From: Proteinivorax hydrogeniformans
GTDB lineage: Bacteria; Bacillota; Proteinivoracia; Proteinivoracales; Proteinivoracaceae
Assembly: GCF_040515995.1 (NCBI RefSeq)
Contig: NZ_CP159485.1
Coordinates: 1,736,001-1,800,000, forward strand
Direction: 5' to 3'
DNA length: 64,000 nt
The notes beneath the pieces were generated by a model. The model was not told where the DNA came from. It saw only the letters and a list, made by a program, of their open reading frames with translations, and searched no databases. A program made the position numbers and the translations under genes. Position 1 is the first letter of the stretch. Every line of letters starts with the position of its first letter. Positions 1 to 64,000 of the stretch are shown here, piece by piece.

Positions 1-272
1 AGGTTAATTACTTTTTTTATATTTGGTCTCAATCCGCACAGTATCATCTTGCTTTTTTTAGCCCTAAGCTCTTTGTACCTTCCAAGTATTATACCTAATC
101 CTGAACTATCCATAAAAGTTAGCTTACTGCATTCGAGTATCAAGTTTCCTGCTAAATCTTTTTCAATTTCTTTTTTAAGTTCCTTCTTTACATGTTCTCC
201 ACTATGGTGGTCTAGTTCCCCTCTTAGCTCTGCAATCACACAATTATTCTTGTAGCTAAATGTAACCTCCAA
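1..272 (-). CDS. spoIIAA: Anti-sigma F factor antagonist SpoIIAA (3' end beyond window)
   Basis: STAS-domain protein that, when dephosphorylated, binds SpoIIAB and frees sigma F in the forespore. The reading frame runs off the left edge after about 90 residues. It contains the diagnostic phosphorylation motif MDSSGLG, in which the second Ser is phosphorylated by SpoIIAB in known homologues, and an early GELDHH segment typical of the family. The start is TTG, chosen because a GGGGGGAG Shine-Dalgarno lies 4-6 nt upstream; no ATG is available nearby. It lies just downstream of dacF on the same strand, as in Bacillus (dacF-spoIIAA-spoIIAB-sigF), so spoIIAB and sigF should follow outside the window. 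A terminator separates it from dacF and a sigma H-like promoter precedes it. Confidence 0.93.
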   Translation of the reverse strand, partial: MEVTFSYKNNCVIAELRGELDHHSGEHVKKELKKEIEKDLAGNLILECSKLTFMDSSGLGIILGRYKELRAKKSKMILCGLRPNIKKVIN

Positions 273-307
273 ATTTCTCCCCCCTGTGCTTACTTTTGTT
301 TAAGATA

Positions 308-336
308 CATTTCGCCATAAACTATTTTTTTCCTGC
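308..336 (-). promoter_or_regulatory. Candidate sigma H promoter of the spoIIA operon
   Basis: Read on the minus strand, GCAGGAAAA (328-336) matches the sigma H -35 pattern RnAGGAwww. After an 11-nt spacer, GGCGAAATG (308-316) approximates the -10 pattern RnnGAATww. It lies 36 nt upstream of the spoIIAA start, between the dacF terminator and the gene. The spoIIA operon of Bacillus is sigma H-dependent, which supports the call; the -10 has one imperfect position. Confidence 0.45.
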
Positions 337-346
337 TATTTATAAA

Positions 347-377
347 AAAAGACTTGCATCAAAGCCGCAAGTCTTTT
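347..377 (-). terminator. Rho-independent terminator after dacF
   Basis: 11-bp perfect inverted repeat AAAAGACTTGC / GCAAGTCTTTT with a 9-nt loop, followed on the minus strand by a T-rich run. It begins 19 nt past the dacF stop codon. Confidence 0.85.
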
Positions 378-396
378 GCTACTTTTTCTTCTTAGC

Positions 397-1545
397 CTAC
401 CTAACCGTCCTTAAAAGCTCTTTTAATGACCGACCAAACAACTGAAAAGTACCTGCCTGGGTTATCTCTTCCTCAACTATTAAGTCAAACTTTTCGATAA
501 CCGTCCCATCTCTTTTAACCTCTAACACACCCACTGTTTCTCCATTTGAAATTGGCGCATTTAGACGTTTAGGTAAATCTATATTGGTGCTTATTTCTCC
601 TTCTTGTTTTTTATCTAATAATAGAGAAATATTATCCTTTGCTTTTACATCAACTGTACTTTTACTACCCTTCTCAACTTCTATAGTCTTTATACTTTCT
701 CCTTGAGTATGCAGTGTTTGGGTCTTATAGTTTCCAAAGCCATAGTTTAACAGCTGACTAGTTTCTTTAAGCCGTTGGTCAGGAGAAGGTGATTTTAAAA
801 TAACAGCTAAAAATCTAGTATCATCTCTTAAGGCCGTTGCCGAAATGCAATGCCCCGCCTTTGTTGTCCACCCTGTCTTAAGACCATCTGCACCAGGGTA
901 GTTTATTAAAAATTTAAGATTAGTATTTGATAGATATACATCACCTAAAAACTCCGTATCCCATTCTACTGTCGCCCACTTATGAACCATAGGGTATTTA
1001 AGTAGTTCTCTTGACACTAACGCTACATCGTAAGCAGTACTAAGGTTTTCCTCCTCATCTATCGGAAGCCCCGAAGGATTTAAAAAGTTCGTGTTTTTCA
1101 TCCCTAATTCTCTAGCTTTTGCGTTCATGTCTTCAACAAAGCCTTCTACACTGGTGCCTACATGCTCAGCTACTGCTACAGAAGCATCATTAGCAGACCC
1201 TGATGCTACGGCAATCAATAAGTTTTCTAAAGAAACCTTCTGACCTTTTTCTAAAAATATTTGAGATCCACCCATTTCTGCCGCTCTTTGACTAGCTACT
1301 ACCATATCATCTAGACTAACTTTTCCCTCTTCGATGGCCTCCACTGCTAATAAAAGAGTCATGACTTTAGTTATTGATGCTATGGGAAAAGGTTTATGAG
1401 CTTCATGTTCAAAAACAACCTTACCAGTAACAGGCTCCATTAACAACGCAGCTTCACACTCTAACTCAAATTCCTGTCCAAAAGCAATTTGAGTACCACT
1501 AAAACAAACGACAGCTATCAATATACAGATTAAAATCTTTCTCAT
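397..1545 (-). CDS. dacF: D-alanyl-D-alanine carboxypeptidase (DacF type)
   Basis: Penicillin-binding protein of the S11 family (382 aa) that trims the terminal D-Ala from peptidoglycan stem peptides; in Bacillus DacF is made in the forespore. An N-terminal signal peptide (about residues 1-23) is followed by the three active-site motifs: SITK (S57, K60), SAN (117-119) and KTG (223-225). A C-terminal beta-rich domain follows, as in PBP5-type enzymes. The start is the ATG at 1545 behind AGGAGG with 6-nt spacing; a longer ORF begins 27 nt upstream but lacks such a site. It lies directly upstream of spoIIAA, the classical arrangement, but has its own terminator. A possible -10 (TATAAT) lies about 30 nt upstream. 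Confidence 0.93.
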   Translation of the reverse strand: MRKILICILIAVVCFSGTQIAFGQEFELECEAALLMEPVTGKVVFEHEAHKPFPIASITKVMTLLLAVEAIEEGKVSLDDMVVASQRAAEMGGSQIFLEKGQKVSLENLLIAVASGSANDASVAVAEHVGTSVEGFVEDMNAKARELGMKNTNFLNPSGLPIDEEENLSTAYDVALVSRELLKYPMVHKWATVEWDTEFLGDVYLSNTNLKFLINYPGADGLKTGWTTKAGHCISATALRDDTRFLAVILKSPSPDQRLKETSQLLNYGFGNYKTQTLHTQGESIKTIEVEKGSKSTVDVKAKDNISLLLDKKQEGEISTNIDLPKRLNAPISNGETVGVLEVKRDGTVIEKFDLIVEEEITQAGTFQLFGRSLKELLRTVR

Positions 1546-1635
1546 AGTTTTCCTCCTATACTCAAATGTCACTATTATATTTCCTCATTTTAAACAAAAT
1601 AATCCATGGAAAATATCTCAACTTAAAGGACAAGA

Positions 1636-1675
1636 AACACCCCTCCTTTATCCAATTATAATAAGGAGGGGTGTT
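1636..1675 (-). terminator. Terminator after pdp
   Basis: 13-bp perfect inverted repeat AACACCCCTCCTT / AAGGAGGGGTGTT just past the pdp stop. The downstream T run on the minus strand is short and interrupted. Confidence 0.75.
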
Positions 1676-1680
1676 GACTG

Positions 1681-3003
1681 TTATTTTTTTATACCTTCTC
1701 TAGTTACTACACCATAAATCAAAGGTTTTTCCTCTACTTTTTCCTTAGTTAACTCATAACTATTTATTACCCCATCAACAACATCAGAACTAACCTGACT
1801 TGTGCTAGAATACACCGTCGCTAATGGTTCACCGTGTTTAACTTTGTCACCTTGTTTTTTATGGACAATAATTCCCACGCTATGATCAATAGAATCTGTT
1901 TTTACAGCTCTTCCAGCTCCTAGCATCATGGCCATTTTCCCTAACGTTTCAGCTTTGATTTTTTTTACATTCCCATCAACTGGGCTTTTAACAGCAACTT
2001 TATGCTTTGCAACTGGCAGTAAACTATAGTTATCAACTACATCGGGGTCTCCACCTTGAGCTGATATAAACTCTTTCATTTTAGCTAAGGCCTCGCCACT
2101 TTCTAACACTTTGCGTACTGCATTTTCTGCTTGTTGGTTTTCAGTAAAAATTTTGGCTATTACTAACATATGACCTGCCACAGTGATGCAAAGTTTAGTT
2201 AGATCTTCCGGGCCTCGTCCCCTTAAGGTTTCAAAGGCTTCAATAACCTCTAAAGAATTACCGATGGCTTCACCTAAAGGCTGATCCATATCAGTTACTA
2301 AAGCTACTGTTTCTTTACCTAAGTGTGTACCGATATCAACCATTTCTTTGGCTAACGAAAAAGAGTCTTCCACCGATTTCATAAAAGCCCCGTCCCCGGT
2401 TTTCACATCTAAGACAATACCATCGGCGCCAGCTGCTAGCTTTTTACTCATAATCGAGCTAGCTATTAGTGGGATGCTATCTACTGTAGCTGTTACATCT
2501 CTTAGACTATAAAGCTTACCATCAGCAGGTGCAAGCTTAGCTGTTTGTCCCATAACGGCCACTTTATTTTTATTTACCTTATCTATAAATTCTTGGCTTG
2601 TAAGGTGTATATTAAAACCTTCTATAGATTCTAGTTTATCTAATGTTCCTCCAGTATGCCCTAATCCCCTACCTGACATTTTAGCAAACGGGGCTCCAAA
2701 GTGAGCTATTATCGGAGCGATGATCAAGCTTACAGTATCTCCTACTCCTCCTGTGGAATGTTTATCAACTTTTACTCCTTCTATTTCTGAAAGATCAATA
2801 GTTTCACCTGAGTTTATTATGCTTTGAGTTAAATTGGCGGTTTCTTCGGAAGTCATCCCTTTAAAAAACACGGCCATGGCAAAGGCAGACATTTGATAAT
2901 CTGGAATTTCTCCTTTATTGTACCCAGAAATCAAAAAGTCTAGCTCAGCTTTTGTTAATACTTCTCCCTGTCTTTTCTTATAAATAAGATCATAAACTCG
3001 CAT
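1681..3003 (-). CDS. pdp: Pyrimidine-nucleoside phosphorylase
   Basis: Cytosolic enzyme (440 aa) that phosphorolyses uridine, deoxyuridine and thymidine to the base plus (deoxy)ribose 1-phosphate. The family signature KHSTGGVGD (81-89) and the following SGRGLGHTGGTLDKLE segment are intact, with phosphate- and base-binding residues in place. The length is the usual 430-440 aa. The product feeds the phosphopentomutase encoded two genes upstream (deoB), so the pair forms a nucleoside salvage route. The ATG overlaps the stop of a 39-aa ORF (TAATG), implying translational coupling. The operon reads ATP-grasp - xerD - deoB - small ORF - pdp and ends at a terminator. Confidence 0.96.
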   Translation of the reverse strand: MRVYDLIYKKRQGEVLTKAELDFLISGYNKGEIPDYQMSAFAMAVFFKGMTSEETANLTQSIINSGETIDLSEIEGVKVDKHSTGGVGDTVSLIIAPIIAHFGAPFAKMSGRGLGHTGGTLDKLESIEGFNIHLTSQEFIDKVNKNKVAVMGQTAKLAPADGKLYSLRDVTATVDSIPLIASSIMSKKLAAGADGIVLDVKTGDGAFMKSVEDSFSLAKEMVDIGTHLGKETVALVTDMDQPLGEAIGNSLEVIEAFETLRGRGPEDLTKLCITVAGHMLVIAKIFTENQQAENAVRKVLESGEALAKMKEFISAQGGDPDVVDNYSLLPVAKHKVAVKSPVDGNVKKIKAETLGKMAMMLGAGRAVKTDSIDHSVGIIVHKKQGDKVKHGEPLATVYSSTSQVSSDVVDGVINSYELTKEKVEEKPLIYGVVTREGIKK

Positions 3004-3122
3004 TATACCTTCACCTCTTGTAAAAAGCCTTTTGCTAGATTAGCAAATCTAGTTCTTGTTTCATTAACATTATTGTCCGTTATAAAGTTCTTTAATTTAA
3101 CTAGCTTTTTTATTTCCCCCAT
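3003..3122 (-). CDS. 39-aa ORF translationally coupled to pdp
   Basis: Not recognised. A short ORF fills the otherwise empty gap between deoB and pdp. ATG at 3122 is preceded by GGGAG, and its TAA overlaps the pdp ATG (TAATG). The 39-residue product is basic in its first third (MGEIKKLVKLKN) and looks amphipathic, with no signal peptide or cysteines. The exact stop/start overlap and the filled gap argue for a translated ORF. It may be a leader that couples ribosomes to pdp, or a small protein. There is no homology evidence. Confidence 0.45.
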   Translation of the reverse strand: MGEIKKLVKLKNFITDNNVNETRTRFANLAKGFLQEVKV

Positions 3123-3141
3123 CAGATCAGCTCCCTAAAAT

Positions 3142-4302
3142 TTATAATAGGCTTTTTCCTGGAAACTCCTTGCCTAAAGTAAATATCTCCGATAATGTTT
3201 GCGCAACATCTGTAAATGCTTCTCTAACACCTAAGTTTTTAGGCTCATGATTTTTTCCATAAACCAATAATGGCACAAACTCTCTGGTGTGGTCCGTTCC
3301 TGGATGGGTTGGATCACAACCATGATCAGCAGTTATAATAAGTAAATCGTCATCTTTTAAGTGTTTGATGATATCAGATAACATTTTATCCGCTTCCTCA
3401 AGCGACTTTGCATACCCCAAAACATCGTTCCGATGTCCGTAGAGCATATCAAAATCAACCAAATTTAGCATAATCAGCCCACTACTATCCTCTTTTATTC
3501 TCTCTAATGTTATTGATAACCCTTCAGAATTTGACTTAGATTTGTATGACTTTGTAACCCCTAATCCCGCATAAATATCACTTATTTTACCTATACCTAT
3601 TACATCCTTACCACTTTTTTGCATTGTTTGAAGTACCGTTTCCTCATGTGGTAGCCTAGAGTAATCTTTTCTATTAGAAGTCCTTTTATATTGGCCTTCA
3701 TCTCCTATAAATGGTCGTGCTATTACTCTTCCTACACCATGCTCACCTTGTAGCATTTCCCGAGCAATCAAGCACATCTCATAAAGCCTATCTAACGGAA
3801 CTACTTCTTCATGGGCCGCAATTTGGAAAACACTATCCGCAGAAGTATAAACAATAGGGTAACCAGTTTCCTGATGTTTAGACCCTAATTCTTCGATAAT
3901 TTTAGTCCCTGAAGCTACTTTATTGCCAAGAGTCTTAGTGCCAATTTTTTGTTCAAATTCTTCTAGTAACTCTTTGGGAAAACCTTCTGGGTAAACTGGA
4001 AACGGGTGTTCTAATACAACACCTGCCATCTCCCAATGCCCAGTAGTTGTATCCTTCCCCGGTGATTTTTCAGCCATTTTACCGTAAGATGCTAACGGCT
4101 GCTCTTGTTTTTTCACACCCTCTATAGGGTGAATGTTCCCTAGCCCCAAGCTTTCTAAGGTATCAAGCTTTAAGCCACCAACTTCTTTTGCTATATTTGC
4201 TAACGTGTTAGAGCCTTCGTCATTGTATTGATTAGCGTCAGGCAATGCCCCTATACCAACGCTGTCTAGCACTATGAGTATTGTTCTGTTAATGTTTTGC
4301 AA
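3142..4302 (-). CDS. deoB: Phosphopentomutase
   Basis: Mn-dependent alkaline-phosphatase-superfamily enzyme (386 aa) that interconverts (deoxy)ribose 1-phosphate and 5-phosphate. Visible metal/active-site motifs are VLDSVGIGALPDA near the N-terminus (D13), KDTTTGHWEM (about 82-92, carrying the phosphorylated Thr) and ITADHGCDPTHPGTDHTRE near residue 325. The start is TTG, supported by AGGAGG 6 nt upstream; no ATG competes. It sits between xerD and pdp, the common Firmicute order xerD-deoB-(nucleoside phosphorylase). Confidence 0.96.
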   Translation of the reverse strand: MQNINRTILIVLDSVGIGALPDANQYNDEGSNTLANIAKEVGGLKLDTLESLGLGNIHPIEGVKKQEQPLASYGKMAEKSPGKDTTTGHWEMAGVVLEHPFPVYPEGFPKELLEEFEQKIGTKTLGNKVASGTKIIEELGSKHQETGYPIVYTSADSVFQIAAHEEVVPLDRLYEMCLIAREMLQGEHGVGRVIARPFIGDEGQYKRTSNRKDYSRLPHEETVLQTMQKSGKDVIGIGKISDIYAGLGVTKSYKSKSNSEGLSITLERIKEDSSGLIMLNLVDFDMLYGHRNDVLGYAKSLEEADKMLSDIIKHLKDDDLLIITADHGCDPTHPGTDHTREFVPLLVYGKNHEPKNLGVREAFTDVAQTLSEIFTLGKEFPGKSLL

Positions 4303-4355
4303 TTAAAATCCTCCTTTGTTTGTAGACGTCTTACATCTATCTTTAAAAAAAGAGA

Positions 4356-5243
4356 CTACGCTCTTGGGTGAAACTCTTTATGAACTTGCTTTAGCCTCTT
4401 TTGGGTAACGTGTGTATAAACTTGGGTGGTAGAAATATCTGCATGACCTAACATCTCTTGAACAGAGCGAAGATCTGCTCCATTTTCTAAAAGATGAGTC
4501 GCAAATGAATGTCTTAAAGTATGTGGTGTTATATCAGCATGTATATTTCCCTTTTTTGCATACTTCTTCAATATTTTCCAAAATCCTTGCCTTGTTAACC
4601 TATTGCCGTGAAAGTTAACAAAAAGGGCTTCTTGGTTTATATTCTTTATCATCTTTCCCCTTGCAGTATTTATGTATGTTGAAAGATATTCAATTGCTAA
4701 CTTTCCTAGCGGTACAATTCTTTCTTTTGACCCTTTTCCAAAACACCTTAAAAAACCTAAATCTAAGTTCACATCATTTATATCAAGAGAGATCATTTCA
4801 GAAACCCTTAAACCAGTGGCATATAGAAGTTCAAGCATCGCTCTATCTCTTATCCCTGACTTTTCTTTTAAATCAGGTTGATTTAACAAGGATTCCACCT
4901 CTTCTGTGGAGATAACTTTAGGAAGTTTTTTATCTATCTTAGGAGAATCTAGGTCTGATGCAGGGTCTTTTTGTAATAAGTTTTCAAAATTAAGATAGCT
5001 AAAAAAGGACCTTATTGAAGCTAGATTCCTTGATACAGTTGATGAAGCCAAACCCAAGGTTTGAAGCTCTAGCAGATAACTGATAATCTGCTGCCTGGTT
5101 ATATCCTGCCAGCTCGAAAAGCCTTGTTTGTCAAGAAAACTCATGAATTTATTTAGGTCTCGTTTATAACTTTCTAATGTGTTGTCTGCTAAGCCCCTCT
5201 CCACTTTAAGATAGTCTAGATAATCATAAACCTGTTCCTTCAT
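4356..5243 (-). CDS. xerD: Site-specific tyrosine recombinase XerD
   Basis: Chromosome-dimer resolution recombinase acting at dif with FtsK (295 aa). The N-terminal SAM-like core-binding domain (about 1-85) and the C-terminal catalytic domain are complete. From the ATG at 5243 the catalytic residues are R146, K170, H241, R244, H267 and Tyr276 (in TTQVYTH). The ATG is preferred over an in-frame TTG two codons upstream because the GGGGGG ribosome site is 6 nt from the ATG and abuts the TTG. It is 12 nt downstream of an ATP-grasp gene and upstream of deoB. XerD rather than XerC is inferred from length and synteny with deoB. Confidence 0.93.
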   Translation of the reverse strand: MKEQVYDYLDYLKVERGLADNTLESYKRDLNKFMSFLDKQGFSSWQDITRQQIISYLLELQTLGLASSTVSRNLASIRSFFSYLNFENLLQKDPASDLDSPKIDKKLPKVISTEEVESLLNQPDLKEKSGIRDRAMLELLYATGLRVSEMISLDINDVNLDLGFLRCFGKGSKERIVPLGKLAIEYLSTYINTARGKMIKNINQEALFVNFHGNRLTRQGFWKILKKYAKKGNIHADITPHTLRHSFATHLLENGADLRSVQEMLGHADISTTQVYTHVTQKRLKQVHKEFHPRA

Positions 5244-5255
5244 TATCAACCCCCC

Positions 5256-6452
5256 TTACTTCTTTACTTTTTTTAACACTTTTCTAAATAACTTTTGGCT
5301 GAATTTAACAAAAGGCATCGGGTCATCAATGCTCCATATTGCATATGCTTTTTTATTCTTAAGCGAGGTTAAAGCTTCCCATTTCGATAGTTGTCCTGTC
5401 TTTAGATAATTTCTAATAGCTAAAATATCTTCGTAGGAGTACCAAAAGTGAATGTTAGTATCCTCAGTTATTGCTTTTGGCTCTAAAGGTGACCCAACCA
5501 AATCTCTATACATGATGTATGGCATGTTCAGACCTATTTTTTGTAGCATTACATCAAAATTAGTTAATCGTACATTTACTTCAATTAAATAGAAATCGCC
5601 GGTTTTTTCATCCTTTTTGAACTCAATTTCTGCAAATCCTCTATATCCCACATCTGTTAGAAACTTTGCACCAATTTCATAAAGTTTAGGAAAATACTTT
5701 TGTTTGGTATACACAGAGGCACCGAAGTTTATGGGATACTGCCTTTGTTTTTGGCAAGTAGTGTAGTGCGTAACATTACCTTTTGAATCTATGTAGCAGT
5801 CAAATGTGTGCATATGGTTATCAGGGCCGGGTATTATTCTTTGAACAAAAGCTTCAAACCCTTCCTTTTTAACTTTTTTTATAGATTCGTAAAGTTCATC
5901 TTTGTTGTTTGCTATAAACATCTTTTCCCTAAAAGTTTCGACAAATTGGTGTGAGTTCGCAGGCTTTAATAGACAAGGAAAACCAAACTCTTTCTCAACT
6001 TTCTCTAAGATATCATCCTGATTAAGCCAAATAGTCTCTGGCACTTTAACTCCATGCTTTTGAGCTAACCCATGCAAAGTATCTTTATTTAAAAGTTCTG
6101 CAGCTAGCCCCTTTTCTATAGGTGGCAGCAAGAAATGTTTTTTAAGTTCATCTGAAAACTCGTCAACTATCTCAACATAGGGATCAGCACATGGAATTAA
6201 TACCGGTTTATATTTCTCCTTTTCGGCAAAGCCTATTAAAGAGCGTATAAACTGCTGAGAGTTACGCTTGTAGTGGGGTAAAATCAAGGCTTTAGAGCAG
6301 TATTTAGAAGCTAGGGCATATGCCCCTTCCCTACAATGATCAACTCCGATAACTTCTATCCCTTTTTTACCTAGAGCGCGCATTGCATTTAAACCTATGT
6401 AATAATTAGACCCTAAAATAACGGCTTTATTTTTATGTTGATACTTGTCCAA
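5256..6452 (-). CDS. ATP-grasp carboxylate-amine ligase, D-aspartate-ligase-like (copy 1)
   Basis: 398-aa protein with an N-terminal Rossmann-like pre-ATP-grasp half (ILGSNYYIGLNAMRALG) and an ATP-grasp fold (GFPCLLKPANS; EIEFKKDEKTG ... LIEVNVRLTNFD, with the Mg-binding Glu/Asn). It resembles D-aspartate ligases and other short-form carbamoyl-phosphate-synthetase-like ligases that couple a carboxylate to an amine; the substrate cannot be read from sequence. It is a clear paralogue of the gene at 7495-8751: both carry IPCADPY, HFLLPPI and a QRQYPINFGASVYT-type block. TTG start behind AGGAGAGG. It heads the xerD-deoB-pdp operon. Confidence 0.8.
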   Translation of the reverse strand: MDKYQHKNKAVILGSNYYIGLNAMRALGKKGIEVIGVDHCREGAYALASKYCSKALILPHYKRNSQQFIRSLIGFAEKEKYKPVLIPCADPYVEIVDEFSDELKKHFLLPPIEKGLAAELLNKDTLHGLAQKHGVKVPETIWLNQDDILEKVEKEFGFPCLLKPANSHQFVETFREKMFIANNKDELYESIKKVKKEGFEAFVQRIIPGPDNHMHTFDCYIDSKGNVTHYTTCQKQRQYPINFGASVYTKQKYFPKLYEIGAKFLTDVGYRGFAEIEFKKDEKTGDFYLIEVNVRLTNFDVMLQKIGLNMPYIMYRDLVGSPLEPKAITEDTNIHFWYSYEDILAIRNYLKTGQLSKWEALTSLKNKKAYAIWSIDDPMPFVKFSQKLFRKVLKKVKK

Positions 6453-6551
6453 ATCTCAACCTCTCCTTAATTTCCATGTACTATTATAGTTTATATAATA
6501 CTACTATAATATTCAATGTTAAAAATCATATTTCCTGCCAAAATAAACTTT

Positions 6552-6749
6552 TTAGTAGCCTATAACATAAAATTGTTGTAGATAGACAGCAAACCGATAT
6601 ATAAAGTTAATCTCATTACCATTTGCCACTGCTTCTATCGTAGCACCCTTAAAAAATCCTAAATATATGCCAGTATTAATAACCAGAAAAAAAAGTGCCA
6701 CTGTTTTCCAAAATATTTTTGTAGGAGCTTTTAAGAAAATAATTTTCAT
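6552..6749 (-). CDS. Small membrane protein, possibly YqzK/DUF4227-like
   Basis: 65-aa ORF with one membrane segment (about residues 13-33, WKTVALFFLVINTGIYLGFF) and a short C-terminal tail ending FYVIGY. The ribosome site (AAGGGG) is about 11 nt from the ATG, rather distant. In Bacillus yqzK, a DUF4227 membrane protein of similar size, precedes xerD and ends in a comparable R-x3-FYxxG motif; here an ATP-grasp gene separates it from xerD. The family assignment rests on position, size and this weak motif only. No function is known to me. Confidence 0.5.
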   Translation of the reverse strand: MKIIFLKAPTKIFWKTVALFFLVINTGIYLGFFKGATIEAVANGNEINFIYRFAVYLQQFYVIGY

Positions 6750-6896
6750 TTTTTACCATTCCCCTTCTCAAACATTTTATCCTAGTAAAATTTATGTTCA
6801 GTTCAGGCTTCAAATGATAAAAAAGTGCTTAAACACATAATTTAAGCTTAGATAGGTTAAAATTAAAAAAATATGTAAAAGAGGTGATTTTTAAAA

Positions 6897-7457
6897 GTGG
6901 TTAAAGATGATAACATGACAGCTGCTAATTTACGGTCAGCTTTTGCCGGTGAGAGTCAAGCTTATATGAGATACAGTTTCTGGGGTCAGGTGGCACATAA
7001 AGATGGCTTTCCAAATGTGGCAACATTATTTGAAGCAGTGGCCAACTCTGAAAAAATACATGCCCAAAACCATTTTGATGTTCACAAAAATATACATGGT
7101 GATCAATTGGTGCCTGCAATGGGTGGTTTTGGCTCAGCTAGTACTTCAGAAAACCTTAAAGCTGCCCGGGAAGGGGAACTTTGGGAGGTTGACCAAATGT
7201 ATGCAACGTTTATTCCTACTGCTGAACAACAAGAAGAAAGTGATGCAAAACGCTCTTTTCACTGGGCTAGAGAGGTAGAAAAAGGCCATGCTGACTTATT
7301 TTTAGAAGCTAAACATAGCGTAGATGAAAATAAGGATTATCAGTATTCTTCTGTTTATGTATGTGGTGTATGTGGTCATACTCACCCTAAAAATCCTAAA
7401 GAAAAATGCCCAGTTTGCGGTGCACCTGAAAGCAAATATAAAAAGTACGGAAACTAA
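6897..7457 (+). CDS. rbr: Rubrerythrin
   Basis: Cytoplasmic peroxide-scavenging diiron protein (186 aa) that protects anaerobes from H2O2/O2 using electrons from reduced rubredoxin or NADH. The ferritin-like domain (about 1-145) carries the metal-binding Glu/His set (FAGESQAYMRY, SEKIHAQNH, AREVEKGHADLF). The C-terminal rubredoxin-like [Fe(Cys)4] module shows YVCGVCGH and CPVCGAPES. The start is GTG behind GAGGTGA (9 nt); an in-frame ATG six codons later is too far from it. It is the only plus-strand gene among minus-strand neighbours here, monocistronic, with a strong terminator. It is inserted between two ATP-grasp paralogues. Confidence 0.95.
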   Translation: MVKDDNMTAANLRSAFAGESQAYMRYSFWGQVAHKDGFPNVATLFEAVANSEKIHAQNHFDVHKNIHGDQLVPAMGGFGSASTSENLKAAREGELWEVDQMYATFIPTAEQQEESDAKRSFHWAREVEKGHADLFLEAKHSVDENKDYQYSSVYVCGVCGHTHPKNPKEKCPVCGAPESKYKKYGN

Positions 7458-7460
7458 TAT

Positions 7461-7492
7461 AAAGAAGAAGGAGCCTACACTCCTTCTTCTTT
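7461..7492. terminator. Bidirectional terminator between rbr and ATP-grasp copy 2
   Basis: 13-bp perfect stem AAAGAAGAAGGAG / CTCCTTCTTCTTT with a 6-nt loop, between convergent genes. T-rich DNA follows on both strands. Confidence 0.8.
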
Positions 7493-7494
7493 AT

Positions 7495-8751
7495 TTATTG
7501 AAAAGGGACTCGTTCTTTAGCTCTATCTGATTTATTTGCTTTTTCTTTCTCAAAAGTTAGTATTTTTGCCGTTACCCTCTTTAGCATATCTCGTCCGAAT
7601 TTTAGAAATGGTAACGGATCGCTAAAGCTCCATATTGGGTATGTCTTTTTCTTAAACGCTACTGATTTAAAAATATTCCAAATAGATTGTTGGCCGGCTT
7701 TTAAGTATTCCAGTATTGCAATAATATCTCTATACAAGTACCTAAAGTACATATTAGTGCTTGTAGTAATATGCTTATCTGGAAGTGGTTTATTAATCAT
7801 ATCAGAGTATATGGTAAAAGGGACATTAAACCCGACTTTTCTGAGCATAGCATCAAAGTTGGTGATTCGTACATTAACTTCGATTAAATAAAACTCTCCA
7901 GTTCGCTGATGTTTTTTAAACTCAATTTCCCCAAACCCACGATATCCAATATCCTGAAAAAATTTTGCGCCTAATTTATAAAGTTGAGGAAAGTATCTTT
8001 GCCTTGTATAAACAGAAGCACCAAAGTTTATGGGGTATTGTCGCTCTTTTTGGCATGTTGTATGGTGGGTTAACCGGCCTTGCTTGTCTATATATGCATC
8101 AAATGAATGCATGCAGTCATCTCCCCCAGGTATTAACTGCTGAACAAAAACATCTAATTTTTCTTTTTTAGCTTTTAATAACGACTTTTCTAAGTCTTCT
8201 TTGCTATTTACTATAAACATTTTTTTATTAAAAACTTTTACAAATCTATAAGAGAATTCAGGTTTTAGTAAGCAGGGAAAACCTATTTCATCTTCAACTT
8301 TCTCATAGATATTTTCCTGGGTAACTTCTATTTTTTTAGGCACCTTCATGTCATGTTTTAATGCCATAGTATGTAAAGAATCCTTGTTCATTAATTTAGT
8401 CATCAGCCCTTGATTAATTGGGGGAAGTAAAAAGTGGTTTTTTAATCGATCTAGATACTTATCAACTAGTTCTGCATAAGGATCGGCACAGGGTATCAAT
8501 ACCGGAATAACCTCCTCTTTTTTTGCAAAAGTTATAAGCTCATCGACAACACCAGCTTCATTTTCTGAAAAATGAGGAATTGTTAAGGTTTCATCACAAA
8601 ACTTAGATTTCGTTGCATATGCTTCTTTGGGGCTGTGATCTGAGCCGATTACATATACTCCATTGTCTCCCAGTCCTCGAATTACACTTAAACCTGTATA
8701 GCCGTTACACCCTAGTACAACTGCCTTACTTTTATATTTAATTCTCCTCAT
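7495..8751 (-). CDS. ATP-grasp carboxylate-amine ligase, D-aspartate-ligase-like (copy 2)
   Basis: 418-aa paralogue of the ATP-grasp protein at 5256-6452 with the same architecture: Rossmann-type N-terminus (VVLGCNGYTGLSVIRGLG), ATP-grasp core (GFPCLLKPEFS, EIEFKKHQRTG, LIEVNVRITNFDAM) and a basic C-terminal tail absent from copy 1. The ATG at 8751 is 8 nt from GGGG and is preferred over a GTG two codons upstream that abuts the ribosome site. Probably monocistronic; convergent with rubrerythrin. Substrates may be amino acids or peptides (cell-wall, storage or compatible-solute chemistry), but nothing in the sequence decides this. Confidence 0.8.
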   Translation of the reverse strand: MRRIKYKSKAVVLGCNGYTGLSVIRGLGDNGVYVIGSDHSPKEAYATKSKFCDETLTIPHFSENEAGVVDELITFAKKEEVIPVLIPCADPYAELVDKYLDRLKNHFLLPPINQGLMTKLMNKDSLHTMALKHDMKVPKKIEVTQENIYEKVEDEIGFPCLLKPEFSYRFVKVFNKKMFIVNSKEDLEKSLLKAKKEKLDVFVQQLIPGGDDCMHSFDAYIDKQGRLTHHTTCQKERQYPINFGASVYTRQRYFPQLYKLGAKFFQDIGYRGFGEIEFKKHQRTGEFYLIEVNVRITNFDAMLRKVGFNVPFTIYSDMINKPLPDKHITTSTNMYFRYLYRDIIAILEYLKAGQQSIWNIFKSVAFKKKTYPIWSFSDPLPFLKFGRDMLKRVTAKILTFEKEKANKSDRAKERVPFQ

Positions 8752-8860
8752 TGTCACAACCCCTTTAAATCTTCTATTCCTATGTTTAGGATTATAACAT
8801 AATGAATGTTAAAAGCAAGAATAATTAAAATAGTTAAAGAAATTGAAATACGTATAAAAA

Positions 8861-8890
8861 AAACACCCCGAAATCTTTATCGGGGTGTTT
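8861..8890 (-). terminator. Terminator after ald
   Basis: 11-bp perfect stem AAACACCCCGA / TCGGGGTGTTT 10 nt past the ald stop, followed on the minus strand by a run of T. Confidence 0.88.
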
Positions 8891-8899
8891 GGTTATTTA

Positions 8900-10018
8900 T
8901 TAGTTTAATGCTTCTTCTAACGGAGTATATGGTAAGTCTAAGCCTTCAGCAACAGGTTTATATACAAGTTTTCCGTTAACAACATTAACACCAGGCTCTA
9001 GCCTTTTATCTTCTTGTATAGCTTTTCTCCAGCCCTTAGTTGCAATTGCAACAGCATAAGGCATAGTAACGTTAGTTAGTGCAATTGTTGAAGTTCTAGG
9101 AACTGCACCAGGCATGTTAGCTACTGAGTAGTGAACAACACCATCAACAACGTAAGTTGGGTTCGCATGAGTAGTAACTCTGTCAATTGTTTCGATAGAA
9201 CCACCTTGGTCTATAGCAACGTCAACAATTACTGACCCTTCCTTCATTTCGCTAACAGTTTCTTTACTTACTAGTTTTGGAGCTTTTGCTCCAGGGATAA
9301 GCACTCCTCCAATTAGAAGGTCAGCTTTTTTAGCACATTCTTCAATGTTTAATGGGTTAGACATTAAAGTATTGATATTACCATGGAAAATATCATCAAG
9401 GTAACGTAACCTGTCTGCATTTATATCTAAAATAGTTACGTTTGAACCCATACCATGAGCAATCTTAGCAGCGTTTGTACCAACAACTCCACCACCAATA
9501 ACTACTACTTCTGCAGGTCTAACTCCAGGAACGCCACCCATTAGCACTCCTGCGCCACCATTTGGCTTCTCTAAAAATCTAGAGCCCATTTGGGTTGCCA
9601 TTCTACCAGCAACTTCACTCATAGGAGTTAGTAGGGGTAATGATCCATCTGCCTCTTCTACAGTTTCATATGCTATAGCCACAACATTTTTCTCCATCAA
9701 AGCTTCAGTTAAAGGCTTTTCTGCAGCTAAGTGCAGATAGGTAAATAGAATTTGGTTTTCTTGGAAAAGCTCATACTCAGACTCTAAAGGTTCTTTAACC
9801 TTCATAATCATTTCTGCGCTTGTCCAAACATCTTTAGCTGTTGGAAGAATCTTCGCTCCAGCTTTTTCGAAATCCTCGTTTGTAAATCCACTTCCCATGC
9901 CGGCATTGTTTTCAATAATAACTTCATGCCCAGCCTTGACCATACTCACTACTCCAGCAGGAGTAATTGCGACTCTACTTTCATTTGGTTTAATCTCCTT
10001 AGGTACACCTACAAGCAT
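8900..10018 (-). CDS. ald: Alanine dehydrogenase
   Basis: NAD-dependent oxidative deamination of L-alanine to pyruvate and ammonium (372 aa, normal length). The N-terminal substrate domain shows [16 protein letters not shown], catalytic K75 (VKEPLE) and H96 (TYLHLAAE). The nucleotide-binding glycine motif [13 protein letters not shown] lies near residue 172. ATG start 7 nt after GGGGG. Upstream, a near-consensus sigma-54 -24/-12 promoter (10115-10131) and several dyads imply regulation by an enhancer-binding protein, fitting its role in amino-acid fermentation together with the operon at 13.4-22 kb. Ends at its own terminator; monocistronic. Confidence 0.96.
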
Positions 10019-10049
10019 TGGAATGCCCCCTTTTATGTATTATTTTACT

Positions 10050-10108
10050 TCACTTTTAAAAAGTGATAGCTACATATTTGCATTCTAAAAAGAATGCCTT
10101 TCACAAAT
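10050..10108. repeat. Stacked inverted repeats in the ald leader
   Basis: Two perfect dyads lie between the ald promoter and its start codon: TCACTTT / AAAGTGA (10050-10066) and GCATTCT / AGAATGC (10080-10097). A third, CACAAAT / ATTTGTG, begins at 10102 and overlaps the sigma-54 promoter. They could be operators or hairpins in the 5' untranslated region; no assignment to a regulator is possible from sequence. Confidence 0.5.
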
Positions 10109-10114
10109 ATAATA

Positions 10115-10131
10115 AGCAATTTGTGTGCCAA
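10115..10131 (-). promoter_or_regulatory. Sigma-54 (-24/-12) promoter of ald
   Basis: Minus-strand TTGGCACACAAATTGCT matches the sigma-54 consensus TGGCAC-N5-TTGCW exactly, with the diagnostic 10 nt between the GG and GC doublets. It lies about 97 nt upstream of the ald ATG with no other gene between. Confidence 0.8.
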
Positions 10132-10177
10132 ATATCTCTTTAGCGTATCCTAGGGTTCCCATCATTAGTAGTGAAAT

Positions 10178-10212
10178 AAAGTGCATGTTATGTACAATTC
10201 TGCATGCACTTT
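10178..10212 (-). terminator. Hairpin/terminator after spoIIM
   Basis: 10-bp perfect stem AAAGTGCATG / CATGCACTTT with a 15-nt loop, 8 nt past the spoIIM stop; TTTATTT follows on the minus strand. It also lies about 50-80 nt upstream of the ald sigma-54 promoter, so a second role as an activator site is possible. Confidence 0.6.
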
Positions 10213-10219
10213 CCTGCAT

Positions 10220-10849
10220 TTAGATCATCATGGGAACTATTAGCCGTAATATCGCCGGAGTTATGTAAGCTTCAACTAAGGCTGCGATAAGCATGATTAA
10301 CAAAGTTACGGCACATAAAACGCTATAGTTTCTAAAGTGAGGTAACACCTGAATATTTTTATTCTTTACTACTTTCATTATTAATACCCATGAAAATGAT
10401 AGACTAGCTACGGAAGCTATCAAAATCCCAGGTAGAACAAGCAGGTTTTGTGGAAGAATTGCCAAAATAGAAAACACCAATCCCCTTAATGACGCTTGTT
10501 CAAAAAGAAATGCTACAGAGAAACCTAGTACCATCCCTCTGCTAAAAACCATAAATACTACAATTGGTATTCCAATTATAGTAAGTCCTAACAGCCAACA
10601 AATAATTACAAATCTAGCGTTAGAGTTAAAAGATTGCCATAGTAGTTCTTGCCTCTCCAAATCTGGTCTTTCTTCTAGTACTTCAAAGTAAAACTGTAGT
10701 TCGTCAACTAAAGGTTCAGAATGTTGACTAGGTAAGCGATTTACCATTACTGCTCCAAATGCGATGCCTAAAACTAATATTAGCGTTAAAAAATAATATA
10801 TAAACGCATTTTCTTTAATGTATCTCCCTATCAGGTACTTTAATGGCAT
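10220..10849 (-). CDS. spoIIM: Stage II sporulation protein M
   Basis: Polytopic membrane protein (209 aa), part of the DMP (SpoIID-SpoIIM-SpoIIP) complex driving septal thinning and engulfment in the mother cell. Four or five hydrophobic segments are visible (about 15-37, 78-105, 108-135, 140-160, 175-200), with the family pattern of a large extracytoplasmic loop after the first segment. ATG start 5 nt behind GAGGAGGGG. In Bacillus spoIIM neighbours fur, yqzK and xerD; here fur is absent and ald/rbr/ATP-grasp genes intervene. Sigma E control is expected from the family, but no clear promoter was seen. Confidence 0.93.
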   Translation of the reverse strand: MPLKYLIGRYIKENAFIYYFLTLILVLGIAFGAVMVNRLPSQHSEPLVDELQFYFEVLEERPDLERQELLWQSFNSNARFVIICWLLGLTIIGIPIVVFMVFSRGMVLGFSVAFLFEQASLRGLVFSILAILPQNLLVLPGILIASVASLSFSWVLIMKVVKNKNIQVLPHFRNYSVLCAVTLLIMLIAALVEAYITPAILRLIVPMMI

Positions 10850-10991
10850 AGCTACCCCTCCTCATTTATACCTAAATTCTATGCTGAACCTTTTTATAAT
10901 ATAACCTTTTCATTTTTTTATTTTTTAGAGTATATTCTATGACCTTTTGTAATAGATATTAGATAAAGAATAAAATGTAGGAGGTAGAAGC

Positions 10992-11120
10992 ATGCAATAC
11001 TATTCGGACAATAAGGGTATCTATTTTAGAGGCAGTTGTAGAGAGTTTCGTTTATTTTTACAGACTTTAGATAGCAAGGTAGGTACATTAAAATCATGGT
11101 TAAAGTCTAGAACCCATTAA
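10992..11120 (+). CDS. mciZ: MciZ-like FtsZ-inhibitor peptide (42 aa)
   Basis: Tiny plus-strand gene with an ideal ribosome site (AGGAGG, 7-nt spacing to ATG). The peptide MQYYSDNKGIYFRGSCREFR... continues to a Lys-Ser-Trp-Leu end. Compared from memory with Bacillus MciZ (40 aa), it shares the KG(V/I) start of the first strand, the next Gly, the E-x-R pair, the following Leu, and K-x-W-(I/L) near the C-terminus. MciZ is made in the mother cell under sigma E and caps FtsZ filaments. Upstream, GTATATT (10930-10936) resembles a sigma E -35, with a weaker -10 (ATAGATA) about 14 nt on. Its last 21 bp overlap the 3' end of the convergent DUF3866 gene. The neighbour is spoIIM, also a mother-cell gene. 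Homology is inferred by eye. Confidence 0.62.
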   Translation: MQYYSDNKGIYFRGSCREFRLFLQTLDSKVGTLKSWLKSRTH

Positions 11121-12161
11121 TTTAGTTACATATCCACCCAATGCTGTCAAGCTATCAAAAAAACTCTTGTTTTCGTTGTAACCCCTTCCCATAGTACTTA
11201 AGTTTATTTTGCATAGTTCGCTAATATTTTGTATATCAACACCATTTGCTACGGCTAAGTGGTGTTTTTGCTTTATACCGTATTCAGTCAACTGGTTAAG
11301 CAGTAAATTCATTCTTTCTCTTGTAAGTCGTGGTAATATTATTGTATATTTACCACCACAAAGTTTACCAAAGTTAGTTAAAAAGTGATGGCTAATACCG
11401 TTGTGCCTTTTCCTTTCATCTACAAACCCAATTCTAACTGCAGGGTATACTTTACATCCAAGTTTTTGAGCTAAGTCTGAGATATAGCTTTGCTCGATTC
11501 CTGTAAATCCCATCTCAGTTCCTGTTCCTACGATACCTGGACCCATACATACAATTATTACATCCGCCTCAAAGGCAGCCTTCGCTCCTTGGATTGCAGA
11601 AACGGGGTTAATCGCTTCAATATCTCCACCAAAGCTGTGTCCAGAAGTAACTACCCCCTCTATAATATTGCTCTCTTTTAGTAGTGTCGCTGCTTTGCTA
11701 TGACTGGCACTAAGTGACCCTCCATCAGTCATTACATAGGCTATCTTATACTGAGGTTTAAGTTTTTTAATTGCTAATGCTATAGGTGCTAACATGCTAT
11801 GAAGCTCAGCAGTTATCACCACTGTATCCTTTAGAGAAACTTTATCTAGTTCTTCTCCTAATTGTTCCTCAATAGGGTAAGTTCTCAGCTGCAATGGTGT
11901 GTATCTGAGCTTGATAATGTGTCCGGGGCTTAGGTCTTTTTTAGAGGCAAAGGGATATTTTGCTATGACAAAATGGTACCCCCCAGAACCTAAATTTAGA
12001 TCAACAGCAGTTGTATTTACCAAAACTTCATCATTTACACCTACCTTTCCTGTAAAGCAGGTGTAATTATAAGCTTTCTCATCTTTATTAAGTTCTAAAA
12101 CCTGAATATTTTCATTTTCTAAGATTACTCTTGTTACCTTTCTTACAGCTCTGTTAACCAT
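11100..12161 (-). CDS. DUF3866 family protein
   Basis: Conserved Firmicute/actinobacterial protein of unknown function (353 aa, normal length). Visible features are VMTDGGSLSASHSKA, VTSGHSFGGDIEAINP and VCMGPGIVGTGTEMGFTG, blocks typical of the family and suggestive of an alpha/beta fold with Gly-rich loops. The start codon follows the stop of the upstream peptidase gene by one base, so the two are co-transcribed and probably coupled. In many clostridia it lies near spoIIM and xerD, as here. I know of no biochemical role. Confidence 0.88.
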   Translation of the reverse strand: MVNRAVRKVTRVILENENIQVLELNKDEKAYNYTCFTGKVGVNDEVLVNTTAVDLNLGSGGYHFVIAKYPFASKKDLSPGHIIKLRYTPLQLRTYPIEEQLGEELDKVSLKDTVVITAELHSMLAPIALAIKKLKPQYKIAYVMTDGGSLSASHSKAATLLKESNIIEGVVTSGHSFGGDIEAINPVSAIQGAKAAFEADVIIVCMGPGIVGTGTEMGFTGIEQSYISDLAQKLGCKVYPAVRIGFVDERKRHNGISHHFLTNFGKLCGGKYTIILPRLTRERMNLLLNQLTEYGIKQKHHLAVANGVDIQNISELCKINLSTMGRGYNENKSFFDSLTALGGYVTKLMGSRL

Positions 12162-12162
12162 T

Positions 12163-13248
12163 TTATTGCTCCTTTTTTACTATCTCCGCTACTAACTTGG
12201 ACGATTTAACTAGGTTATCCACGCTCACATATTCATCATTGGTATGAACATTAGCCATGCCTACAGCTAAATTTAATGTAGGAATGCCTTTATTGTTAAA
12301 TACGTTAGCATCGCTACCTCCACCCCTTGACTTTAATTTTAGAGAAAGGCCTAATTTATCTAACTTTTCTTTAAGAAACTGTGTCACTTGTTGATCTTCG
12401 CCTAGATAAAAGTTATGGTAAATAACTTCTTTTGCAAATTCTACGGTGCCTCCATGTTGATCACAAACATCTTTAAAGGTTTGTTCAAATTGATTTATAA
12501 TCTGCTGTGCTTTCTCATAGTTATGACTTCTAACTTCACCTTTTAATTCAACTAAAGGGCACACTATATTTGTCATCTCCCCACCTTTAATAACACCTAT
12601 ATTTGATGAAGTATCTTCATCAATTCTCCCCAACTTAAGTTTAGATATTATTCTTCCGGCTATTTTTATAGCATCTACACCATCTTCGGGGTTTACCCCA
12701 CTATGAGCCTCTTTTCCAAGAACTTTGGCATGAAAATCAATTTCTGACGGTGCTTTGTTGATGGCTATCCCTACATCTCCACCACTGTCAAAAACGTAAC
12801 CCAGCTGTGCTTTAAGGTCATTGCTATTTACCTTTTTAGCCCCACACAGCCCTATTTCCTCCCCATAAGTGAATATAACCTCTAAAGGATGTAATTTTTT
12901 ACCTTCACTAATAGTTTTCTTTATACCTGACAAAATGGCTGTAATTCCCGCCTTATCATCAGCACCTAAGATAGTTTTACCGTCAGTTCTAATCTTTCCA
13001 TTTTTCTCTACGATTTTAACCCCTTTATTAGATTGAACGGTATCCATATGGGCACTTAGTAAAATTGTAGAACCACTACCACTTCTTTTGCCTATTATAT
13101 TTGTCGTTTTTTCGTGTTTGTCCAGCTTCACGTCAAAATCAAGCTTTTCTAGTTCTACCGACAAATAGTTTGCTAACTCACTTTCTTTAAAAGAAGGGCT
13201 ATCTATTTCAACTAACTTTCTGAATAAATCAACTACATTTTGCTCCAA
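12163..13248 (-). CDS. M20-family metallopeptidase (PepT-like)
   Basis: Cytosolic di-zinc aminopeptidase (361 aa) of the M20 tripeptidase-like group (Bacillus YqjE type). Metal and catalytic residues are recognisable: SAHMDTV (His ligand and catalytic Asp), GADDKAG (bridging Asp), TYGEEIGL (catalytic Glu and ligand) and a late NVHTNDEY (His ligand). A lid/dimerisation domain is inserted around residues 175-285 (KEAHSGVNPEDG). It forms a two-gene unit with the DUF3866 gene. Peptide hydrolysis would supply amino acids for the fermentation operon upstream, but this link is only contextual. Confidence 0.9.
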   Translation of the reverse strand: MEQNVVDLFRKLVEIDSPSFKESELANYLSVELEKLDFDVKLDKHEKTTNIIGKRSGSGSTILLSAHMDTVQSNKGVKIVEKNGKIRTDGKTILGADDKAGITAILSGIKKTISEGKKLHPLEVIFTYGEEIGLCGAKKVNSNDLKAQLGYVFDSGGDVGIAINKAPSEIDFHAKVLGKEAHSGVNPEDGVDAIKIAGRIISKLKLGRIDEDTSSNIGVIKGGEMTNIVCPLVELKGEVRSHNYEKAQQIINQFEQTFKDVCDQHGGTVEFAKEVIYHNFYLGEDQQVTQFLKEKLDKLGLSLKLKSRGGGSDANVFNNKGIPTLNLAVGMANVHTNDEYVSVDNLVKSSKLVAEIVKKEQ

Positions 13249-13322
13249 TAATTACACCTCCTAATAACATATATATATTACCCTTTTGGCGAAGATAAAT
13301 TCTTTTAATGTATTTAAAAAGC

Positions 13323-13368
13323 AACATAAAAAAACATCTAGGATAATTTCCTAGATGTTTTTTATGTT
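13323..13368 (-). terminator. Terminator of the amino-acid fermentation operon
   Basis: Long stem: AACATAAAAAA...CATCTAGGA pairs with TCCTAGATG...TTTTTTATGTT around a 5-nt loop with one unpaired base, immediately after the last gene of the operon. Confidence 0.85.
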
Positions 13369-13374
13369 AGTTAA

Positions 13375-13908
13375 TTACTTTGCAAATTCAGACCCTTTGT
13401 CGATAGCTTGCTCGTTAAGTGGAATTAAGTTATGGCGATGCTCAGGAAGAACTTTTTTAAGGGCACCGATAACAGATTCTTTAGTAACAACGTTTGTTTG
13501 AGCGATAAGCGAGCCTAGAACAACCATATTAGCAACCTTACCACTGCCTAAGTCATTAGCTATATCGTTAGCTGGAACTTCTAAAACAGTGATGTCATCT
13601 CTTTCACATTTTCTTTCGATTAGTGAAGAGTTCACAATTAGTACTCCACCTGGCTTAACTTGAGATTCAAACTTGTCTAAGGAAGGTAAGTTCATAGCAA
13701 TAACTACATCAGGTTCAGTTACCACTGGAGAACCAATAGGATTCTCAGATACAACTACAGTACAGTTTGCAGTTCCACCACGCATTTCTGGGCCATAAGA
13801 AGGCATCCAAGATACTTCTTTATCTTCGATCATGCCTGAGTAGGTAATAAGCTGTCCCATAGACATAACACCTTGACCACCAAAACCTGCCATAATAATT
13901 TCTAACAT
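13375..13908 (-). CDS. vorC: 2-oxoacid:ferredoxin oxidoreductase, gamma subunit
   Basis: Gamma-type subunit (177 aa) of a CoA-dependent 2-oxoacid:ferredoxin oxidoreductase. It begins [17 protein letters not shown], the signature of this family, with [16 protein letters not shown] following. With the alpha, beta and ferredoxin-like subunits upstream it forms a complete four-subunit enzyme that decarboxylates branched-chain (and perhaps aromatic) 2-oxoacids to acyl-CoA, CO2 and reduced ferredoxin. It starts one base after the beta-subunit stop and is the last gene before the operon terminator. The VOR symbol follows from operon context; a 2-oxoglutarate enzyme cannot be excluded by sequence alone. 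Confidence 0.9.
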
Positions 13909-14664
13909 TTATTTACCCTCCTTCTCTGGAGATCTAAAGTTACCTAATGGATAGTATGGTAGCATGTTATCTTTTAACCAATCTAACGACTCAACAGGGT
14001 CAATACCCCAGTTAGTTGGACAAGTTGATAAAACCTCTACCAAAGTAAACCCTTTGCCCTCAAGCTGATATTCAAAAGCTTTTTTAATCGCTTTCTTTGC
14101 TTTTAAAATATGAGGAACATCATGAACAGATACCCTCTCGATATAAACAGCACCTGGAAGGGTTGATAGCATTTCAGAAACTTTAATTGGATGACCAGCG
14201 TGGTCTAAATCTCTACCATATGGAGATGTAGTAGTTACCTGCTTCTCTAAAGAGGTAGGAGCCATTTGGCCACCAGTCATACCATAAATTGCATTGTTAA
14301 CGAATACTGTAGTGATTTTTTCTCCCCTTGCTGCAGCATGTACTATTTCAGCAGCACCGATTGAAGCAAGGTCACCGTCACCTTGGTAGGTGAATACTGG
14401 TTTGTCAGGGTGAACTCTCTTTATACCTGTCGCTACAGCTGGAGCTCTACCATGAGCAGCTTGTTGCATGTCACAATTAAAGTAATTGTAAGCTAATACT
14501 GAACAACCTACAGGAGCAACTCCTATAGTTTCCTCTCTGATACCCAGCTCATCCATAACTTCAGCGGTAATTTTGTGAATTATACCATGAGTACAACCTG
14601 GGCAATAATGTAGTACTTTATCTGTTAAACTTTCTGGCTTTTGCCATACTTTAACCATAGACAT
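13909..14664 (-). CDS. vorA: 2-oxoacid:ferredoxin oxidoreductase, beta subunit (TPP-binding)
   Basis: Thiamine-diphosphate-binding subunit (251 aa). Visible features are the CPGCTHGIIH start, the TPP/Mg motif GDGDLASIG followed by VFVNNAIYGMTGGQ (the classical GDG...NN spacing), and APTS thereafter. The length is that of the short beta subunits in VOR/KOR. It overlaps the alpha-subunit stop in a TAATG junction, implying coupled translation and stoichiometric synthesis. Confidence 0.92.
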   Translation of the reverse strand: MSMVKVWQKPESLTDKVLHYCPGCTHGIIHKITAEVMDELGIREETIGVAPVGCSVLAYNYFNCDMQQAAHGRAPAVATGIKRVHPDKPVFTYQGDGDLASIGAAEIVHAAARGEKITTVFVNNAIYGMTGGQMAPTSLEKQVTTTSPYGRDLDHAGHPIKVSEMLSTLPGAVYIERVSVHDVPHILKAKKAIKKAFEYQLEGKGFTLVEVLSTCPTNWGIDPVESLDWLKDNMLPYYPLGNFRSPEKEGK

Positions 14665-15722
14665 TATTTTTCACCCCCCACTAGTTCTTTAACCTTTTCT
14701 TTTACTTCTTCAACAGATGGAATCATTCCACCAGTTCTACCATAAAACTCTACAGGTTTTCTTCCGTCAATAGCTAGTTTAACATCTTCTACCATTTGAC
14801 CTAAACTCATTTCAACTGTCAAGAATTTAGAAGCGGAATCAACAACTTCTTCAAATGCATCCGCAGGGAACGGCCATAATGTTATAGGTCTGATCATACC
14901 TACTTTTATACCTTCTTCTCTTAACTGATCAATAGCAGTTCTACAAATTCTTGAAGTGGTACCATAGGCAGCAATTACGATATCAGCATCTTCTGTTTTG
15001 TAGCTTTCAGATTTAGCTTCCTTATCTGTTATCTCTGCATATTTTTCTTGTAGGTCAAGGTTATGATTTTCAAGTCCCTCAGGATCCATGTGTAGAGAGT
15101 TAATTACGTTTTGCTCTCTGTCTTTCATACCAGTTGTCGCCCAAGTTTTTTCTTTACTATCTCTTTTGTTAAGAGGCTTAAATTCAACTGGCTCCATCAT
15201 TTGACCTAAGATTCCATCACCTAGGATCATTACAGGGTTTCTGTAATAGTCAGCAATCTCGAAAGCATCCATTGTTAAGTCCACTAGTTCCTGAACTGTA
15301 GAAGGAGCTAACACAACTACACGGTAATCGCCATGCCCACCGCCTTTTACTGCTTGGAAATAGTCAGATTGTGCTGGTTGAATTCCACCTAATCCTGGGC
15401 CACCTCTAACAATATTTACAATTACACAAGGCAATTGTGCACCAGCTATATAAGAAATACCTTCCGTTTTCAAGCTGATTCCAGGACTTGATGAAGAAGT
15501 CATAACTCGAGCGCCAGCACCTGCTGCACCGTAAACCATATTTATAGCAGAAACTTCACTCTCTGCTTGTAAAAATACTCCGTCTTCCTTTGGCAGACGA
15601 CGAGCTAAATAAGCCGGAATTTCATTTTGTGGTGTTATTGGATATCCGAAAAAATAACGACAGCCTGCTTGAATGGCAGCTTCACCTATGGCTTCGTTAC
15701 CTTTCATTAGTGTTTTTCCCAT
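14664..15722 (-). CDS. vorB: 2-oxoacid:ferredoxin oxidoreductase, alpha subunit (VorB type)
   Basis: 352-aa alpha subunit carrying the pyrimidine-binding half of the TPP site (GYPITPQNEIPAYLARRLP, QAESEVSAINMVYGAAGAG) and a C-terminal transketolase-C-like domain. Families annotated as 3-methyl-2-oxobutanoate:ferredoxin oxidoreductase subunit VorB look like this. Good ribosome site (AGGGAGG). It lies in the order ferredoxin - alpha - beta - gamma. The reaction links deamination by the Leu/Phe dehydrogenases to the Ptb/Buk kinase pair encoded in the same operon. Confidence 0.92.
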   Translation of the reverse strand: MGKTLMKGNEAIGEAAIQAGCRYFFGYPITPQNEIPAYLARRLPKEDGVFLQAESEVSAINMVYGAAGAGARVMTSSSSPGISLKTEGISYIAGAQLPCVIVNIVRGGPGLGGIQPAQSDYFQAVKGGGHGDYRVVVLAPSTVQELVDLTMDAFEIADYYRNPVMILGDGILGQMMEPVEFKPLNKRDSKEKTWATTGMKDREQNVINSLHMDPEGLENHNLDLQEKYAEITDKEAKSESYKTEDADIVIAAYGTTSRICRTAIDQLREEGIKVGMIRPITLWPFPADAFEEVVDSASKFLTVEMSLGQMVEDVKLAIDGRKPVEFYGRTGGMIPSVEEVKEKVKELVGGEK

Positions 15723-15743
15723 TTTAAAACCTCCCTATTTTAA

Positions 15744-15971
15744 TTATTGTTGCTCTTTCTCAACTTCAATTACAGAGTCTGGACAAATTCTTGCACACAT
15801 AGCGCAACCAATGCACTTGTCCATCTCCTTTACAGTTGCAGGGGTGTACCCCTTTTTGTTGATTCTTCCTTTGTCCATGATTACAATCTTAGTTGGACAC
15901 ACAGTATTACATAGCTCACAGCCTTTACATAGGTCTTCGTTAAAAACAACTCTGTTTTTACCTTTAGCCAC
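15744..15971 (-). CDS. vorD: 2-oxoacid oxidoreductase delta subunit, 2[4Fe-4S] ferredoxin
   Basis: 75-aa bacterial-type ferredoxin with two CxxCxxCxxxCP clusters (CKGCELCNTVCP and CIGCAMCARICP). It transfers electrons from the TPP centre to external ferredoxin. GTG start behind AGGAGG. First of the four VOR subunit genes, directly downstream of a P-loop protein gene. Confidence 0.93.
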   Translation of the reverse strand: MAKGKNRVVFNEDLCKGCELCNTVCPTKIVIMDKGRINKKGYTPATVKEMDKCIGCAMCARICPDSVIEVEKEQQ

Positions 15972-15998
15972 TTAACTTACCTCCTTTGTTATTGGTTA

Positions 15999-16646
15999 TT
16001 ACCAGGGTAGTTTATATTCAATATCTAAGGGAAAAGCCTTTGTACTTAATTCACCTTCAACTTCAGAAATCATATCTTTTCTGACTGCGGTAAAGATAAC
16101 TGGTATATTTAGTTCTTGCCCAGCTTTTAAAGTCAGCTTTTCACCCTCTAATACTTGCTCCGCTTCTGTCAGTTCACCAACGTTTGTGTTGTTAATTAGA
16201 CCTGTAACTTTAAGCTTAGACAATCTTTCGATTCTATCTTTGAGCTCCCTAATCCCTTCTACTGAAGAGGTAAAAGGTCTGTTACCATTAACAACCATAA
16301 AAAGTTCATGATCAGCGTTTTTTAAGTGTTTAGAGTATCTACCTAACACAACTGACCCATCGTCCCCACCAACATCAAACACAGAAACACTATCATTTTT
16401 TTCAAATGCTGATAAAACTTCTGGTGGAAGGGCAGGCAAATCTGCTTGCGCTAGGTGTTTATTAAATATAACCTTAACTCCGCTGTTTTCTAGCTTTTTA
16501 GTATTATCTCTAGCCCTGAAGTAAGGATTTACTATATCCAAATCTACGATAGATACATCATGCTTTTTAGCAAGATCAATGCTGTAGTTTACTGAGACTT
16601 GCGTCTTACCACTACCATACTCTCCACAAAAGATATAAACTTTCAT
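15999..16646 (-). CDS. P-loop nucleotide-binding protein (MinD/CobQ-like) of the VOR operon
   Basis: 215-aa SIMIBI-type ATPase: Walker A GEYGSGKT near the N-terminus, then VDLDIVNPYFRARD (switch/deviant Asp), FDVGGDDGSVVLGRY (Walker B-like) and LINNTN. The ATG at 16646 is favoured because it follows the butyrate-kinase stop by one base with AAAGG upstream; the longer ORF (to 16709) would overlap buk by 62 bp. Homologues occur beside 2-oxoacid oxidoreductase operons. A role in cofactor or cluster insertion, or as a regulatory ATPase, is conceivable but unproven. Confidence 0.82.
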   Translation of the reverse strand: MKVYIFCGEYGSGKTQVSVNYSIDLAKKHDVSIVDLDIVNPYFRARDNTKKLENSGVKVIFNKHLAQADLPALPPEVLSAFEKNDSVSVFDVGGDDGSVVLGRYSKHLKNADHELFMVVNGNRPFTSSVEGIRELKDRIERLSKLKVTGLINNTNVGELTEAEQVLEGEKLTLKAGQELNIPVIFTAVRKDMISEVEGELSTKAFPLDIEYKLPW

Positions 16647-16647
16647 A

Positions 16648-17727
16648 CTAACCTTTATAAGTCTGGGCTTGTTCTTTGCCTTGTAGAACTCGAAGCCCAC
16701 CTTCTGCAAGAGCTAACATCTCATCTTCACCTGGATAAACCATAACTTTGCCGATAAACTCAACTCTATCGTTTATCCACTTGACTAGGCCTTTGTCATA
16801 AGCAAGTCCTCCAGTAAGAACAATACCATCGACTTCTCCTTTTAGTACCGCTGCACAACTCCCTATTTCTTTTGCTACTTGATATGCCATTGCTTCATAA
16901 ACCAAGGCAGCTTTCTCATCGCCTTTATCAACCATTTCTTGGATTTCTCTACCGTCATTTGAACCTAGGTAGGCAACAAGTCCACCTTTACCAGTAATTT
17001 TCTTTTTAATCTCCTCTTGAGTGAACTTACCAGAGAAGCATAACTTAACTAAATCTCCTACCGGCAAACCTCCACTACGTTCTGGTGAAAATGGGCCCTC
17101 GCCGTCTAAAGCGTTATTTACGTCTATTACTCTACCACCTTTGTGAGCGCCGACAGAAACACCGCCACCCATATGGGCAACTATTAAGTTAAAGTCTTGA
17201 TACTCTCCACCTAAATCTTCAGCTGCTCTTCTAGCTACAGCCTTTTGGTTTAATGCGTGTAGAATACTTTTACGTTCAAGTTCTGGCATTCCAGATATCC
17301 TTGCAACATCTTCCATTTCATCAACCACTACAGGGTCAACGATGTATGCAGGGATATTAAGCTGTTTCGCTACCTCGTTTGCGATAATTCCACCTAAATT
17401 CGAAGCATGTTGGCCTAATATACCTACCTTTAGGTCTTCTAGCATTTTTTCGTTTACTTCATAAGTTCCCCCAGCCATTGGTGCTAGCAAACCACCTCTA
17501 CCAACAACTGCTGATAACTTACTTAAGTTAATCCCTTGGTTATCTAGGCTGTTTAAGATTACTTCTTTTCTAAACTCATATTGGTCAATAATTGAATCAA
17601 ATTTGCCAACTTCCTCCGCACTATGACGCAAAGTCTCTTCGTAAAGTGGATTGTCACCTTCAAATACTGCAATTTTGGTGGAGGTAGAACCCGGATTAAT
17701 TGTTAATATTCTATTTGCTTCTGTCAT
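16648..17727 (-). CDS. buk: Butyrate/branched-chain fatty acid kinase (copy 1)
   Basis: ASKHA-fold kinase (359 aa): acyl phosphate + ADP to carboxylate + ATP. It carries [15 protein letters not shown] (phosphate 1), [31 protein letters not shown], and [12 protein letters not shown]. The length is typical of butyrate kinase. ATG behind AAGGAGG. It lies downstream of the leucine dehydrogenase gene and is separated from it by a stable hairpin. With Ptb it yields ATP from isovaleryl-, isobutyryl- or 2-methylbutyryl-CoA. A second kinase (19839-20900) is encoded in the same operon. Confidence 0.93.
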
Positions 17728-17750
17728 TAAACGTACCTCCTTTTAGTAAT

Positions 17751-17777
17751 GGAGAGTTGACAGTTAGTCAACTCTCC
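17751..17777 (-). other. Intra-operon hairpin between ldh and buk
   Basis: Perfect 11-bp stem GGAGAGTTGAC / GTCAACTCTCC with a 5-nt loop in the 59-bp gap between the leucine dehydrogenase stop and the buk start. No T run follows, so it is unlikely to be a full terminator. It may be an mRNA-processing or 3'-stabilising structure that sets different protein levels. Confidence 0.55.
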
Positions 17778-17786
17778 TAACTTAAT

Positions 17787-18857
17787 TTATTTGTTTAAGA
17801 AAGTGCTTTTTACTCTTCCTAGGTTTTCAATTCTTTCTTCTGCCATTTTGTCAGCAGCTTTGTAAGAAGGAATGTTGTCTCTCTTAGCGATTTCGTATAC
17901 TTTTTTGATGTTGTCATAAATTGTTGCAATTTTTTCCATCGCTCTTGCTTCGTTATATCCTTTTACTTCATCAGCCACGTTCATAAGGCCACCAGCGTTA
18001 ATTACATAGTCTGGAGCGTAAAGAATTCCTTTTTCATGGATAATATCTCCATGACGCTCTTCTTTAAGAACATTATTAGCAGCACCAGCGATGATTTTAC
18101 ACTTAAATTGTGGGATAGTGTCATCGTTAACAGTAGCACCTAGTGCTGTAGGAGCATAAATATCACACTCTACACCATAAATTGCGTCAGGCTCTACTAC
18201 CTCTGCACCAAACTCATTTACTACTCTATCTATAGCTTCCTGGTTAATGTCAGAAACAATTAGCTTTGCACCAGCTTCATGAAGATGCTTACATAAGTAG
18301 TAACCAACTTTACCAACACCTTGAACTGCTACTACTTTACCTTCTAGGCTGTCAGAACCCCAAGCTTCGTTAGCACTTGCTAAGATGCCTCTAAATGTAC
18401 CGTAAGCAGTTTTTGGAGATGGGTCTCCACTAGAACCATGAGATTCAGATACACCTGTAACATGATCTGTTTCTTCTTTTACGATATCTAGGTCTGCTAC
18501 TCCAGTTCCAACGTCAGCAGCTGTGATGTAGCGGCCATTTAAACTTTGTACATAGCGACCAAAAGCTCTCCATAACTCTTCAGACTTATCAGTGTTAGGA
18601 TCACCCCAAATAACTGTTTTACCGCCACCTAGGTTTAGGCCAGCAGCTGCAGCTTTGTATGTCATACCTTTCGCTAGTCTTAGTGCATCTTCGATTGCTT
18701 CTTCTTCAGTGTCGTAGTTCCACATTCTAGTACCACCTAAAGCAGGTCCTAGTGTAGTGTCGTGAATCGCGATGATAGCTTTTAAACCAGATGTTTTGTC
18801 ATGGCAAAGAACTAATTGCTCATAGTCGTAAGTTTCCATGTACTTAAAGATTTTCAT
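17787..18857 (-). CDS. ldh: Leucine dehydrogenase (branched-chain amino acid dehydrogenase)
   Basis: NAD-dependent reversible deamination of Leu/Val/Ile (356 aa). Catalytic lysines sit in [19 protein letters not shown] (both Lys of the LeuDH active site), and the catalytic Asp in [22 protein letters not shown] is the NAD loop. ALGGTRMW and [12 protein letters not shown] are the leucine-dehydrogenase variants of motifs that differ in the phenylalanine-type paralogue at 20916-21983, so the two probably use different substrates. Preceded by ptb, followed by buk. Confidence 0.92.
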
Positions 18858-18912
18858 AATAAATCCTCCCTTAATTTAAATGTTTTAAATTTATACTAAC
18901 GCTAGCATTTAC

Positions 18913-19818
18913 CTAGCGATTAGCGGCTACTAACACACCTAAAGCAATTGCATTAAGTTTAGCTTGATGGGTGTCTGCTCTAGATGTCAGAACTACCGGA
19001 GCTTTTGCCCCCGCGATAACTCCAGCTGTTTCAGCTTTTGCAAAATAAACCATAGATTTATATAGAACATTTCCTGCATCTATATTTGGAACAAGCAAAA
19101 TATCTGCGTTTCCTGCCACTTCGCTTTCAATACCTTTATGCGCTGCAGCTTCCGCTGAGACTGCGTTATCTAAAGCCAGCGGACCATCTACAATAGCATC
19201 TTTAATTTGCCCTCTTTGTGCCATTTGAGAAAGTGCTGCGGCATCTAGGCAAGGTTGCATATCAGGGTTAACAACTTCAACTGCCGCTAATGGTGCGACT
19301 TTTGGAACCTCAATACCTAAAGCTTTAGCAACTTCAACTGCATTTTGAGTTATTTGCATTTTTTGCTTCAAATCTGGGGCGATATTCATAGCACCATCTG
19401 TAAGTAAAAACAGTCTGTCATAACCATTAACTTCTAACGCAGCAACGTGACTTAAAACTTTACCTGTTCTAAGCCCTATTTCTTTGTCTAAAACTGCCCT
19501 TAAAATATCAGCGGTTCCTAATAGACCCTTCATAACTAAGTCGGCTTTTTTTGAGGATACAAGTTCTACAGCTTTTCTAGCTGCAGAAACTTTATTTTTT
19601 TCGTCGATTATTTCTACTTTGTCTAGGTTGTAACCTTGGGCGGTTGCTATCTGCTCAATAGCTGCTTTGTCACCAACTAAAATAGCTTCCACAATACCAA
19701 GTTCCACAGATTCTGTTACAGCGCCTAACACCTCTTTATCTTCGGCAGCTGCTACAGCAAGCGTTTGTTTTTTTACATTTTTTGCTTCTTCAATAATTCC
19801 TTTAATGGTTTTTATCAA
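18913..19818 (-). CDS. ptb: Phosphate butyryltransferase
   Basis: Transfers the acyl group from butyryl- or branched-chain acyl-CoA to phosphate (301 aa). Features are EAILVGDKAAIEQ, ADLVMKGLLGTADILRAVL and the C-terminal AKAPVVLTSRADTHQAKLNA block of the PTA_PTB family. The TTG at 19818 is chosen because AAGGAGG lies 8 nt upstream; the longer ORF begins with a GTG that is itself part of the Shine-Dalgarno. The resulting 301 residues fit Bacillus Ptb (about 299). It sits between the two dehydrogenase/kinase pairs and presumably serves both. Confidence 0.93.
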   Translation of the reverse strand: MIKTIKGIIEEAKNVKKQTLAVAAAEDKEVLGAVTESVELGIVEAILVGDKAAIEQIATAQGYNLDKVEIIDEKNKVSAARKAVELVSSKKADLVMKGLLGTADILRAVLDKEIGLRTGKVLSHVAALEVNGYDRLFLLTDGAMNIAPDLKQKMQITQNAVEVAKALGIEVPKVAPLAAVEVVNPDMQPCLDAAALSQMAQRGQIKDAIVDGPLALDNAVSAEAAAHKGIESEVAGNADILLVPNIDAGNVLYKSMVYFAKAETAGVIAGAKAPVVLTSRADTHQAKLNAIALGVLVAANR

Positions 19819-19838
19819 AACCTTCACCTCCTTAAGGG

Positions 19839-20900
19839 TTAGTAGATTTTAGCTTCTTCCTCTTCTGTTAATACTCTTAATGCGCCCTCACATAGCGCTA
19901 TCATTTCATCTTCCCCTGGATAGACAAGGAAAGGGGCGATAAATTCTGTATGCTCTTTAATCATGTCAACTAACATGTCAGAATAACTTAAGCCACCTGT
20001 TAGTACAATGTTTTCAACATTGCCCTTTAAAACAGTAGCCATTGCCGATATTTCTTTTGATATTTGGTAAGCCATCGCTCGATAAATAAGTTCTGCTTTT
20101 TTATCGCCTTCCAAAATCATCTTTTCTACATCTCTAGCGTCATTAGTTTTTAGATAGCCTACTAGTCCACCTTCACTGGTTATCTTTTTTTTAAGTGTGC
20201 TAAGATCATATTTGCCGCTAAAGGCTAACCTAACTAAATCGCCTACAGGCAGCCCACCTGCTCGTTCCGGAGAAAACGGCCCAAACTCGTTAGCATTGTT
20301 GACATCAATCATCCTACCATTACTCAGTGGAACGATAGATATCCCACCACCTAGGTGAGCAATTACCATATTTAAGTCATCAACCTTCTTATTTAGGTCT
20401 TTTGCAACCCTATGAGCCACTGCCTTGATATTTAAGGCATGTAACAGGCTTCTTCTTTCAATTTCTGGCATGCCCGATATTCTTGCTATATCTTCAAACT
20501 CATCTACAGCAACAGGGTCAACTATATACGCGGGTGCATTATGATTTTTCGCTATTTTATCAGCAATTAACCCACCAAGATTAGAGGCATGCTCGCCCTG
20601 TACTCCTATTTCTAAATCCTTTTTTAGATCCTCTGTAACAGTATAGGTGCCACTTGGCATCGGTTTTAATAAGCCTCCACGACCTACTACACAGTCAAGC
20701 TTATTTATACCTTCAGATTCTAGCCACTTAAGTATGGCTTGATACCTAAAGTCTAACTGATTAACTATTTTTTCGTACTTGCTAACTTCACTAACACTGT
20801 GGTCTAAGGAATAACCCTTTATTAGTTTTTTATCGCTAAAGTAAGCAAGCTTTGTTGAAGTGGATCCAGGATTGATTGCTAATACTTTCATTTCATTCAT
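19839..20900 (-). CDS. buk2: Butyrate/branched-chain fatty acid kinase (copy 2)
   Basis: 353-aa paralogue of the kinase at 16648-17727, with [45 protein letters not shown] and FSPERAGGLPVG intact, so both copies should be active. It follows the phenylalanine-type dehydrogenase by 15 bp and precedes ptb, so it may be matched to arylacetyl phosphate or another acyl phosphate; that is inference from order. ATG start with AGGTGG about 10 nt upstream. Confidence 0.92.
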   Translation of the reverse strand: MNEMKVLAINPGSTSTKLAYFSDKKLIKGYSLDHSVSEVSKYEKIVNQLDFRYQAILKWLESEGINKLDCVVGRGGLLKPMPSGTYTVTEDLKKDLEIGVQGEHASNLGGLIADKIAKNHNAPAYIVDPVAVDEFEDIARISGMPEIERRSLLHALNIKAVAHRVAKDLNKKVDDLNMVIAHLGGGISIVPLSNGRMIDVNNANEFGPFSPERAGGLPVGDLVRLAFSGKYDLSTLKKKITSEGGLVGYLKTNDARDVEKMILEGDKKAELIYRAMAYQISKEISAMATVLKGNVENIVLTGGLSYSDMLVDMIKEHTEFIAPFLVYPGEDEMIALCEGALRVLTEEEEAKIY

Positions 20901-20915
20901 ATTATTTAATCCACC

Positions 20916-21983
20916 TTATTTATAGGTTCTTGAAATTTTACCAATAGTCTCTAATCTGTTATCAACCAACCTTATAGCAGCTTCATTAGGAATGATATTT
21001 TCTGTTCTAGCGATATCAAAAATTTGGATTAACATGTCATAAATAGTAGAAGCTTTATTGTAAGCTCTTCCTTTATTATAGCCTTCAAGTTCATCTGCTA
21101 CTTGGATTAACCCTCCAGCGTTTACCACAAAGTCAGGAGCAAATAAAATGTCTTTTTCTGCTAAAACCTTGCCATGACGTGGCTCAGCCAACTGGTTGTT
21201 TGCAGCGCCTGCAATTACTTTACATTTTAGCTTGTCAATAGTGTCATCATTAATTATTGCACCTAGTGCATTTGGAGAAAACACATCACAGTCTACAGTG
21301 TAAATCTCATCAGGGTCTACAATTTCTACCTGAGGATATTCAGCTTTCACCTTGCTAATATGATCTTTAACAATATCTGTTCCAATCACTTTTGCACCTT
21401 CGTCAATCAGGTGACCTACTAAGAAATACCCAACTTTTCCTAACCCTTGTACCGCTACAGTCTTGCCTGATAAATTGTCTGTACCAAAAGCCTCTTTGCA
21501 GGCAGCCTTAATCCCTTTCCAAGTGCCGAAAGCAGTAATTATCGAAGAATTTCCGCCACCGCCATACTCTTCTGGCAAAGCGCCTACATATTGTGTCTCT
21601 TTTCTTGCAATAATGAAGTCATGAAAGGTTGTACCCACATCGGTACCAGTCATGAATCTACCTTTGAAAACGTCTATATAACGGCCAAATGCTCTAAATA
21701 ATGCTTCACTCTTATCCTTCTGTGGATCTCCCCATATCAAGGATTTTCCGCCACCATAATCTGTACCTGTAGCTCCAGATTTGTATGTCATACCTTTAGA
21801 AAGTCTAAGTACATCGGTAATTGCCTCTTCTTCAGTATCATATTTCCACATACGGCAACCACCTAAAGCAGGTCCTAGCGTTGTATCGTGAATAGCTATT
21901 AAGGCTTTTAAACCTGAGGTTTTTTCTTGGTTAAATACCAATTGTTCGTGCCCCTCTTTTTCCATCATCTCAAAGATTTTCAT
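20916..21983 (-). CDS. Glu/Leu/Phe/Val dehydrogenase family, phenylalanine-dehydrogenase-like
   Basis: 355-aa amino-acid dehydrogenase and first gene of the sigma-54 operon. The catalytic pair is conserved (GMTYKSGATGTDYGGGKS), as is the Asp in TGTDVGTTFHDF. Compared with leucine dehydrogenases it has ALGGCRM, TGTDVGTT, a Gly-rich PEEYGGGGNSSI loop and NAGGLIQVADELEG. These are the variants I associate with phenylalanine dehydrogenases of Lysinibacillus and Thermoactinomyces. A role in aromatic amino-acid oxidation to phenylacetate-type acids is therefore likely but unproven; valine or other substrates remain possible. Confidence 0.85.
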   Translation of the reverse strand: MKIFEMMEKEGHEQLVFNQEKTSGLKALIAIHDTTLGPALGGCRMWKYDTEEEAITDVLRLSKGMTYKSGATGTDYGGGKSLIWGDPQKDKSEALFRAFGRYIDVFKGRFMTGTDVGTTFHDFIIARKETQYVGALPEEYGGGGNSSIITAFGTWKGIKAACKEAFGTDNLSGKTVAVQGLGKVGYFLVGHLIDEGAKVIGTDIVKDHISKVKAEYPQVEIVDPDEIYTVDCDVFSPNALGAIINDDTIDKLKCKVIAGAANNQLAEPRHGKVLAEKDILFAPDFVVNAGGLIQVADELEGYNKGRAYNKASTIYDMLIQIFDIARTENIIPNEAAIRLVDNRLETIGKISRTYK

Positions 21984-22023
21984 AACTTATTACCCTCCTT
22001 CATTTTTTATATATAAAATAAAA

Positions 22024-22040
22024 AGCAATAACCATGCCAA
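22024..22040 (-). promoter_or_regulatory. Sigma-54 (-24/-12) promoter of the fermentation operon
   Basis: Minus-strand TTGGCATGGTTATTGCT matches TGGCAC-N5-TTGCW with one mismatch and exactly 10 nt between GG and GC. It is 40 nt upstream of the first operon gene. An AAA+ sigma-54 activator gene lies just upstream and a TTGCA array is positioned 140-185 bp away as an enhancer. Confidence 0.85.
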
Positions 22041-22110
22041 CTGTTTTGCCGCACAAGTACCTAAAACTATTATTTGATAAAATTCATATTAAATGTATCT
22101 AAATACAAAA

Positions 22111-22130
22111 AACCCTGTATTAGCAGGGTT
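22111..22130 (-). terminator. Terminator after the sigma-54 activator gene
   Basis: Stem AACCCTG / CAGGGTT with a 6-nt loop, flanked by A-rich DNA upstream and T-rich DNA downstream (so also readable on the plus strand). It lies about 90 nt past the activator stop, between enhancer array and promoter. Confidence 0.8.
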
Positions 22131-22180
22131 TTTTCGATCGTATCTCTTATCTTGATTTTTTCAAAACACCAATCCAACTA

Positions 22181-22226
22181 TGCAACAAATTGCATGGTTG
22201 CATATTATTTCTTGCAGTTTATTGCA
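22181..22226. promoter_or_regulatory. TTGCA repeat array, probable enhancer (UAS) for the sigma-54 activator
   Basis: Five TTGCA/TGCAA units in 46 bp (22181, 22190, 22198, 22212, 22222), the first two forming the dyad TGCAACAAATTGCA. The array is 140-185 bp upstream of the -24/-12 promoter, the usual distance for enhancer-binding proteins. It overlaps the stop codon and last codons of the activator gene. Confidence 0.6.
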
Positions 22227-23943
22227 CGTTATATTTTTCTAGCTTGTTATATAATGTTCTGATAGAAACTTTAAGATCTTTAGCAGTCTGAGTTTTATTG
22301 TTGTTATTATTTCTAAGGATTTTTAATATATAATCTTTCTCTGTTGCTGCAATAACCTCGTCTAACGAAAGATGTCTTTTATCATTTACTACCCTCTTAA
22401 GCGAAGAAGGGGTTGTCCCATCTAAGTGTGGCAGGTGGTTGTCATCTAGTAAGGTTTCAGAAAAATCCATATTGATGATTGCTCTTCCTATTATGTTCTC
22501 TAACTCTCGTACATTACCTCGGAATTTATATTGTGATAATCTCTCAATTGCTTTAGATGTAATCCCTTCTATGTTTCGACCATAATCTTGGTTGAATTTT
22601 TTTAAGATGTGCTTACTTAAAGGTTCTATTTCTTGTATCCTCTCTCTTAAAGGAGGTATAAATATAGGAACTACACTTATTCTGTAGTAAAGATCCTCTC
22701 TAAACGCACCTTTCTTAATAGCTTCTTCAAGATTAACATTGGTAGCTGCGATAATTCTCACGTCTACATTTTGAGGTTTTGATTCACCCACAGGAACGAT
22801 TTCTCGCTCTTGTAAAACTCTTAGTAGTTTCGCTTGAATATTTAAGCTTATTTCACCAATTTCATCTAAGAAGATTGTTCCGCCATTAGCTTGAGCAAAA
22901 ATTCCTTTTTTACCACCACGTTTAGCTCCAGTAAAAGCCCCTTCTACATATCCAAATAACTCACTTTCAAGTAGGCTCTCAGGTAGTGCTGCACAGTTTA
23001 CGCGGATAAACTGATTAAACCTTCTATTAGATGCATTGTGAATAGCATGAGCAAATATTTCTTTTCCTGTACCACTTTCCCCCCTTAGGAGTACAGTAGC
23101 AGGAGTGACAGCGGCATTTTCAGCCTGAGCTATAGCCATTTTCATATTTGTTTCTTTTGCAATTATATCCTCAAAAGTATATTTAGCTTCTAGTTTCCTT
23201 ATAATCCTTTTTGCTTTATCTAGTTCATAGTTAAGTCTTTTTATCTCAGAGATATCGTGAATAACTGCTACACTGCCCTTCAATTCATCGTTGACAATCA
23301 CAGGTGCTGCATCAACTAAAACTTCTTTTTCTTGAGGGCCAACCTTTAGCTTTTCACCTTTAATAGGCTTTCTAGTCTTTAAAACTTTTAGGTGAACACT
23401 TTCTCCTTGGCTTATATCCACTGTGGCAGGTTGCCCTAATATATCTTCTTCAGTAAAACCTGTAAGTTTTTTATAAGCCGGGTTAATAACTAATCCTTTA
23501 CCGTGTTTATCTACTACAGAAATAGCATCCTCTGTGGCGTTAATTATTGCTTCTAACATCCCTTGAATCTCTTTTAGATTTGTCGCTTCCTCCGCTAACT
23601 CAATAACCTCTGTTATGTCTCGAAAAACAGCAACAGCTCCAACTAGCTCCCCTTGTTGATTTAGCACCGGCATTCTGTTAGTCAATATAGTGCTATTGCC
23701 GATAACTTGCCTTTTGTTTAGCTCACCTTTACCCTCTCGCAGCACTCTTTTCAGCTTAGAAGTAGGTACAACTTCTGTCACCTCTCTACCTATAGCCTTA
23801 TCAGCGTCTACTTTTACTATTTTCTCTGCACCTTTGTTCATCAATATAATTTTACCTTCTAAATCTATAGCCATTATGGCATCTTTTATACTATCTAAAA
23901 TCCCTAATATTTCATTAGGCCCCATAATTTTTTTTTGCGACAA
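22219..23943 (-). CDS. bkdR: Sigma-54-dependent transcriptional activator (PAS-PAS-AAA-Fis; BkdR-like)
   Basis: 574-aa enhancer-binding protein. Two PAS sensor domains (about 10-110 and 125-235) are followed by an AAA+ domain with Walker A GESGTGKE, the sigma-54 contact loop GAFTGAKR, Walker [10 protein letters not shown] and an R-finger region. It ends in a Fis-type helix-turn-helix ([19 protein letters not shown]). A TTG at 23943 is preferred because GAGGAGG lies 8 nt upstream; a longer ORF from a TTG at 24006 with AAGGAG is possible. The order resembles bkdR upstream of the Bacillus bkd operon, hence the tentative symbol. Likely to drive the operon at 22 kb and perhaps ald. The PAS ligand is unknown. 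Confidence 0.92.
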
Positions 23944-24052
23944 GGGTACAACCTCCTCTACACTACCCATTCCTTTTATAAATTTTATCACAATACAAAA
24001 AAGCAAACAATACTTCTCCTTCTTTGCCCCTCGATAAAGTGAAACTTCATTC

Positions 24053-24118
24053 AGTGGGGGAGAGAAAAACCCCCACTTACAACTCTTGAATTACCCTCGA
24101 ATTGTTGAAGTGGGGGGG
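24053..24118 (-). terminator. Terminator with alternative hairpin downstream of the MraY-like gene
   Basis: Three complementary blocks: AGTGGGGG (24053-24060), CCCCCACTT (24070-24078), AAGTGGGGGGG (24108-24118). On the minus strand the first transcribed pair (24108-24118 with 24070-24078, helped by AATT and CAA/TTG pairs between) is followed by TTTTT, making a terminator. The middle block can instead pair with 24053-24060. The mutually exclusive pairing lies in the leader of the sigma-54 activator gene. Confidence 0.6.
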
Positions 24119-24125
24119 TACATTG

Positions 24126-24905
24126 TTAAGATTTTCTGCCAATCTGATCTATAAACGATAAAAGCTTTGATTTACTAATAAGGCGGTTATATGAATATTT
24201 TTCGCCAATTATAGTCATCACTAAAACTATAAAATAAATAAAAAGCTTAATACCAATAGGCAGGTTTAAAACCTTAAGTGCTACTAAGGCCCCCAAAAGA
24301 TTAGAACCACCATCACCTAATACAGAAAGCTCTGTTAAGTCTAAGTACAAAGTGACCATAATAACGCCTAGGATAAAATAATCTTGTGGATTGCTAGTTA
24401 ATAGCGTCAAAGGCAAAAAGGAGAATATAAAAACTTTTTGACACCTACCCGGCCTTAAATCCAAAAAGTTAAACAAATTGACCAACATAGATAAAAATAT
24501 CACTTCAATTATCGCTAACAGCGAAAATCTCGTAATATATATTAGTAATATTAGAGGAATGCCACACGCTTTTAAAAAACCCGAAGTTAAATTACCTTTT
24601 AAAAATGCTTTTGTATGCCCTTTAAAACCCTTGTTAGTCTTATCATTACTAATATCATCTATATACCCAAATAAAAAAACAGCAGTATAAACAAATAATA
24701 AATCTAGGCCATTTGACGCAAAAAGAGCTACCTCTATTAGCTCCCCAACCAACATACTTAGCAAAATAAGCATACCAAGTGCAACGGCAAGGTGTTGCCC
24801 TCTATAATTTTTTATTTTTTTTTGAGAATTATAGCAAAAGTTAATGACTAGCTTTGCAAAAAGAGTAGATATCACTATGCCAGCTATTAAATATAAAACC
24901 TCCAT
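24126..24905 (-). CDS. MraY/WecA-like phospho-glycosyltransferase (membrane)
   Basis: 259-aa polytopic membrane protein of the glycosyltransferase-4 family, which transfers a sugar phosphate from a UDP-sugar to an undecaprenyl-type lipid. It keeps the Asp-rich GYIDDISND motif, the NLFNFLDLRPGR loop and LGDGGSN, in the family order, but is shorter than MraY (about 320 aa). Clustered with a family 2 glycosyltransferase, steB and steA, a set often seen together in clostridia and actinobacteria. The sugar and product are unknown. Confidence 0.82.
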   Translation of the reverse strand: MEVLYLIAGIVISTLFAKLVINFCYNSQKKIKNYRGQHLAVALGMLILLSMLVGELIEVALFASNGLDLLFVYTAVFLFGYIDDISNDKTNKGFKGHTKAFLKGNLTSGFLKACGIPLILLIYITRFSLLAIIEVIFLSMLVNLFNFLDLRPGRCQKVFIFSFLPLTLLTSNPQDYFILGVIMVTLYLDLTELSVLGDGGSNLLGALVALKVLNLPIGIKLFIYFIVLVMTIIGEKYSYNRLISKSKLLSFIDQIGRKS

Positions 24906-24943
24906 TTAACTCCTCCTTATCAAAAAAACACCTCGACTCCAAA

Positions 24944-25600
24944 TTAACGCACTAGTTGACGAATAATACTGTAGCATTGTTTTCCCCTGTGAAAATAGCC
25001 TCTTAAATCATTTTCTGTATAACGGTGAGTCATCTGAGTTTCTATCTCTAATATTTTAAAGCCTTGTTTAGCTGCCGCTTTGTTCATAGCCATCTCTACT
25101 CCAAAACCTTTAGCAAATGGTGTGCAAAGCTGAAATACTTCCTTAGTCATCACTCGCTGCCCTGATAAAGGGAATAAAAGAGATAGTCCGGTTGCTAACT
25201 TAAGGCCTTTTTGCGCTACCTTTTGAGTTACGCCCAATCCGCCTTTCTTTTGGCCAGTAGGGAATGAGGCTATGGCCATCTCACATTCACCACTTTTTAC
25301 AGGTATGATTAGCTTTTGTAACTCTTTAGAGCTTTCTCCTAAATCTGCATCAACCATAGCTATATAAGGGTTGTCTTTTGCGTACTGCAATAGTTCATTT
25401 AAAGCGCCACCTTTACCCTGATTTTTACCGTTTGAAATTAAAATATCAGGATTTGCTTTGTGCGCTTCCTTGTATGTGCCATCGCTTGATCCATCGTCCA
25501 CGACGCAAATTTTCTCGACATACTCTATGCTTTTTAGTCCTAAAATCGTCTCTTTTATTGTTTTTTCCTCATTAAAAGCCGGCACTAACACAGTAACCAT
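24944..25600 (-). CDS. Family 2 glycosyltransferase
   Basis: 218-aa GT-A fold enzyme: VTVLVPAFNEEKTI at the N-terminus, VVDDGSSDGT (nucleotide-sugar binding) and MVDADLGES (DxD-type metal site). No transmembrane tail is seen, unlike dolichyl-phosphate-mannose-synthase-like members. Between steB and the MraY-like gene, so probably part of the same cell-envelope glycan step. Donor and acceptor not identifiable. Confidence 0.85.
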   Translation of the reverse strand: MVTVLVPAFNEEKTIKETILGLKSIEYVEKICVVDDGSSDGTYKEAHKANPDILISNGKNQGKGGALNELLQYAKDNPYIAMVDADLGESSKELQKLIIPVKSGECEMAIASFPTGQKKGGLGVTQKVAQKGLKLATGLSLLFPLSGQRVMTKEVFQLCTPFAKGFGVEMAMNKAAAKQGFKILEIETQMTHRYTENDLRGYFHRGKQCYSIIRQLVR

Positions 25601-25623
25601 TTTTACCTAACTCCCCTTTAGTC

Positions 25624-26397
25624 TTATTTAATAGATTGTAAAACCTGTAATAAGCCTGTACTTTGATTTACTCCCCTTATGATTGAAGCTGAATGATGAA
25701 AGCTTTTTTCAAAATCCTTATCCACATCTTCACTTAGGGCAATTATCACATTTAGCCCTTGCTTGGCAAAAGCATTTGCTATTTCCGCTAAAGATTTATC
25801 GTAGTGCTCATCTTTAAAGAGAAAAACATAGGTTTGTGCATTACTAGGTAGTGCCTCACCTTCAAATGAAGCAAGTTTCATTTCCTGCAGAGAAAGGAAG
25901 TGCGTAAACTCCTGAGTATTTATACCCATGGCTATTTGTTTTCCTAACAATGTATATAAAGCTTCTACCTCAAGGTTAAGACTTTTACTCAATTTATGTT
26001 TATAAGCTTCCTTTTCCATATTAGAGTTAAGAACAATCTTGTTTATTTTCAAATCGATTTCTTCAAGATAATAACTCCAATCTTCAGTAAGTTGCTGTTC
26101 ATCAAAGAAAAGCAGATTTAAGGGCGTGGAATATTCTCTGCGATCTAATGTTTTATAAAACAGATCTCGCTCTCTTTTTTTAAGATTCCCCTTTAATAAC
26201 TGGGTTTCTTGTAAGCTAGAAATTAGCTCTTTATTTTCTTCTTCAAGATTAACAATTCTGTTTTGCATCAGATCTATTGTGCTCATTTGGCTGTTAGAAA
26301 TAACTCCATCACTTAAAGTTGTACCCACCATTATTCCCAAAGCTAAAGCTACAAAAATAGAAATCACTGTCACTATATGAAATTTAAAACTAGGCAT
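25624..26397 (-). CDS. steB: SteB/MctB-like membrane-anchored coiled-coil protein
   Basis: 257-aa protein of the family often annotated as copper transporter MctB: short cytoplasmic start, one membrane helix (about 8-28, VTVISIFVALALGIMVG), a coiled coil (about 45-75, NRIVNLEEENKELISSLQET) and an extracytoplasmic alpha/beta domain. In actinobacteria SteA and SteB act together in cell separation and peptidoglycan hydrolase control. The adjacent steA supports that role over copper transport. ATG behind AAGGAGA. Confidence 0.8.
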   Translation of the reverse strand: MPSFKFHIVTVISIFVALALGIMVGTTLSDGVISNSQMSTIDLMQNRIVNLEEENKELISSLQETQLLKGNLKKRERDLFYKTLDRREYSTPLNLLFFDEQQLTEDWSYYLEEIDLKINKIVLNSNMEKEAYKHKLSKSLNLEVEALYTLLGKQIAMGINTQEFTHFLSLQEMKLASFEGEALPSNAQTYVFLFKDEHYDKSLAEIANAFAKQGLNVIIALSEDVDKDFEKSFHHSASIIRGVNQSTGLLQVLQSIK

Positions 26398-26411
26398 TAA
26401 TTATCTCCTTT

Positions 26412-27524
26412 CTAGAAAAAGGTATACCTTAACCTCATCAAAAACAGTTTGAGTATTTGCTGTATTGTTTGTGAGTACAATATAAGAACAAAAAAAGGTA
26501 ATAAAAGAGCCGCTATTAACCCTAAAATTGACCTGGCTTTAACAGGCCTGCTATAAAGTGAGCTAACCCCTTTAGCATCAATTAGCTTTGGCCCAACCTT
26601 AAGTCTAACTAAAAAGGTACTAGCCATCCCTTTTCTTCCTTTTTCCAAAAAATCTATCATGTTAGAATGAGTTCCCAAAGCAATTAAAATCTCAGCCTGA
26701 TGCTGATAAGCCATTAGTAACGCTATATCTTCGCTTGTACCTGGTGCAAATACAGTCTTATAATTTATCCCTAACTCCTGTAATCTCTGAGATGCGGGGA
26801 CTCTACCATCAGGAAAACCATGGGCAATAACTTCATCAGCCATTTTTAAGCCATTGTCAGAAACGCTATCCATATCCCCCACTATAATGTGTGGTTTAAG
26901 CCTATGATTTAACAGCGCATCAGCACCACCATCCACAGCGATTAACACCGGCTTTACTTCCTTTATGTAATTTTCCATTGCTGCTAAATCTTCTTTGTAA
27001 TTCTTGCCCCTCACCACGACTACTACGGGCTTTCCTTTAATTCTTGTTTTTATGTCAGGTACAGAAAGGTTGCCGGTAACAAGTTTCTTCTCTTTTTTGG
27101 CGTAATCTAATGTATTTTCTATAAAAGCATCTAAAACATTGTTAAAATTTCGTTCAGCACCTTCTAACAACTTAGCTAGCTTTTCTGAGTCTATAGGCTG
27201 TTGTAAATTAACATTAAACTCTTTAATTATATTATTTTCAACTTCGATTTTCTGCCCGTACTTTAATTTATCCCATAGCTTTCTGGGTGCATCATCCCAA
27301 AGGAGAATGCCTTTTTTAATTAAGATTTCAGGTCCTTTATTAGGGTAAAATCCAGAGATAGACTTATTTACATTAATAACTCCCCTTACCTTCTTTTCAG
27401 CTAAGCCGATAGCGGCCATTTCGTCTATATCCTTATGATCAATTAAGGCAACATCTCCTGCACTTAGTTCTGGTATTAAGTCTTTTGTCTTTTTCCCCTT
27501 TTTCAATACTGCAAAAATATACAT
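26412..27524 (-). CDS. steA: SteA-like cytokinetic-ring protein (thiamine pyrophosphokinase-like fold)
   Basis: 370-aa protein: an N-terminal domain with SAGDVALIDHKDIDEMAA and RGVINVNKSISG, a central TPK-like catalytic fold (LIAVDGGADALLNHRLKPH, VGDMDSVSD, GTSEDIALLMAY), and a C-terminal membrane helix (about 335-357). This is the architecture of the SteA family, which partners SteB. The Asp residues of the TPK pyrophosphate site are present, but thiamine activity is not implied. 14 bp upstream of steB. Confidence 0.82.
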   Translation of the reverse strand: MYIFAVLKKGKKTKDLIPELSAGDVALIDHKDIDEMAAIGLAEKKVRGVINVNKSISGFYPNKGPEILIKKGILLWDDAPRKLWDKLKYGQKIEVENNIIKEFNVNLQQPIDSEKLAKLLEGAERNFNNVLDAFIENTLDYAKKEKKLVTGNLSVPDIKTRIKGKPVVVVVRGKNYKEDLAAMENYIKEVKPVLIAVDGGADALLNHRLKPHIIVGDMDSVSDNGLKMADEVIAHGFPDGRVPASQRLQELGINYKTVFAPGTSEDIALLMAYQHQAEILIALGTHSNMIDFLEKGRKGMASTFLVRLKVGPKLIDAKGVSSLYSRPVKARSILGLIAALLLPFFVLILYSQTIQQILKLFLMRLRYTFF

Positions 27525-27590
27525 TAATACACCCCACTGCTATTTTTTCATATAACATGTATTATGGTATTGATTTCCATCTTTATACAA

Positions 27591-27623
27591 AAAAACCTTA
27601 GCCCTTTGTTGGGCTAAGGTTTT
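27591..27623 (-). terminator. Terminator after spo0A
   Basis: 13-bp perfect stem AAAACCTTAGCCC / GGGCTAAGGTTTT with a 6-nt loop just past the spo0A stop, followed by T-rich DNA on the minus strand. Confidence 0.88.
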
Positions 27624-27625
27624 AA

Positions 27626-28441
27626 TTAAAGTGCCACCTTTTTTTTCTCATTTATCCTTATATTATCTGATATTCTTGCAATAAATTCCGAATTTGTTGG
27701 TTTTCCTTTGTCACTTCTTATGGAGTACTTAAATAGTTTATTAACAATTTGAATATTATTTCTTCCATTCCAGGCAGATTCTATTGCATGCCTTATCGCC
27801 CTTTCCACTCTAGAAGGAGTGGTATCAAATTTCTCAGCTACCGTTGGGTATAGCACTTTAGTAATCGAATTAATCATGCTGGGATCTTCAATTACTAATG
27901 TGATTGCTTGCTTCAAAAATGCGTACCCTTTTATGTGGGAAGGAACGCCCATTTCTAAAAGAATAGTTGTTATTACTTCTTCTAAGTCAACCTCTTCATT
28001 ATGGTTATGTTTGCTAGACAGGTCCATATTACTATTTCTTAAAGTCTGACCTTCTCCTCCATATGTACGTTTGTGGTGAAGCTGCCTAATTCTATCAACA
28101 AGAACTCCCATATCAAAAGGTTTAAGGACGTAATAATCCGCGCCTAACTCTAAAGCCTCTTTTGTTATTTTTTCTTGCCCAAAAGCTGTTAGCATAATAA
28201 CGCTCAAATCTCTAGAAAGTTCTTGATCCTTGCTTAGCTTTTCAAGTACTCCTAATCCATCTAAGTGTGGCATTATGATATCTAGAACCATTACATCAGG
28301 CTCAAGCTTAGGTAACGCTTCTAATGCCTCCACCCCATTATGTGCAGTACCTACGATCTCGATATCATCTACTGCATCAAAAAACTCCGATAGCAATCCA
28401 CAAAATTCTTCATTATCATCTACAATAAGTACCTTTATCAT
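27626..28441 (-). CDS. spo0A: Sporulation master response regulator Spo0A
   Basis: 271-aa two-domain regulator. The receiver domain has acidic D8/D9, phospho-acceptor D54 (VMVLDIIMPHLDG), T85 and K107 (LKPFD). The C-terminal Spo0A DNA-binding domain shows the family helices GVPSHIKGYAFLKQAI and PSRVERAIRHAIESAW. Phosphorylated Spo0A binds TGTCGAA boxes and starts sporulation. ATG with GAGGGGG 7 nt upstream. Downstream of spoIVB, the universal order in endospore formers. Two promoters with Spo0A boxes lie in the 288-bp upstream gap, implying autoregulation. Confidence 0.98.
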   Translation of the reverse strand: MIKVLIVDDNEEFCGLLSEFFDAVDDIEIVGTAHNGVEALEALPKLEPDVMVLDIIMPHLDGLGVLEKLSKDQELSRDLSVIMLTAFGQEKITKEALELGADYYVLKPFDMGVLVDRIRQLHHKRTYGGEGQTLRNSNMDLSSKHNHNEEVDLEEVITTILLEMGVPSHIKGYAFLKQAITLVIEDPSMINSITKVLYPTVAEKFDTTPSRVERAIRHAIESAWNGRNNIQIVNKLFKYSIRSDKGKPTNSEFIARISDNIRINEKKKVAL

Positions 28442-28477
28442 TTTTTTTCCCCCTCATTTTATTTTCTCCCATTACTT

Positions 28478-28506
28478 CCATTCGACAAACTGTCAATATA
28501 TCCTTT
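28478..28506 (-). promoter_or_regulatory. Sigma H promoter of spo0A overlapping a Spo0A box
   Basis: Minus-strand AAAGGATAT (28498-28506), 11-nt spacer, GTCGAATGG (28478-28486): full matches to the sigma H -35 RnAGGAwww and -10 RnnGAATww. A perfect 0A box TGTCGAA (28481-28487) overlaps the -10. Equivalent of the Bacillus Ps promoter. Confidence 0.75.
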
Positions 28507-28625
28507 TTATTTTCGTTATTTTTTCAATATTATATCTTATTTTTTTATTTACTGTAAAAAGATCCAATAATCCTTTAAAATGTGGCGTTGTAGCATTTTA
28601 CAAAGTTTTTGTTTTTTAAACATAT

Positions 28626-28654
28626 ATTATCAAAATTCGACAAGTTAAGGTAAA
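28626..28654 (-). promoter_or_regulatory. Sigma A-type distal promoter of spo0A with Spo0A box
   Basis: Minus-strand TTTACC (28649-28654), 17-nt spacer, GATAAT (28626-28631). The spacer holds a perfect 0A box TGTCGAA (28636-28642). Resembles the vegetative Pv promoter repressed by Spo0A~P. Confidence 0.6.
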
Positions 28655-28707
28655 AAACTTATTTTATGTTATATCTGTTTAAATTCTGGCTAAAGTGAAT
28701 AAAATAA

Positions 28708-28735
28708 AACTAAGGAAAAAGAATTTTCCTTAGTT
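28708..28735 (-). terminator. Terminator after spoIVB
   Basis: 12-bp perfect stem AACTAAGGAAAA / TTTTCCTTAGTT with AGAA loop. The spoIVB stop codon lies within the stem. Confidence 0.78.
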
Positions 28736-30022
28736 TAGCATATCAGATTCAAGTATCATCCATTCTATAAAACACCCATACCCCTTAGCTGGCTCATTGA
28801 CAAAAACATGAGTCACAGCCCCTACAAGTTTGTCGTTTTGAATGATTGGACTACCACTCATACCTTGTATAATGCCCCCTGTTTTTTCTAATAGCCTCTC
28901 ATCTGTAATCTTTATAACCATTCCCTTAGTCTGCGGTGAATTCTGAGATAATATCTTCTCTATTTCTATATCAAAAGACTCAACTTTATCACCTTCAACA
29001 ACTGTTAAAATTTCCGCTGGACCTGTTTGTGCTTGGTGCTTTAGTCCTATTTTTAATGGTTCTTTATTTTGTACATTTCCAAGCTGGTCTAACTTGCCAA
29101 AAATGCCGAAGTGTGAGTTTTTGGTAATGTCACCATGAAAAGTATCGCTTCCTTTAAACACACCTCTTTTTTCCCCTGGATTACCTTGCCTACCAGGTAT
29201 TACGCCAGTGATATTAGCTTCAACCACACTTCCATATTCTAAGCTTAACGGGGCGTTATTTCTGTCCATAATTATATGGCCCAAAGCTCCGTATGTTTTA
29301 GAATTTGGATCGACGAAAGTTAAAGTGCCTACTCCTGCAGTTGTATCTTTTATAAATAACCCGATTCTATAACTATTTGTCTCGCTACACATTTTTGGTG
29401 AAACTTTAGCATCAAAAATCTTATCCTCTCTTCTGACAGTAAACAATATTTTTTCCCCTTTTGAAGCTCCTAGTTCAATGGCTGAGGCTGCTTCAGATAT
29501 ATCAGTAACTTTCTTGTTATTTACCTTTAAAATCACATCCCCTGGCTGTATACCTGCATTTTTTGCAGGTTTTGTGCTTCCTCCATCAGAATAAACTTTG
29601 TCAGTTCCTACCACTATTACACCCTCATCGCTAACTCTAACTCCGATTGACTCTCCACCAGGTATTACCTCCATAGGCGGAACAACTTCAACATTAACTT
29701 TCCTTAGCGGTATCAATCCCAGCAGATTAAAGGTTAGCTCATATGAGCCAGTTTCACCAGGTAACATCGCCAATGTCTCAGAAGTATCTAAGGGCAATGA
29801 ATCGTTAGATATCGGGGCACCATTTATATAAAAGTCATTAGCTTCACCTTTAACACTTACACCCATTGGTAAGCCAAAATCAAGGTAATGCTCTTGACCT
29901 GTAAACATCCTTACGCTTTCTGGAACGCTATAATAGGTACGCATTGGAGAGCTAAAAGCCGCTACAGCTATTAGCACTACTAGTAAAAACCCTAGTATTT
30001 TATTGTTTTTCAAATTACACAA
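28730..30022 (-). CDS. spoIVB: SpoIVB peptidase (S55)
   Basis: Serine peptidase secreted by the forespore to trigger pro-sigma K processing. From the TTG at 30022 the protein is 430 aa (Bacillus SpoIVB about 426): N-terminal membrane anchor (about 9-28), a PDZ domain (AGIQPGDVILKVNNK), then the S55 domain with the catalytic His in YGALGHII and Ser in GMSGSPI. The TTG is chosen because GAGGAGG precedes it by 7 nt; the longer ORF adds 37 basic residues without a ribosome site. Located between recN and spo0A as in other endospore formers. Confidence 0.95.
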   Translation of the reverse strand: MCNLKNNKILGFLLVVLIAVAAFSSPMRTYYSVPESVRMFTGQEHYLDFGLPMGVSVKGEANDFYINGAPISNDSLPLDTSETLAMLPGETGSYELTFNLLGLIPLRKVNVEVVPPMEVIPGGESIGVRVSDEGVIVVGTDKVYSDGGSTKPAKNAGIQPGDVILKVNNKKVTDISEAASAIELGASKGEKILFTVRREDKIFDAKVSPKMCSETNSYRIGLFIKDTTAGVGTLTFVDPNSKTYGALGHIIMDRNNAPLSLEYGSVVEANITGVIPGRQGNPGEKRGVFKGSDTFHGDITKNSHFGIFGKLDQLGNVQNKEPLKIGLKHQAQTGPAEILTVVEGDKVESFDIEIEKILSQNSPQTKGMVIKITDERLLEKTGGIIQGMSGSPIIQNDKLVGAVTHVFVNEPAKGYGCFIEWMILESDMLN

Positions 30023-30131
30023 ATTACCACCTCCTCTTATTAGTCTTGTATTTTTAAATTGTCCTTTTACTTTTCTTTTTATGCCGTTAGGTTTACATAA
30101 CACCGTGTTTTTATTTGGCATAATAGACAAC

Positions 30132-30187
30132 AAAAACAGGGTATAAAAAACTCGGCACCAAAGCCGCGTTCTTTATACCCTGTTTTT
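30132..30187 (-). terminator. Terminator after recN
   Basis: 15-16-bp outer stem (AAAAACAGGGTATAAA / TTTATACCCTGTTTTT) with an inner CGGC/GCCG pairing, 12 nt past the recN stop. Confidence 0.85.
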
Positions 30188-30198
30188 TAAAATTAATT

Positions 30199-31935
30199 TT
30201 AGTTATTCATATTTTTTTTGATAGAATCTGCTAAAGCCAATATCTCCCTGGCATTGTTAATGGTCCCCTGAGTCATTTCAGCACCACTAATCATGCGCGC
30301 AATTTCTTCGATTTTTTTTGTATCATCTAAGGAAATAATATCAGTCAGTGTCCGACCTTTTTGTTGGCACTTTTCAATTTTAAAATGCTTATCAGCCATG
30401 GCACAGACTTGAGGTAAATGGCTGACACATAACACTTGTCTGTTTTTACTTAGGTCATATAACTTTTCTGCAACTTTTTGCGCAGTCCTTCCACCTATAC
30501 CAGTATCAACCTCATCAAATATCAAAGTGTCGATTTTTTCTTTTTCAGCTAGTATGTTTTTAATTGCCAACATTACCCTAGACATTTCTCCGCCAGAGGC
30601 TATTTTAGCTAAGGGTTTTAAAGGCTCACCTGGGTTTGTGGAAATTAAAAACTCAACTACATCCAAGCCTTCTTCATGTATCGCTATCCTTTTACCATTA
30701 TAGTCTATACCGTCATTTTCATCATGCTTTAAACTAAAGTCAACGAAAAACTCAATATCTTTCATCGACATATCTTGTAAGTTAGCCTTAATTTCTCTGG
30801 AAATATCTTCAGCTATTCTTTTCCTAGTTTTTGTTATGTTAAAGCCTTTTTTTAAGATTTTGCTCTCAATTTCTTCTAGTTGGCCATTAAGTCTTTTAAA
30901 GCTTTCTTCACTATCTATTAAGGCGTCAAGTTCTTGCTGCTTACTTTGCTTATAGCTTAGAATTTCCTCGATAGTGTTACCATATTTCCTTTTTAACCTA
31001 TTTATTTCTTCTATGCGATTCTCCACTTCTGTAAGGGAGTGTGGGTCCATATCTAAGCCTTCGCTATAAGCCAAAAGCTCTCTAGAAACATCTTCTAAAT
31101 TAAACAAAGCATTTTCTATAACTTCTGTCATACCTTTAAGACTGTCATCTTTTTCAGCCATAGCCTTTAAGTCTGTAGCCACTACGCCTAAAGTTTCTGT
31201 TACAGAAGCCTCAGTCTTTCCTGAGTAAATTTGTTGATATGCATTCTGTGTACTATCATATAGTTTTTGTGAGTTTATTAGCTTGTCTAATTTTTTATCA
31301 AGCTCTTCCTCTTCCCCTTGATAAAGGTTAGCTGACTCAATTTCATCGATTTCATACTTTAAAAGGTCCATTTGTCTTTCCCTATTTTCTACGTTACTAA
31401 AAAGTTTGGCTAGTTTTCTCTTTATTTCGATTCTTTTCTTATAAAGCTCTTGATAAATCCCCATCTCTTTGGCAAAGCTTGCTTCGCCGAATAAATCTAA
31501 AATATCGATATGCTGAGTTGGATCTAATAAAGAATGATGTTGGTGCTGGCTATGCAAATCTATAATCGGCCTAGTTAAACTTTTTAACATGCCCACCGTT
31601 ATTAGTTTGCCGTTTACCCGAACTAAGCTTTTGCCTTGTTGATATACATCTCTTTCGATGATCAACTGGTTATCTTCTGCGTCTATACCATAACTTTGTC
31701 GAAGTTTTTCTGCATATTCTTCTCTAATTGAAAAAAGACCTGTTATTGTACTTTTTTCTTCTCCTGCCCTTATGGATTCTGTAGATGCTCTTCCCCCTAA
31801 CAAAAGGCCCAGCGCTCCTACAATGATAGACTTCCCCGCACCAGTTTCACCAGAGAGTATATTCAATCCAAGATCAAAATCAAGCTCTAACTTATCAATC
31901 AAAGCAAAATTTTCGATGATTAATTTATTAACCAT
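30199..31935 (-). CDS. recN: DNA repair protein RecN
   Basis: SMC-like ATPase in double-strand-break repair (578 aa, normal length). Walker A GETGAGKS (29-36), long coiled-coil segments (about 160-220 and 290-370), ABC signature ASGGEMSRVMLAI and Walker B DTLIFDEVDTGIGG are all intact. The usual neighbour argR/ahrC is absent; nadK lies 14 bp upstream instead. Confidence 0.97.
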   Translation of the reverse strand: MVNKLIIENFALIDKLELDFDLGLNILSGETGAGKSIIVGALGLLLGGRASTESIRAGEEKSTITGLFSIREEYAEKLRQSYGIDAEDNQLIIERDVYQQGKSLVRVNGKLITVGMLKSLTRPIIDLHSQHQHHSLLDPTQHIDILDLFGEASFAKEMGIYQELYKKRIEIKRKLAKLFSNVENRERQMDLLKYEIDEIESANLYQGEEEELDKKLDKLINSQKLYDSTQNAYQQIYSGKTEASVTETLGVVATDLKAMAEKDDSLKGMTEVIENALFNLEDVSRELLAYSEGLDMDPHSLTEVENRIEEINRLKRKYGNTIEEILSYKQSKQQELDALIDSEESFKRLNGQLEEIESKILKKGFNITKTRKRIAEDISREIKANLQDMSMKDIEFFVDFSLKHDENDGIDYNGKRIAIHEEGLDVVEFLISTNPGEPLKPLAKIASGGEMSRVMLAIKNILAEKEKIDTLIFDEVDTGIGGRTAQKVAEKLYDLSKNRQVLCVSHLPQVCAMADKHFKIEKCQQKGRTLTDIISLDDTKKIEEIARMISGAEMTQGTINNAREILALADSIKKNMNN

Positions 31936-31949
31936 AAAACCCCTCCCAA

Positions 31950-32801
31950 CTACTTTCGAGTGCCTCTATTTAGCTTAAGACGTAATATGTCAAAAAAGTT
32001 TTTCCCTTGTATTTTTACAACAGGGATAACATAGTCACTTAACTCTATAACCACAGTATCATAAGCATGCAGTTTGATGGATTTCTGACCATCTACAGTT
32101 AACATTACTTCCTGGTTTATATCATTTAACTTAATTTTGACTTGTGAATTATTACTAACTACCACGCTTCTTGAATGCAGAGAATGAGGACATATTGGAG
32201 AGATAACCATAGATGAGACATTTGGAGCTATAATGGGGCCCCCTGCAGAAAGGGAGTACCCAGTTGAGCCGGTGGGAGTACTGACAATAACACCATCTCC
32301 TGAGTAAGTTTCTAAAAAGACGTCATCCACATATGTACTACATTGAATTATTCTTGCTAGTGGTCCTTTTGCTATTGTTATTTCATTAAGAGCTCTAGTT
32401 TTTTCTATAACCTTACCATCTCTATATACTTTAGCAACAACCATGTCTCTATTTTCAATTGTATATTTTCCCTCATTAATTTTTAAAATAGTATCCTTTA
32501 AATCTTTTACCTCAACCTCGGTTAAAAATCCTAAGTGGCCTAGATTCACCCCTAACATGGGTATTTTATGGGTGGCGTACTTGCGAGCTATACTTAAAAA
32601 AGTCCCATCTCCGCCTAACACTAATATAAGCTCAATATTTTCCGGCAAATTTACGCTTGGGAAAACTATTGTATCTTTAATTGGAGTCTCTTCGCATGAA
32701 AAAACTTCATAACCTTTTTCCTTTAAGCTCGCCACAATATCTGTAGAGACCTTGCCGCTGCTTTCTTTGCTAGGATTTAAAAAAATTGCTATGTTTTTCA
32801 T
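31950..32801 (-). CDS. nadK: NAD kinase
   Basis: ATP- or polyphosphate-dependent phosphorylation of NAD to NADP (283 aa). GGDGT (63-67), the NE-containing ALNEITIAKG and SGDGVIVSTPTGSTGYSLSAGG are conserved. Part of the unit 169-aa protein - nadK - recN. ATG with AGAGAGG upstream. Confidence 0.96.
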   Translation of the reverse strand: MKNIAIFLNPSKESSGKVSTDIVASLKEKGYEVFSCEETPIKDTIVFPSVNLPENIELILVLGGDGTFLSIARKYATHKIPMLGVNLGHLGFLTEVEVKDLKDTILKINEGKYTIENRDMVVAKVYRDGKVIEKTRALNEITIAKGPLARIIQCSTYVDDVFLETYSGDGVIVSTPTGSTGYSLSAGGPIIAPNVSSMVISPICPHSLHSRSVVVSNNSQVKIKLNDINQEVMLTVDGQKSIKLHAYDTVVIELSDYVIPVVKIQGKNFFDILRLKLNRGTRK

Positions 32802-32819
32802 TGACTGCCTCTCTTTCTT

Positions 32820-33329
32820 TTATATAACTAGCTTAGCTATTAAAAATCCGATTCCTACAAACAGTACTAGCATGGCTAATCTCAAAATATAACTTTGGTT
32901 ATCTTTTCTGATATCAACAGTACATTCTTTGACATACTTATTTTTAGTTTCTACAAAAACTATGCCATCTATATCATTATAACACGTAATAGTCTTAAGT
33001 ATTTTAACTTTAATAAAATTATCCTTTAAGGACAAGCTTCTGTTTTTAGGCATTGACTCAACTAGAAAGGCTTTCCCATCCTTTTTTACTATAGGGACGG
33101 ACTTGATAAGATCTTCAGATTTAACGTTATCCTTAAAAAAGCATATCTTTTTTGGACTACAATATCCTGAAAACTTATATCCTTTTTGCTCTAACAAATT
33201 GATGGCATAAAGTTTGGGCTTAGCTGATGTAGACCTTGATTTATAATCTTCCAATTTACTTTTAACTATAAAAAAAAACACTAAAATAACTAACGATATT
33301 AGTATGCCTACTTCCAACCTGGTCATCAT
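32820..33329 (-). CDS. Membrane protein of unknown function
   Basis: Not recognised. 169 aa with a hydrophobic segment at each end (about 7-22 and 149-168) and a basic, beta-rich middle containing three Cys. The topology would put both termini on the same side with a soluble domain between. GGGGTGA ribosome site before tandem ATGs. First gene of a unit with nadK and recN, 18 bp before nadK. Confidence 0.7.
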   Translation of the reverse strand: MMTRLEVGILISLVILVFFFIVKSKLEDYKSRSTSAKPKLYAINLLEQKGYKFSGYCSPKKICFFKDNVKSEDLIKSVPIVKKDGKAFLVESMPKNRSLSLKDNFIKVKILKTITCYNDIDGIVFVETKNKYVKECTVDIRKDNQSYILRLAMLVLFVGIGFLIAKLVI

Positions 33330-33457
33330 TTTCGATCACCCCAAGTATACGACTTAAATTTATTAGTATATTATTTCTCTTTTTTTAATGCTTTTCCTTT
33401 TTTTTAAGCTAAAGAGTTTAACCTTAAAATATTAACATTGATAAAAAATCCATAAAA

Positions 33458-33484
33458 AAAGCTACCAAGGTTTTTGGTAGCTTT
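33458..33484 (-). terminator. Terminator of the OLE/dxs/tlyA operon
   Basis: 11-bp perfect stem AAAGCTACCAA / TTGGTAGCTTT with a 5-nt loop overlapping the tlyA stop; a T run follows on the minus strand. Confidence 0.82.
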
Positions 33485-34283
33485 ACACGCTGCTATGAGC
33501 TAAATTAATTATCTCTTCGATAAAATCATCTTCCAACTTTTGGGGACTAGAGTTTCCACATAATAGCAAGTACTCGATATTCCCTTCAGGGCCTTTTATT
33601 GGGGAGTAATTAATATCTATAGTCCCTAAACCAATCTGCTGGGCAAAGTCTACTACTTCTTTAACTACATCAATATGCACCATTTTGTCTCGCACAACAC
33701 CTTTTTTACCAACCCTCTCTCTTCCTGCTTCGAATTGAGGTTTTATTAAAGCCATAACTTGACCATCGTCAGACAAAATTTCCTTAATCTTCGGCAGCAA
33801 AAGTTTCAGTGAAATAAAAGATGCGTCCGCAACTGCAACTTGGGGGCGTGGGTCAAACTGTTCTACCTTTACGTGCCTGAAGTTTGTTCTCTCCATATTT
33901 ACAACTCTCTCATCATTACGTAAAGACCATGCAAGTTGTCCATATCCGACATCAACTGCATACACTAGTTTTGCACTATGCTTTAATGCACAATCTGTAA
34001 AGCCTCCTGTTGACGCACCAACATCTACAATAACTTTACCATCTAACTTTAGGTTAAAAACTTTTATAGCTTTATCAAGTTTTAGTCCTCCCCTACTAAC
34101 ATAGGGGTTGTCATTACCTTTTACGGTTATTGAAATATCTGCGCTAACGTTTGCTCCTGGTTTATCCATTCTTTTTTGTTCACTAAAAACCAAACCAGCC
34201 ATTATCGCTCGCTTTGCTTTTTCACGACTATCGAAATAACCTTGTTCAACCAGTAATTGATCCAATCTTCTTTTTGTTTTCAT
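33483..34283 (-). CDS. tlyA: TlyA-family rRNA 2'-O-methyltransferase
   Basis: 266-aa protein: N-terminal S4 RNA-binding domain (KRRLDQLLVEQGYFDSREKA) and a FtsJ-like SAM methyltransferase domain (VIVDVGASTGGFTDCAL; DASFISLKLLLP). Members methylate cytidines of 16S/23S rRNA. Overlaps the 3' end of dxs by 38 bp, a common dxs-tlyA coupling. Last gene of the long operon carrying OLE RNA. Confidence 0.93.
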   Translation of the reverse strand: MKTKRRLDQLLVEQGYFDSREKAKRAIMAGLVFSEQKRMDKPGANVSADISITVKGNDNPYVSRGGLKLDKAIKVFNLKLDGKVIVDVGASTGGFTDCALKHSAKLVYAVDVGYGQLAWSLRNDERVVNMERTNFRHVKVEQFDPRPQVAVADASFISLKLLLPKIKEILSDDGQVMALIKPQFEAGRERVGKKGVVRDKMVHIDVVKEVVDFAQQIGLGTIDINYSPIKGPEGNIEYLLLCGNSSPQKLEDDFIEEIINLAHSSV

Positions 34284-36168
34284 AACTATAATCCTTTGTC
34301 ACTATTTTTTTTGCTTTAGCAAATATATCATCACATGACAGACCGTACCGTTTCAATATTTCACTTCTAGTGCCTTGGGGTATAAACTCATCTGGTAGGG
34401 CAGCGTGGTTTATGTCTGCCTTTATCCCTTTAGAAGACAATAAATTAGTAATTAAGCTAGCTAATCCTCCAATAGCGGTATGTTCCTCCACTATTAAAAC
34501 CTTTGACTCGCTATCAATATGCCTATATAGCATGTCCTCATCTAAGGGCTTAATAAATGGCAAGTGCAACAGTGTAGCGTCAATTCCTTCCTGTTTTAAC
34601 ATATCTACTACTTTTAAGCAGCTGTTAGTAGTCACCCCAGAAGAAACAATAACAATATCATCTCCTTCAGCTAAAGGTTTCCCTTTACCTACAGCCATTT
34701 TTTTATACTCCTTATCGCGGTCATTAACTTCTGGTAAGTTAGCTTTTGGGTAACGTATCGCCACCGGACAGTTTAAGCTAAAGGCTGTAAATAAGCTGTC
34801 TTTAAGTTCTTTATCATCTCTTGGAGCAATTATTTTCATATTAGGTATATGGCTTAAAAACGAAATGTCAAATACACCCTGATGTGTTTCACCATCTGCT
34901 CCTACAATGCCTGCTCGATCTATAGCAAACACCACAGGTAGGTTTTGAAGACATACGTCATGGAGTACTTGATCATATCCTCTTTGTAAAAAAGTTGAAT
35001 ATACTGCAAAGATAGGTTTTTGGCCATCTGCAGCTAAACCAGCTGCCATGGTAACTGCATGTTGTTCTGCTATCCCTACATCATAAAAACGTTGAGGGAA
35101 CTTATTAGCAAATTTAGATAACCCTGTTCCACTTACCATTGCAGCTGATATAGCAACTATTTTGTCATCTTCCTGAGCCAAGTCACACAACGCCTCACTA
35201 AACCCATCAGTAAATGACTTTTGTTTTTTCTTCAGCGGCAAACCTGTTTCTTTATCAAAAGGAGCAACTCCATGGAATTTATCGGGAGTTTTTTCCGCCG
35301 GCAAAAAACCTTTCCCTTTTTTAGTAATTACATGTACCAAAACTGGACCTGATGTTTTCTTTGCCTGCTGCAATACTTCTTCTAACTTATAAAAATCATG
35401 GCCATCTATGGGACCTATATAAGTAAAACCTAACTCTTCAAAGAGAAGCCCCGCTACCATCATATACTTAACGCTATCTTTAACCCTATCTAAAGACTTA
35501 TAAAGAGTGCCACCAATGGCAGGCACCTTTTTTAATAAATACTGTACATCTTCTTTAGTTTTTGTGTACTTAGGATCGGTACGCACTCTGCTAAGATAAG
35601 AGGATAACCCGCCTACATTCTCACCTATTGACATCTCGTTGTCGTTTAGCACAACTGTTAAGTCTGTATTCTGCTTATGTCCACAGTGATTTAGCGCCTC
35701 AAATGCCATTCCACCTGTCATAGCTCCATCCCCAATTACCGCAACTACATTATTACTATCACCTTTTAAGTCTCGAGATAGAGCCATGCCTAAAGCTGCT
35801 GAAATAGAAGTACTGCTATGACCAGTGTTAAAGTGGTCATGTTTACTCTCAGCTGTTTTAGGAAACCCACTTAGACCATCTAGCTGTCTTAAAGCATTAA
35901 ACTCATTCTTTCTACCTGTTAATATTTTATGTACATAACTTTGATGTCCTACATCCCATACAATTTTATCTGAAGTAGTGCTAAATACTCTATGCAATGC
36001 TATAGTTAACTCAACTACACCTAAATTGGGCGCTAGATGACCTCCTGTCTTGGAGGTGGCATCTACTAAAAACTCCCTAATTTCCTTTGCCAAATTCTTA
36101 AGCTCTTTCTTAGGCAGTTTTTTTACATCTTCAGGAGTATCGATTTTATCTAGTATAGTACCCACCAT
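34246..36168 (-). CDS. dxs: 1-deoxy-D-xylulose-5-phosphate synthase
   Basis: First enzyme of the MEP isoprenoid pathway: pyruvate + glyceraldehyde 3-phosphate to DXP (640 aa). TPP motif VIGDGAMTGGMAFEALNH with NDN following, the conserved VGHQSYVHKILTGR, and DRAGIVGADGETHQG are present. ATG at 36168 preferred, with AAAGGAAAG upstream, over a GTG two codons earlier that abuts it. Downstream of oapA, upstream of tlyA; ispA in the same operon supplies the next isoprenoid step. Confidence 0.97.
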   Translation of the reverse strand: MVGTILDKIDTPEDVKKLPKKELKNLAKEIREFLVDATSKTGGHLAPNLGVVELTIALHRVFSTTSDKIVWDVGHQSYVHKILTGRKNEFNALRQLDGLSGFPKTAESKHDHFNTGHSSTSISAALGMALSRDLKGDSNNVVAVIGDGAMTGGMAFEALNHCGHKQNTDLTVVLNDNEMSIGENVGGLSSYLSRVRTDPKYTKTKEDVQYLLKKVPAIGGTLYKSLDRVKDSVKYMMVAGLLFEELGFTYIGPIDGHDFYKLEEVLQQAKKTSGPVLVHVITKKGKGFLPAEKTPDKFHGVAPFDKETGLPLKKKQKSFTDGFSEALCDLAQEDDKIVAISAAMVSGTGLSKFANKFPQRFYDVGIAEQHAVTMAAGLAADGQKPIFAVYSTFLQRGYDQVLHDVCLQNLPVVFAIDRAGIVGADGETHQGVFDISFLSHIPNMKIIAPRDDKELKDSLFTAFSLNCPVAIRYPKANLPEVNDRDKEYKKMAVGKGKPLAEGDDIVIVSSGVTTNSCLKVVDMLKQEGIDATLLHLPFIKPLDEDMLYRHIDSESKVLIVEEHTAIGGLASLITNLLSSKGIKADINHAALPDEFIPQGTRSEILKRYGLSCDDIFAKAKKIVTKDYSYENKKKIGSITG

Positions 36169-36170
36169 TA

Positions 36171-36731
36171 TCACTTTCCTTTTCCATTTTTTTTGCTTTT
36201 AAAAAACTCCACCCGAAATATCTTTTCAATATAGTATATCACTTTTCCTACATACATCAAAATTTCAGTTGAATTATGAATAGCTAATGTTTTTCCTATT
36301 CCTTTCCCTCCAACTGTCAAGGCTGCTACTAGAGCTGTCAGCATAACATTAACAGCCTGAGTTTCGCCTCCATTAACGAGAATAAACACTATAACAGTTG
36401 CGGCTCCCCCACTTATAATACCACTAATATCACCCACTACATCGTTAAAAAAAGTCGCTACCTGTTCAGCATTCCTTATCAATCGCAATGCTTGTTTCGC
36501 ACCTTTTACCCTCTTTGCTGATTTTGCTGCTAATGGAGGAATCTTAGCAGCTGTTGTCGCTACCCCTATGGTGTCGAAAAGAACACCTAAAAAAATTATG
36601 CTAAATAACAATAAAAAAGCCGTAACCAATCCAACATTCCCTAAAATAATTTGAGAAATAATTGAAATAATTACCGCCAATACAAATGTCCATAACGAGA
36701 TTTTTGCTATCCAGAGGTTATTTTTAACCAT
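36171..36731 (-). CDS. oapA: OLE RNA-associated membrane protein OapA
   Basis: 186-aa membrane protein with about four hydrophobic segments (about 10-32, 35-56, 103-122, 125-140) and a strongly basic, Ala-rich stretch between them (AAKSAKRVKGAKQALRLIRN) suited to RNA contact. Identification rests on position: OapA is encoded directly after the OLE RNA and before dxs in OLE-bearing genomes, and size and topology fit. Known work places OapA with OLE at the membrane, affecting alcohol, cold and Mg2+ stress; the GVATTAAKIPPL region recalls CNNM/CorC-type membrane domains. Its TGA sits 2 nt before the dxs ATG. Confidence 0.85.
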   Translation of the reverse strand: MVKNNLWIAKISLWTFVLAVIISIISQIILGNVGLVTAFLLLFSIIFLGVLFDTIGVATTAAKIPPLAAKSAKRVKGAKQALRLIRNAEQVATFFNDVVGDISGIISGGAATVIVFILVNGGETQAVNVMLTALVAALTVGGKGIGKTLAIHNSTEILMYVGKVIYYIEKIFRVEFFKSKKNGKGK

Positions 36732-36755
36732 TTTCCACTCCTAAATTATGTAGTC

Positions 36756-37362
36756 TATGGTGGTAGCAAATCAGAGTAAATGCTGCGGCTTAGGTCTAGC
36801 AGGTTTTCCCAGAAAGCTACCACTCGTCACCGAGCGGGCGGTTTCCCTTTAAAGCTTTCTCTGCTTTGTCACCAAAAGCAGGGCTAGATTACCACTTAGT
36901 CCGCACTTTAATCCCCTGATTACCTCTATAAAGAACAGTCTAGGAGTTTTCCTCAACAAAACTAACATTACCCTAGCCTCTTTTGCAACGTTGGTTTCAA
37001 GTAAAAGTTTTTCAAAGTAGGCCTACTTTGAAAAACTTTTCTATAACTATCCACCAACACCACTCAAGGCAGGCTACACTGTACACAGCTCCTGTTTTCG
37101 GGTGAAACCGCATACAGGTTCTTTCCTAAGACGTAGTCGATGTGCTCCCATCCATCACACAACACCACGCACTTTAGGTCTCCACGGAAAAGGGGTCAAC
37201 GCCTACATGCCCTTGCAGATCGCCCCTATATCCTTAACTCCCAGCATCAGCCCCCAACGGGGCGTCGGCAGCCAACACCAGAAACTTCATCGATGTGCCC
37301 TTAACGGATTTTTAGGCCCGCCTTTGGATAACGTGTTTTGACTAGAATACTGTACCACCATA
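36756..37362 (-). ncRNA. ole: OLE (ornate, large, extremophilic) RNA
   Basis: A 677-bp gap without a credible gene lies between the DUF212 gene and oapA. Within it, TATGGTGGTA (36756-36765) and TACCACCATA (37353-37362) form a perfect 10-bp terminal stem enclosing about 607 nt, the known OLE size (about 610 nt). The interval is GC-richer than flanking DNA and full of local hairpins, including a CCGNNNCGG-type stem with GTGAAA loop near 37100 and a 38-nt palindrome. The context ispA - OLE - oapA - dxs is the published OLE locus. No ORF in the gap has a ribosome site. A TATAAT-rich palindrome (37372-37385) just upstream could be its own promoter, though read-through from ispA/DUF212 is also possible. 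Confidence 0.9.
37003..37040. repeat. 38-bp perfect palindrome inside OLE RNA
   Basis: Two 19-nt arms with no spacer, centred on AGGCCT (left arm begins AAAAGTTTTTC). In RNA it would form a hairpin of about 17 bp, apparently an expanded variable stem of OLE. Confidence 0.85.
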
Positions 37363-37409
37363 TACAATTTATTATTATATAATAACATTTTCTTAACAAA
37401 TAATCAACT

Positions 37410-37844
37410 TTAGAATAAATAAGGGATTATTAAACCCAAAAGGGCTCCTGCTAATACTTCAATAGGAGTATGCCCTAAAAGTTCCTTTAATCGTTCCCTT
37501 TCATCAGATATGGTGTTACCTTTTTGCATCTCATCAATTATTTTGTTTAATATTTTAGCTTGTCTGCCCGCCGCTCTTCTAACTCCTGCAGCATCATACA
37601 TGATAACAAGTGCAAAAGCCAAAGACAAGGCAACAATCGGTGAATCCCATCCAAAGTCTTTAGCTAAAACAGATGTCAGAGCCATAACAAATGCAGAATG
37701 AGAACTTGGCATACCACCAGAGCCCACAAATCTATTAAGATCCATTTTTTGAGTTAGCAATACCTCTAAAACAACCTTAATGGTTTGTGCCACAGCCCAA
37801 GCTAAAACCGGAACAAGAAAATATTTATTTTGAAAAAGTTCCAC
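37410..37844 (-). CDS. Divergent PAP2 family protein (DUF212, YuiD-like)
   Basis: 144-aa membrane protein with GGMPSSHSAFV and YDAAGVRRAAGRQA, remnants of the acid-phosphatase/vanadium-haloperoxidase motifs that define DUF212. Three or four hydrophobic segments. Probably acts on a lipid (poly)phosphate, consistent with the adjacent prenyl-diphosphate synthase, but the substrate is unproven. 11 bp downstream of ispA and immediately upstream of OLE RNA. Confidence 0.88.
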   Translation of the reverse strand: MELFQNKYFLVPVLAWAVAQTIKVVLEVLLTQKMDLNRFVGSGGMPSSHSAFVMALTSVLAKDFGWDSPIVALSLAFALVIMYDAAGVRRAAGRQAKILNKIIDEMQKGNTISDERERLKELLGHTPIEVLAGALLGLIIPYLF

Positions 37845-37855
37845 TTATAATCCTC

Positions 37856-38731
37856 CTAAGCCTTTCTGTTCAGCAGGTAAGTCAAAAGCTGAGGTAGGTA
37901 AGGTACCTTTATATCATTATCCTCAAGTTCTTTGATCCCCTGTTGCACGTGCTCCTTAGCCATTAGTTTAGCTTTATCTAAACCATGTAAAGTGACATAT
38001 GTTGACTTGGACAATTTTTCATCACTTCCAACAGCCTTGCCCAAACTTTCAAAGCTACCACATACATCCAATATATCATCTGTAATTTGAAAAGCCATGC
38101 CAAAATGGTCCCCGTAACTATACAAGGCCTCTGCTGTTTCTTTATCTAACTTAGATAAAGATGCTGCCATTTTCAAAGGAGCTGTAAGTAGTTTTCCAGT
38201 TTTGTATCTATGTACATCGGCTAGCTGACTACTAGTTAGTTGTTTTTCTTCCCCTTCAATATCAAGAATTTGCCCCTTTATCATTCCGGTTATCCCGGCG
38301 CTGACGGACAACTCTTTAATTAACTTTACCTGTATTTTTGGATCTATGCCTTCTAAGTTTGATAAAATTTCAAAGGCAGTATTTAAGATGCCATCTCCTG
38401 CTAATATCGCAATAGCTTCTCCAAAGACTTTATGGTTTGTTGGTTTACCTCTTCTAAAATCATCATCATCCATAGCGGGAAGATCATCATGAATTAGAGA
38501 GTATGTATGAATATACTCAATAGAACAAGCTACCGGCAGCGATAACTCTCTACTTACCTTATAATGATCACATACCATTAGAAGTAGTGCAGGTCTTATC
38601 CTTTTTCCACCAGCTTTTAAAGAATACTCCATGGATTCCTTTAGTTTTGGGGGGCAATTTTCGGGTATAAACCTTGTGATATTGTTATCTATAATTTCTT
38701 TGTACTGAGCTAACCCTTGTTTTAAATCCAT
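37856..38731 (-). CDS. ispA: Farnesyl/geranyl diphosphate synthase
   Basis: Short-chain polyprenyl synthase (291 aa) condensing IPP with DMAPP/GPP. The first Asp-rich motif DDLPAMDDDDFRRG (82-95) and second DDILD (near 216) are intact; GGKRIRP binds IPP. The ATG directly follows the xseB stop. Part of the xseA-xseB-ispA-dxs operon typical of Firmicutes. Confidence 0.95.
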   Translation of the reverse strand: MDLKQGLAQYKEIIDNNITRFIPENCPPKLKESMEYSLKAGGKRIRPALLLMVCDHYKVSRELSLPVACSIEYIHTYSLIHDDLPAMDDDDFRRGKPTNHKVFGEAIAILAGDGILNTAFEILSNLEGIDPKIQVKLIKELSVSAGITGMIKGQILDIEGEEKQLTSSQLADVHRYKTGKLLTAPLKMAASLSKLDKETAEALYSYGDHFGMAFQITDDILDVCGSFESLGKAVGSDEKLSKSTYVTLHGLDKAKLMAKEHVQQGIKELEDNDIKVPYLPQLLTYLLNRKA

Positions 38732-38929
38732 CTACTCTTCCTCCTTAAATTCCTCAAGTTGAACCTTTTTTATTTTTTGTTCCGCTCCCTTAATTTTGCT
38801 TTGACAAACCTTTAGTAATTCCATCCCTCTTTCATATTTCTCTAACGCTTCTTCTAAATCTAGGTTTCCTTCTTCTAAACTGTTAACGATTTTCTCTAGT
38901 TCTAAATATGCTTGTTCAAACTTTTTCAC
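38732..38929 (-). CDS. xseB: Exodeoxyribonuclease VII small subunit
   Basis: 65-aa helical subunit (FEQAYLELEKIVNSLEEGNLDLEEALEKYERG is diagnostic in outline) that multimerises on XseA. Overlaps xseA by 14 bp and abuts ispA. Confidence 0.94.
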   Translation of the reverse strand: MKKFEQAYLELEKIVNSLEEGNLDLEEALEKYERGMELLKVCQSKIKGAEQKIKKVQLEEFKEEE

Positions 38930-40127
38930 CAGGTATCACCTCTTTTACATTACACTTTAGCTTTCCATCTTGTAATTCTATGCTAACATCATCACCGGTT
39001 TGAACCTTCTTAATAGAGTTTATCAATCTCCGTTCTTTTTTTAGAACTGAATATCCGCGAGCAAACACGTTTTTAGGCGATAATGATTGAAGTCTAAATG
39101 CTAAGTTTTCAACACTACCTTCTTTTTTTTCAACATAATATTTGAACTCATGGCTTAGTTGCCTAGAGACAGTATCGAGGTTTTGGTAGTATTGGTCTAA
39201 TATTGTTTCCGGTCTTTTTAAGATATTACGCTGCTTTATTTGTTTAACCTTTTCTGAAGAGTACTCTAATAAACCTACCACCTTCGAATCTAGCCTTTTT
39301 CTTAGATAATCTAAATCATCATTTAGTTCTTCCATGGAAGGAACGGCTTTTTGAGCTGCTGCAGTGGGAGTAACCGCACGAAAGTCAGCTACAAAATCAG
39401 CTATCGTAAAATCAGTCTCATGCCCCACGCCTGTTATTATTGGTTTTTTGCAGTTATAGATTGCTCTTGCTACAATTTCCTCATTAAATGCCCACAAATC
39501 CTCTATACTGCCGCCTCCTCGCGCTAAGATTATGGTATCTACATCTAGACTTTCCATCAACTTAATGGCTTGCTCTAGCTGGTACTTGGCCTTATCTCCC
39601 TGTACTAAGCATGGACAGACGACAACCTCTACACTGGGAAGCCTAGATGATAAGGTCTTTAAGATGTCCTCTTGTGCTGCAGATCCCTCTCCTGTAATCA
39701 CACCCAGTTTTTGTGGGAAAAGAGGGATAGGCCTTTTCCTTTCTACAGAGAAAAGACCTTCCTTTTCAAGTTCTTTTTTCAATTCTTCAAACTTTAAGTG
39801 CAAGTTTCCTGCGCCAACCTGTTCCATTTTTTGAACATATAGTTGGTACTTACCGCTTTTTTTATAAACATCTATTTTACCACGTACAATTACATTTTGA
39901 CCGTTTTTTGGCACAAAATTAAGGCTCCTATTAGCGTAGCGAAACATTACTGTAGGCACTAAACTATCCTTATCTTTTAGCGAGAAGTAAAAATGCCCCG
40001 AACGAATATGATTGCTAAAATTTGAAATTTCTCCTTCAACATAAACATCTCTTAACGCTGGTTGAATTGTAATTGATTGTTGTACTAAGTCTGTTAGTTC
40101 TGATACGCTAATGGGCGTAAAATCCAA
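38916..40127 (-). CDS. xseA: Exodeoxyribonuclease VII large subunit
   Basis: 403-aa catalytic subunit: N-terminal OB fold (VYVEGEISNFSNHIRSGHFYFSLKD), central nuclease domain (GVITGEGSAAQEDIL, ILARGGGSIEDLWAFNEE, GVGHETDFTIAD) and a coiled-coil C-terminal part. TTG start with GGAGAGG 7 nt upstream; starts 3 bp after folD. Confidence 0.96.
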   Translation of the reverse strand: MDFTPISVSELTDLVQQSITIQPALRDVYVEGEISNFSNHIRSGHFYFSLKDKDSLVPTVMFRYANRSLNFVPKNGQNVIVRGKIDVYKKSGKYQLYVQKMEQVGAGNLHLKFEELKKELEKEGLFSVERKRPIPLFPQKLGVITGEGSAAQEDILKTLSSRLPSVEVVVCPCLVQGDKAKYQLEQAIKLMESLDVDTIILARGGGSIEDLWAFNEEIVARAIYNCKKPIITGVGHETDFTIADFVADFRAVTPTAAAQKAVPSMEELNDDLDYLRKRLDSKVVGLLEYSSEKVKQIKQRNILKRPETILDQYYQNLDTVSRQLSHEFKYYVEKKEGSVENLAFRLQSLSPKNVFARGYSVLKKERRLINSIKKVQTGDDVSIELQDGKLKCNVKEVIPGEKV

Positions 40128-40130
40128 AGT

Positions 40131-40988
40131 TTAACCTCTCCTTTCCTTCATAGCCAATAAGGTGTTATACATAAGCATTGCTATAGTCATAGGACCTACC
40201 CCACCTGGTACTGGTGTGATAAGTGATGCTTTTTTTGATACGTTTTCAAAATCAACATCTCCTACAAGCCTATCTTCAAGTCTATTTATACCTACATCTA
40301 CAACAACGGCACCATCCTTAACCATTTCTTCGGTAATTAGATTAACCTTTCCAACAGCTACGATTATAATATCAGCTTGTCTAGTGTGGTAAGCTAAATC
40401 CTTAGTTGCTATGTGACAAATTGTTATGGTAGCCATTTGATTTAAAGCTAACATAGCCATTGGTTTGCCTACAATATCGCTTGCACCCACCACAACAACA
40501 TGTTTCCCCTCTAGGGATACATCTTCACTTTCTAAAAGTTTCAAAACACCATATGGAGTGCATGGTAATAAGGTATCTTTATTTAAAAACATTTTTCCAG
40601 CATTTATAGTATGAAATCCATCAACATCTTTTTCAGGTGATATGGCATCTATTACTTTTTCCTTATCTATATGGTCTGGCAGCGGCAACTGAACTAAAAT
40701 TCCATCCACCGTTTGTTCATTGTTTAAACGATGTATTAGCTTAAGTAAATGGTCTTCCGAGGTCGTTTCTGGCAAACGAAATATCTTAGAATTAATTCCA
40801 AGCTTTTTAGCAGCTTTTTCTTTCTTTGATACATATGCCTGCGAAGCAGGGTCTTCACCCACAATTATTACCGTAAGTCCAGGTGTTATACCTTTGCTTT
40901 TTTTAATATCAAGAATTTCTTCTTTTACTTCCCCACGAATTTTTTTAGCTAAACTCTTGCCGTCCAAAAGGTTCTTAGATGCTATCAT
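40131..40988 (-). CDS. folD: Methylenetetrahydrofolate dehydrogenase/cyclohydrolase FolD
   Basis: Bifunctional C1-tetrahydrofolate enzyme (285 aa): VGEDPASQAYVSKKEKA with the catalytic Lys, VQLPLPDHI, and the NADP-binding VVVGASDIVGKPMA. PGGVGPMTIAML closes the domain. 10 bp after nfnB, 3 bp before xseA. Confidence 0.97.
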   Translation of the reverse strand: MIASKNLLDGKSLAKKIRGEVKEEILDIKKSKGITPGLTVIIVGEDPASQAYVSKKEKAAKKLGINSKIFRLPETTSEDHLLKLIHRLNNEQTVDGILVQLPLPDHIDKEKVIDAISPEKDVDGFHTINAGKMFLNKDTLLPCTPYGVLKLLESEDVSLEGKHVVVVGASDIVGKPMAMLALNQMATITICHIATKDLAYHTRQADIIIVAVGKVNLITEEMVKDGAVVVDVGINRLEDRLVGDVDFENVSKKASLITPVPGGVGPMTIAMLMYNTLLAMKERRG

Positions 40989-40998
40989 ATTTCCCCTC

Positions 40999-42387
40999 CT
41001 AGTTGTTTTTTATATACTTATCTATGCTTTCAGCACACTTCTTTCCAGCCCCCATCGCTTGAATAACTGTGGCAGCACCGGTAACTACATCCCCACCGGC
41101 AAAAACCCCTTCAATAGATGTCTGGCCAGTTTTACTATCTACTTCGATATTCCCCCTTTTACTTATAGTCAACTCTTTAGTAGACCTTGGTATTATTGGG
41201 TTTGGGCCCTGCCCAATCGCCATAATAACCGTATCCACTTCCAACATATATTCAGAACCCTTTATGGGTTTAGGGCGACGACGTCCTGAGTCATCAGGCT
41301 CACCAAGCTCCATTTTGATACATTTAAGCCCATTTACCCAGCCACCATCATTGCCCTCTATAGAGACGGGATTGGTCAGTAAATTCATTTCAATCCCCTC
41401 TTCTCTAGCATGTAGAACTTCTTCCTGTCTTGCAGGCATCTCCTTTTCTGACCTTCTATACACTATGGACACTTTCTTTGCTCCCAATCTCTTAGCTGTT
41501 CTAGCGGCATCCATCGCTACATTTCCTGCCCCAACGACCGCCACATTGTCACCTACCCTCAAAGGAGTCTCCCACTTAGGGTAAAGGTAAGCTTTCATTA
41601 GGTTAGCTCTAGTTAAAAATTCATTAGCAGAGTAGACCCCATTTAGGTTTTCACCAGGAATATTAAGAAAATATGGCAGGCCTGCTCCTGATCCAATAAA
41701 TACCGCCTCATACCCTCTTTCTAAAAGCTCGATAACGGTAATCGTCTGGCCTATAACTACATTTGTCTTAATTTCTGCTCCCATTTCAACAAGCTGGTTA
41801 ATCTCTTGTTCCACTATATTTTTAGGAAGTCTAAACTCTGGAATTCCATACATCAAGACTCCCCCTGGTTTATGAAAAGCTTCAAAGATTGTAACTTGAT
41901 AACCTCGTTTTAACAGTTCTGAGGCACAAGCTAGCCCTGCTGGGCCTGATCCAACAACAGCTACCTTTTTCTCTCCTAAACTTGCTTTTTTGACCACACT
42001 ATTTTTGTGGTAATCAGCTACAAATCGCTCCAGCCTGCCAATTCCCACTGGTTCATTCTTCTTGCCTACTATGCATAACTTTTCGCACTGATCCTCTTGA
42101 GGACAAACTCTTCCGCAAATAGCTGGTAAAGAATTTTTTTCTTTAAGCTTAGCTAACGCACCTTCAAAATCTTCACTTGCTATTTCCTTAATAAATTCTG
42201 GAATGTCAATCCCCACTGGACAACCTTGTACGCACAGGGGATTTTTACACTGCAAACACCTTTTTGCCTCTAAAGTCGCTGCTTCTTTATCATAACCCAA
42301 AGCCACCTCATCAAAGTTTGTTATCCTTTTATCAGGGTCTTGGTTGGGCATGGGATTTTTCTTATTCAATTTAGCATTCACCCCCAC
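40999..42387 (-). CDS. nfnB: NADH-dependent reduced ferredoxin:NADP oxidoreductase, subunit B
   Basis: 462-aa flavoprotein homologous to the glutamate synthase small subunit. N-terminal Cys motifs (CLQCKNPLCVQGCP; CGRVCPQEDQCEKLC) bind two [4Fe-4S] clusters; GSGPAGLACASELLKRG binds FAD; VVGAGNVAMDAARTAKRLGA binds NAD(P). Directly linked to nfnA (17-bp overlap), which makes NfnAB transhydrogenase more likely than a glutamate synthase, as no large subunit is nearby. Electron bifurcation would couple ferredoxin reduced by VOR to NADPH production. GTG start; a GTG two codons on is equally plausible. Confidence 0.9.
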   Translation of the reverse strand: MGVNAKLNKKNPMPNQDPDKRITNFDEVALGYDKEAATLEAKRCLQCKNPLCVQGCPVGIDIPEFIKEIASEDFEGALAKLKEKNSLPAICGRVCPQEDQCEKLCIVGKKNEPVGIGRLERFVADYHKNSVVKKASLGEKKVAVVGSGPAGLACASELLKRGYQVTIFEAFHKPGGVLMYGIPEFRLPKNIVEQEINQLVEMGAEIKTNVVIGQTITVIELLERGYEAVFIGSGAGLPYFLNIPGENLNGVYSANEFLTRANLMKAYLYPKWETPLRVGDNVAVVGAGNVAMDAARTAKRLGAKKVSIVYRRSEKEMPARQEEVLHAREEGIEMNLLTNPVSIEGNDGGWVNGLKCIKMELGEPDDSGRRRPKPIKGSEYMLEVDTVIMAIGQGPNPIIPRSTKELTISKRGNIEVDSKTGQTSIEGVFAGGDVVTGAATVIQAMGAGKKCAESIDKYIKNN

Positions 42388-43204
42388 ATTGACAGCCTGT
42401 AACCTTTTGCTCTTCCTCGCGATACATTCTTAACCTACGCATCTGTTCGTCAAAGTCTACTTTCAGACCATCAAAAGAAGGTCCATCTATACAAGCAAAC
42501 TTCACCTCATTACCTATGGTTACTCTACATCCACCACACATACCAGTTCCATCTACCATCAGAGAATTTAAGCTAACAGTTGTAGGAATATTAAATTCCT
42601 TTGTAATGTCACAAACAGCCTTCATCATTGGAAGTGGCCCTACAGCGATAACACCATCTATCTGTACGCTATCATCTGTTATCAATTCTTTTAAGATGTC
42701 TGTTACGAAACCTTTATGACCAACACTTCCATCGTCTGTTGCAATATGTAGTTCATCACAGACTTTACCCATCTCTTCTTCATAGAATAAAACCTCTTTG
42801 CTTCTGCCTCCTAAAATCCCTTTCACTTGTTTACCTTGCTTATGCAAAGCTTTTGCTTCAGGATAGATTGGTGCTATTCCAACACCACCACCTATGCAGA
42901 CATAATTTTTACCTTCAGGAGGAGTAGTAGGTACCCCTAAAGGTCCAACAAAGTCTAATATTTTATCTCCAACTTCTAATTTACCCAATCTTTTAGTTGT
43001 GTTTCCAACCTCTTGAAAAATTATCGTTACAGTCCCATTTTCCCGATTAAAGTCAGCTATCGTTAATGGAATTCTCTCACCCTTTTCATGAATCCGCAAT
43101 ATCACAAACTGACCAGCTTCAGCCTTTGCAGCTATGTCTGGATTATCTATAACATACTTCTTTATAGATGGTGAAAGTACTTCCTTAAGTACTATAGTAT
43201 TCAT
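42371..43204 (-). CDS. nfnA: NADH-dependent reduced ferredoxin:NADP oxidoreductase, subunit A
   Basis: 277-aa ferredoxin-NADP-reductase-like protein: FAD/NAD domains with RIPLTIADF and YVCIGGGVGIAPIYPEAK, and a C-terminal [2Fe-2S] site with an Asp/Cys ligand set (DGTGMCGGCRVTIG ... FACIDGP), as in NfnA/dihydroorotate dehydrogenase electron-transfer subunits. ATG behind AAGGAGG. First gene of the long operon running to tlyA. Confidence 0.9.
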   Translation of the reverse strand: MNTIVLKEVLSPSIKKYVIDNPDIAAKAEAGQFVILRIHEKGERIPLTIADFNRENGTVTIIFQEVGNTTKRLGKLEVGDKILDFVGPLGVPTTPPEGKNYVCIGGGVGIAPIYPEAKALHKQGKQVKGILGGRSKEVLFYEEEMGKVCDELHIATDDGSVGHKGFVTDILKELITDDSVQIDGVIAVGPLPMMKAVCDITKEFNIPTTVSLNSLMVDGTGMCGGCRVTIGNEVKFACIDGPSFDGLKVDFDEQMRRLRMYREEEQKVTGCQCGGEC

Positions 43205-43288
43205 GAGGAACTACCTCCTTTTTATTAAAAAACTAATTAACAATTGTCATATCTAATATTTCGACATCAGCATAAAAAAACCTCTAAA

Positions 43289-43331
43289 AAAGGTTGAGGA
43301 GAGTTTTTTAAAGTCCAACTCCTCAACCTTT
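43289..43331 (-). terminator. Terminator after the TsaD paralogue
   Basis: 13-bp stem AAAGGTTGAGGAG / CTCCTCAACCTTT overlapping the stop codon, followed by an A/T-rich tract on the minus strand. Confidence 0.8.
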
Positions 43332-44262
43332 ATTTTAATGCCTTTAACCCCATTAATGCAACCCCTACAGCGTTGTCCCTAGACAGCTTAGGGGTGGCAA
43401 AGTGAATGTTTAATTTTAATCGATTGCTAAGCCAGTTTCTTATTTGCTTGTTAGACGCCACTCCTCCTACAAGCAGGACTTCTTTTGTATCGGTCTGTGA
43501 AACTCCAAAGCGAATCATCTTTTCGGCTGTCTTAGCTATTGTGTTAAAAACATTGAAAGATAACTCCTCAGGGGGTACTCCTTGTTCCAAAAGGTTAAGA
43601 GCCTTAGTAAGCGGTCCTGAAAAACTAACATCTCCACCGCTAACCGAAGATGGAATTAACCCTTTTTGAGGATTATTGCTTTGTAACGCCATTTTTTCCA
43701 TTTCTTGACCACAAGGAAATTTAAGACCCAGTTTAACCCCCACTCTATCCACAAACTGGCCACAGTGTAAGTCACTGGAAGTACCTAGCTGCTCAACTTT
43801 TAACCGATAGTCGTTTTCAGCTTCCACTTTTAGCAGGTCAGTTGTACCTCCAGATAGATGAAGGGTTATAAAGGGAGCCTCTAAGCCATTAGGCACCATC
43901 CCAGCATATATATGGCCTTCCTGGTGCGAACAATTGTATATCGGCAATGACAAAGCGTCAGCTAATATAGATGCCATATTAACTCCAGCAGTAAAAACCG
44001 GCATATAAGACCCTTCTATATTTCTAGGAGTTTTTGAAACAGCAATAGCACTAACACTTTCCAAAAATTTTGAGGACTTTAAGTCTGAAAAAAGACCTGG
44101 TAGGTTATTACAGTGCTGATAAAACGCTTCAGACTGTCTTAACCCTTTTTTTCCATGGGTAACATCTAATACCTTTCGATGGTCACACAGCACTTCTCCG
44201 CCTTTATTTACAACAGCTAAAGAGGTAGTGTAGTTGCTTGTGTCAATTCCTAATACAGTCAA
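43330..44262 (-). CDS. TsaD/Kae1-like ASKHA protein (paralogue)
   Basis: 310-aa Kae1/Gcp-family protein: GIDTSNYTTSLAVV, the metal-binding HxxxH (H113, H117 in SHQEGHIYAG), HLSGGTTDLL and LLVGGVASNKQIRNWL. It is more divergent than genuine TsaD (t6A synthesis) and lacks the long C-terminal canonical blocks. Clostridia often carry such an extra copy beside nusB, so I treat it as a paralogue rather than tsaD itself. Starts with TTG just after nusB. Confidence 0.78.
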   Translation of the reverse strand: MTVLGIDTSNYTTSLAVVNKGGEVLCDHRKVLDVTHGKKGLRQSEAFYQHCNNLPGLFSDLKSSKFLESVSAIAVSKTPRNIEGSYMPVFTAGVNMASILADALSLPIYNCSHQEGHIYAGMVPNGLEAPFITLHLSGGTTDLLKVEAENDYRLKVEQLGTSSDLHCGQFVDRVGVKLGLKFPCGQEMEKMALQSNNPQKGLIPSSVSGGDVSFSGPLTKALNLLEQGVPPEELSFNVFNTIAKTAEKMIRFGVSQTDTKEVLLVGGVASNKQIRNWLSNRLKLNIHFATPKLSRDNAVGVALMGLKALK

Positions 44263-44263
44263 T

Positions 44264-44665
44264 TTAATCTCTTTTCTGCTCTTTTGCTACAGAATCCAAA
44301 ATACCATTTATAAAAGCTGGTGAAGTATCTCCACCGAAGTTTTTGCCTAGCTCCACTGCCTCGTTAATCGAAACACTGTGAGGTATATCTTCACAGTACA
44401 AAATTTCATAAACCCCTAATCGTAAAATCGCTTTATCAACTTTAGCCATTCTGTCAACCTTCCACTTTTTGCTATACTTTTGGATATGGCTATCTACTTC
44501 TTCGACTTTATCTAAAACCCCTAATACAACTGTTCTTAAATACTCCATCTCTAGCTTATCTTCTTGACTTTTTACATATTCTATAACCTTTTTTGCATCG
44601 TCTTTTGTTATATCCAGCTCATATAAGGACTGGAAAGCTTTCTCTCTTGTTATTCTCCTTGACAA
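44264..44665 (-). CDS. nusB: Transcription antitermination protein NusB
   Basis: All-helical RNA-binding protein (133 aa) of rRNA antitermination. RREKAFQSLYELD-like start (MSRRITREKAFQSLYE) and C-terminal INEAVELGKNFGGDTSPAFINGILD are family hallmarks. TTG start behind AGGAGG. Upstream of the TsaD paralogue with a one-base gap. Confidence 0.93.
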   Translation of the reverse strand: MSRRITREKAFQSLYELDITKDDAKKVIEYVKSQEDKLEMEYLRTVVLGVLDKVEEVDSHIQKYSKKWKVDRMAKVDKAILRLGVYEILYCEDIPHSVSINEAVELGKNFGGDTSPAFINGILDSVAKEQKRD

Positions 44666-44691
44666 TTTTAACTCCTCCTGACTAGTTTAGC

Positions 44692-44723
44692 AAAAAAAAA
44701 GCCACAGAAAATGGCTTTTTTTT
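44692..44723 (-). terminator. Terminator after the asp23-amaP-DUF2273 cluster
   Basis: Stem AAAAAAAAGCCA / TGGCTTTTTTTT with a 7-nt loop, overlapping the DUF2273 stop. Confidence 0.82.
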
Positions 44724-44943
44724 AAAAGTCCTTAGACTTTAATAAATTCTTAAGGGATTCCATAAAATCTTTATCATCGTCAAACCTTTTTCCAATAAAA
44801 AAACCTATTGCTATGCATATTGCCACAAAAGTTCCTTTGAAAAAACCTAACCACAGATAAGTAATGCTAATTAGAAACCCGATTAATATCCCGATTAGCT
44901 TACCTTTATTTTTTATTGCTATCTCTTTAAATTCTTGCCACAT
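44722..44943 (-). CDS. DUF2273 small membrane protein
   Basis: 73-aa protein with two close hydrophobic segments (about 14-33 and 36-50) and a charged C-terminus, typical of DUF2273 proteins encoded with Asp23 and AmaP. In staphylococci this set anchors Asp23 at the membrane and affects envelope stress. Confidence 0.85.
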   Translation of the reverse strand: MWQEFKEIAIKNKGKLIGILIGFLISITYLWLGFFKGTFVAICIAIGFFIGKRFDDDKDFMESLKNLLKSKDF

Positions 44944-44963
44944 TTAAATCATCCCTCCACCGG

Positions 44964-45485
44964 TTAACTAACCTTTGCTTTAATATCAGTGGCTACATTT
45001 TCAACAAGAACTTTAACTTCATCTACATTTATACCAGAAATAGAATAAACATGCTCTGAGATTAACTGCTGTAGCTGCATTGTAAGCTCGGGAATGTTAC
45101 GGTCTCCATATAGCACAGCTTTAACATATATGTACAAACTACCGTCACGAACTATTATTCTGCTTTTTAGTTCTTTTATACCTTTTATCTTTTTGGCACC
45201 TTGATGAACTAGACTGTCTATGGTTTGTAGTGAAACCCTAACTTCTCCATACTCAGAGGCTATCAGTAAAGAACTTGGTTCTTTCTTTGTAGTAAAAGCT
45301 AGCACCATAGCTATAAGCCCTAAAATAGCTAGTATCGCAAAGGCTAGGGCTATCTCCCACCCTGTAAAGTTTATTTCAATAGCTGGAGGTAGCACTCCAA
45401 TACCTAAATATGCCTCACAAATAACTACTGCAGATCCTAAAAATACTAATATGCCACAAACAAATAATAAAATGCGCTTAAGCAT
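44964..45485 (-). CDS. amaP: Alkaline shock response membrane anchor protein AmaP
   Basis: About 173 aa with two N-terminal membrane helices (about 5-25, 40-62) followed by a cytoplasmic Asp23-like domain ending VENVATDIKAKVS. It anchors Asp23 at the membrane in relatives. Start uncertain: GTG at 45497 is inside the ribosome site; the ATG at 45485 is used here; a TTG between is possible. Confidence 0.85.
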   Translation of the reverse strand: MLKRILLFVCGILVFLGSAVVICEAYLGIGVLPPAIEINFTGWEIALAFAILAILGLIAMVLAFTTKKEPSSLLIASEYGEVRVSLQTIDSLVHQGAKKIKGIKELKSRIIVRDGSLYIYVKAVLYGDRNIPELTMQLQQLISEHVYSISGINVDEVKVLVENVATDIKAKVS

Positions 45486-45507
45486 GTCCAACTTCACCCC
45501 TTTTCAA

Positions 45508-45527
45508 TCCCTGGCATAGGCCAGGGA
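45508..45527 (-). other. Intercistronic hairpin asp23-amaP
   Basis: 8-bp perfect stem TCCCTGGC / GCCAGGGA with a 4-nt loop between the asp23 stop and the amaP ribosome site. No T run, so more likely a processing or attenuating structure that lowers amaP relative to asp23. Confidence 0.5.
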
Positions 45528-45536
45528 AGAAATTTA

Positions 45537-45932
45537 CTAATTAAGTTTTAATTCCTCTTTTTCTTTAGAATCAACGTTTTCAAGTTTAACACCTTGCACA
45601 TGAATATTAACTTCTAATACATTTAAACCTGTCATGTTTTCAACGCTTTGCTTAACTTGTTCTTGGATATTTTTTGAAACCTCTGTAATTTTAACACCGT
45701 AGTCCACTACTATGTAAATATCAATAGTAGTTTCGGTTTCACCGACATTTACCTTTACACCTTTAGAGAGATTTTTACGGCCAAGCATCTCTGCTATACC
45801 GCCAGCAACTCCACCACTCATTCCTGCAACGCCTTCAATGTCTGTCGCTGCGATTCCTGCAATAACGGCAACAACCTCATCGGCTATTTTTACACTTCCA
45901 TTTTCCTGCATAGGCATCATATTTTGCTCCAT
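45537..45932 (-). CDS. Asp23/Gls24 family envelope stress protein (copy 1)
   Basis: 131 aa, with the family core KIADEVVAVIAGIAATDIEGVAGMSGG and KGVKVNVGETETTIDIYIVV. ATG at 45932 behind GGAGG (6 nt); the longer ORF lacks a ribosome site. First gene of asp23-amaP-DUF2273. A close paralogue lies at 61088-61489. Confidence 0.92.
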   Translation of the reverse strand: MEQNMMPMQENGSVKIADEVVAVIAGIAATDIEGVAGMSGGVAGGIAEMLGRKNLSKGVKVNVGETETTIDIYIVVDYGVKITEVSKNIQEQVKQSVENMTGLNVLEVNIHVQGVKLENVDSKEKEELKLN

Positions 45933-46031
45933 AATGCACCTCCATAAAATTTTATAAAGCATTTCATGCTATTATCTTTTTTCCTTTCATTCTATATTAT
46001 ACCAAACTCTCTATGAATTACAAAATAAAAA

Positions 46032-46640
46032 TTATGCTCCATCTTTTTCAGTAATAGTTATTTGATGTCTTGCAACACCAGTAGAGCTAGCTACAACTTC
46101 AGAAATCTTTGCCAGTTCTTCTCTAGTTAATGCTTCAGCATTAATTACGACATTTACATTGTTTTCTCTTATAAACATGATTGCGTTTGGATACCCTAAA
46201 GCCTTTAAAGAGTTTTCTACATTTAATTCTAACTCCATCATTTCTTTAATGTCTAAAAGCTTGTTTTCTGCATTTAGTTTTGCTTCTTCGCTTACGTTAG
46301 GATTATTTATCATCTGCTGTAATAGATCTAACTCCCTACTTCTTACCCTTTCCCTCTCAAGCCTATATTCTATAAAGAAGTCATCCTTTCCTTCAAAACT
46401 CCAGGGCTGATTTATATCGTCATCTTGTAGTAAAACATCATCGATATCATCAGCATCTTCGCTTTCTTCTTTTTCATCGTCAATATGCCCCTCTTCTTTA
46501 TAGTTTTGATCTGCATGAGTTGAGATAGTAGAGCTACTAATATTTGAAAAATAACTTGCTCCAACAAATACAAAAACCAAAACCAATACTCCTAACAAAA
46601 TAAAATGTTTTTCAATCTTGATACACCGAAATGTTTTCAT
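46032..46640 (-). CDS. spoIIIAH: Stage III sporulation protein AH
   Basis: Mother-cell membrane protein (202 aa) whose extracytoplasmic domain forms a ring with SpoIIQ in the forespore feeding channel. N-terminal membrane helix (about 13-30), a long acidic linker (EEGHIDDEKEESEDADDIDD) and a C-terminal ring-building (YscJ-like) domain. Last gene of the spoIIIA operon. Confidence 0.95.
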   Translation of the reverse strand: MKTFRCIKIEKHFILLGVLVLVFVFVGASYFSNISSSTISTHADQNYKEEGHIDDEKEESEDADDIDDVLLQDDDINQPWSFEGKDDFFIEYRLERERVRSRELDLLQQMINNPNVSEEAKLNAENKLLDIKEMMELELNVENSLKALGYPNAIMFIRENNVNVVINAEALTREELAKISEVVASSTGVARHQITITEKDGA

Positions 46641-46654
46641 CTATATCCCCTCCT

Positions 46655-47215
46655 TTACTTTTTCGGCATTACGTTAATTCTATATGTAGGTATGTCTAGC
46701 ACACCTTGCACAGCTCTAATCACCTGTTTTTGTATGTTTGGGTTGCCTCCTCCTGGACACACCACTAGCACACCTCTAACTTTAGGCTTTATTTCTTTTA
46801 TTACAAGAGGCTCATCACCCGCTGTTTTCCTTAAAATCACTAGCTCGCCTTTGTAGTTATAGTCAACAATCTCTCTTATACCACCTTCTGTGTCTTCCTC
46901 TAGCGTAGCCCTTTCACTTTCTGTTATGTTTTTGGCTACTACCTTTTCATTTCCCGTATCTAAAGTAACCATAACCTTCGCCTTGCCTACCCCACTAATA
47001 CTACTTAAAATTTCTTCTAACTCCTGTTGTATCTTTTCTTCGTAACTTTCCGTAATTTCATACTCCACATCAGCTGAGGGTTGAACAGTGGTTTTGTCGC
47101 TGCCTGTCAACATTCTGCTTAACACTAAAAGTACTATCCCTAAAATACACAATATGCCAAGCAGTTTATTTGATACAAATTGCTCCTTGAGGTTTTTAAA
47201 AATTTTGTTATCCAC
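46655..47215 (-). CDS. spoIIIAG: Stage III sporulation protein AG
   Basis: 186-aa ring-forming component of the SpoIIIA-SpoIIQ complex: one membrane helix (about 18-36), then an RBM domain with IREIVDYNYKGELVILRKTAG and VRGVLVVCPGGGNPNIQ. GTG start with GGAGGGGG 4 nt upstream. Confidence 0.94.
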   Translation of the reverse strand: MDNKIFKNLKEQFVSNKLLGILCILGIVLLVLSRMLTGSDKTTVQPSADVEYEITESYEEKIQQELEEILSSISGVGKAKVMVTLDTGNEKVVAKNITESERATLEEDTEGGIREIVDYNYKGELVILRKTAGDEPLVIKEIKPKVRGVLVVCPGGGNPNIQKQVIRAVQGVLDIPTYRINVMPKK

Positions 47216-47229
47216 AAAACCCCCTCCTT

Positions 47230-47823
47230 TTAATTGGTACTTTCTTTAACTGTTATAAGACTTTCTGAAATATGATAATAACTAGAAATAGCTTCAGTTA
47301 CTTTTTCTTTTTCTTCAAAACTGGCCTTATCGGCCTTTTTTTGTGAACTTTCTCCTATCACAACCGGTTGAACTGGTTCAACCGGTTGGTGATTATCTTC
47401 CTGATATAACACTATATGTATACTAAGTATTTCTCCAAAATTTTCATCGCTATACTCATCAACTACCTTAACGACAACAACTGGTTTATACCCTTCTGTA
47501 TAGGGCTGTATAATAGCCTTGGTTTGGTTTGCTATATTTTCCTCATATTGCTTTATCACTCTTTCAACTGTTTGACTATCAACCTGCTCATCTATATCGA
47601 CAAAGCTGTATTGATAACCACCCTGTGGCAATCTATCCATTTGATTTAAAAGCGATGCTACTGGGTGTAAGATCGTAGCTAGAATCATAAGTCCAAAAAT
47701 TAACCGTGCGTATTTTCTCATGTTGTTTTCCGGCAATAACATCTCCAAAAAGGTAGCTAATATAACTAACACTACTAAGTTTTTCACAACTCTGTTTAGT
47801 GGTTCCATCAAAAACTCTAGCAA
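47230..47823 (-). CDS. spoIIIAF: Stage III sporulation protein AF
   Basis: 197 aa with two N-terminal membrane helices (about 13-32, 38-60) and a C-terminal ring-building domain. The Pro/Gln/Val linker QPVEPVQPVV is encoded by a 13-bp inverted repeat (47361-47388). TTG start, rather weak ribosome site. Confidence 0.92.
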   Translation of the reverse strand: MLEFLMEPLNRVVKNLVVLVILATFLEMLLPENNMRKYARLIFGLMILATILHPVASLLNQMDRLPQGGYQYSFVDIDEQVDSQTVERVIKQYEENIANQTKAIIQPYTEGYKPVVVVKVVDEYSDENFGEILSIHIVLYQEDNHQPVEPVQPVVIGESSQKKADKASFEEKEKVTEAISSYYHISESLITVKESTN

Positions 47824-47834
47824 GGTTTTAACAC

Positions 47835-48980
47835 CTACCTTATCATTTGAGTTATGTTACCCGCCCCAAAAATTATTGTTATAGCCATAAAGAACATTAT
47901 AGCAGCGCCAAAAACTGCAATAAAAAGCATGATTAGGCAGTTAGCCATCACCTCTAAGGATTTAACAACAGGCGTATCGCCTAACGGTTGTAAGATCGCT
48001 GCGCTTAACCTATAGATTATTGTCAGAGCAATTATTTTGAGTAAGGGAAATGTCGCAATTAATATTATTAATATCATCCCATAAATAGAAACTGCATTTT
48101 TTAGCACTAAGGAGGCGCCGGCAACTGAATCAAAAGCGTCAGCAAAAAGTCCCCCCACCCCTGGGATAAAAGCTTTAGCGGTGAACTTCCCCGTCTTTAA
48201 ACCCACCCCATCGACAACTGCAGCACCAACCCCTTGTATAGAGGTTATAAAAACAAAAACTATTAAAGTAAAACCTAACACCTGCATACTGCACTCCTTT
48301 AAAAAATCCGCTAGTCTGCTTATTTTAAAGGAGCTTATTGTGTTCACTAAACTTAAGATAGTATATAGAAAGATTAGAGGAAAGACGACGTCTCTTATGA
48401 TTACTGCTGCAACATTTACTATAAATATCACAAGTGGCTTAAAAACTGCCACAGACGTCACTGACCCCATAGAAGCAAGTAACGTCAGTAAAATTGGTAC
48501 CATAGCTTGTATACAATCAACCATTACATTTACAACATCTCTAGCCCATGAAAGAGCTAGCATAAAACTATTTAGAGCTATCCCAAATAGCACTAAAAAC
48601 ACAACACCTTGAGCCACCTTTGTTGTGGTGTCGCTTCCAAAAGCGCTTTTTAGGTTTTCTAAAACCGCTGCTAAAACAGCTAGCAAAATCAGTTGGCTTA
48701 ATAGTCTTAAGTTTGCAACAACCTCCTTAAATAAAAACGCCAAAATGTTTTTCAAAAAATCTCCTACGCCAAAGGCTCCACTTTCCTCACCTGTAATCAT
48801 GTCTTTTATGTCTAGTTGCGGTATATACTCCCCAAACTCCGATTCTAAATTGATCCAATGCTTTTCAAGTTCCATTATATCTATCATTTCCTCGGAGTCC
48901 TGATACTGATTTGCCAATGCATCAGAGGGACATACAAACAAGATTATTAGTGCCAAAAGTATAGCTTTTTTTATCATCAC
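47835..48980 (-). CDS. spoIIIAE: Stage III sporulation protein AE
   Basis: 381-aa polytopic membrane protein with a signal sequence and about seven membrane helices; FLIKECSMQVLGF-type and KAFIPGVGGLFADAFDSV blocks are characteristic. Proposed channel/transporter component of the feeding tube. Confidence 0.95.
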   Translation of the reverse strand: MMIKKAILLALIILFVCPSDALANQYQDSEEMIDIMELEKHWINLESEFGEYIPQLDIKDMITGEESGAFGVGDFLKNILAFLFKEVVANLRLLSQLILLAVLAAVLENLKSAFGSDTTTKVAQGVVFLVLFGIALNSFMLALSWARDVVNVMVDCIQAMVPILLTLLASMGSVTSVAVFKPLVIFIVNVAAVIIRDVVFPLIFLYTILSLVNTISSFKISRLADFLKECSMQVLGFTLIVFVFITSIQGVGAAVVDGVGLKTGKFTAKAFIPGVGGLFADAFDSVAGASLVLKNAVSIYGMILIILIATFPLLKIIALTIIYRLSAAILQPLGDTPVVKSLEVMANCLIMLFIAVFGAAIMFFMAITIIFGAGNITQMIR

Positions 48981-48995
48981 TACTCCCCCTAATAG

Positions 48996-49382
48996 CTACG
49001 GTAATATACTTACAAGAGTTTGAAGAATCATTGATATTATCGGCAGAGCTAAAAGTAGCATCATTATTTTACCGGCGAACTCAACTTTTGAGGCAACTGC
49101 TCCTTGTCCAGCATCTTTACAAACCTGAGATCCAAATTCTGTTATGTAGGCGATACCTATAATTCTAAGCATTGTTCCCAAAAACATCACATTCAGCTCT
49201 GCTTGATAGGCCATTTCCTCTATTGAACGAACTACTGTATATATTTGAGAAATTACTGCTAAAAATATTAACGCCCCTGCAGCTAACGCAAGCTGCATCG
49301 CTATCTCTGGTTTTTGCTGTTTGATAATGACGATAATAATGCTAGCTACTATTCCAAAGGCTACTATACTCATTATTTCCAC
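48996..49382 (-). CDS. spoIIIAD: Stage III sporulation protein AD
   Basis: 128-aa membrane protein of four helices. The GTG at 49382 is preferred because GGGG lies 8 nt upstream; the longer ORF starts inside that site. IKQQKPEIAMQLALAAG and AYITEFGSQVCKDAGQGAVASKVEFAGK match the family. Confidence 0.93.
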   Translation of the reverse strand: MEIMSIVAFGIVASIIIVIIKQQKPEIAMQLALAAGALIFLAVISQIYTVVRSIEEMAYQAELNVMFLGTMLRIIGIAYITEFGSQVCKDAGQGAVASKVEFAGKIMMLLLALPIISMILQTLVSILP

Positions 49383-49397
49383 GGCAATCACCCCAAC

Positions 49398-49595
49398 TTA
49401 TAAGTGGAAAATGGTTCTAATGGTTTCAAATAAATCGGCAATCAAATTTAACACAATCAGCAAAATAACCACCACACCAACTAGCGTCAACATTTGGCCT
49501 TGTTCTTTTCTTTGTGCTTGCTCTAGCACAATACTAAAAATAGCAATCAAAATTCCGATACCGGCAATCTGAAAAATAACATCTACATTCGGCAT
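49398..49595 (-). CDS. spoIIIAC: Stage III sporulation protein AC
   Basis: 65 aa, two membrane helices, the usual tiny AC subunit homologous to the N-terminal part of AD. Conserved FQIAGIGILIAIFSIVLEQA segment. Confidence 0.93.
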   Translation of the reverse strand: MPNVDVIFQIAGIGILIAIFSIVLEQAQRKEQGQMLTLVGVVVILLIVLNLIADLFETIRTIFHL

Positions 49596-49611
49596 AAGCC
49601 CTTAACCCCCT

Positions 49612-50127
49612 TTATAGAAGTACTAAAACTAGAGCCAAACCTGTGAAAAAGCCTAGGTACTTCCACATCTTGCCGTTTTTTTTATACTGCTGTTCACTTT
49701 CCTGTTCAGCGGCATTAAGCTTGTTTAATGTTAAAGATATATGTTTTAATTGTTCATCTATTCCACTTTTGCCCAAAGAAAACCCTAGAGTTTGTAATAT
49801 ATCCTTATCCCTATCCGTCAAAAACTGATAGGTGTCTTTTTTTAGTTCCTCCGACCAGTAGCGCTCCAACATAAAACCGTCACATTTTTCTAAGTTATAA
49901 GAGATGTTAATGAAGAATTCTTTTTGTGGTGATGGAAGGGTGTATGCCACATTCTTTAGCGCTTTTGGCAAAGGTGTGTGACCATAGCTAACCTCTGTTT
50001 GTAACATGGCTAAACCATTTTGAAAAACTCTAAGAGCTGTAGTACGTTGTTGTAATTTTTGGGCCTTTTGAAACCCGTAGCTTGTTGTTGCCGCTATTAA
50101 AACTGCCGCCCCCATAACCTTTAACAT
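49612..50127 (-). CDS. spoIIIAB: Stage III sporulation protein AB
   Basis: 171 aa with N-terminal and C-terminal membrane helices and a GspF-like helical domain; MLKVMGAAVLIAATTSYGF and EVSYGHTPLPKAL are typical. ATG behind GGGAGG. Its first 98 bp overlap the end of spoIIIAA in another frame. Confidence 0.93.
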   Translation of the reverse strand: MLKVMGAAVLIAATTSYGFQKAQKLQQRTTALRVFQNGLAMLQTEVSYGHTPLPKALKNVAYTLPSPQKEFFINISYNLEKCDGFMLERYWSEELKKDTYQFLTDRDKDILQTLGFSLGKSGIDEQLKHISLTLNKLNAAEQESEQQYKKNGKMWKYLGFFTGLALVLVLL

Positions 50128-51073
50128 TTTTCACGCCTCCCGTCAGTTTTTTACTTGTCCTAAGATCTATTATCTCTTCCACGGTGCCTACGCCATTTGT
50201 CCGTGATAATATAATCAACCTCTTAAAATAGTCAAGATCTAATACTTCTTTAACCCACCTTTTATCCATTAAGTCTTTTAAGTTAAGCCCGTGCACTGTA
50301 GTTAGTAACCCCACCCCGCAGGTAATGGCATGCTCAACACCTACTACATCCTGCTCTCTGCCTAATTCGTCAGTAGCTATGATATCTGGTGACATCGAAC
50401 GTATCATCAGAGTCATTCCCTCATCTTTGGGACATCCATCTAAGACATCGGTTCTATTACCTACATCCAATTGTGGCTGCCCCTGATAACATGCTGCGAT
50501 TTCCGATCTCTCATCTACCACCCCCACCTTAAATTTAAAATCATCGCTTAAACTTCTCACCATATCTCTAAGGAGGGTGGTTTTACCGCAATTTGGCGGC
50601 GAAATAATCATGGTGTTTAAAAAACTGCCTGACTCAAAAACGTAGGGCATTACCTTACTTGCTAAGTTTGATACCTGGCGAGCTATTCTAAAGTTAAGTC
50701 CGCTGATTTCCTTAAGGGTTTTAATTTCTCCTTTTTGCATAACAGCTTTGCCAATCACACCCACTCTATGTCCACCTTTTACGGTAACAAAGCCATTTTT
50801 GAGCTCTTCTTCCACCGAATAATAGGAGTAATTAAATAGCAACTGTTTAGCACTTTCTATTTGACTTTTAGTTATAATCATAGGGGAGGACGTGTTTATT
50901 TTCCCATCTTTAGAAACGTAGTAATCTTTACCTTCTATCCCAACGGCTAGAGGCCTTCTCACTCTAAGTCTTATCTCTTCTAACTTGCCATGATTATTAT
51001 GTAAAACTACTCTTAAAGCTGATCTTATAGGTTCAGGAAAAAACAGCAACACCTCTTTAAAATCATCTGTCAT
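50030..51073 (-). CDS. spoIIIAA: Stage III sporulation protein AA (AAA+ ATPase)
   Basis: 347-aa type II/IV secretion-like ATPase energising the SpoIIIA channel. Walker A is IISPPNCGKTTLLRDM; Walker B/His box follow (DIIATDELGREQD, TTVHG). ATG at 51073 behind AAGGGGGG; a longer ORF lacks a site. It is about 40 residues longer than Bacillus SpoIIIAA because the C-terminus continues as a Gly/Asn/Ser-rich tail (GYGGGSFNSGNNK) across the start of spoIIIAB. First gene of the eight-gene operon; sigma E control expected. Confidence 0.94.
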   Translation of the reverse strand: MTDDFKEVLLFFPEPIRSALRVVLHNNHGKLEEIRLRVRRPLAVGIEGKDYYVSKDGKINTSSPMIITKSQIESAKQLLFNYSYYSVEEELKNGFVTVKGGHRVGVIGKAVMQKGEIKTLKEISGLNFRIARQVSNLASKVMPYVFESGSFLNTMIISPPNCGKTTLLRDMVRSLSDDFKFKVGVVDERSEIAACYQGQPQLDVGNRTDVLDGCPKDEGMTLMIRSMSPDIIATDELGREQDVVGVEHAITCGVGLLTTVHGLNLKDLMDKRWVKEVLDLDYFKRLIILSRTNGVGTVEEIIDLRTSKKLTGGVKNVKGYGGGSFNSGNNKLRVSKGPKITTTYYSS

Positions 51074-51238
51074 TTTCTTCCCCCCTTTAGACATAAATAT
51101 TAAAAAAGGCACAGGTTTATGAATTAAATTTTTATCAACAACAAGTAATGTCAGCAGCTAGCTAAACTACCGCAGGAATTTTTCTTTATCTGTCGAAAAA
51201 TTAAAATATAACCTAGTTTTTTTGTTAGGGGGAGGGAC

Positions 51239-52897
51239 ATGAAGATATTAAGAAAATTTAAGATATACAGTTTAGGTGGTTTTCCGCCATGGTTAAAAAA
51301 GATACTAAAAGTGCTAGTTTGGAGCTTAGCAATTTTAGTGTCAATAAGTGTTATAACATGTGGGACGCTTCTTCTCGGGTTTGCTGACAAAGATCAAATC
51401 TACCACTTAAATGGCGCTGTAAGGTACGAAGGTGAAACAAAAGGTGGTCGCCCACACGGACAGGGCAAATTATTTAATACAAGAGGAGACGTTGTAGCGA
51501 AAGGTAGTTTTGCCGGCGGCAAGTTAGATGGTTTTGCCTCTTTATATAGCGGCTCTAGACTTCGCTATAAGGGTATGTGGTCGGAGGGCAGGCCCCACGG
51601 CTTCGGTGATGTCTTTTACTCCAATGGGTCGGTAAAATACACTGGTAGATGGTTAAACGGTCAAAAATTTGGCAAAGGATCTTTATACGATAGATACGAA
51701 AACCTACTTTTAGAAGGCAAGTTTTTCGGTAATATAATCTATGGTGCTGCTAGATGCACTGCTATAACAGAGCGCTGGCCTGGTTACGACTCTAAAGTGG
51801 AGTCAGCTGTGTTTAAACGTAGCTGGCAGCAAAACATCTACTCTGGTCATGTTAAATTTTACAAAGGTGATACATTGATCTATAACGGATTATGGAAGCA
51901 TGGGTTGCCCCATGGCAGCGCAACTATTTATAATATATCAGGCGACAAGCTTTTTGAAGGCACTTTTTTAGACGGCAACATTGTAAAGGGGAGTTTTTAC
52001 AACAGCGCTAATGAGCAATATAGCCCTAGTCTTAACAAAGCTCTTATAAAAACCGCTAACGGTAAAGCCAAGCCCGACAATTGGTATAGCCCTGCACCTA
52101 ACAAAGCAAAAAATGTCCTAACAGACATTTTAAATGTTACCGGTTATGCCTCTGAAATGAAAGAACTTGAAAATGTAATAGAGCCAGCTTCTCATGATAA
52201 AGAGTTCAAAAGTTTAATGTACCAATTTATAGAAATAAACGAAGCTGATTATGATAAAGAACTAGCGACAAAAATAATACAGGAGTTTGAAAGAATCCCT
52301 ATAAACATTTTACGTCAACTTGTACAAAAAGGAGCTAGGCATAGGTTTATCCACGGTGATATTTCAGATCAGCCGGAAGTTACAAGAAACAGGATAGTTA
52401 ACCCTGCAGGCCTAGCTTCCTATAGTAACAATCTAATGATTACCCGTATAGATACCTTTTATCCTAAAAAGACAGCCCTTCATGAAGTCGGGCATTTTGT
52501 GGACTACTTCTTAGTTCCTGGCAGCACCAAAGTCTTTGAAGCAGAAGCTGCCAATCTCTTCACCGATCCCTACTTTAGAGATGACCGAAGTGAATTTTTT
52601 GCAGACAGTTTTGCAGGGTTTTTCATAAGCAGCCGCTTAAGGTCTCCAAGATCGCTAGACCGAGCCAGAATAAAAGCAGAAGCACCAAAAACCTACACCT
52701 TTTTCAAAAAAGAGGTAAAAAGATATAACCCCCATAAGAAAAGCTATACTTCCTACGACTTTTACAGAGAAGCAATTGCAGAAGGAGTGGAAAATCCTCC
52801 AAGTCCCGAAGATATCCGCACCATTTCAGTTGAAGCTAACACATTTAAGCAAAGGTTAAAAGGCGGTTTTTATAACTTCACAGCTTTATTTAACTAA
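51239..52897 (+). CDS. Membrane-anchored MORN-repeat protein with ATLF-like zinc metallopeptidase domain
   Basis: 552-aa fusion. One membrane helix (about 21-48) is followed by MORN-type repeats over about 60-250 (YEGETKGGRPHGQGKL, YKGMWSEGRPHGFGDVFY, YTGRWLNGQKFGKGSLY, YNGLWKHGLPHGSATIY). A C-terminal domain (about 290-540) holds HEVGH (H415, E416, H419) and the downstream Glu of SEFFADSFAGFF (E452). This is the active-site pattern of anthrax-lethal-factor-like (M34/PPEP) peptidases. It would act outside the membrane, perhaps on envelope or spore-coat proteins. Good ribosome site (GGGGGAGGG). A perfect TGTCGAA lies at 51191. Monocistronic, divergent from spoIIIAA; the hairpin of the repeat behind it (stem 52937-52951/52975-52989) can serve as terminator. 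Confidence 0.85.
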   Translation: MKILRKFKIYSLGGFPPWLKKILKVLVWSLAILVSISVITCGTLLLGFADKDQIYHLNGAVRYEGETKGGRPHGQGKLFNTRGDVVAKGSFAGGKLDGFASLYSGSRLRYKGMWSEGRPHGFGDVFYSNGSVKYTGRWLNGQKFGKGSLYDRYENLLLEGKFFGNIIYGAARCTAITERWPGYDSKVESAVFKRSWQQNIYSGHVKFYKGDTLIYNGLWKHGLPHGSATIYNISGDKLFEGTFLDGNIVKGSFYNSANEQYSPSLNKALIKTANGKAKPDNWYSPAPNKAKNVLTDILNVTGYASEMKELENVIEPASHDKEFKSLMYQFIEINEADYDKELATKIIQEFERIPINILRQLVQKGARHRFIHGDISDQPEVTRNRIVNPAGLASYSNNLMITRIDTFYPKKTALHEVGHFVDYFLVPGSTKVFEAEAANLFTDPYFRDDRSEFFADSFAGFFISSRLRSPRSLDRARIKAEAPKTYTFFKKEVKRYNPHKKSYTSYDFYREAIAEGVENPPSPEDIRTISVEANTFKQRLKGGFYNFTALFN

Positions 52898-52901
52898 TCT
52901 T

Positions 52902-53028
52902 AGACTGCTTATAAGCGCCCATCTTCGTTGTTGCGAAAAACGCCCAGGGCGTACACGTATTACTTATACGCGCTCGCCCTGGGCGTTTTCCACGCTTAAA
53001 ATCTAAAGGCTTTTAAGCAGTCTGGCCA
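52902..53028 (+). repeat. Dispersed palindromic repeat, copy 1
   Basis: About 127 bp with terminal inverted repeats AGACTGCTTATAAGC / GGCTTTTAAGCAGTCT and an inner 15-bp GC-rich stem (AAAACGCCCAGGGCG / CGCCCTGGGCGTTTT). It shares the ends, the CATCTTCGTTGTTGC block and TGGCCA flank with copy 2 at 60956-61083, in opposite orientation. No ORF; resembles a MITE/REP-type element. Also a likely terminator for the preceding gene. Confidence 0.85.
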
Positions 53029-53232
53029 TTTAAGTCTTTAAAAAAAAGGGAAATCTTTGATCTTAATCCTCAACTAACGGTGCGTGTTTGACGGCATCAA
53101 TATGTGCTCAAGTTGTTCAATAACATCATTCTTTTAGTAAGGAGATGGTTTCTTATAAGCTGTCTGTTTCCAATGTATTTTCTATAGCCAACCTCTTACT
53201 TCTGTATTAAAATATGAGTAAGAGGTGATTTT
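53029..53232. other. Intergenic stretch upstream of the LtaS-like gene
   Basis: About 200 bp without a credible ORF. Apart from the repeat remnant at 53141-53166 and the ribosome site AAGAGGTGA before the next gene, I see nothing convincing; a promoter is expected here but no clear -35/-10 pair was found. Confidence 0.5.
53141..53166 (-). repeat. Remnant of the dispersed palindromic repeat
   Basis: 26 bp matching about 21 of 26 positions of the outer end of copy 2 (GAAGATGAGTGCTTATAAGC then TATCTG). Only one end is preserved, about 110 bp from copy 1. Confidence 0.5.
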
Positions 53233-55227
53233 ATGTCAAAAATTAAAACTAGAAGACGAAAACGGGCAGATAAAAAAAAGACAAAAACAATTCCCTTATA
53301 CTTATTTTTTCTCGCCTCTCTATTTTTTATGGAGATAGTGCTTCGCATAGCCACTACAGGAAATTTAATTTCTTTAGGTATTTTATTTTCTTATACTTTT
53401 GCCGCATCGCTGGCAGCTGTTTTTGCGCTGGGATGTAGCTTTTTAACTGGCAATACGAAGTATATTACAGCAAATATACTTGTTTTTATATGTGGTATAT
53501 TTTTTGCTGCTCAAATAGGCTACTTTGATACATTTACAACATTCTTCACTATCTATTCAGCGGGAAATTTTTCTCAAATTCTTGACTTTACCGACAGCAT
53601 ATACAATGCTTTTGTCAATAACCTATTGGGAATAGCAGCAATTTTCTTGCCTGTTATTTTTATCGTGATTTGGGGCAAAAATATCTTTTCCCTTAAAAGG
53701 GAGAGCAACTTTACAAAAGCTACTTATGTTGGGGCAATTATCATTTTCCACCTGCTGTCTTTGGCTGCAATCCATTCTGCCGGTCAAGGTTTGCATACAG
53801 CCCACAATCTTTATTATAACAGCAATTATCCTCTTCGCTCTGTAGACAAGCTTGGTCTGATAACCACCATGCGCTTAGATCTGCAGCGACATTTTACCAG
53901 CTGGTCACCGAGCTTACAAGTCTCAAACCCTGCCGATGGCGGCGATAATGACAAAGAAGAAGATAGCAAAGGGGATAAAAAGGGAAAAATAGAGCATAAC
54001 GTGTTAGATATTGATTTTGAAACTTTAATTGCCAACGAAGAAGATGAAAGTATACTACAGCTTCACAAATATTTTAGCAGCGCTGAACCAACCGCTAAAA
54101 ATGAATTTACCGGAAAGTATGAAGGATATAACCTCATCCTTATAACAGCCGAGTCCTACGCTCCCTATGCAGTCCATGAAGAAATTACTCCCACTCTCTA
54201 CAAGCTAGTTAACGAGGGTTATAGGTTCACTGACTTTTACGTGCCACTTTGGGATGTGAGCACCACCGATGGTGAGTATGTTGCATTAACTGGTTTAATC
54301 CCCAAAAGCGGTGTATGGAGTTTTTATCAGTCCCGGGACAATTATCTCCCATTTGTAATGGGTAACCAGCTAAAAGATTTAGGTTACAACACATCGGCAT
54401 ACCACAACTGGTCCTATGACTATTATAGAAGAGACCTATCCCACCCTAACATGGGGTATGATTACAAGGCAATCGGAAACGGGCTAGAAAATGTAGATGC
54501 CTCAATATGGCCGCCATCAGATTTAGAAATGATGGTAGAAACTATTCCCCACTATATCGATGATGAACCTTTCCATGCATATTATATGACTGTCAGTGGG
54601 CATAAAAGATATAATTGGTACAACCACATGGCCTCCAAAAATTACAACTATGTAAAGGATTTACCTTACTCCAGCCAAGGGCAGGCATATATAGCAACCC
54701 ATGTAGAGCTAGACAAAGCCTTAGAACATCTGTTAAAAGAGCTAAAAGAAGCAGGGGTAGCAGAAAATACACTTATAGCAATGAGCAGCGACCACTATCC
54801 ATACGGATTAGACCATGAAATCATCGAAGAACTCTCCGGTCATGAAGTAGACAAGCACTTTGGCATTCACAAAAGCGACTTTGTCTTATATACAAAAAAA
54901 ATGGAACCAAAGACTATTGATGAACCAACTTCAAGCTTAGATATTATACCAACACTTTCTAACCTACTAGGCCTAGAGTATGACTCCCGCCTACTTATGG
55001 GGAGAGATATATTTTCAGATTCTGACCCTCTGGTAATTTTCAGAGACCATAGCTTTATAACAAACAAAGGAAAATATAACGCCACAGAAGAGGTTTTCAC
55101 CCCAGCATCAGGTGAAAAAGTGGATCAAGAATATGTCGATAAAATACTAGCCAAAATCGAAAATAAGTTTAATGTATCTCATTTGATACTAGATCACGAC
55201 TACTATAGACATTTATTAGTCGAGTAG
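53233..55227 (+). CDS. LTA synthase family sulfatase-fold membrane protein
   Basis: 664 aa. A basic N-terminus and five membrane helices (about 19-185) are followed by an acidic linker (235-255) and an extracellular alkaline-phosphatase/sulfatase domain. Metal/active-site residues: E307 in ITAESYAP, catalytic Thr in STTDGEY (344-345), SSDHYPYG and SGH. This is the LtaS layout, normally transferring glycerol phosphate from phosphatidylglycerol to (lipo)teichoic acid; a phosphoethanolamine/other phosphoglycerol transferase is possible. ATG behind AAGAGGTGA. Monocistronic with a strong terminator. Confidence 0.9.
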   Translation: MSKIKTRRRKRADKKKTKTIPLYLFFLASLFFMEIVLRIATTGNLISLGILFSYTFAASLAAVFALGCSFLTGNTKYITANILVFICGIFFAAQIGYFDTFTTFFTIYSAGNFSQILDFTDSIYNAFVNNLLGIAAIFLPVIFIVIWGKNIFSLKRESNFTKATYVGAIIIFHLLSLAAIHSAGQGLHTAHNLYYNSNYPLRSVDKLGLITTMRLDLQRHFTSWSPSLQVSNPADGGDNDKEEDSKGDKKGKIEHNVLDIDFETLIANEEDESILQLHKYFSSAEPTAKNEFTGKYEGYNLILITAESYAPYAVHEEITPTLYKLVNEGYRFTDFYVPLWDVSTTDGEYVALTGLIPKSGVWSFYQSRDNYLPFVMGNQLKDLGYNTSAYHNWSYDYYRRDLSHPNMGYDYKAIGNGLENVDASIWPPSDLEMMVETIPHYIDDEPFHAYYMTVSGHKRYNWYNHMASKNYNYVKDLPYSSQGQAYIATHVELDKALEHLLKELKEAGVAENTLIAMSSDHYPYGLDHEIIEELSGHEVDKHFGIHKSDFVLYTKKMEPKTIDEPTSSLDIIPTLSNLLGLEYDSRLLMGRDIFSDSDPLVIFRDHSFITNKGKYNATEEVFTPASGEKVDQEYVDKILAKIENKFNVSHLILDHDYYRHLLVE

Positions 55228-55275
55228 AAAAGGCGGCTGTATAAAGGTTTCATTCCTTTATGCAGCTGCCTTTTT
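55228..55275 (+). terminator. Terminator after the LtaS-like gene
   Basis: About 20-bp stem with two mismatches/wobbles (AAAAGGC-GCTG-ATAAAGG / CCTTTAT-CAGC-GCCTTTT) followed by TTTT. Confidence 0.85.
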
Positions 55276-55342
55276 AGTTGGATAGAAAAAAAAGACATCT
55301 AAATAGCACCTAGCTTTAGGACACCGGAAAAGTAGGTTCTAT

Positions 55343-56443
55343 TTAGCTGTCTCCACCTTTTATGAGAATTGTTAAGTATAATAATAAAGGTACTGGCACA
55401 AACAATGGTAGAGATATCCAAAAGTATGGAATAACTGTATCTAAAACTAGATCTAGTCTTGGGAGTATAAAGGGCATGCTTACGCCTATAAGCACTGCAA
55501 GGGGCAAAGCAAATTCTTTAGGTGAGCCTGCTTTGAAATACTCGGAGATTATTTCTGTTGCTATGTAAAAGGTAATTAGAAATTTAAAAAAAGTTGTTCC
55601 ATAAAAAGTAGCTAGCATCAGAGAGTCTAATCTCTCTATCACGTCTCCAACTTGTAGTAGTCTTATGGTGCTAAAAGGAGGATATGTTAATGCGACAAGC
55701 GTTTCCTCGTCAAACGCTGCTGCAGAAGCTAATGATCGGACGGTTAATAATAAGGTAGCCATTAGTATTGCTAAAAAAGAGGTTTTAATAAAGTTGCTAC
55801 CTCTTTTTTTATTTTCCGTTGTAGTTCTGTAAAGAAAAGCTATTGGTAATATTTGTGCGTATGGGAAATTAAGGTTTGGAAGAGCCCCTTCAAGTACAGG
55901 CATTATACCATCTCCCATTACTGGCAAAAGCTTTGTAATTTCTAATTGAGGAATAACAAGTAAAAACAATAAGATATACATAATAAATATAAAAGGTATT
56001 ATTATTTCTAAAAGCCTTGCAATCACTTCAATCCCTTGTTTTATTGCATATACTATAGGCACTAAAAGAAAAACCGAAAAAACGTATGCTGGTGTTTCAG
56101 GCATGGTCATTTTACCAAAAAAATAAGTGTCGGATAGTATTAAACAACAAAGCAAAAAGTGAAATGCAAAATAGTAAAAGTTTACTATCCCTCCTATACA
56201 GCGTCCCCAATACTTGTTAATGACAGAGGTCATAGAACTATCTGGGTTTAGAGACATTGGAAGATAGTGTAAGAATATAACTATATACGCCATCAAGGAA
56301 GCTATTAGATTTGAGATCCACACATCTTTACCTGCTTGAAACACCCCTGGCAGGTAAATAATTGAAGCTCCACCAAGCTGTGCTATAGTTAGCAAAAAAA
56401 GTTGCCAATAAGAAACTACTTCCTTCCTCTTTACTCCCTCCAT
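55343..56443 (-). CDS. gerAB: Spore germination receptor permease subunit GerAB
   Basis: 366-aa endospore-family APC-type transporter, about ten membrane helices; the B subunit binds the amino-acid germinant in GerA-type receptors. ATG at 56443 follows GAGGAGA; length equals Bacillus GerAB (365). Unusually it is transcribed divergently from gerAA and gerAC instead of lying between them. Confidence 0.9.
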   Translation of the reverse strand: MEGVKRKEVVSYWQLFLLTIAQLGGASIIYLPGVFQAGKDVWISNLIASLMAYIVIFLHYLPMSLNPDSSMTSVINKYWGRCIGGIVNFYYFAFHFLLCCLILSDTYFFGKMTMPETPAYVFSVFLLVPIVYAIKQGIEVIARLLEIIIPFIFIMYILLFLLVIPQLEITKLLPVMGDGIMPVLEGALPNLNFPYAQILPIAFLYRTTTENKKRGSNFIKTSFLAILMATLLLTVRSLASAAAFDEETLVALTYPPFSTIRLLQVGDVIERLDSLMLATFYGTTFFKFLITFYIATEIISEYFKAGSPKEFALPLAVLIGVSMPFILPRLDLVLDTVIPYFWISLPLFVPVPLLLYLTILIKGGDS

Positions 56444-56463
56444 AATACCATTCTCCTCTTTTA

Positions 56464-56510
56464 GGTTTGTTGATATTATCACCAAAGATTGCAAATAATA
56501 TTAACAAACC
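56464..56510. promoter_or_regulatory. Long dyad spanning divergent ger promoters
   Basis: Left arm GGTTTGTTGATATTAT (56464-56479) and right arm ATAATATTAACAAACC (56495-56510) are inverted with 15 of 16 matches and a 15-nt centre. Each arm offers a sigma G-like -35 (TGATAT/TAATAT) for one direction and a -10 (AATAATA/GATAATA) for the other, about 17 nt apart, placing start sites just before the ribosome sites of gerAB and gerAA. Confidence 0.55.
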
Positions 56511-56533
56511 CAATAAAAAGGAGGGCAAATGAC

Positions 56534-58165
56534 ATTAAGAAAAATTTCTTTTCTAAATTCAAACAGTTAGTTTATAGCTTATTACCTAAAGAACCTTCCC
56601 CACCCCAAGCATTTAAAGAGCACTTTGAAAAAGGAGATACTAAAGGTGTTTTTAACTCCTTAAACAAAAACACCGCCTACCTTAACAAAACACTTTCCCA
56701 TAGCGATGATATTGTCTTTCGAACCTTTAAGATCCCTACTATTCCCCCTACCGAAGCAGCAATTGTTTTTTATGAAAGTCTTATAGATGAGCAACTTTTA
56801 GAATCCTCTGTTTTAACTCCTTTAACTTCAGGTATATCCAAAAGGACAGTCACTGACAGAACTCTTCTTGTTAACGATAAAGATCTTATAGTAGAAAGCG
56901 GAGTTACAAGTGTTAGCTTTGAGAAAAAAAATAAATTAAGTGAAACTGTTGATGAAATCCTTATGGGGCAAGGTGTTCTGTTTTTAGACAACCACAAACA
57001 TGCCATATCGATTAATCTAAATAGAGACCCGGAAAGGTCCCATGCCGAACCAAAAACAGAGAAAGTTGTAAAAGGCCCTCAGCAGGGTTTTGTCGAGGAT
57101 ATAGAAGCGAATACTAGCATATTAAGAAAGCGTATTCATTCAAAAAACCTAGTAGTCAAAAACCTTATTATAGGTACACAATCTAAGACAAGAGTAGCAG
57201 TTGCTTATATGGACAATATAGCTGATCCTAATATCGTTAAAGAGTTATTTAGTCGCCTTGAGCAGATTAAAGTAGATGCTATCATGGGTTCATCTTATAT
57301 AGAAGAGTACATAACTGATTCTCCTGGCAATATATTCCCAACCACATTGTATACAGAGCGTCCGGATAGACTACAAATGATGCTTGTGGAAGGGAGAATT
57401 GCAATTATATGCGATGGCACACCTTTTGTTGTTGTAGCTCCAGCTATAGTGTCAGATTTCTTTGTAAGTGCTAGCAATTACTACCAGCACCCCTATTTTG
57501 CGTCTTTCAGTAGATCGCTAGCATATTTAGGAGCTTTTGTATTAACATTTTTACCTTCTTTCTATATTGCAATTGTCACTTACCATCAAGAAATGATACC
57601 CACCCGCTTAGCCCTTACTATTGCCGGCACTAGGGCTGGGGTGCCTTTTCCTGCCTTTGTCGAAGCATTAATAATGGAGTTGGCCTTTGAAGGACTTCGG
57701 GAAGCAGGCGCTCAGATTCCCACTCAACTTGGTCAAGCTATCAGCATAGTAGGCGCTTTAATCATTGGTCAGGCTGCTGTAGAGGCTGGCTTGGTGTCAC
57801 CTGCAGTTGTAATCGTGGTTGCAACTACTGCAATTTTTTCTTTTACCATTCCTTTTACGAATTTTTCCTTAAGCCTGAGATTGATTCGCTTTTTTAATAT
57901 GGGTCTAGCAGCAACTTTAGGCATTTATGGCGTGATGACCGGTGCTTTAATTATTTTAATTAACCTTTTATCATTAAGATCATTGGGAGTGCCATTTATG
58001 ATGCCTTTTGCTCCAGCTAATCCTACTGCGATGAAGGATTGGTTTTTGCGGCTCCCCCAGTGGTCTATAAAACACCGTTCATCACAGATTGTCAAAGGTA
58101 ACTTAAGAAAAAAAAGCGACAGTTCAAAGCCTTCCCCACCTAAGCAAAAAGGAGATGAATCTTAA
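56534..58165 (+). CDS. gerAA: Spore germination receptor subunit GerAA
   Basis: GerA-family inner-membrane protein (about 543 aa): N-terminal cytoplasmic domains, then four or five membrane helices (about 300-470) with TRLALTIAGTRAGVPFPAFVEA and QAAVEAGLVSPAVVIVV. The start is odd. AAGGAGGG is followed by an ATG (56529) that is out of frame and meets a stop after 13 codons. The long frame has no ATG/GTG/TTG near that site; an ATT at 56534 lies 8-9 nt from it. A TTG at 56489 without ribosome site would also open the frame. One extra A in the A5 run at about 56539-56543 would join the ATG to the gene, so a frameshift or sequence error is possible. Confidence 0.85.
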   Translation: MKKNFFSKFKQLVYSLLPKEPSPPQAFKEHFEKGDTKGVFNSLNKNTAYLNKTLSHSDDIVFRTFKIPTIPPTEAAIVFYESLIDEQLLESSVLTPLTSGISKRTVTDRTLLVNDKDLIVESGVTSVSFEKKNKLSETVDEILMGQGVLFLDNHKHAISINLNRDPERSHAEPKTEKVVKGPQQGFVEDIEANTSILRKRIHSKNLVVKNLIIGTQSKTRVAVAYMDNIADPNIVKELFSRLEQIKVDAIMGSSYIEEYITDSPGNIFPTTLYTERPDRLQMMLVEGRIAIICDGTPFVVVAPAIVSDFFVSASNYYQHPYFASFSRSLAYLGAFVLTFLPSFYIAIVTYHQEMIPTRLALTIAGTRAGVPFPAFVEALIMELAFEGLREAGAQIPTQLGQAISIVGALIIGQAAVEAGLVSPAVVIVVATTAIFSFTIPFTNFSLSLRLIRFFNMGLAATLGIYGVMTGALIILINLLSLRSLGVPFMMPFAPANPTAMKDWFLRLPQWSIKHRSSQIVKGNLRKKSDSSKPSPPKQKGDES

Positions 58166-59317
58166 ATGGCTAAAAAGCTCTTGATAATAGTTATTATACT
58201 ATCCATTTTTATTACCACTTCATGCTGGAGTAGGAAGGAAATTGAAGATTTAGGGTTTATTATGGGGATGGGAATTTCCAAAACAGATGCTGGGCTTTAT
58301 TCTATAGCGGCACAACTTGCCAACCCTGAAGCAATAGCATCGGAAAACCCTGACCAAAGAGAAATCTATACTATTATAGAAGCAGAAGGTGGTACTATCT
58401 TTGACGCTCTTAGAAATCTATCGTTAGAGTCTAGTAGAAGACTTTATTTTCCCCACCTAGTTGCCCTAGTCATTGATGAAAAAATTGCTAAAAATGGCAT
58501 GTCAGAAGTGGTAGGGCTATTAGTGCAGGATGAGGAAGTTAGGCAGGGGTTTTATGTCTTTGTAAGCAAGGTAGCTCCTAAAGATATTTTAGACACTCCT
58601 AATACTATCGGATTACTACCAGCCATAGCTTTGCAGGAGTTTGCCGAGCGTCAAGGTGCGGCGTCAAAAGTTTACGTTTCTGACTTTAAAAGCACCTTAG
58701 AGGCTAGTAACAACGAAGTTATAAATTATGTAACTACATTGGTTGAACTAGAACCTCCCCCCACAGAAGGTGAGATGGAACTTTTAAAGCTTACTCAAAT
58801 AGCTGTATTCGACCACGATAGGCTTGTTGGGTACCTGGATTTAGAACAAGGCCAGGGATACAATTTTTTAACTAACAACTTTGATAACGGGCTTATCTTC
58901 TTTGAAAAAAAAACTAGTAACGATTTGTTAACTATAGAAATGCTCAAATCTAGAACCGAGGTAACTCCCCAATATAAAAATAAAGAGATAAGCTTTGAGG
59001 TTAAAGTTAAGGCCAGTGGTAATATAGCAGAAAGAACTCCACATACAACTCCTCCCCATGAACTATCTATTTTAGAAGTTGAAAGCCAGCTTAACCAAGT
59101 AATTGAAGATAAAATTTATAACGTTATTTGCGCTGCCCAAAATGAGTTTGAAGTTGATATATTTAACTTTAGCGCGTTTTTTGCTAGGAAATACCCAAAA
59201 GAATTTCAAAAATATAAAAATCAGTGGAATAGTGTTTTTGCTCAAACTGAGATATCTGTAGAAGTTGCCACAGAAGTGATCCACTCCGCTCTTAAATTAA
59301 ATGAAGGGGATGATTAA
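58166..59317 (+). CDS. gerAC: Spore germination lipoprotein GerAC
   Basis: 383-aa Ger(x)C protein: lipoprotein signal with lipobox ITTSC (C20) followed by WSRKEIEDLGF, the family hallmark, and a three-domain extracytoplasmic part. Starts one base after gerAA behind AAGGAGATG. Third subunit of the germinant receptor. Confidence 0.93.
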   Translation: MAKKLLIIVIILSIFITTSCWSRKEIEDLGFIMGMGISKTDAGLYSIAAQLANPEAIASENPDQREIYTIIEAEGGTIFDALRNLSLESSRRLYFPHLVALVIDEKIAKNGMSEVVGLLVQDEEVRQGFYVFVSKVAPKDILDTPNTIGLLPAIALQEFAERQGAASKVYVSDFKSTLEASNNEVINYVTTLVELEPPPTEGEMELLKLTQIAVFDHDRLVGYLDLEQGQGYNFLTNNFDNGLIFFEKKTSNDLLTIEMLKSRTEVTPQYKNKEISFEVKVKASGNIAERTPHTTPPHELSILEVESQLNQVIEDKIYNVICAAQNEFEVDIFNFSAFFARKYPKEFQKYKNQWNSVFAQTEISVEVATEVIHSALKLNEGDD

Positions 59318-59320
59318 ACC

Positions 59321-59536
59321 ATGGTTTATTTAGGGATTATCGCGCTAGGCTTACTACATATATTAGATATATCAAGAATACAAAACAGAACTAGAAAATC
59401 TACAGTCATATACTTAACTATCGGATTTTTTTCTCTAACTATAGGGCTAATAAATTATTATGATGTTTTTGATAAGTCACCGCTAGAAATCGGTCTAGAA
59501 AAGTTTGAGTATTATACCAACTTGCTTTTAAAGTAA
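59321..59536 (+). CDS. Small membrane protein of the ger operon (GerD-type/fourth subunit-like)
   Basis: 71 aa with two predicted membrane helices (about 3-18 and 28-47) and an amphipathic C-terminus. It starts 3 bp after gerAC, with AAGGGG about 11 nt upstream. Some GerA-type operons encode a two-helix D subunit that modulates the receptor; size and topology fit, but sequence identity cannot be judged. Confidence 0.7.
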   Translation: MVYLGIIALGLLHILDISRIQNRTRKSTVIYLTIGFFSLTIGLINYYDVFDKSPLEIGLEKFEYYTNLLLK

Positions 59537-59631
59537 ATCCTCAATCAATAAATGGCACTATGTTCAAACGTTCATTATATTTAGGGCAATCTATAACCCC
59601 CTAAAGAGGCACAGTACTGCTTTAGACACGA

Positions 59632-59664
59632 AAGGAACAGAGGTAATAGCAGCCCCTGTTCCTT
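59632..59664 (-). terminator. Terminator after gap
   Basis: 9-bp perfect stem AAGGAACAG / CTGTTCCTT with a 15-nt loop 13 bp past the gap stop. T run is short on both strands; may also end the ger operon. The preceding 95 bp (59537-59631) show nothing else. Confidence 0.55.
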
Positions 59665-59676
59665 ACTAAAATTTCA

Positions 59677-60717
59677 TTATACAGCTTTATTTGTGATTCT
59701 CTTTGTTTTAATTCGTTTAGCTACATAGTTCGCTAGGTCTAAAAGGCGGCAGGAATATCCCCACTCATTATCATACCAAGCAACTACCTTGACCATGTTT
59801 TTCCCTACTTTTATAGTGGAAAGTCCATCGACAATTGAAGATCTAGGATCTTTTTTGTAGTCAATAGAGACAAGTGGAGCTTCGCTATATCCTAAAACAC
59901 CTTTCAGCTCAGACTCTGCTGCTTGTTTTAATTTTGCATTTACTTGCTCTACAGTTGCATCTGTTTTTAACTCAACTACTAAGTCCACCACCGAACCCAC
60001 AGGGGTTGGAACGCGCATAGCCATACCGTTAAGCTTACCTTCCAAGCTAGGTATAACCTTAGCAACAGCCTTTGCAGCACCTGTCGTAGTTGGGATAATA
60101 GACTCACTAGCGCATCTAGCGCGACGTAAATCTTTATGGGGCATGTCCAGCACTCTTTGATCATTTGTAAAGGCATGTATTGTAGTCATTAGCCCCTGTT
60201 CTATTCCAAAAGATTCCTCCAATACTTTTGCAAAGGGAGCTAAACAATTAGTTGTACATGATGCATTTGATAGTATATGGTGCTTATGATGATCGTATTG
60301 TTCTTCATTTACTCCCATAACAACAGTTAAATCTTCTCCTGATTTAGCAGGAGCTGATAGTATAACCTTTTTAGCGCCACCTTCAAAATGTTTAGAAGCA
60401 GTTTCTTTTGTTAAAAAAACGCCTGTTGACTCGATTACAATCTCTACTCCCATCTCTCCCCATGGAATATCAGCAGGATCTCTGTAAGCTGTAAACTGAA
60501 CTTTTTTATCATCAATGATTAAAGCATCCTCAGTGGCCGTAACTTCCTCATTCATAACACCATATAATGAGTCATACTTAAAGATATGTGCATGTTTTTC
60601 AGGACCTGATGTACTATTGATAGCAACTATTTCAATATCAGACTCCTGCTCTAGTGATGCTTTAAGTACCGCCTTACCAATTCTGCCAAACCCGTTAATT
60701 CCAACTTTTGTCTTCAT
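59677..60717 (-). CDS. gap: Glyceraldehyde-3-phosphate dehydrogenase
   Basis: 346 aa with NAD(P) motif GINGFGRIGK, catalytic Cys in SNASCTTNC (C154) and the HAFTNDQ His. The residue after VAIN that is Asp in NAD-specific glycolytic enzymes (usual ND) is Ser here (S35, VAINSTSG), as in NADP-using gluconeogenic GapB proteins, so anabolic use is plausible for an amino-acid fermenter. No pgk/tpi follows; monocistronic with a good sigma A promoter. Confidence 0.95.
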   Translation of the reverse strand: MKTKVGINGFGRIGKAVLKASLEQESDIEIVAINSTSGPEKHAHIFKYDSLYGVMNEEVTATEDALIIDDKKVQFTAYRDPADIPWGEMGVEIVIESTGVFLTKETASKHFEGGAKKVILSAPAKSGEDLTVVMGVNEEQYDHHKHHILSNASCTTNCLAPFAKVLEESFGIEQGLMTTIHAFTNDQRVLDMPHKDLRRARCASESIIPTTTGAAKAVAKVIPSLEGKLNGMAMRVPTPVGSVVDLVVELKTDATVEQVNAKLKQAAESELKGVLGYSEAPLVSIDYKKDPRSSIVDGLSTIKVGKNMVKVVAWYDNEWGYSCRLLDLANYVAKRIKTKRITNKAV

Positions 60718-60772
60718 ATAATCACCTCATAGTAGATTTATATAAAATATCGCATACTAATTACCATATATC

Positions 60773-60801
60773 ATTATATAGTATAACACATTTTCCATCA
60801 A
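60773..60801 (-). promoter_or_regulatory. Sigma A promoter of gap
   Basis: Minus-strand TTGATG (60796-60801), 17-nt spacer, TATAAT (60773-60778), 56 nt upstream of the gap ATG. Confidence 0.7.
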
Positions 60802-60874
60802 GACCGATTTAATGTTTCATACTTTTTATTTATTTTAGGTGAATTAGTGTGTAACTTTTTTCACAGAATGGGAC

Positions 60875-60898
60875 AGTTGGAAAGTTGGAAAGTTGGAA
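60875..60898 (+). repeat. Tandem 8-bp repeat (x3)
   Basis: Three perfect copies of AGTTGGAA in the 370-bp gap between gap and the second asp23. The remaining DNA up to 60955 shows only a weak AGTTAGG/CCTAACT dyad (60926-60956). Confidence 0.8.
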
Positions 60899-60955
60899 AA
60901 AATACCTGACAACGGCCTTTTTTTGAGTTAGGTTTTTTATAAAAACGACCCTAAC

Positions 60956-61083
60956 TGGCCAGATTGCTTAGAAGTGCTCAGATTCTAGGCGCAGAAAAAA
61001 TCCCAGGACCGCAGCGTATATATAATACGTCAGGGTCTGGGATTTTTTTTGCAACAACGAAGATGAGTGCTTATAAGCTATCT
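60956..61083 (-). repeat. Dispersed palindromic repeat, copy 2
   Basis: Inverted relative to copy 1 (52902-53028). Minus strand starts AGATAGCTTATAAGC, has the shared CATCTTCGTTGTTGC block, an inner stem AAAATCCCAG / CTGGGATTTT, and ends AGCAATCTGGCCA. Inner stem arms differ from copy 1 but pairing is preserved, indicating selection or mobility of a folded element. Acts as probable terminator for the second asp23. Confidence 0.85.
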
Positions 61084-61087
61084 GGGT

Positions 61088-61489
61088 TTATTTAAGCTTT
61101 AGCTGCTCACTACCACCTTCATTTTTATCATCTTCAACTTTAACACCTACAACATGGACGTTTACTTCCACTACTGAAAGTCCTGTCATGTTTTCTACGC
61201 TTTGTTTAACCTCATCTTGAATGTTTTTTGTTACTTCCGGTATTTTTACTCCGTACTCCACTATGATATAAATATCTATCGCTGTTTCTGTCTCTCCTAC
61301 GCTAACTTTTACACCTTTGGAAAGATTTTTACGACCGATCATTTCTGCTATTCCACCGGCTACTCCACCACTCATGCCAGCTATACCTTCAATGTTTGTG
61401 GCTGCAATACCAGCAATGACTGCTACAACTTCGTCGGCAATCCTAATTGAACCGTATCCTTCATTTACCAATAAGTTTTGCTCTTCCAT
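61088..61489 (-). CDS. Asp23/Gls24 family envelope stress protein (copy 2)
   Basis: 133-aa close paralogue of the protein at 45537-45932; IRIADEVVAVIAGIAATNIEG and KGVKVSVGETETAIDIYIIV are nearly identical, while N- and C-termini differ. Stand-alone, with GGAGG 10 nt from the ATG, and no amaP or DUF2273 nearby. Confidence 0.92.
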   Translation of the reverse strand: MEEQNLLVNEGYGSIRIADEVVAVIAGIAATNIEGIAGMSGGVAGGIAEMIGRKNLSKGVKVSVGETETAIDIYIIVEYGVKIPEVTKNIQDEVKQSVENMTGLSVVEVNVHVVGVKVEDDKNEGGSEQLKLK

Positions 61490-61605
61490 CTTATTTGCAC
61501 CTCCACATTTTATTCTAACTTTTTACATACTTCTCTAAGTATCTATTTTATTCAACATGAAGGTATATTATTCCTTCTTAACTATAAAATTCATTGGAGT
61601 TAAGT

Positions 61606-62709
61606 TTAATAATCTGTGGAAAACCGTGAGATATTTAAAATTACACCTATGCTAGCTAGTGTAATAAGGAGGGAGGTTCCTCCAAAACTTATAAGTGGCA
61701 ATGTTAACCCAGTAGTAGGTAACATTGCAGTAGCTACCCCTATATTTATAAAAGCTTGAAATGATATCATTACTGTAAGTCCCATGGCCAAAAGGTAGCT
61801 AAACCTGTCAGGAGCAGAAGCAGCTATCTTAAACCCTCTCCAGGTGAAAAAACAAAACAATGCAATGACAAATGCTCCACCTAAAAAGCCGAATTCTTCA
61901 ATTAAAATAGAGAATATAAAGTCTGTTTGACCTTCAGGTAAGTAGTCAAGCTTCTGTTTACTAGCTCCTAACCCAACCCCAGTTAAGCCACCGCCAACAA
62001 TTGCATATAACGACTGGATGATTTGGTATCCTGATCCTAGGGGGTCAACCCAGGGATCCCAAAATACTGTCATCCTCTGTGCTCTATACGGAGCTAGCTT
62101 GGCGATTAACGGGATGCCAGCCAAACCTATTGCAGCAAGGGGAACTAAATGTTTTAGAGAAGCCCCTGCAATAAAAAGCATGATGCCTATAAATCCTATA
62201 ATGGTCATTCCTGTGCCAAAGTCTGGCTGTTGCATAATTAGAGCAAACGTAACGCCTATAACAATCAGCAAAGGGAGTATGCCAGAAGAAAAGCTTTTAA
62301 CTCGTTCGTCTCGTAACGATAAAAAATTTGCGGTAAATAACACCATGACAAATTTAGTTAAATCTGATGGCTGGAACCTCATAAAGCCTAAATTTATCCA
62401 TCTAGTGGCTCCACCAACTGTATGACCAACACCAGGAATTAAAATAACCAGTAGAAATAAAAAGTTTATTAAAAATAACAGTTTGATGAGTTTTTTCCAC
62501 TTCCAATAATTTAGGCGCATACATATGTACATTCCAATTAGCCCCACCATGGCAAAAAGCACTTGGCGCTTTAAGTAATAAAAGCTGCTGCCAAATGTGT
62601 TAATTGCTGACACAGCAGTGGAGCTGTAGACCATTACTAAACCTATGGCTAATAAAATGAAAGTAACAAGTAGTAATCCAAAATCTGGGGATTTCTTTCT
62701 GATTGTCAT
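61606..62709 (-). CDS. spoVE: SEDS peptidoglycan glycosyltransferase (SpoVE/FtsW)
   Basis: 367-aa polytopic membrane protein with about ten helices that polymerises lipid II with a partner class B PBP. GATRWINLGFMRFQPSDLTKF, MQQPDFGTGM, LGASKQKLDYLPEGQTDFIFS and the GVATAMLPTTGLTLPLISFGGTS loop are all present. ATG at 62709 with AAGGA 7 nt upstream gives the length of Bacillus SpoVE (366). Whether it serves spore cortex or cell division cannot be decided: no mur genes are in view and no PBP is adjacent. Confidence 0.88.
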   Translation of the reverse strand: MTIRKKSPDFGLLLVTFILLAIGLVMVYSSTAVSAINTFGSSFYYLKRQVLFAMVGLIGMYICMRLNYWKWKKLIKLLFLINFLFLLVILIPGVGHTVGGATRWINLGFMRFQPSDLTKFVMVLFTANFLSLRDERVKSFSSGILPLLIVIGVTFALIMQQPDFGTGMTIIGFIGIMLFIAGASLKHLVPLAAIGLAGIPLIAKLAPYRAQRMTVFWDPWVDPLGSGYQIIQSLYAIVGGGLTGVGLGASKQKLDYLPEGQTDFIFSILIEEFGFLGGAFVIALFCFFTWRGFKIAASAPDRFSYLLAMGLTVMISFQAFINIGVATAMLPTTGLTLPLISFGGTSLLITLASIGVILNISRFSTDY

Positions 62710-62748
62710 AATACCATCCTTACGTTTCCATTTTTGAGTATGCATATA

Positions 62749-62777
62749 ATTTTAAGCTAATATAATTAATTCAACAA
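62749..62777 (-). promoter_or_regulatory. Candidate sigma A promoter of the SEDS gene
   Basis: Minus-strand TTGTTG (62772-62777), 17-nt spacer, TAAAAT (62749-62754), 40 nt before the start codon. Confidence 0.4.
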
Positions 62778-62834
62778 CAGTGAAATAAAACCCTTCTAAA
62801 CATACAGCTAATTACTTATTAAAAGAAACAAAAT

Positions 62835-62863
62835 AAAAGAGTTGCCTTTGTGGCAACTCTTTT
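62835..62863 (-). terminator. Terminator after the DUF348-G5-RlpA gene
   Basis: 12-bp perfect stem AAAAGAGTTGCC / GGCAACTCTTTT, 5-nt loop, T-rich tail on the minus strand, 5 bp past the stop. Confidence 0.88.
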
Positions 62864-62867
62864 CAGG

Positions 62868-63890
62868 TTATTTTATAACTTCTACTTTCACATCTCCAAT
62901 TCCCGGTCCGACTAAACCTATCTCACGAGCAGCGGCCTTTGACAAGTCAATAATTCGTCCAGAAACATGAGGTCCATCATCATTTATCCTAACATCTACA
63001 CTTCTTCCTGTAGACTTTAACGTCACTCTAACAATTGTGCCAAACTCTAAAAAGGGATGTGCTGCTGTCAGCTGATTTTTGTCAAAAACTTCGCCGTTAG
63101 CAGTACGATTACCATGAAGCTCGCTTCCATAATAGGAAGCACTCCCTGTATATGTTGTGCCTATTGCTTTGCTCACCCTACCAGAACCACCTCGCGATGG
63201 CTGTGGAGGCCTTTCCTCTCTAGGAGGTTTGGGCTCAGGCTTTTCTGGGCCTACGTAAATCACCCTATCTTTTGGCTCTTTAACTATCTCATCTTTAATC
63301 ATTTCTCTACTTACTTTTTCTCCATCATAAAACACATACTCAAAGGTTTTCTTCCTAAGCCCTTTACTTCCCTCGCTTTTAACCTCAGTGCCACCGGGAG
63401 TAACGCTTGAATTATCAACATACCTAGTTTCAAAATCTATTTCTTCCTCTTCGTATACAAGGTCTTTTTCAACTCTAGTAATATGAATCTCTAACCCTTC
63501 TTTTAAAACAGTTTCCTTATCTAAATTTATAAAGTCATCATCGTCTAACTCTAGCTGTAATGATGACAGCACGCCCTTAACATTATCTTCCCAGCTTATT
63601 ACCTCTTCTTCTTCACCGTCAACTAATACAGTAACTTTTTTGCCAGTTTCTATATAAATATATCCTGTTTCCAATACTTCATCAACATCGGGATATACCT
63701 TATGATATTCGTTAATATCAACTTCAGCTAGTTTAAGTATCTCGCCAACTTGTTCTTTAGCTGTAGTAACCGTAATTGCTTCTTCATCTTTAAAAATTGT
63801 GATTTCAGGATTGTTTTGTGAGTACGCAGACCCAGCTACTAAAAATGTCGCAAGTAAAAGTACTGGCAACACTAAAAACTTCTTTAAAAT
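62868..63890 (-). CDS. Secreted DUF348-G5-RlpA-like cell-wall protein
   Basis: About 340 aa: signal peptide (LKKFLVLPVLLLATFLVAGS), two DUF348 domains (about 30-145), a G5 domain (about 145-215), a Pro-rich linker (PEKPEPKPPREERPPQ), and a C-terminal RlpA-like double-psi beta-barrel (SASYYGSELHGNRTANGE, RINDDGP, IIDLSKAAA). Such proteins (YabE/Rpf-like layout) remodel peptidoglycan. Start: the only ATG (63923) lies 7 nt after a second TATAAT and has no ribosome site; GGAGG at about 63900-63904 is followed 9 nt later by an in-frame ATT (63890) that starts the signal peptide exactly, so ATT is used here. Confidence 0.85.
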   Translation of the reverse strand: MLKKFLVLPVLLLATFLVAGSAYSQNNPEITIFKDEEAITVTTAKEQVGEILKLAEVDINEYHKVYPDVDEVLETGYIYIETGKKVTVLVDGEEEEVISWEDNVKGVLSSLQLELDDDDFINLDKETVLKEGLEIHITRVEKDLVYEEEEIDFETRYVDNSSVTPGGTEVKSEGSKGLRKKTFEYVFYDGEKVSREMIKDEIVKEPKDRVIYVGPEKPEPKPPREERPPQPSRGGSGRVSKAIGTTYTGSASYYGSELHGNRTANGEVFDKNQLTAAHPFLEFGTIVRVTLKSTGRSVDVRINDDGPHVSGRIIDLSKAAAREIGLVGPGIGDVKVEVIK

Positions 63891-63950
63891 TGTTCTCCAC
63901 CTCCACAGATTCCATGATCCCATTTAATTATACTTATTTTTTGTACCACC

Positions 63951-63978
63951 ATTATATACTAAAGAAAGTAATTGTCAA
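63951..63978 (-). promoter_or_regulatory. Sigma A promoter of the DUF348-G5-RlpA gene
   Basis: Minus-strand TTGACA (63973-63978), 16-nt spacer, TATAAT (63951-63956): perfect hexamers. Transcription would begin near 63944, giving a leader of about 55 nt before the ATT start. Confidence 0.8.
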
Positions 63979-64000
63979 TTGCAATTAATATTCCAGCACA

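What the first reader, a model, noticed from the sequence alone, without database searches (positions are those of the whole stretch)
36171..37362. OLE RNA with its partner gene oapA in an isoprenoid/folate/NfnAB operon
A gene-free, structured ~607-nt interval closed by a perfect 10-bp terminal pairing lies between DUF212/ispA and a four-helix basic membrane protein gene followed by dxs. Size, orientation and neighbours match the published OLE locus. Here the operon also begins with electron-bifurcating nfnAB, linking this membrane RNP to a redox operon.
Basis: partly seen in the sequence, partly recalled or inferred. Interest (0 to 1): 0.8.

Follow-up and report, generated by a model that had tools for sequence, protein, structure and literature searches.

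The report
OLE RNA and its membrane partner
The stretch encodes OLE, a large structured bacterial RNA of still unknown function, next to the gene of its membrane partner protein OapA; the pair likely works as a stress- and magnesium-handling particle in the membrane, and it is a new member of a known class rather than something new.

Summary
The finding is right in its core. Rfam's OLE model matches window 36744-37374 (minus) end to end: 530.8 bits, E 1.7e-153, single copy in the genome. The gene 36171-36731 is OapA: 549 relatives, one (48% identical) from Halalkalibacterium halodurans, a predicted fold nearest CNNM, and no other CNNM-family match in the genome. Candidate OapB, OapC and bS21 genes are present. 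The host is a Proteinivorax (inferred). This is a new member of a known class.

What I add: (1) NfnAB upstream of ole is real and widespread (47 of 83 comparable genomes, 17 families), but nfnAB sits in the same operon in six genomes without detected OLE, four of them with the dxs end visible. The redox link thus belongs to the operon, not specifically to OLE. (2) A sigma-A-type promoter with extended -10 precedes ole in 71 of 94 non-redundant loci. (3) P3, proposed in print to cross the membrane, covaries and has a nearly fixed length (15 bp here). (4) ArgR, a reported OLE partner, has no above-cutoff match in the 13 class genomes, all with OLE. (5) The CCUCC ribosome mimic is absent here.

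The parts
36744..37374 (-). ole gene: OLE RNA, full length (model positions 1-616 of 616)
   Evidence: cmscan RF01071 530.8 bits, E 1.7e-153; only OLE match in the genome
37353..37362 (-). P1 5' arm, perfect 10-bp terminal helix with 36756-36765
   Evidence: sequence; pairing over 114 sequences
36756..36765 (-). P1 3' arm
   Evidence: sequence
37326..37340 (-). P3.1/P3 5' arm (15 nt), the helix proposed in the literature to cross the membrane
   Evidence: duplex calculation, 6+9 bp with a 2-nt bulge in the 3' arm; shown as unpaired in the Rfam model
36957..36973 (-). P3/P3.1 3' arm
37003..37040 (-). P9 apical hairpin, a perfect 38-nt palindrome centred on GGCC; P9 loops kiss in the published OLE dimer
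   Evidence: sequence; dimer contact from PMC12265935
37379..37407 (-). predicted sigma-A promoter of ole: TTGATT, 17 nt, TATTAT with extended -10 TG
   Evidence: same arrangement in 71 of 94 non-redundant ole upstream regions
36171..36731 (-). oapA, 186-aa membrane protein
   Evidence: 549 relatives, weak CNNM, predicted fold nearest MtCorB
34246..36174 (-). dxs
   Evidence: TIGR00204 811.5 bits
37410..37844 (-). DUF212 (divergent PAP2) gene
   Evidence: PF02681
37856..38731 (-). ispA, farnesyl diphosphate synthase
   Evidence: NF045485 354.8 bits, over its cut-off
38732..38929 (-). xseB-like, 65 aa
   Evidence: position and sequence only; no family model run
38916..40127 (-). xseA
   Evidence: PF02601
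40131..40988 (-). folD
   Evidence: PF02882, PF00763
40999..42387 (-). nfnB (GltA-like)
   Evidence: TIGR01316 589.6 bits, cut-off 471.75; named NfnB from its place next to nfnA
42371..43204 (-). nfnA
   Evidence: best PDB match NfnI 5jca E 2.7e-87
31950..32801 (-). nadK, NAD kinase, downstream on the same strand
   Evidence: PF20143, PF01513

Best explanation
The window encodes a full-length OLE RNA directly upstream of oapA, and the two likely form a membrane-bound RNA-protein particle that would help the cell cope with excess magnesium and other stresses. Shown here: the RNA match, its terminal, P3 and P9 pairing, the OapA gene, candidate OapB, OapC and bS21 genes, and no MpfA-type (CorC_HlyC) match in the genome. 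Inferred: ole is transcribed from its own promoter and transcription runs on into oapA; two OLE copies dimerise through the P4, P5.1/P6.1 and P9 loops as in the published cryo-EM structures; OapA, which looks like a shortened CNNM-type transporter module without CBS and CorC domains, binds next to P3; and the RNA supplies the regulatory part that MpfA proteins carry as protein domains (a published proposal). In this host the complex would be the only CNNM-type magnesium device. The NfnAB, FolD, IspA and Dxs genes share the gene run, but nothing here shows that they act with OLE.
For: OLE model 530.8 bits, single copy; P1 and P3 arms match each other far better than swapped arms; OapA relatives include Halalkalibacterium halodurans, CNNM match in 13 of 21 aligned members, predicted fold nearest MtCorB, Foldseek E 8.7e-3, TMq 0.49; only CNNM match in the genome, 0 CorC_HlyC matches; OapB candidate matches PDB 7k9b 'OLE-associated protein B' E 1.2e-4; OapC candidate matches YbxF structures E 5.3e-16; bS21 present; promoter. 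Phenotypes and partners in other species from PMC11332333, PMC12265935, PMC9723947, PMC12054373 and PMC10898510.
Against: No expression, binding or phenotype data for this organism. OapA scores below Pfam's CNNM cut-off (25.7 against 28.4 bits), and no PDB match in the fold search reached E 0.001. The OapB match is modest. OLE does not strictly replace MpfA: 11 of 30 OLE-positive genomes also have CorC_HlyC, and 5 of 22 OLE-negative genomes, G099 and G326 (both 99% complete) among them, have neither. The P6 CCUCC mimic linked to bS21 in H. halodurans is absent here.
Confidence: 0.93

Rival explanations
1. OLE here is functionally tied to redox balance: it senses or regulates NfnAB, FolD and NadK output (the NADPH pool), and the synteny reflects that tie.
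For: nfnB lies 2.5-6.3 kb upstream of ole on the same strand in 47 of 83 genomes with both rows printed, 17 families; 12 of 13 genomes of the class; more often so than in OLE-negative genomes (47 of 83 against 6 of 22, Fisher p 0.017, relatedness ignored); nadK is in the same gene run; OLE disruption impairs growth on alternative carbon sources (PMC10898510, start of abstract and passages).
Against: nfnAB sits in the same operon in 6 of 22 OLE-negative genomes, 4 of them with the dxs end also on the fetched stretch; 36 of 83 OLE-positive genomes have nfnB elsewhere or on another contig; G005 has OLE and no nfnB match at E 1e-100.
Confidence: 0.08
2. The interval is mainly a structured leader of oapA/dxs (a cis-regulator) rather than a trans-acting RNA.
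For: It directly precedes oapA, and the scan of 36000-38000 found no terminator-like site on the minus strand.
Against: In H. halodurans OLE is detected as a ~630-nt RNA, is abundant, binds several proteins and localises to the membrane (PMC9723947 passages; PMC12265935). Not tested in this organism.
Confidence: 0.03
3. The gene run is an ordinary housekeeping operon that happens to host ole; its neighbours other than oapA say nothing about OLE.
For: The same operon lacks ole and oapA in G018, G184, G099 and G326; in G099 and G326 the ispA-dxs gap holds an opposite-strand gene and no Rfam match up to E 0.1.
Against: dxs follows oapA in most of the 84 loci; PMC12265935 reports clustering of a recurring set of genes over 730 species and a link of argR to OLE.
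Confidence: 0.4

Closest known systems
OLE RNA of Halalkalibacterium halodurans (Rfam RF01071)
   Same: Full-length match, tandem oapA, a promoter of its own (predicted here), isoprenoid and sporulation neighbours, candidate OapB, OapC and bS21 genes present
   Different: No ArgR match in the genome, no CCUCC in P6, nfnAB upstream
OLE RNA of Clostridium acetobutylicum (cryo-EM dimer, PMC12286853)
   Same: A-rich P4 loop and self-complementary P9 loop are present here
   Different: Dimerisation here is inferred, not tested
MpfA/CorB/CorC magnesium transporters (CNNM + CBS + CorC_HlyC)
   Same: OapA's predicted fold is nearest MtCorB
   Different: OapA is 186 aa, below Pfam's CNNM cut-off, and no CBS or CorC_HlyC domain was reported in it
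NfnI ferredoxin:NADP oxidoreductase (PDB 5jca)
   Same: NfnA match E 2.7e-87, nfnB adjacent
   Different: Electron bifurcation not tested; NfnB was not compared with the PDB

Membership tests
OLE RNA class | Match to the OLE covariance model over its full length | tested here: met
   530.8 bits against gathering score 50, positions 1-616
OLE RNA class | oapA directly downstream | tested here: met
   12 nt between the model match and the oapA start codon
OLE RNA class | Long-range P1 and P3 helices | tested here: met
   P1 10 bp and P3+P3.1 15 bp in the window; native arms beat swapped arms
OLE RNA class | k-turn bound by OapC | not tested
   The region is aligned to the model but the k-turn was not scored
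OLE RNA class | Abundant ~600-nt RNA at the membrane | not testable with these tools
   No expression data
OapA | Sequence relative of H. halodurans OapA | tested here: met
   48% identity to a Halalkalibacterium halodurans protein recorded as hypothetical; that it is OapA is inferred
OapA | Four membrane helices with a basic cluster | tested here: met
   Predicted long helices 2-32, 35-61, 88-120, 125-152; Lys/Arg at seven of residues 70-86 (sequence). Membrane insertion is predicted, not measured
OapA | Binds OLE RNA | not testable with these tools
   Needs a binding assay
CNNM (Pfam PF01595) | Score over the curated cut-off | tested here: not met
   25.7 against 28.4 bits
MpfA/CorC | CBS pair and CorC_HlyC domain | tested here: not met
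   Only CNNM reported in OapA; no CorC_HlyC match in the genome
NfnAB | NfnA nearest to solved NfnI, nfnB adjacent | tested here: met
NfnAB | Electron bifurcation | not testable with these tools
   Needs enzymology
OapB | Relative of solved OapB | tested here: met
   7k9b E 1.2e-4 over residues 5-56; gene between map and infA by sequence
OapC | Relative of YbxF | tested here: met
   3v7e E 5.3e-16; gene between rpoC and rpsL by sequence

The most novel reading that the evidence does not exclude
In this lineage OLE-OapA is the cell's only CNNM-type magnesium exporter, a transporter whose regulatory half is RNA instead of protein: the 15-bp P3 helix, of nearly fixed length across the class, threads the bilayer beside OapA and couples RNA folding state to ion export.
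Probability: 0.2. Interest if true: 0.8.

Novelty: new member of a known kind. Interest (0 to 1): 0.33.

Why it matters
OLE's biochemical task is an open question, and clues are drawn from its neighbours and partners. This locus narrows two of them: NfnAB co-location is not OLE-specific, and ArgR appears dispensable in a class where all 13 searched genomes have OLE. It adds weight to a third: P3 is held at about 13-16 bp while its sequence changes, as a membrane-crossing helix would require (other packed helices could behave likewise). A host without an MpfA-type match is also a clean natural background for asking whether OLE-OapA handles magnesium.

Tried and rejected
Second OLE copy in the genome: none. 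Other Rfam families in the window: none at gathering score. OapB by the KOW family PF00467: two hits, which by place and length look like rplX and nusG; the candidate was then found by reading the map-infA interval. OapC looked interrupted in the family search (1 TAA), but its reading frame is an intact 83 aa; the profile match ran past the stop. OapA against PDB sequences: nothing below E 0.28, hence the fold prediction. Redox-specific link of OLE: not upheld, because of the OLE-negative operons. A hidden OLE in the ispA-dxs gap of G099 and G326: no Rfam match up to E 0.1; the gap holds an opposite-strand gene. A dedicated promoter as a new finding: already in print for B. halodurans (PMC9723947); only its breadth is added here. 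Literature on OLE with NfnAB or electron bifurcation: searches 'OLE RNA'+'NfnAB' and 'OLE RNA'+'electron bifurcation' found 0 papers in the held library; the 2023 review with the full neighbour list is not held, so nfnAB may be in it.

Limits of counts: one search uses the rows printed plus three ole rows, i.e. 153 of 284 OLE-positive and 138 of 265 nfnB-positive genomes of 398, biased to the best scores; one search ran with stricter filters that lose some weak matches. The 22 OLE-negative genomes are the nfnB-listed genomes absent from the positive rows, sorted by eye; two (G057, G240) have contigs that end before the ole slot and G240 is 75% complete. Of the 36 far genomes I fetched the nfnB side of 16, and of the 47 near genomes 20 besides the four family loci. 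The Fisher values ignore relatedness. OLE sequences were cut out with fuzzy motifs; 18 of 146 loci looked at gave none. For P3 the last 5' motif before P4 was taken, which favours short arms.

Full report
Observation. The minus-strand interval between DUF212 (37410-37844) and the gene 36171-36731 holds a full-length OLE RNA. The Rfam model RF01071 matches 37374-36744 from position 1 to 616 with 530.8 bits, E 1.7e-153. It is the only OLE match in the 2.83-Mb, one-contig genome and the only Rfam match in the window at gathering score. The Rfam structure line leaves the first 53 positions unpaired, but P1 and P3 are supported by arm-matching across sequences.

Host. OapA is 89% identical to a Proteinivorax tanatarense protein on a 3,091,218-base contig. 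G004, the searched genome of the same genus, has a contig of exactly that length. The host is therefore inferred to be a Proteinivorax; NCBI places the genus in Clostridia. No species name was given.

OapA. The 186-aa protein has 549 relatives at E <= 0.001, among them one from Halalkalibacterium halodurans at 48% identity, recorded as hypothetical. It scores 25.7 bits to CNNM, below the cut-off of 28.4; 13 of 21 aligned relatives match CNNM at E <= 0.001. The AlphaFold2 model (mean pLDDT 79.6, pTM 0.68, 21 sequences) has four long helices, and its top four PDB matches are chains of MtCorB, an archaeal CNNM (best E 8.7e-3, probability 1.00, TMq 0.49). No match passes E 0.001, so this is support, not proof. 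It agrees with the published view that OapA is related to MpfA (PMC11332333: abstract and parts 1 and 2 of 3 of its results).

Partners. OapB candidate: 85 aa between map and infA, matching PDB 7k9b 'OLE-associated protein B' at E 1.2e-4. OapC candidate: 83 aa between rpoC and rpsL, matching YbxF structures at E 5.3e-16. bS21: one match. ArgR: PF01316 has no match over the cut-off in any of the 13 class genomes (one weak match, G001), although the same search rings in 9 of 14 control genomes, 8 over the cut-off, and all 13 class genomes have OLE. PMC12265935 names oapA and argR as the only genes of the ole cluster linked to the RNP, and PMC10898510 cites pull-down and unpublished binding data for ArgR; in this class OLE would have to work without it. 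MpfA: no CorC_HlyC match in the own genome; 11 of 30 OLE-positive and 17 of 22 OLE-negative genomes examined have one (Fisher p 0.005, relatedness ignored). This agrees with the published anticorrelation, but five OLE-negative genomes have neither, G099 and G326 among them, so the two are not strict substitutes.

NfnAB. In 12 of the 13 class genomes nfnB lies 3.2-4.5 kb upstream of ole on the same strand; the thirteenth, G005, has OLE but no nfnB match at E 1e-100. In the phylum sample of 398 genomes OLE is in 284 and nfnB (E <= 1e-100) in 265. Among the 83 genomes with printed rows for both, 47 have nfnB 2.5-6.3 kb upstream on the same strand, from 17 families; 36 do not. The control goes against an OLE-specific reading. 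Of 22 OLE-negative genomes with a printed nfnB, 6 have nfnAB in the same nusB-xseA-ispA operon: G018, G184, G099 and G326, with dxs also on the stretch and no oapA match, and G057 and G240, where the contig ends before the slot. In six others folD lies within about 5 kb of nfnAB on the same strand without that operon (L171, L179, L181, L182, L186, L190). G099 and G326 belong to family f53, where G305 has OLE, oapA and nfnAB; in the first two the ispA-dxs gap holds an opposite-strand gene and no Rfam match up to E 0.1. On the OLE-positive side, 16 of the 36 far genomes were fetched; their nfnAB showed none of the operon around it beyond stray matches. NfnAB is thus a frequent member of this operon with or without OLE; it is still commoner there with OLE (47 of 83 against 6 of 22, p 0.017, relatedness ignored). 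A plausible reason for the grouping, from general knowledge, is NADPH supply near FolD and the MEP pathway.

Wider synteny. In 80 named loci fetched with the OapA alignment (the best 80 of 566, itself a capped list) plus 4 family loci, the common order is asp23-nusB-(folD)-xseA-ispA-[ole]-oapA-dxs-tlyA-recN-spoIVB-spo0A. nfnA and nfnB are both seen in L017, L053 and the four family loci, and a weaker nfnB-like match alone in L029, L033 and L068.

Promoter. Upstream of ole, TTG, a spacer of 16-18 nt and TGN-TANNNT occur in 71 of 94 non-redundant upstream regions; dinucleotide shuffles give a mean of 1.25 and a maximum of 4. The same pattern upstream of 14 neighbouring genes occurs in 10 of 648 regions, 4 of them among 14 at asp23; many of those regions are coding, so the control is imperfect. 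A looser pattern (TGN plus one mismatch to TATAAT) is in 73 of 94 at ole, shuffle mean 8, and reaches 19 of 71 at nusB. In the window it is TTGATT-17-TATTAT at 37407-37379. That ole has its own promoter in B. halodurans is in print (PMC9723947, passages); its breadth was not mentioned in the passages I saw.

P3. In the window P3 and P3.1 are 9+6 bp with a 2-nt bulge. Of 115 OLE sequences extracted, 98 were used: 1 lacked the motif, 11 were duplicates, 5 had over-long 3' segments. Native arms average -18.0 kcal/mol, arms swapped between sequences -8.6; in 79 of 98 the native pair is at least as stable as each of 10 swaps. The 5' segment is 19-21 nt in all 103 distinct sequences (mean 20.4, sd 0.56 in the 98), against mean 78.1, sd 13.6 for the P9 region of 115. 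PMC12265935 estimates ~14 bp to span the hydrophobic layer and a typical 12 bp for P3+P3.1 plus a bulge and joints; my count, which includes G-U and outermost pairs, is 13-16 in 89 of 98. A fixed length fits a membrane-crossing helix but also any tightly packed helix.

bS21 site. H. [quoted passage not shown]); taking CCUCC as its core is my choice. By a rough pattern CCUCC is in 22 of 113 P6 3' arms and not in the window. The paper's mutants M1-M3, which alter the mimic but spare the most conserved positions, still bind, so its absence does not exclude bS21 binding here.

Conclusion. This is a new, complete member of the OLE class in an inferred Proteinivorax, with candidate partner genes and without ArgR or MpfA matches. 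Sequence and homology are shown; dimerisation, membrane crossing, protein binding and magnesium handling are inferred from work on other species. Papers: PMC11332333 and PMC12265935 (abstract and named sections or parts), PMC12286853, PMC9723947, PMC12054373 and PMC10898510 (passages and starts of abstracts). The founding papers and the 2023 review were not held.

Noticed in passing
window 32820-33329: 169-aa protein without Pfam or NCBIfam match and with hydrophobic ends, between nadK and tlyA; matched in three of the four family loci (G001, G003, G004) and in none of the 80 other loci.
   Followed up: partly
window 37003-37040: The P9 hairpin is a perfect 38-nt palindrome, so two RNAs could pair beyond the GGCC loop.
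   Followed up: no
G000 and the 12 other class genomes: No ArgR match over the cut-off in any of 13 genomes of the class, although all have OLE.
   Followed up: yes
L180 4526-6457 and L187 4092-6221: In G099 and G326 the ispA-dxs gap, where ole-oapA sits in G305, is filled by an opposite-strand gene that by eye looks like a protease/FHA-type protein.
   Followed up: partly
G099, G326: Nearly complete genomes with neither an OLE nor a CorC_HlyC match: what handles magnesium there is unclear.
   Followed up: no
G004:C1:1134160-1135536: nfnB of the sister genome lies in a 741-codon open frame with one TAG inside the match; cause unknown.
   Followed up: no
G001: Same family, OLE-positive, yet three CorC_HlyC matches, while G000, G002, G003 and G004 have none.
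   Followed up: no
L029, L033, L068: A weaker nfnB-like gene (42-44%) upstream of xseA beside an M22-like gene, without a detected nfnA; one of the three records is labelled Syntrophomonadaceae.
   Followed up: no
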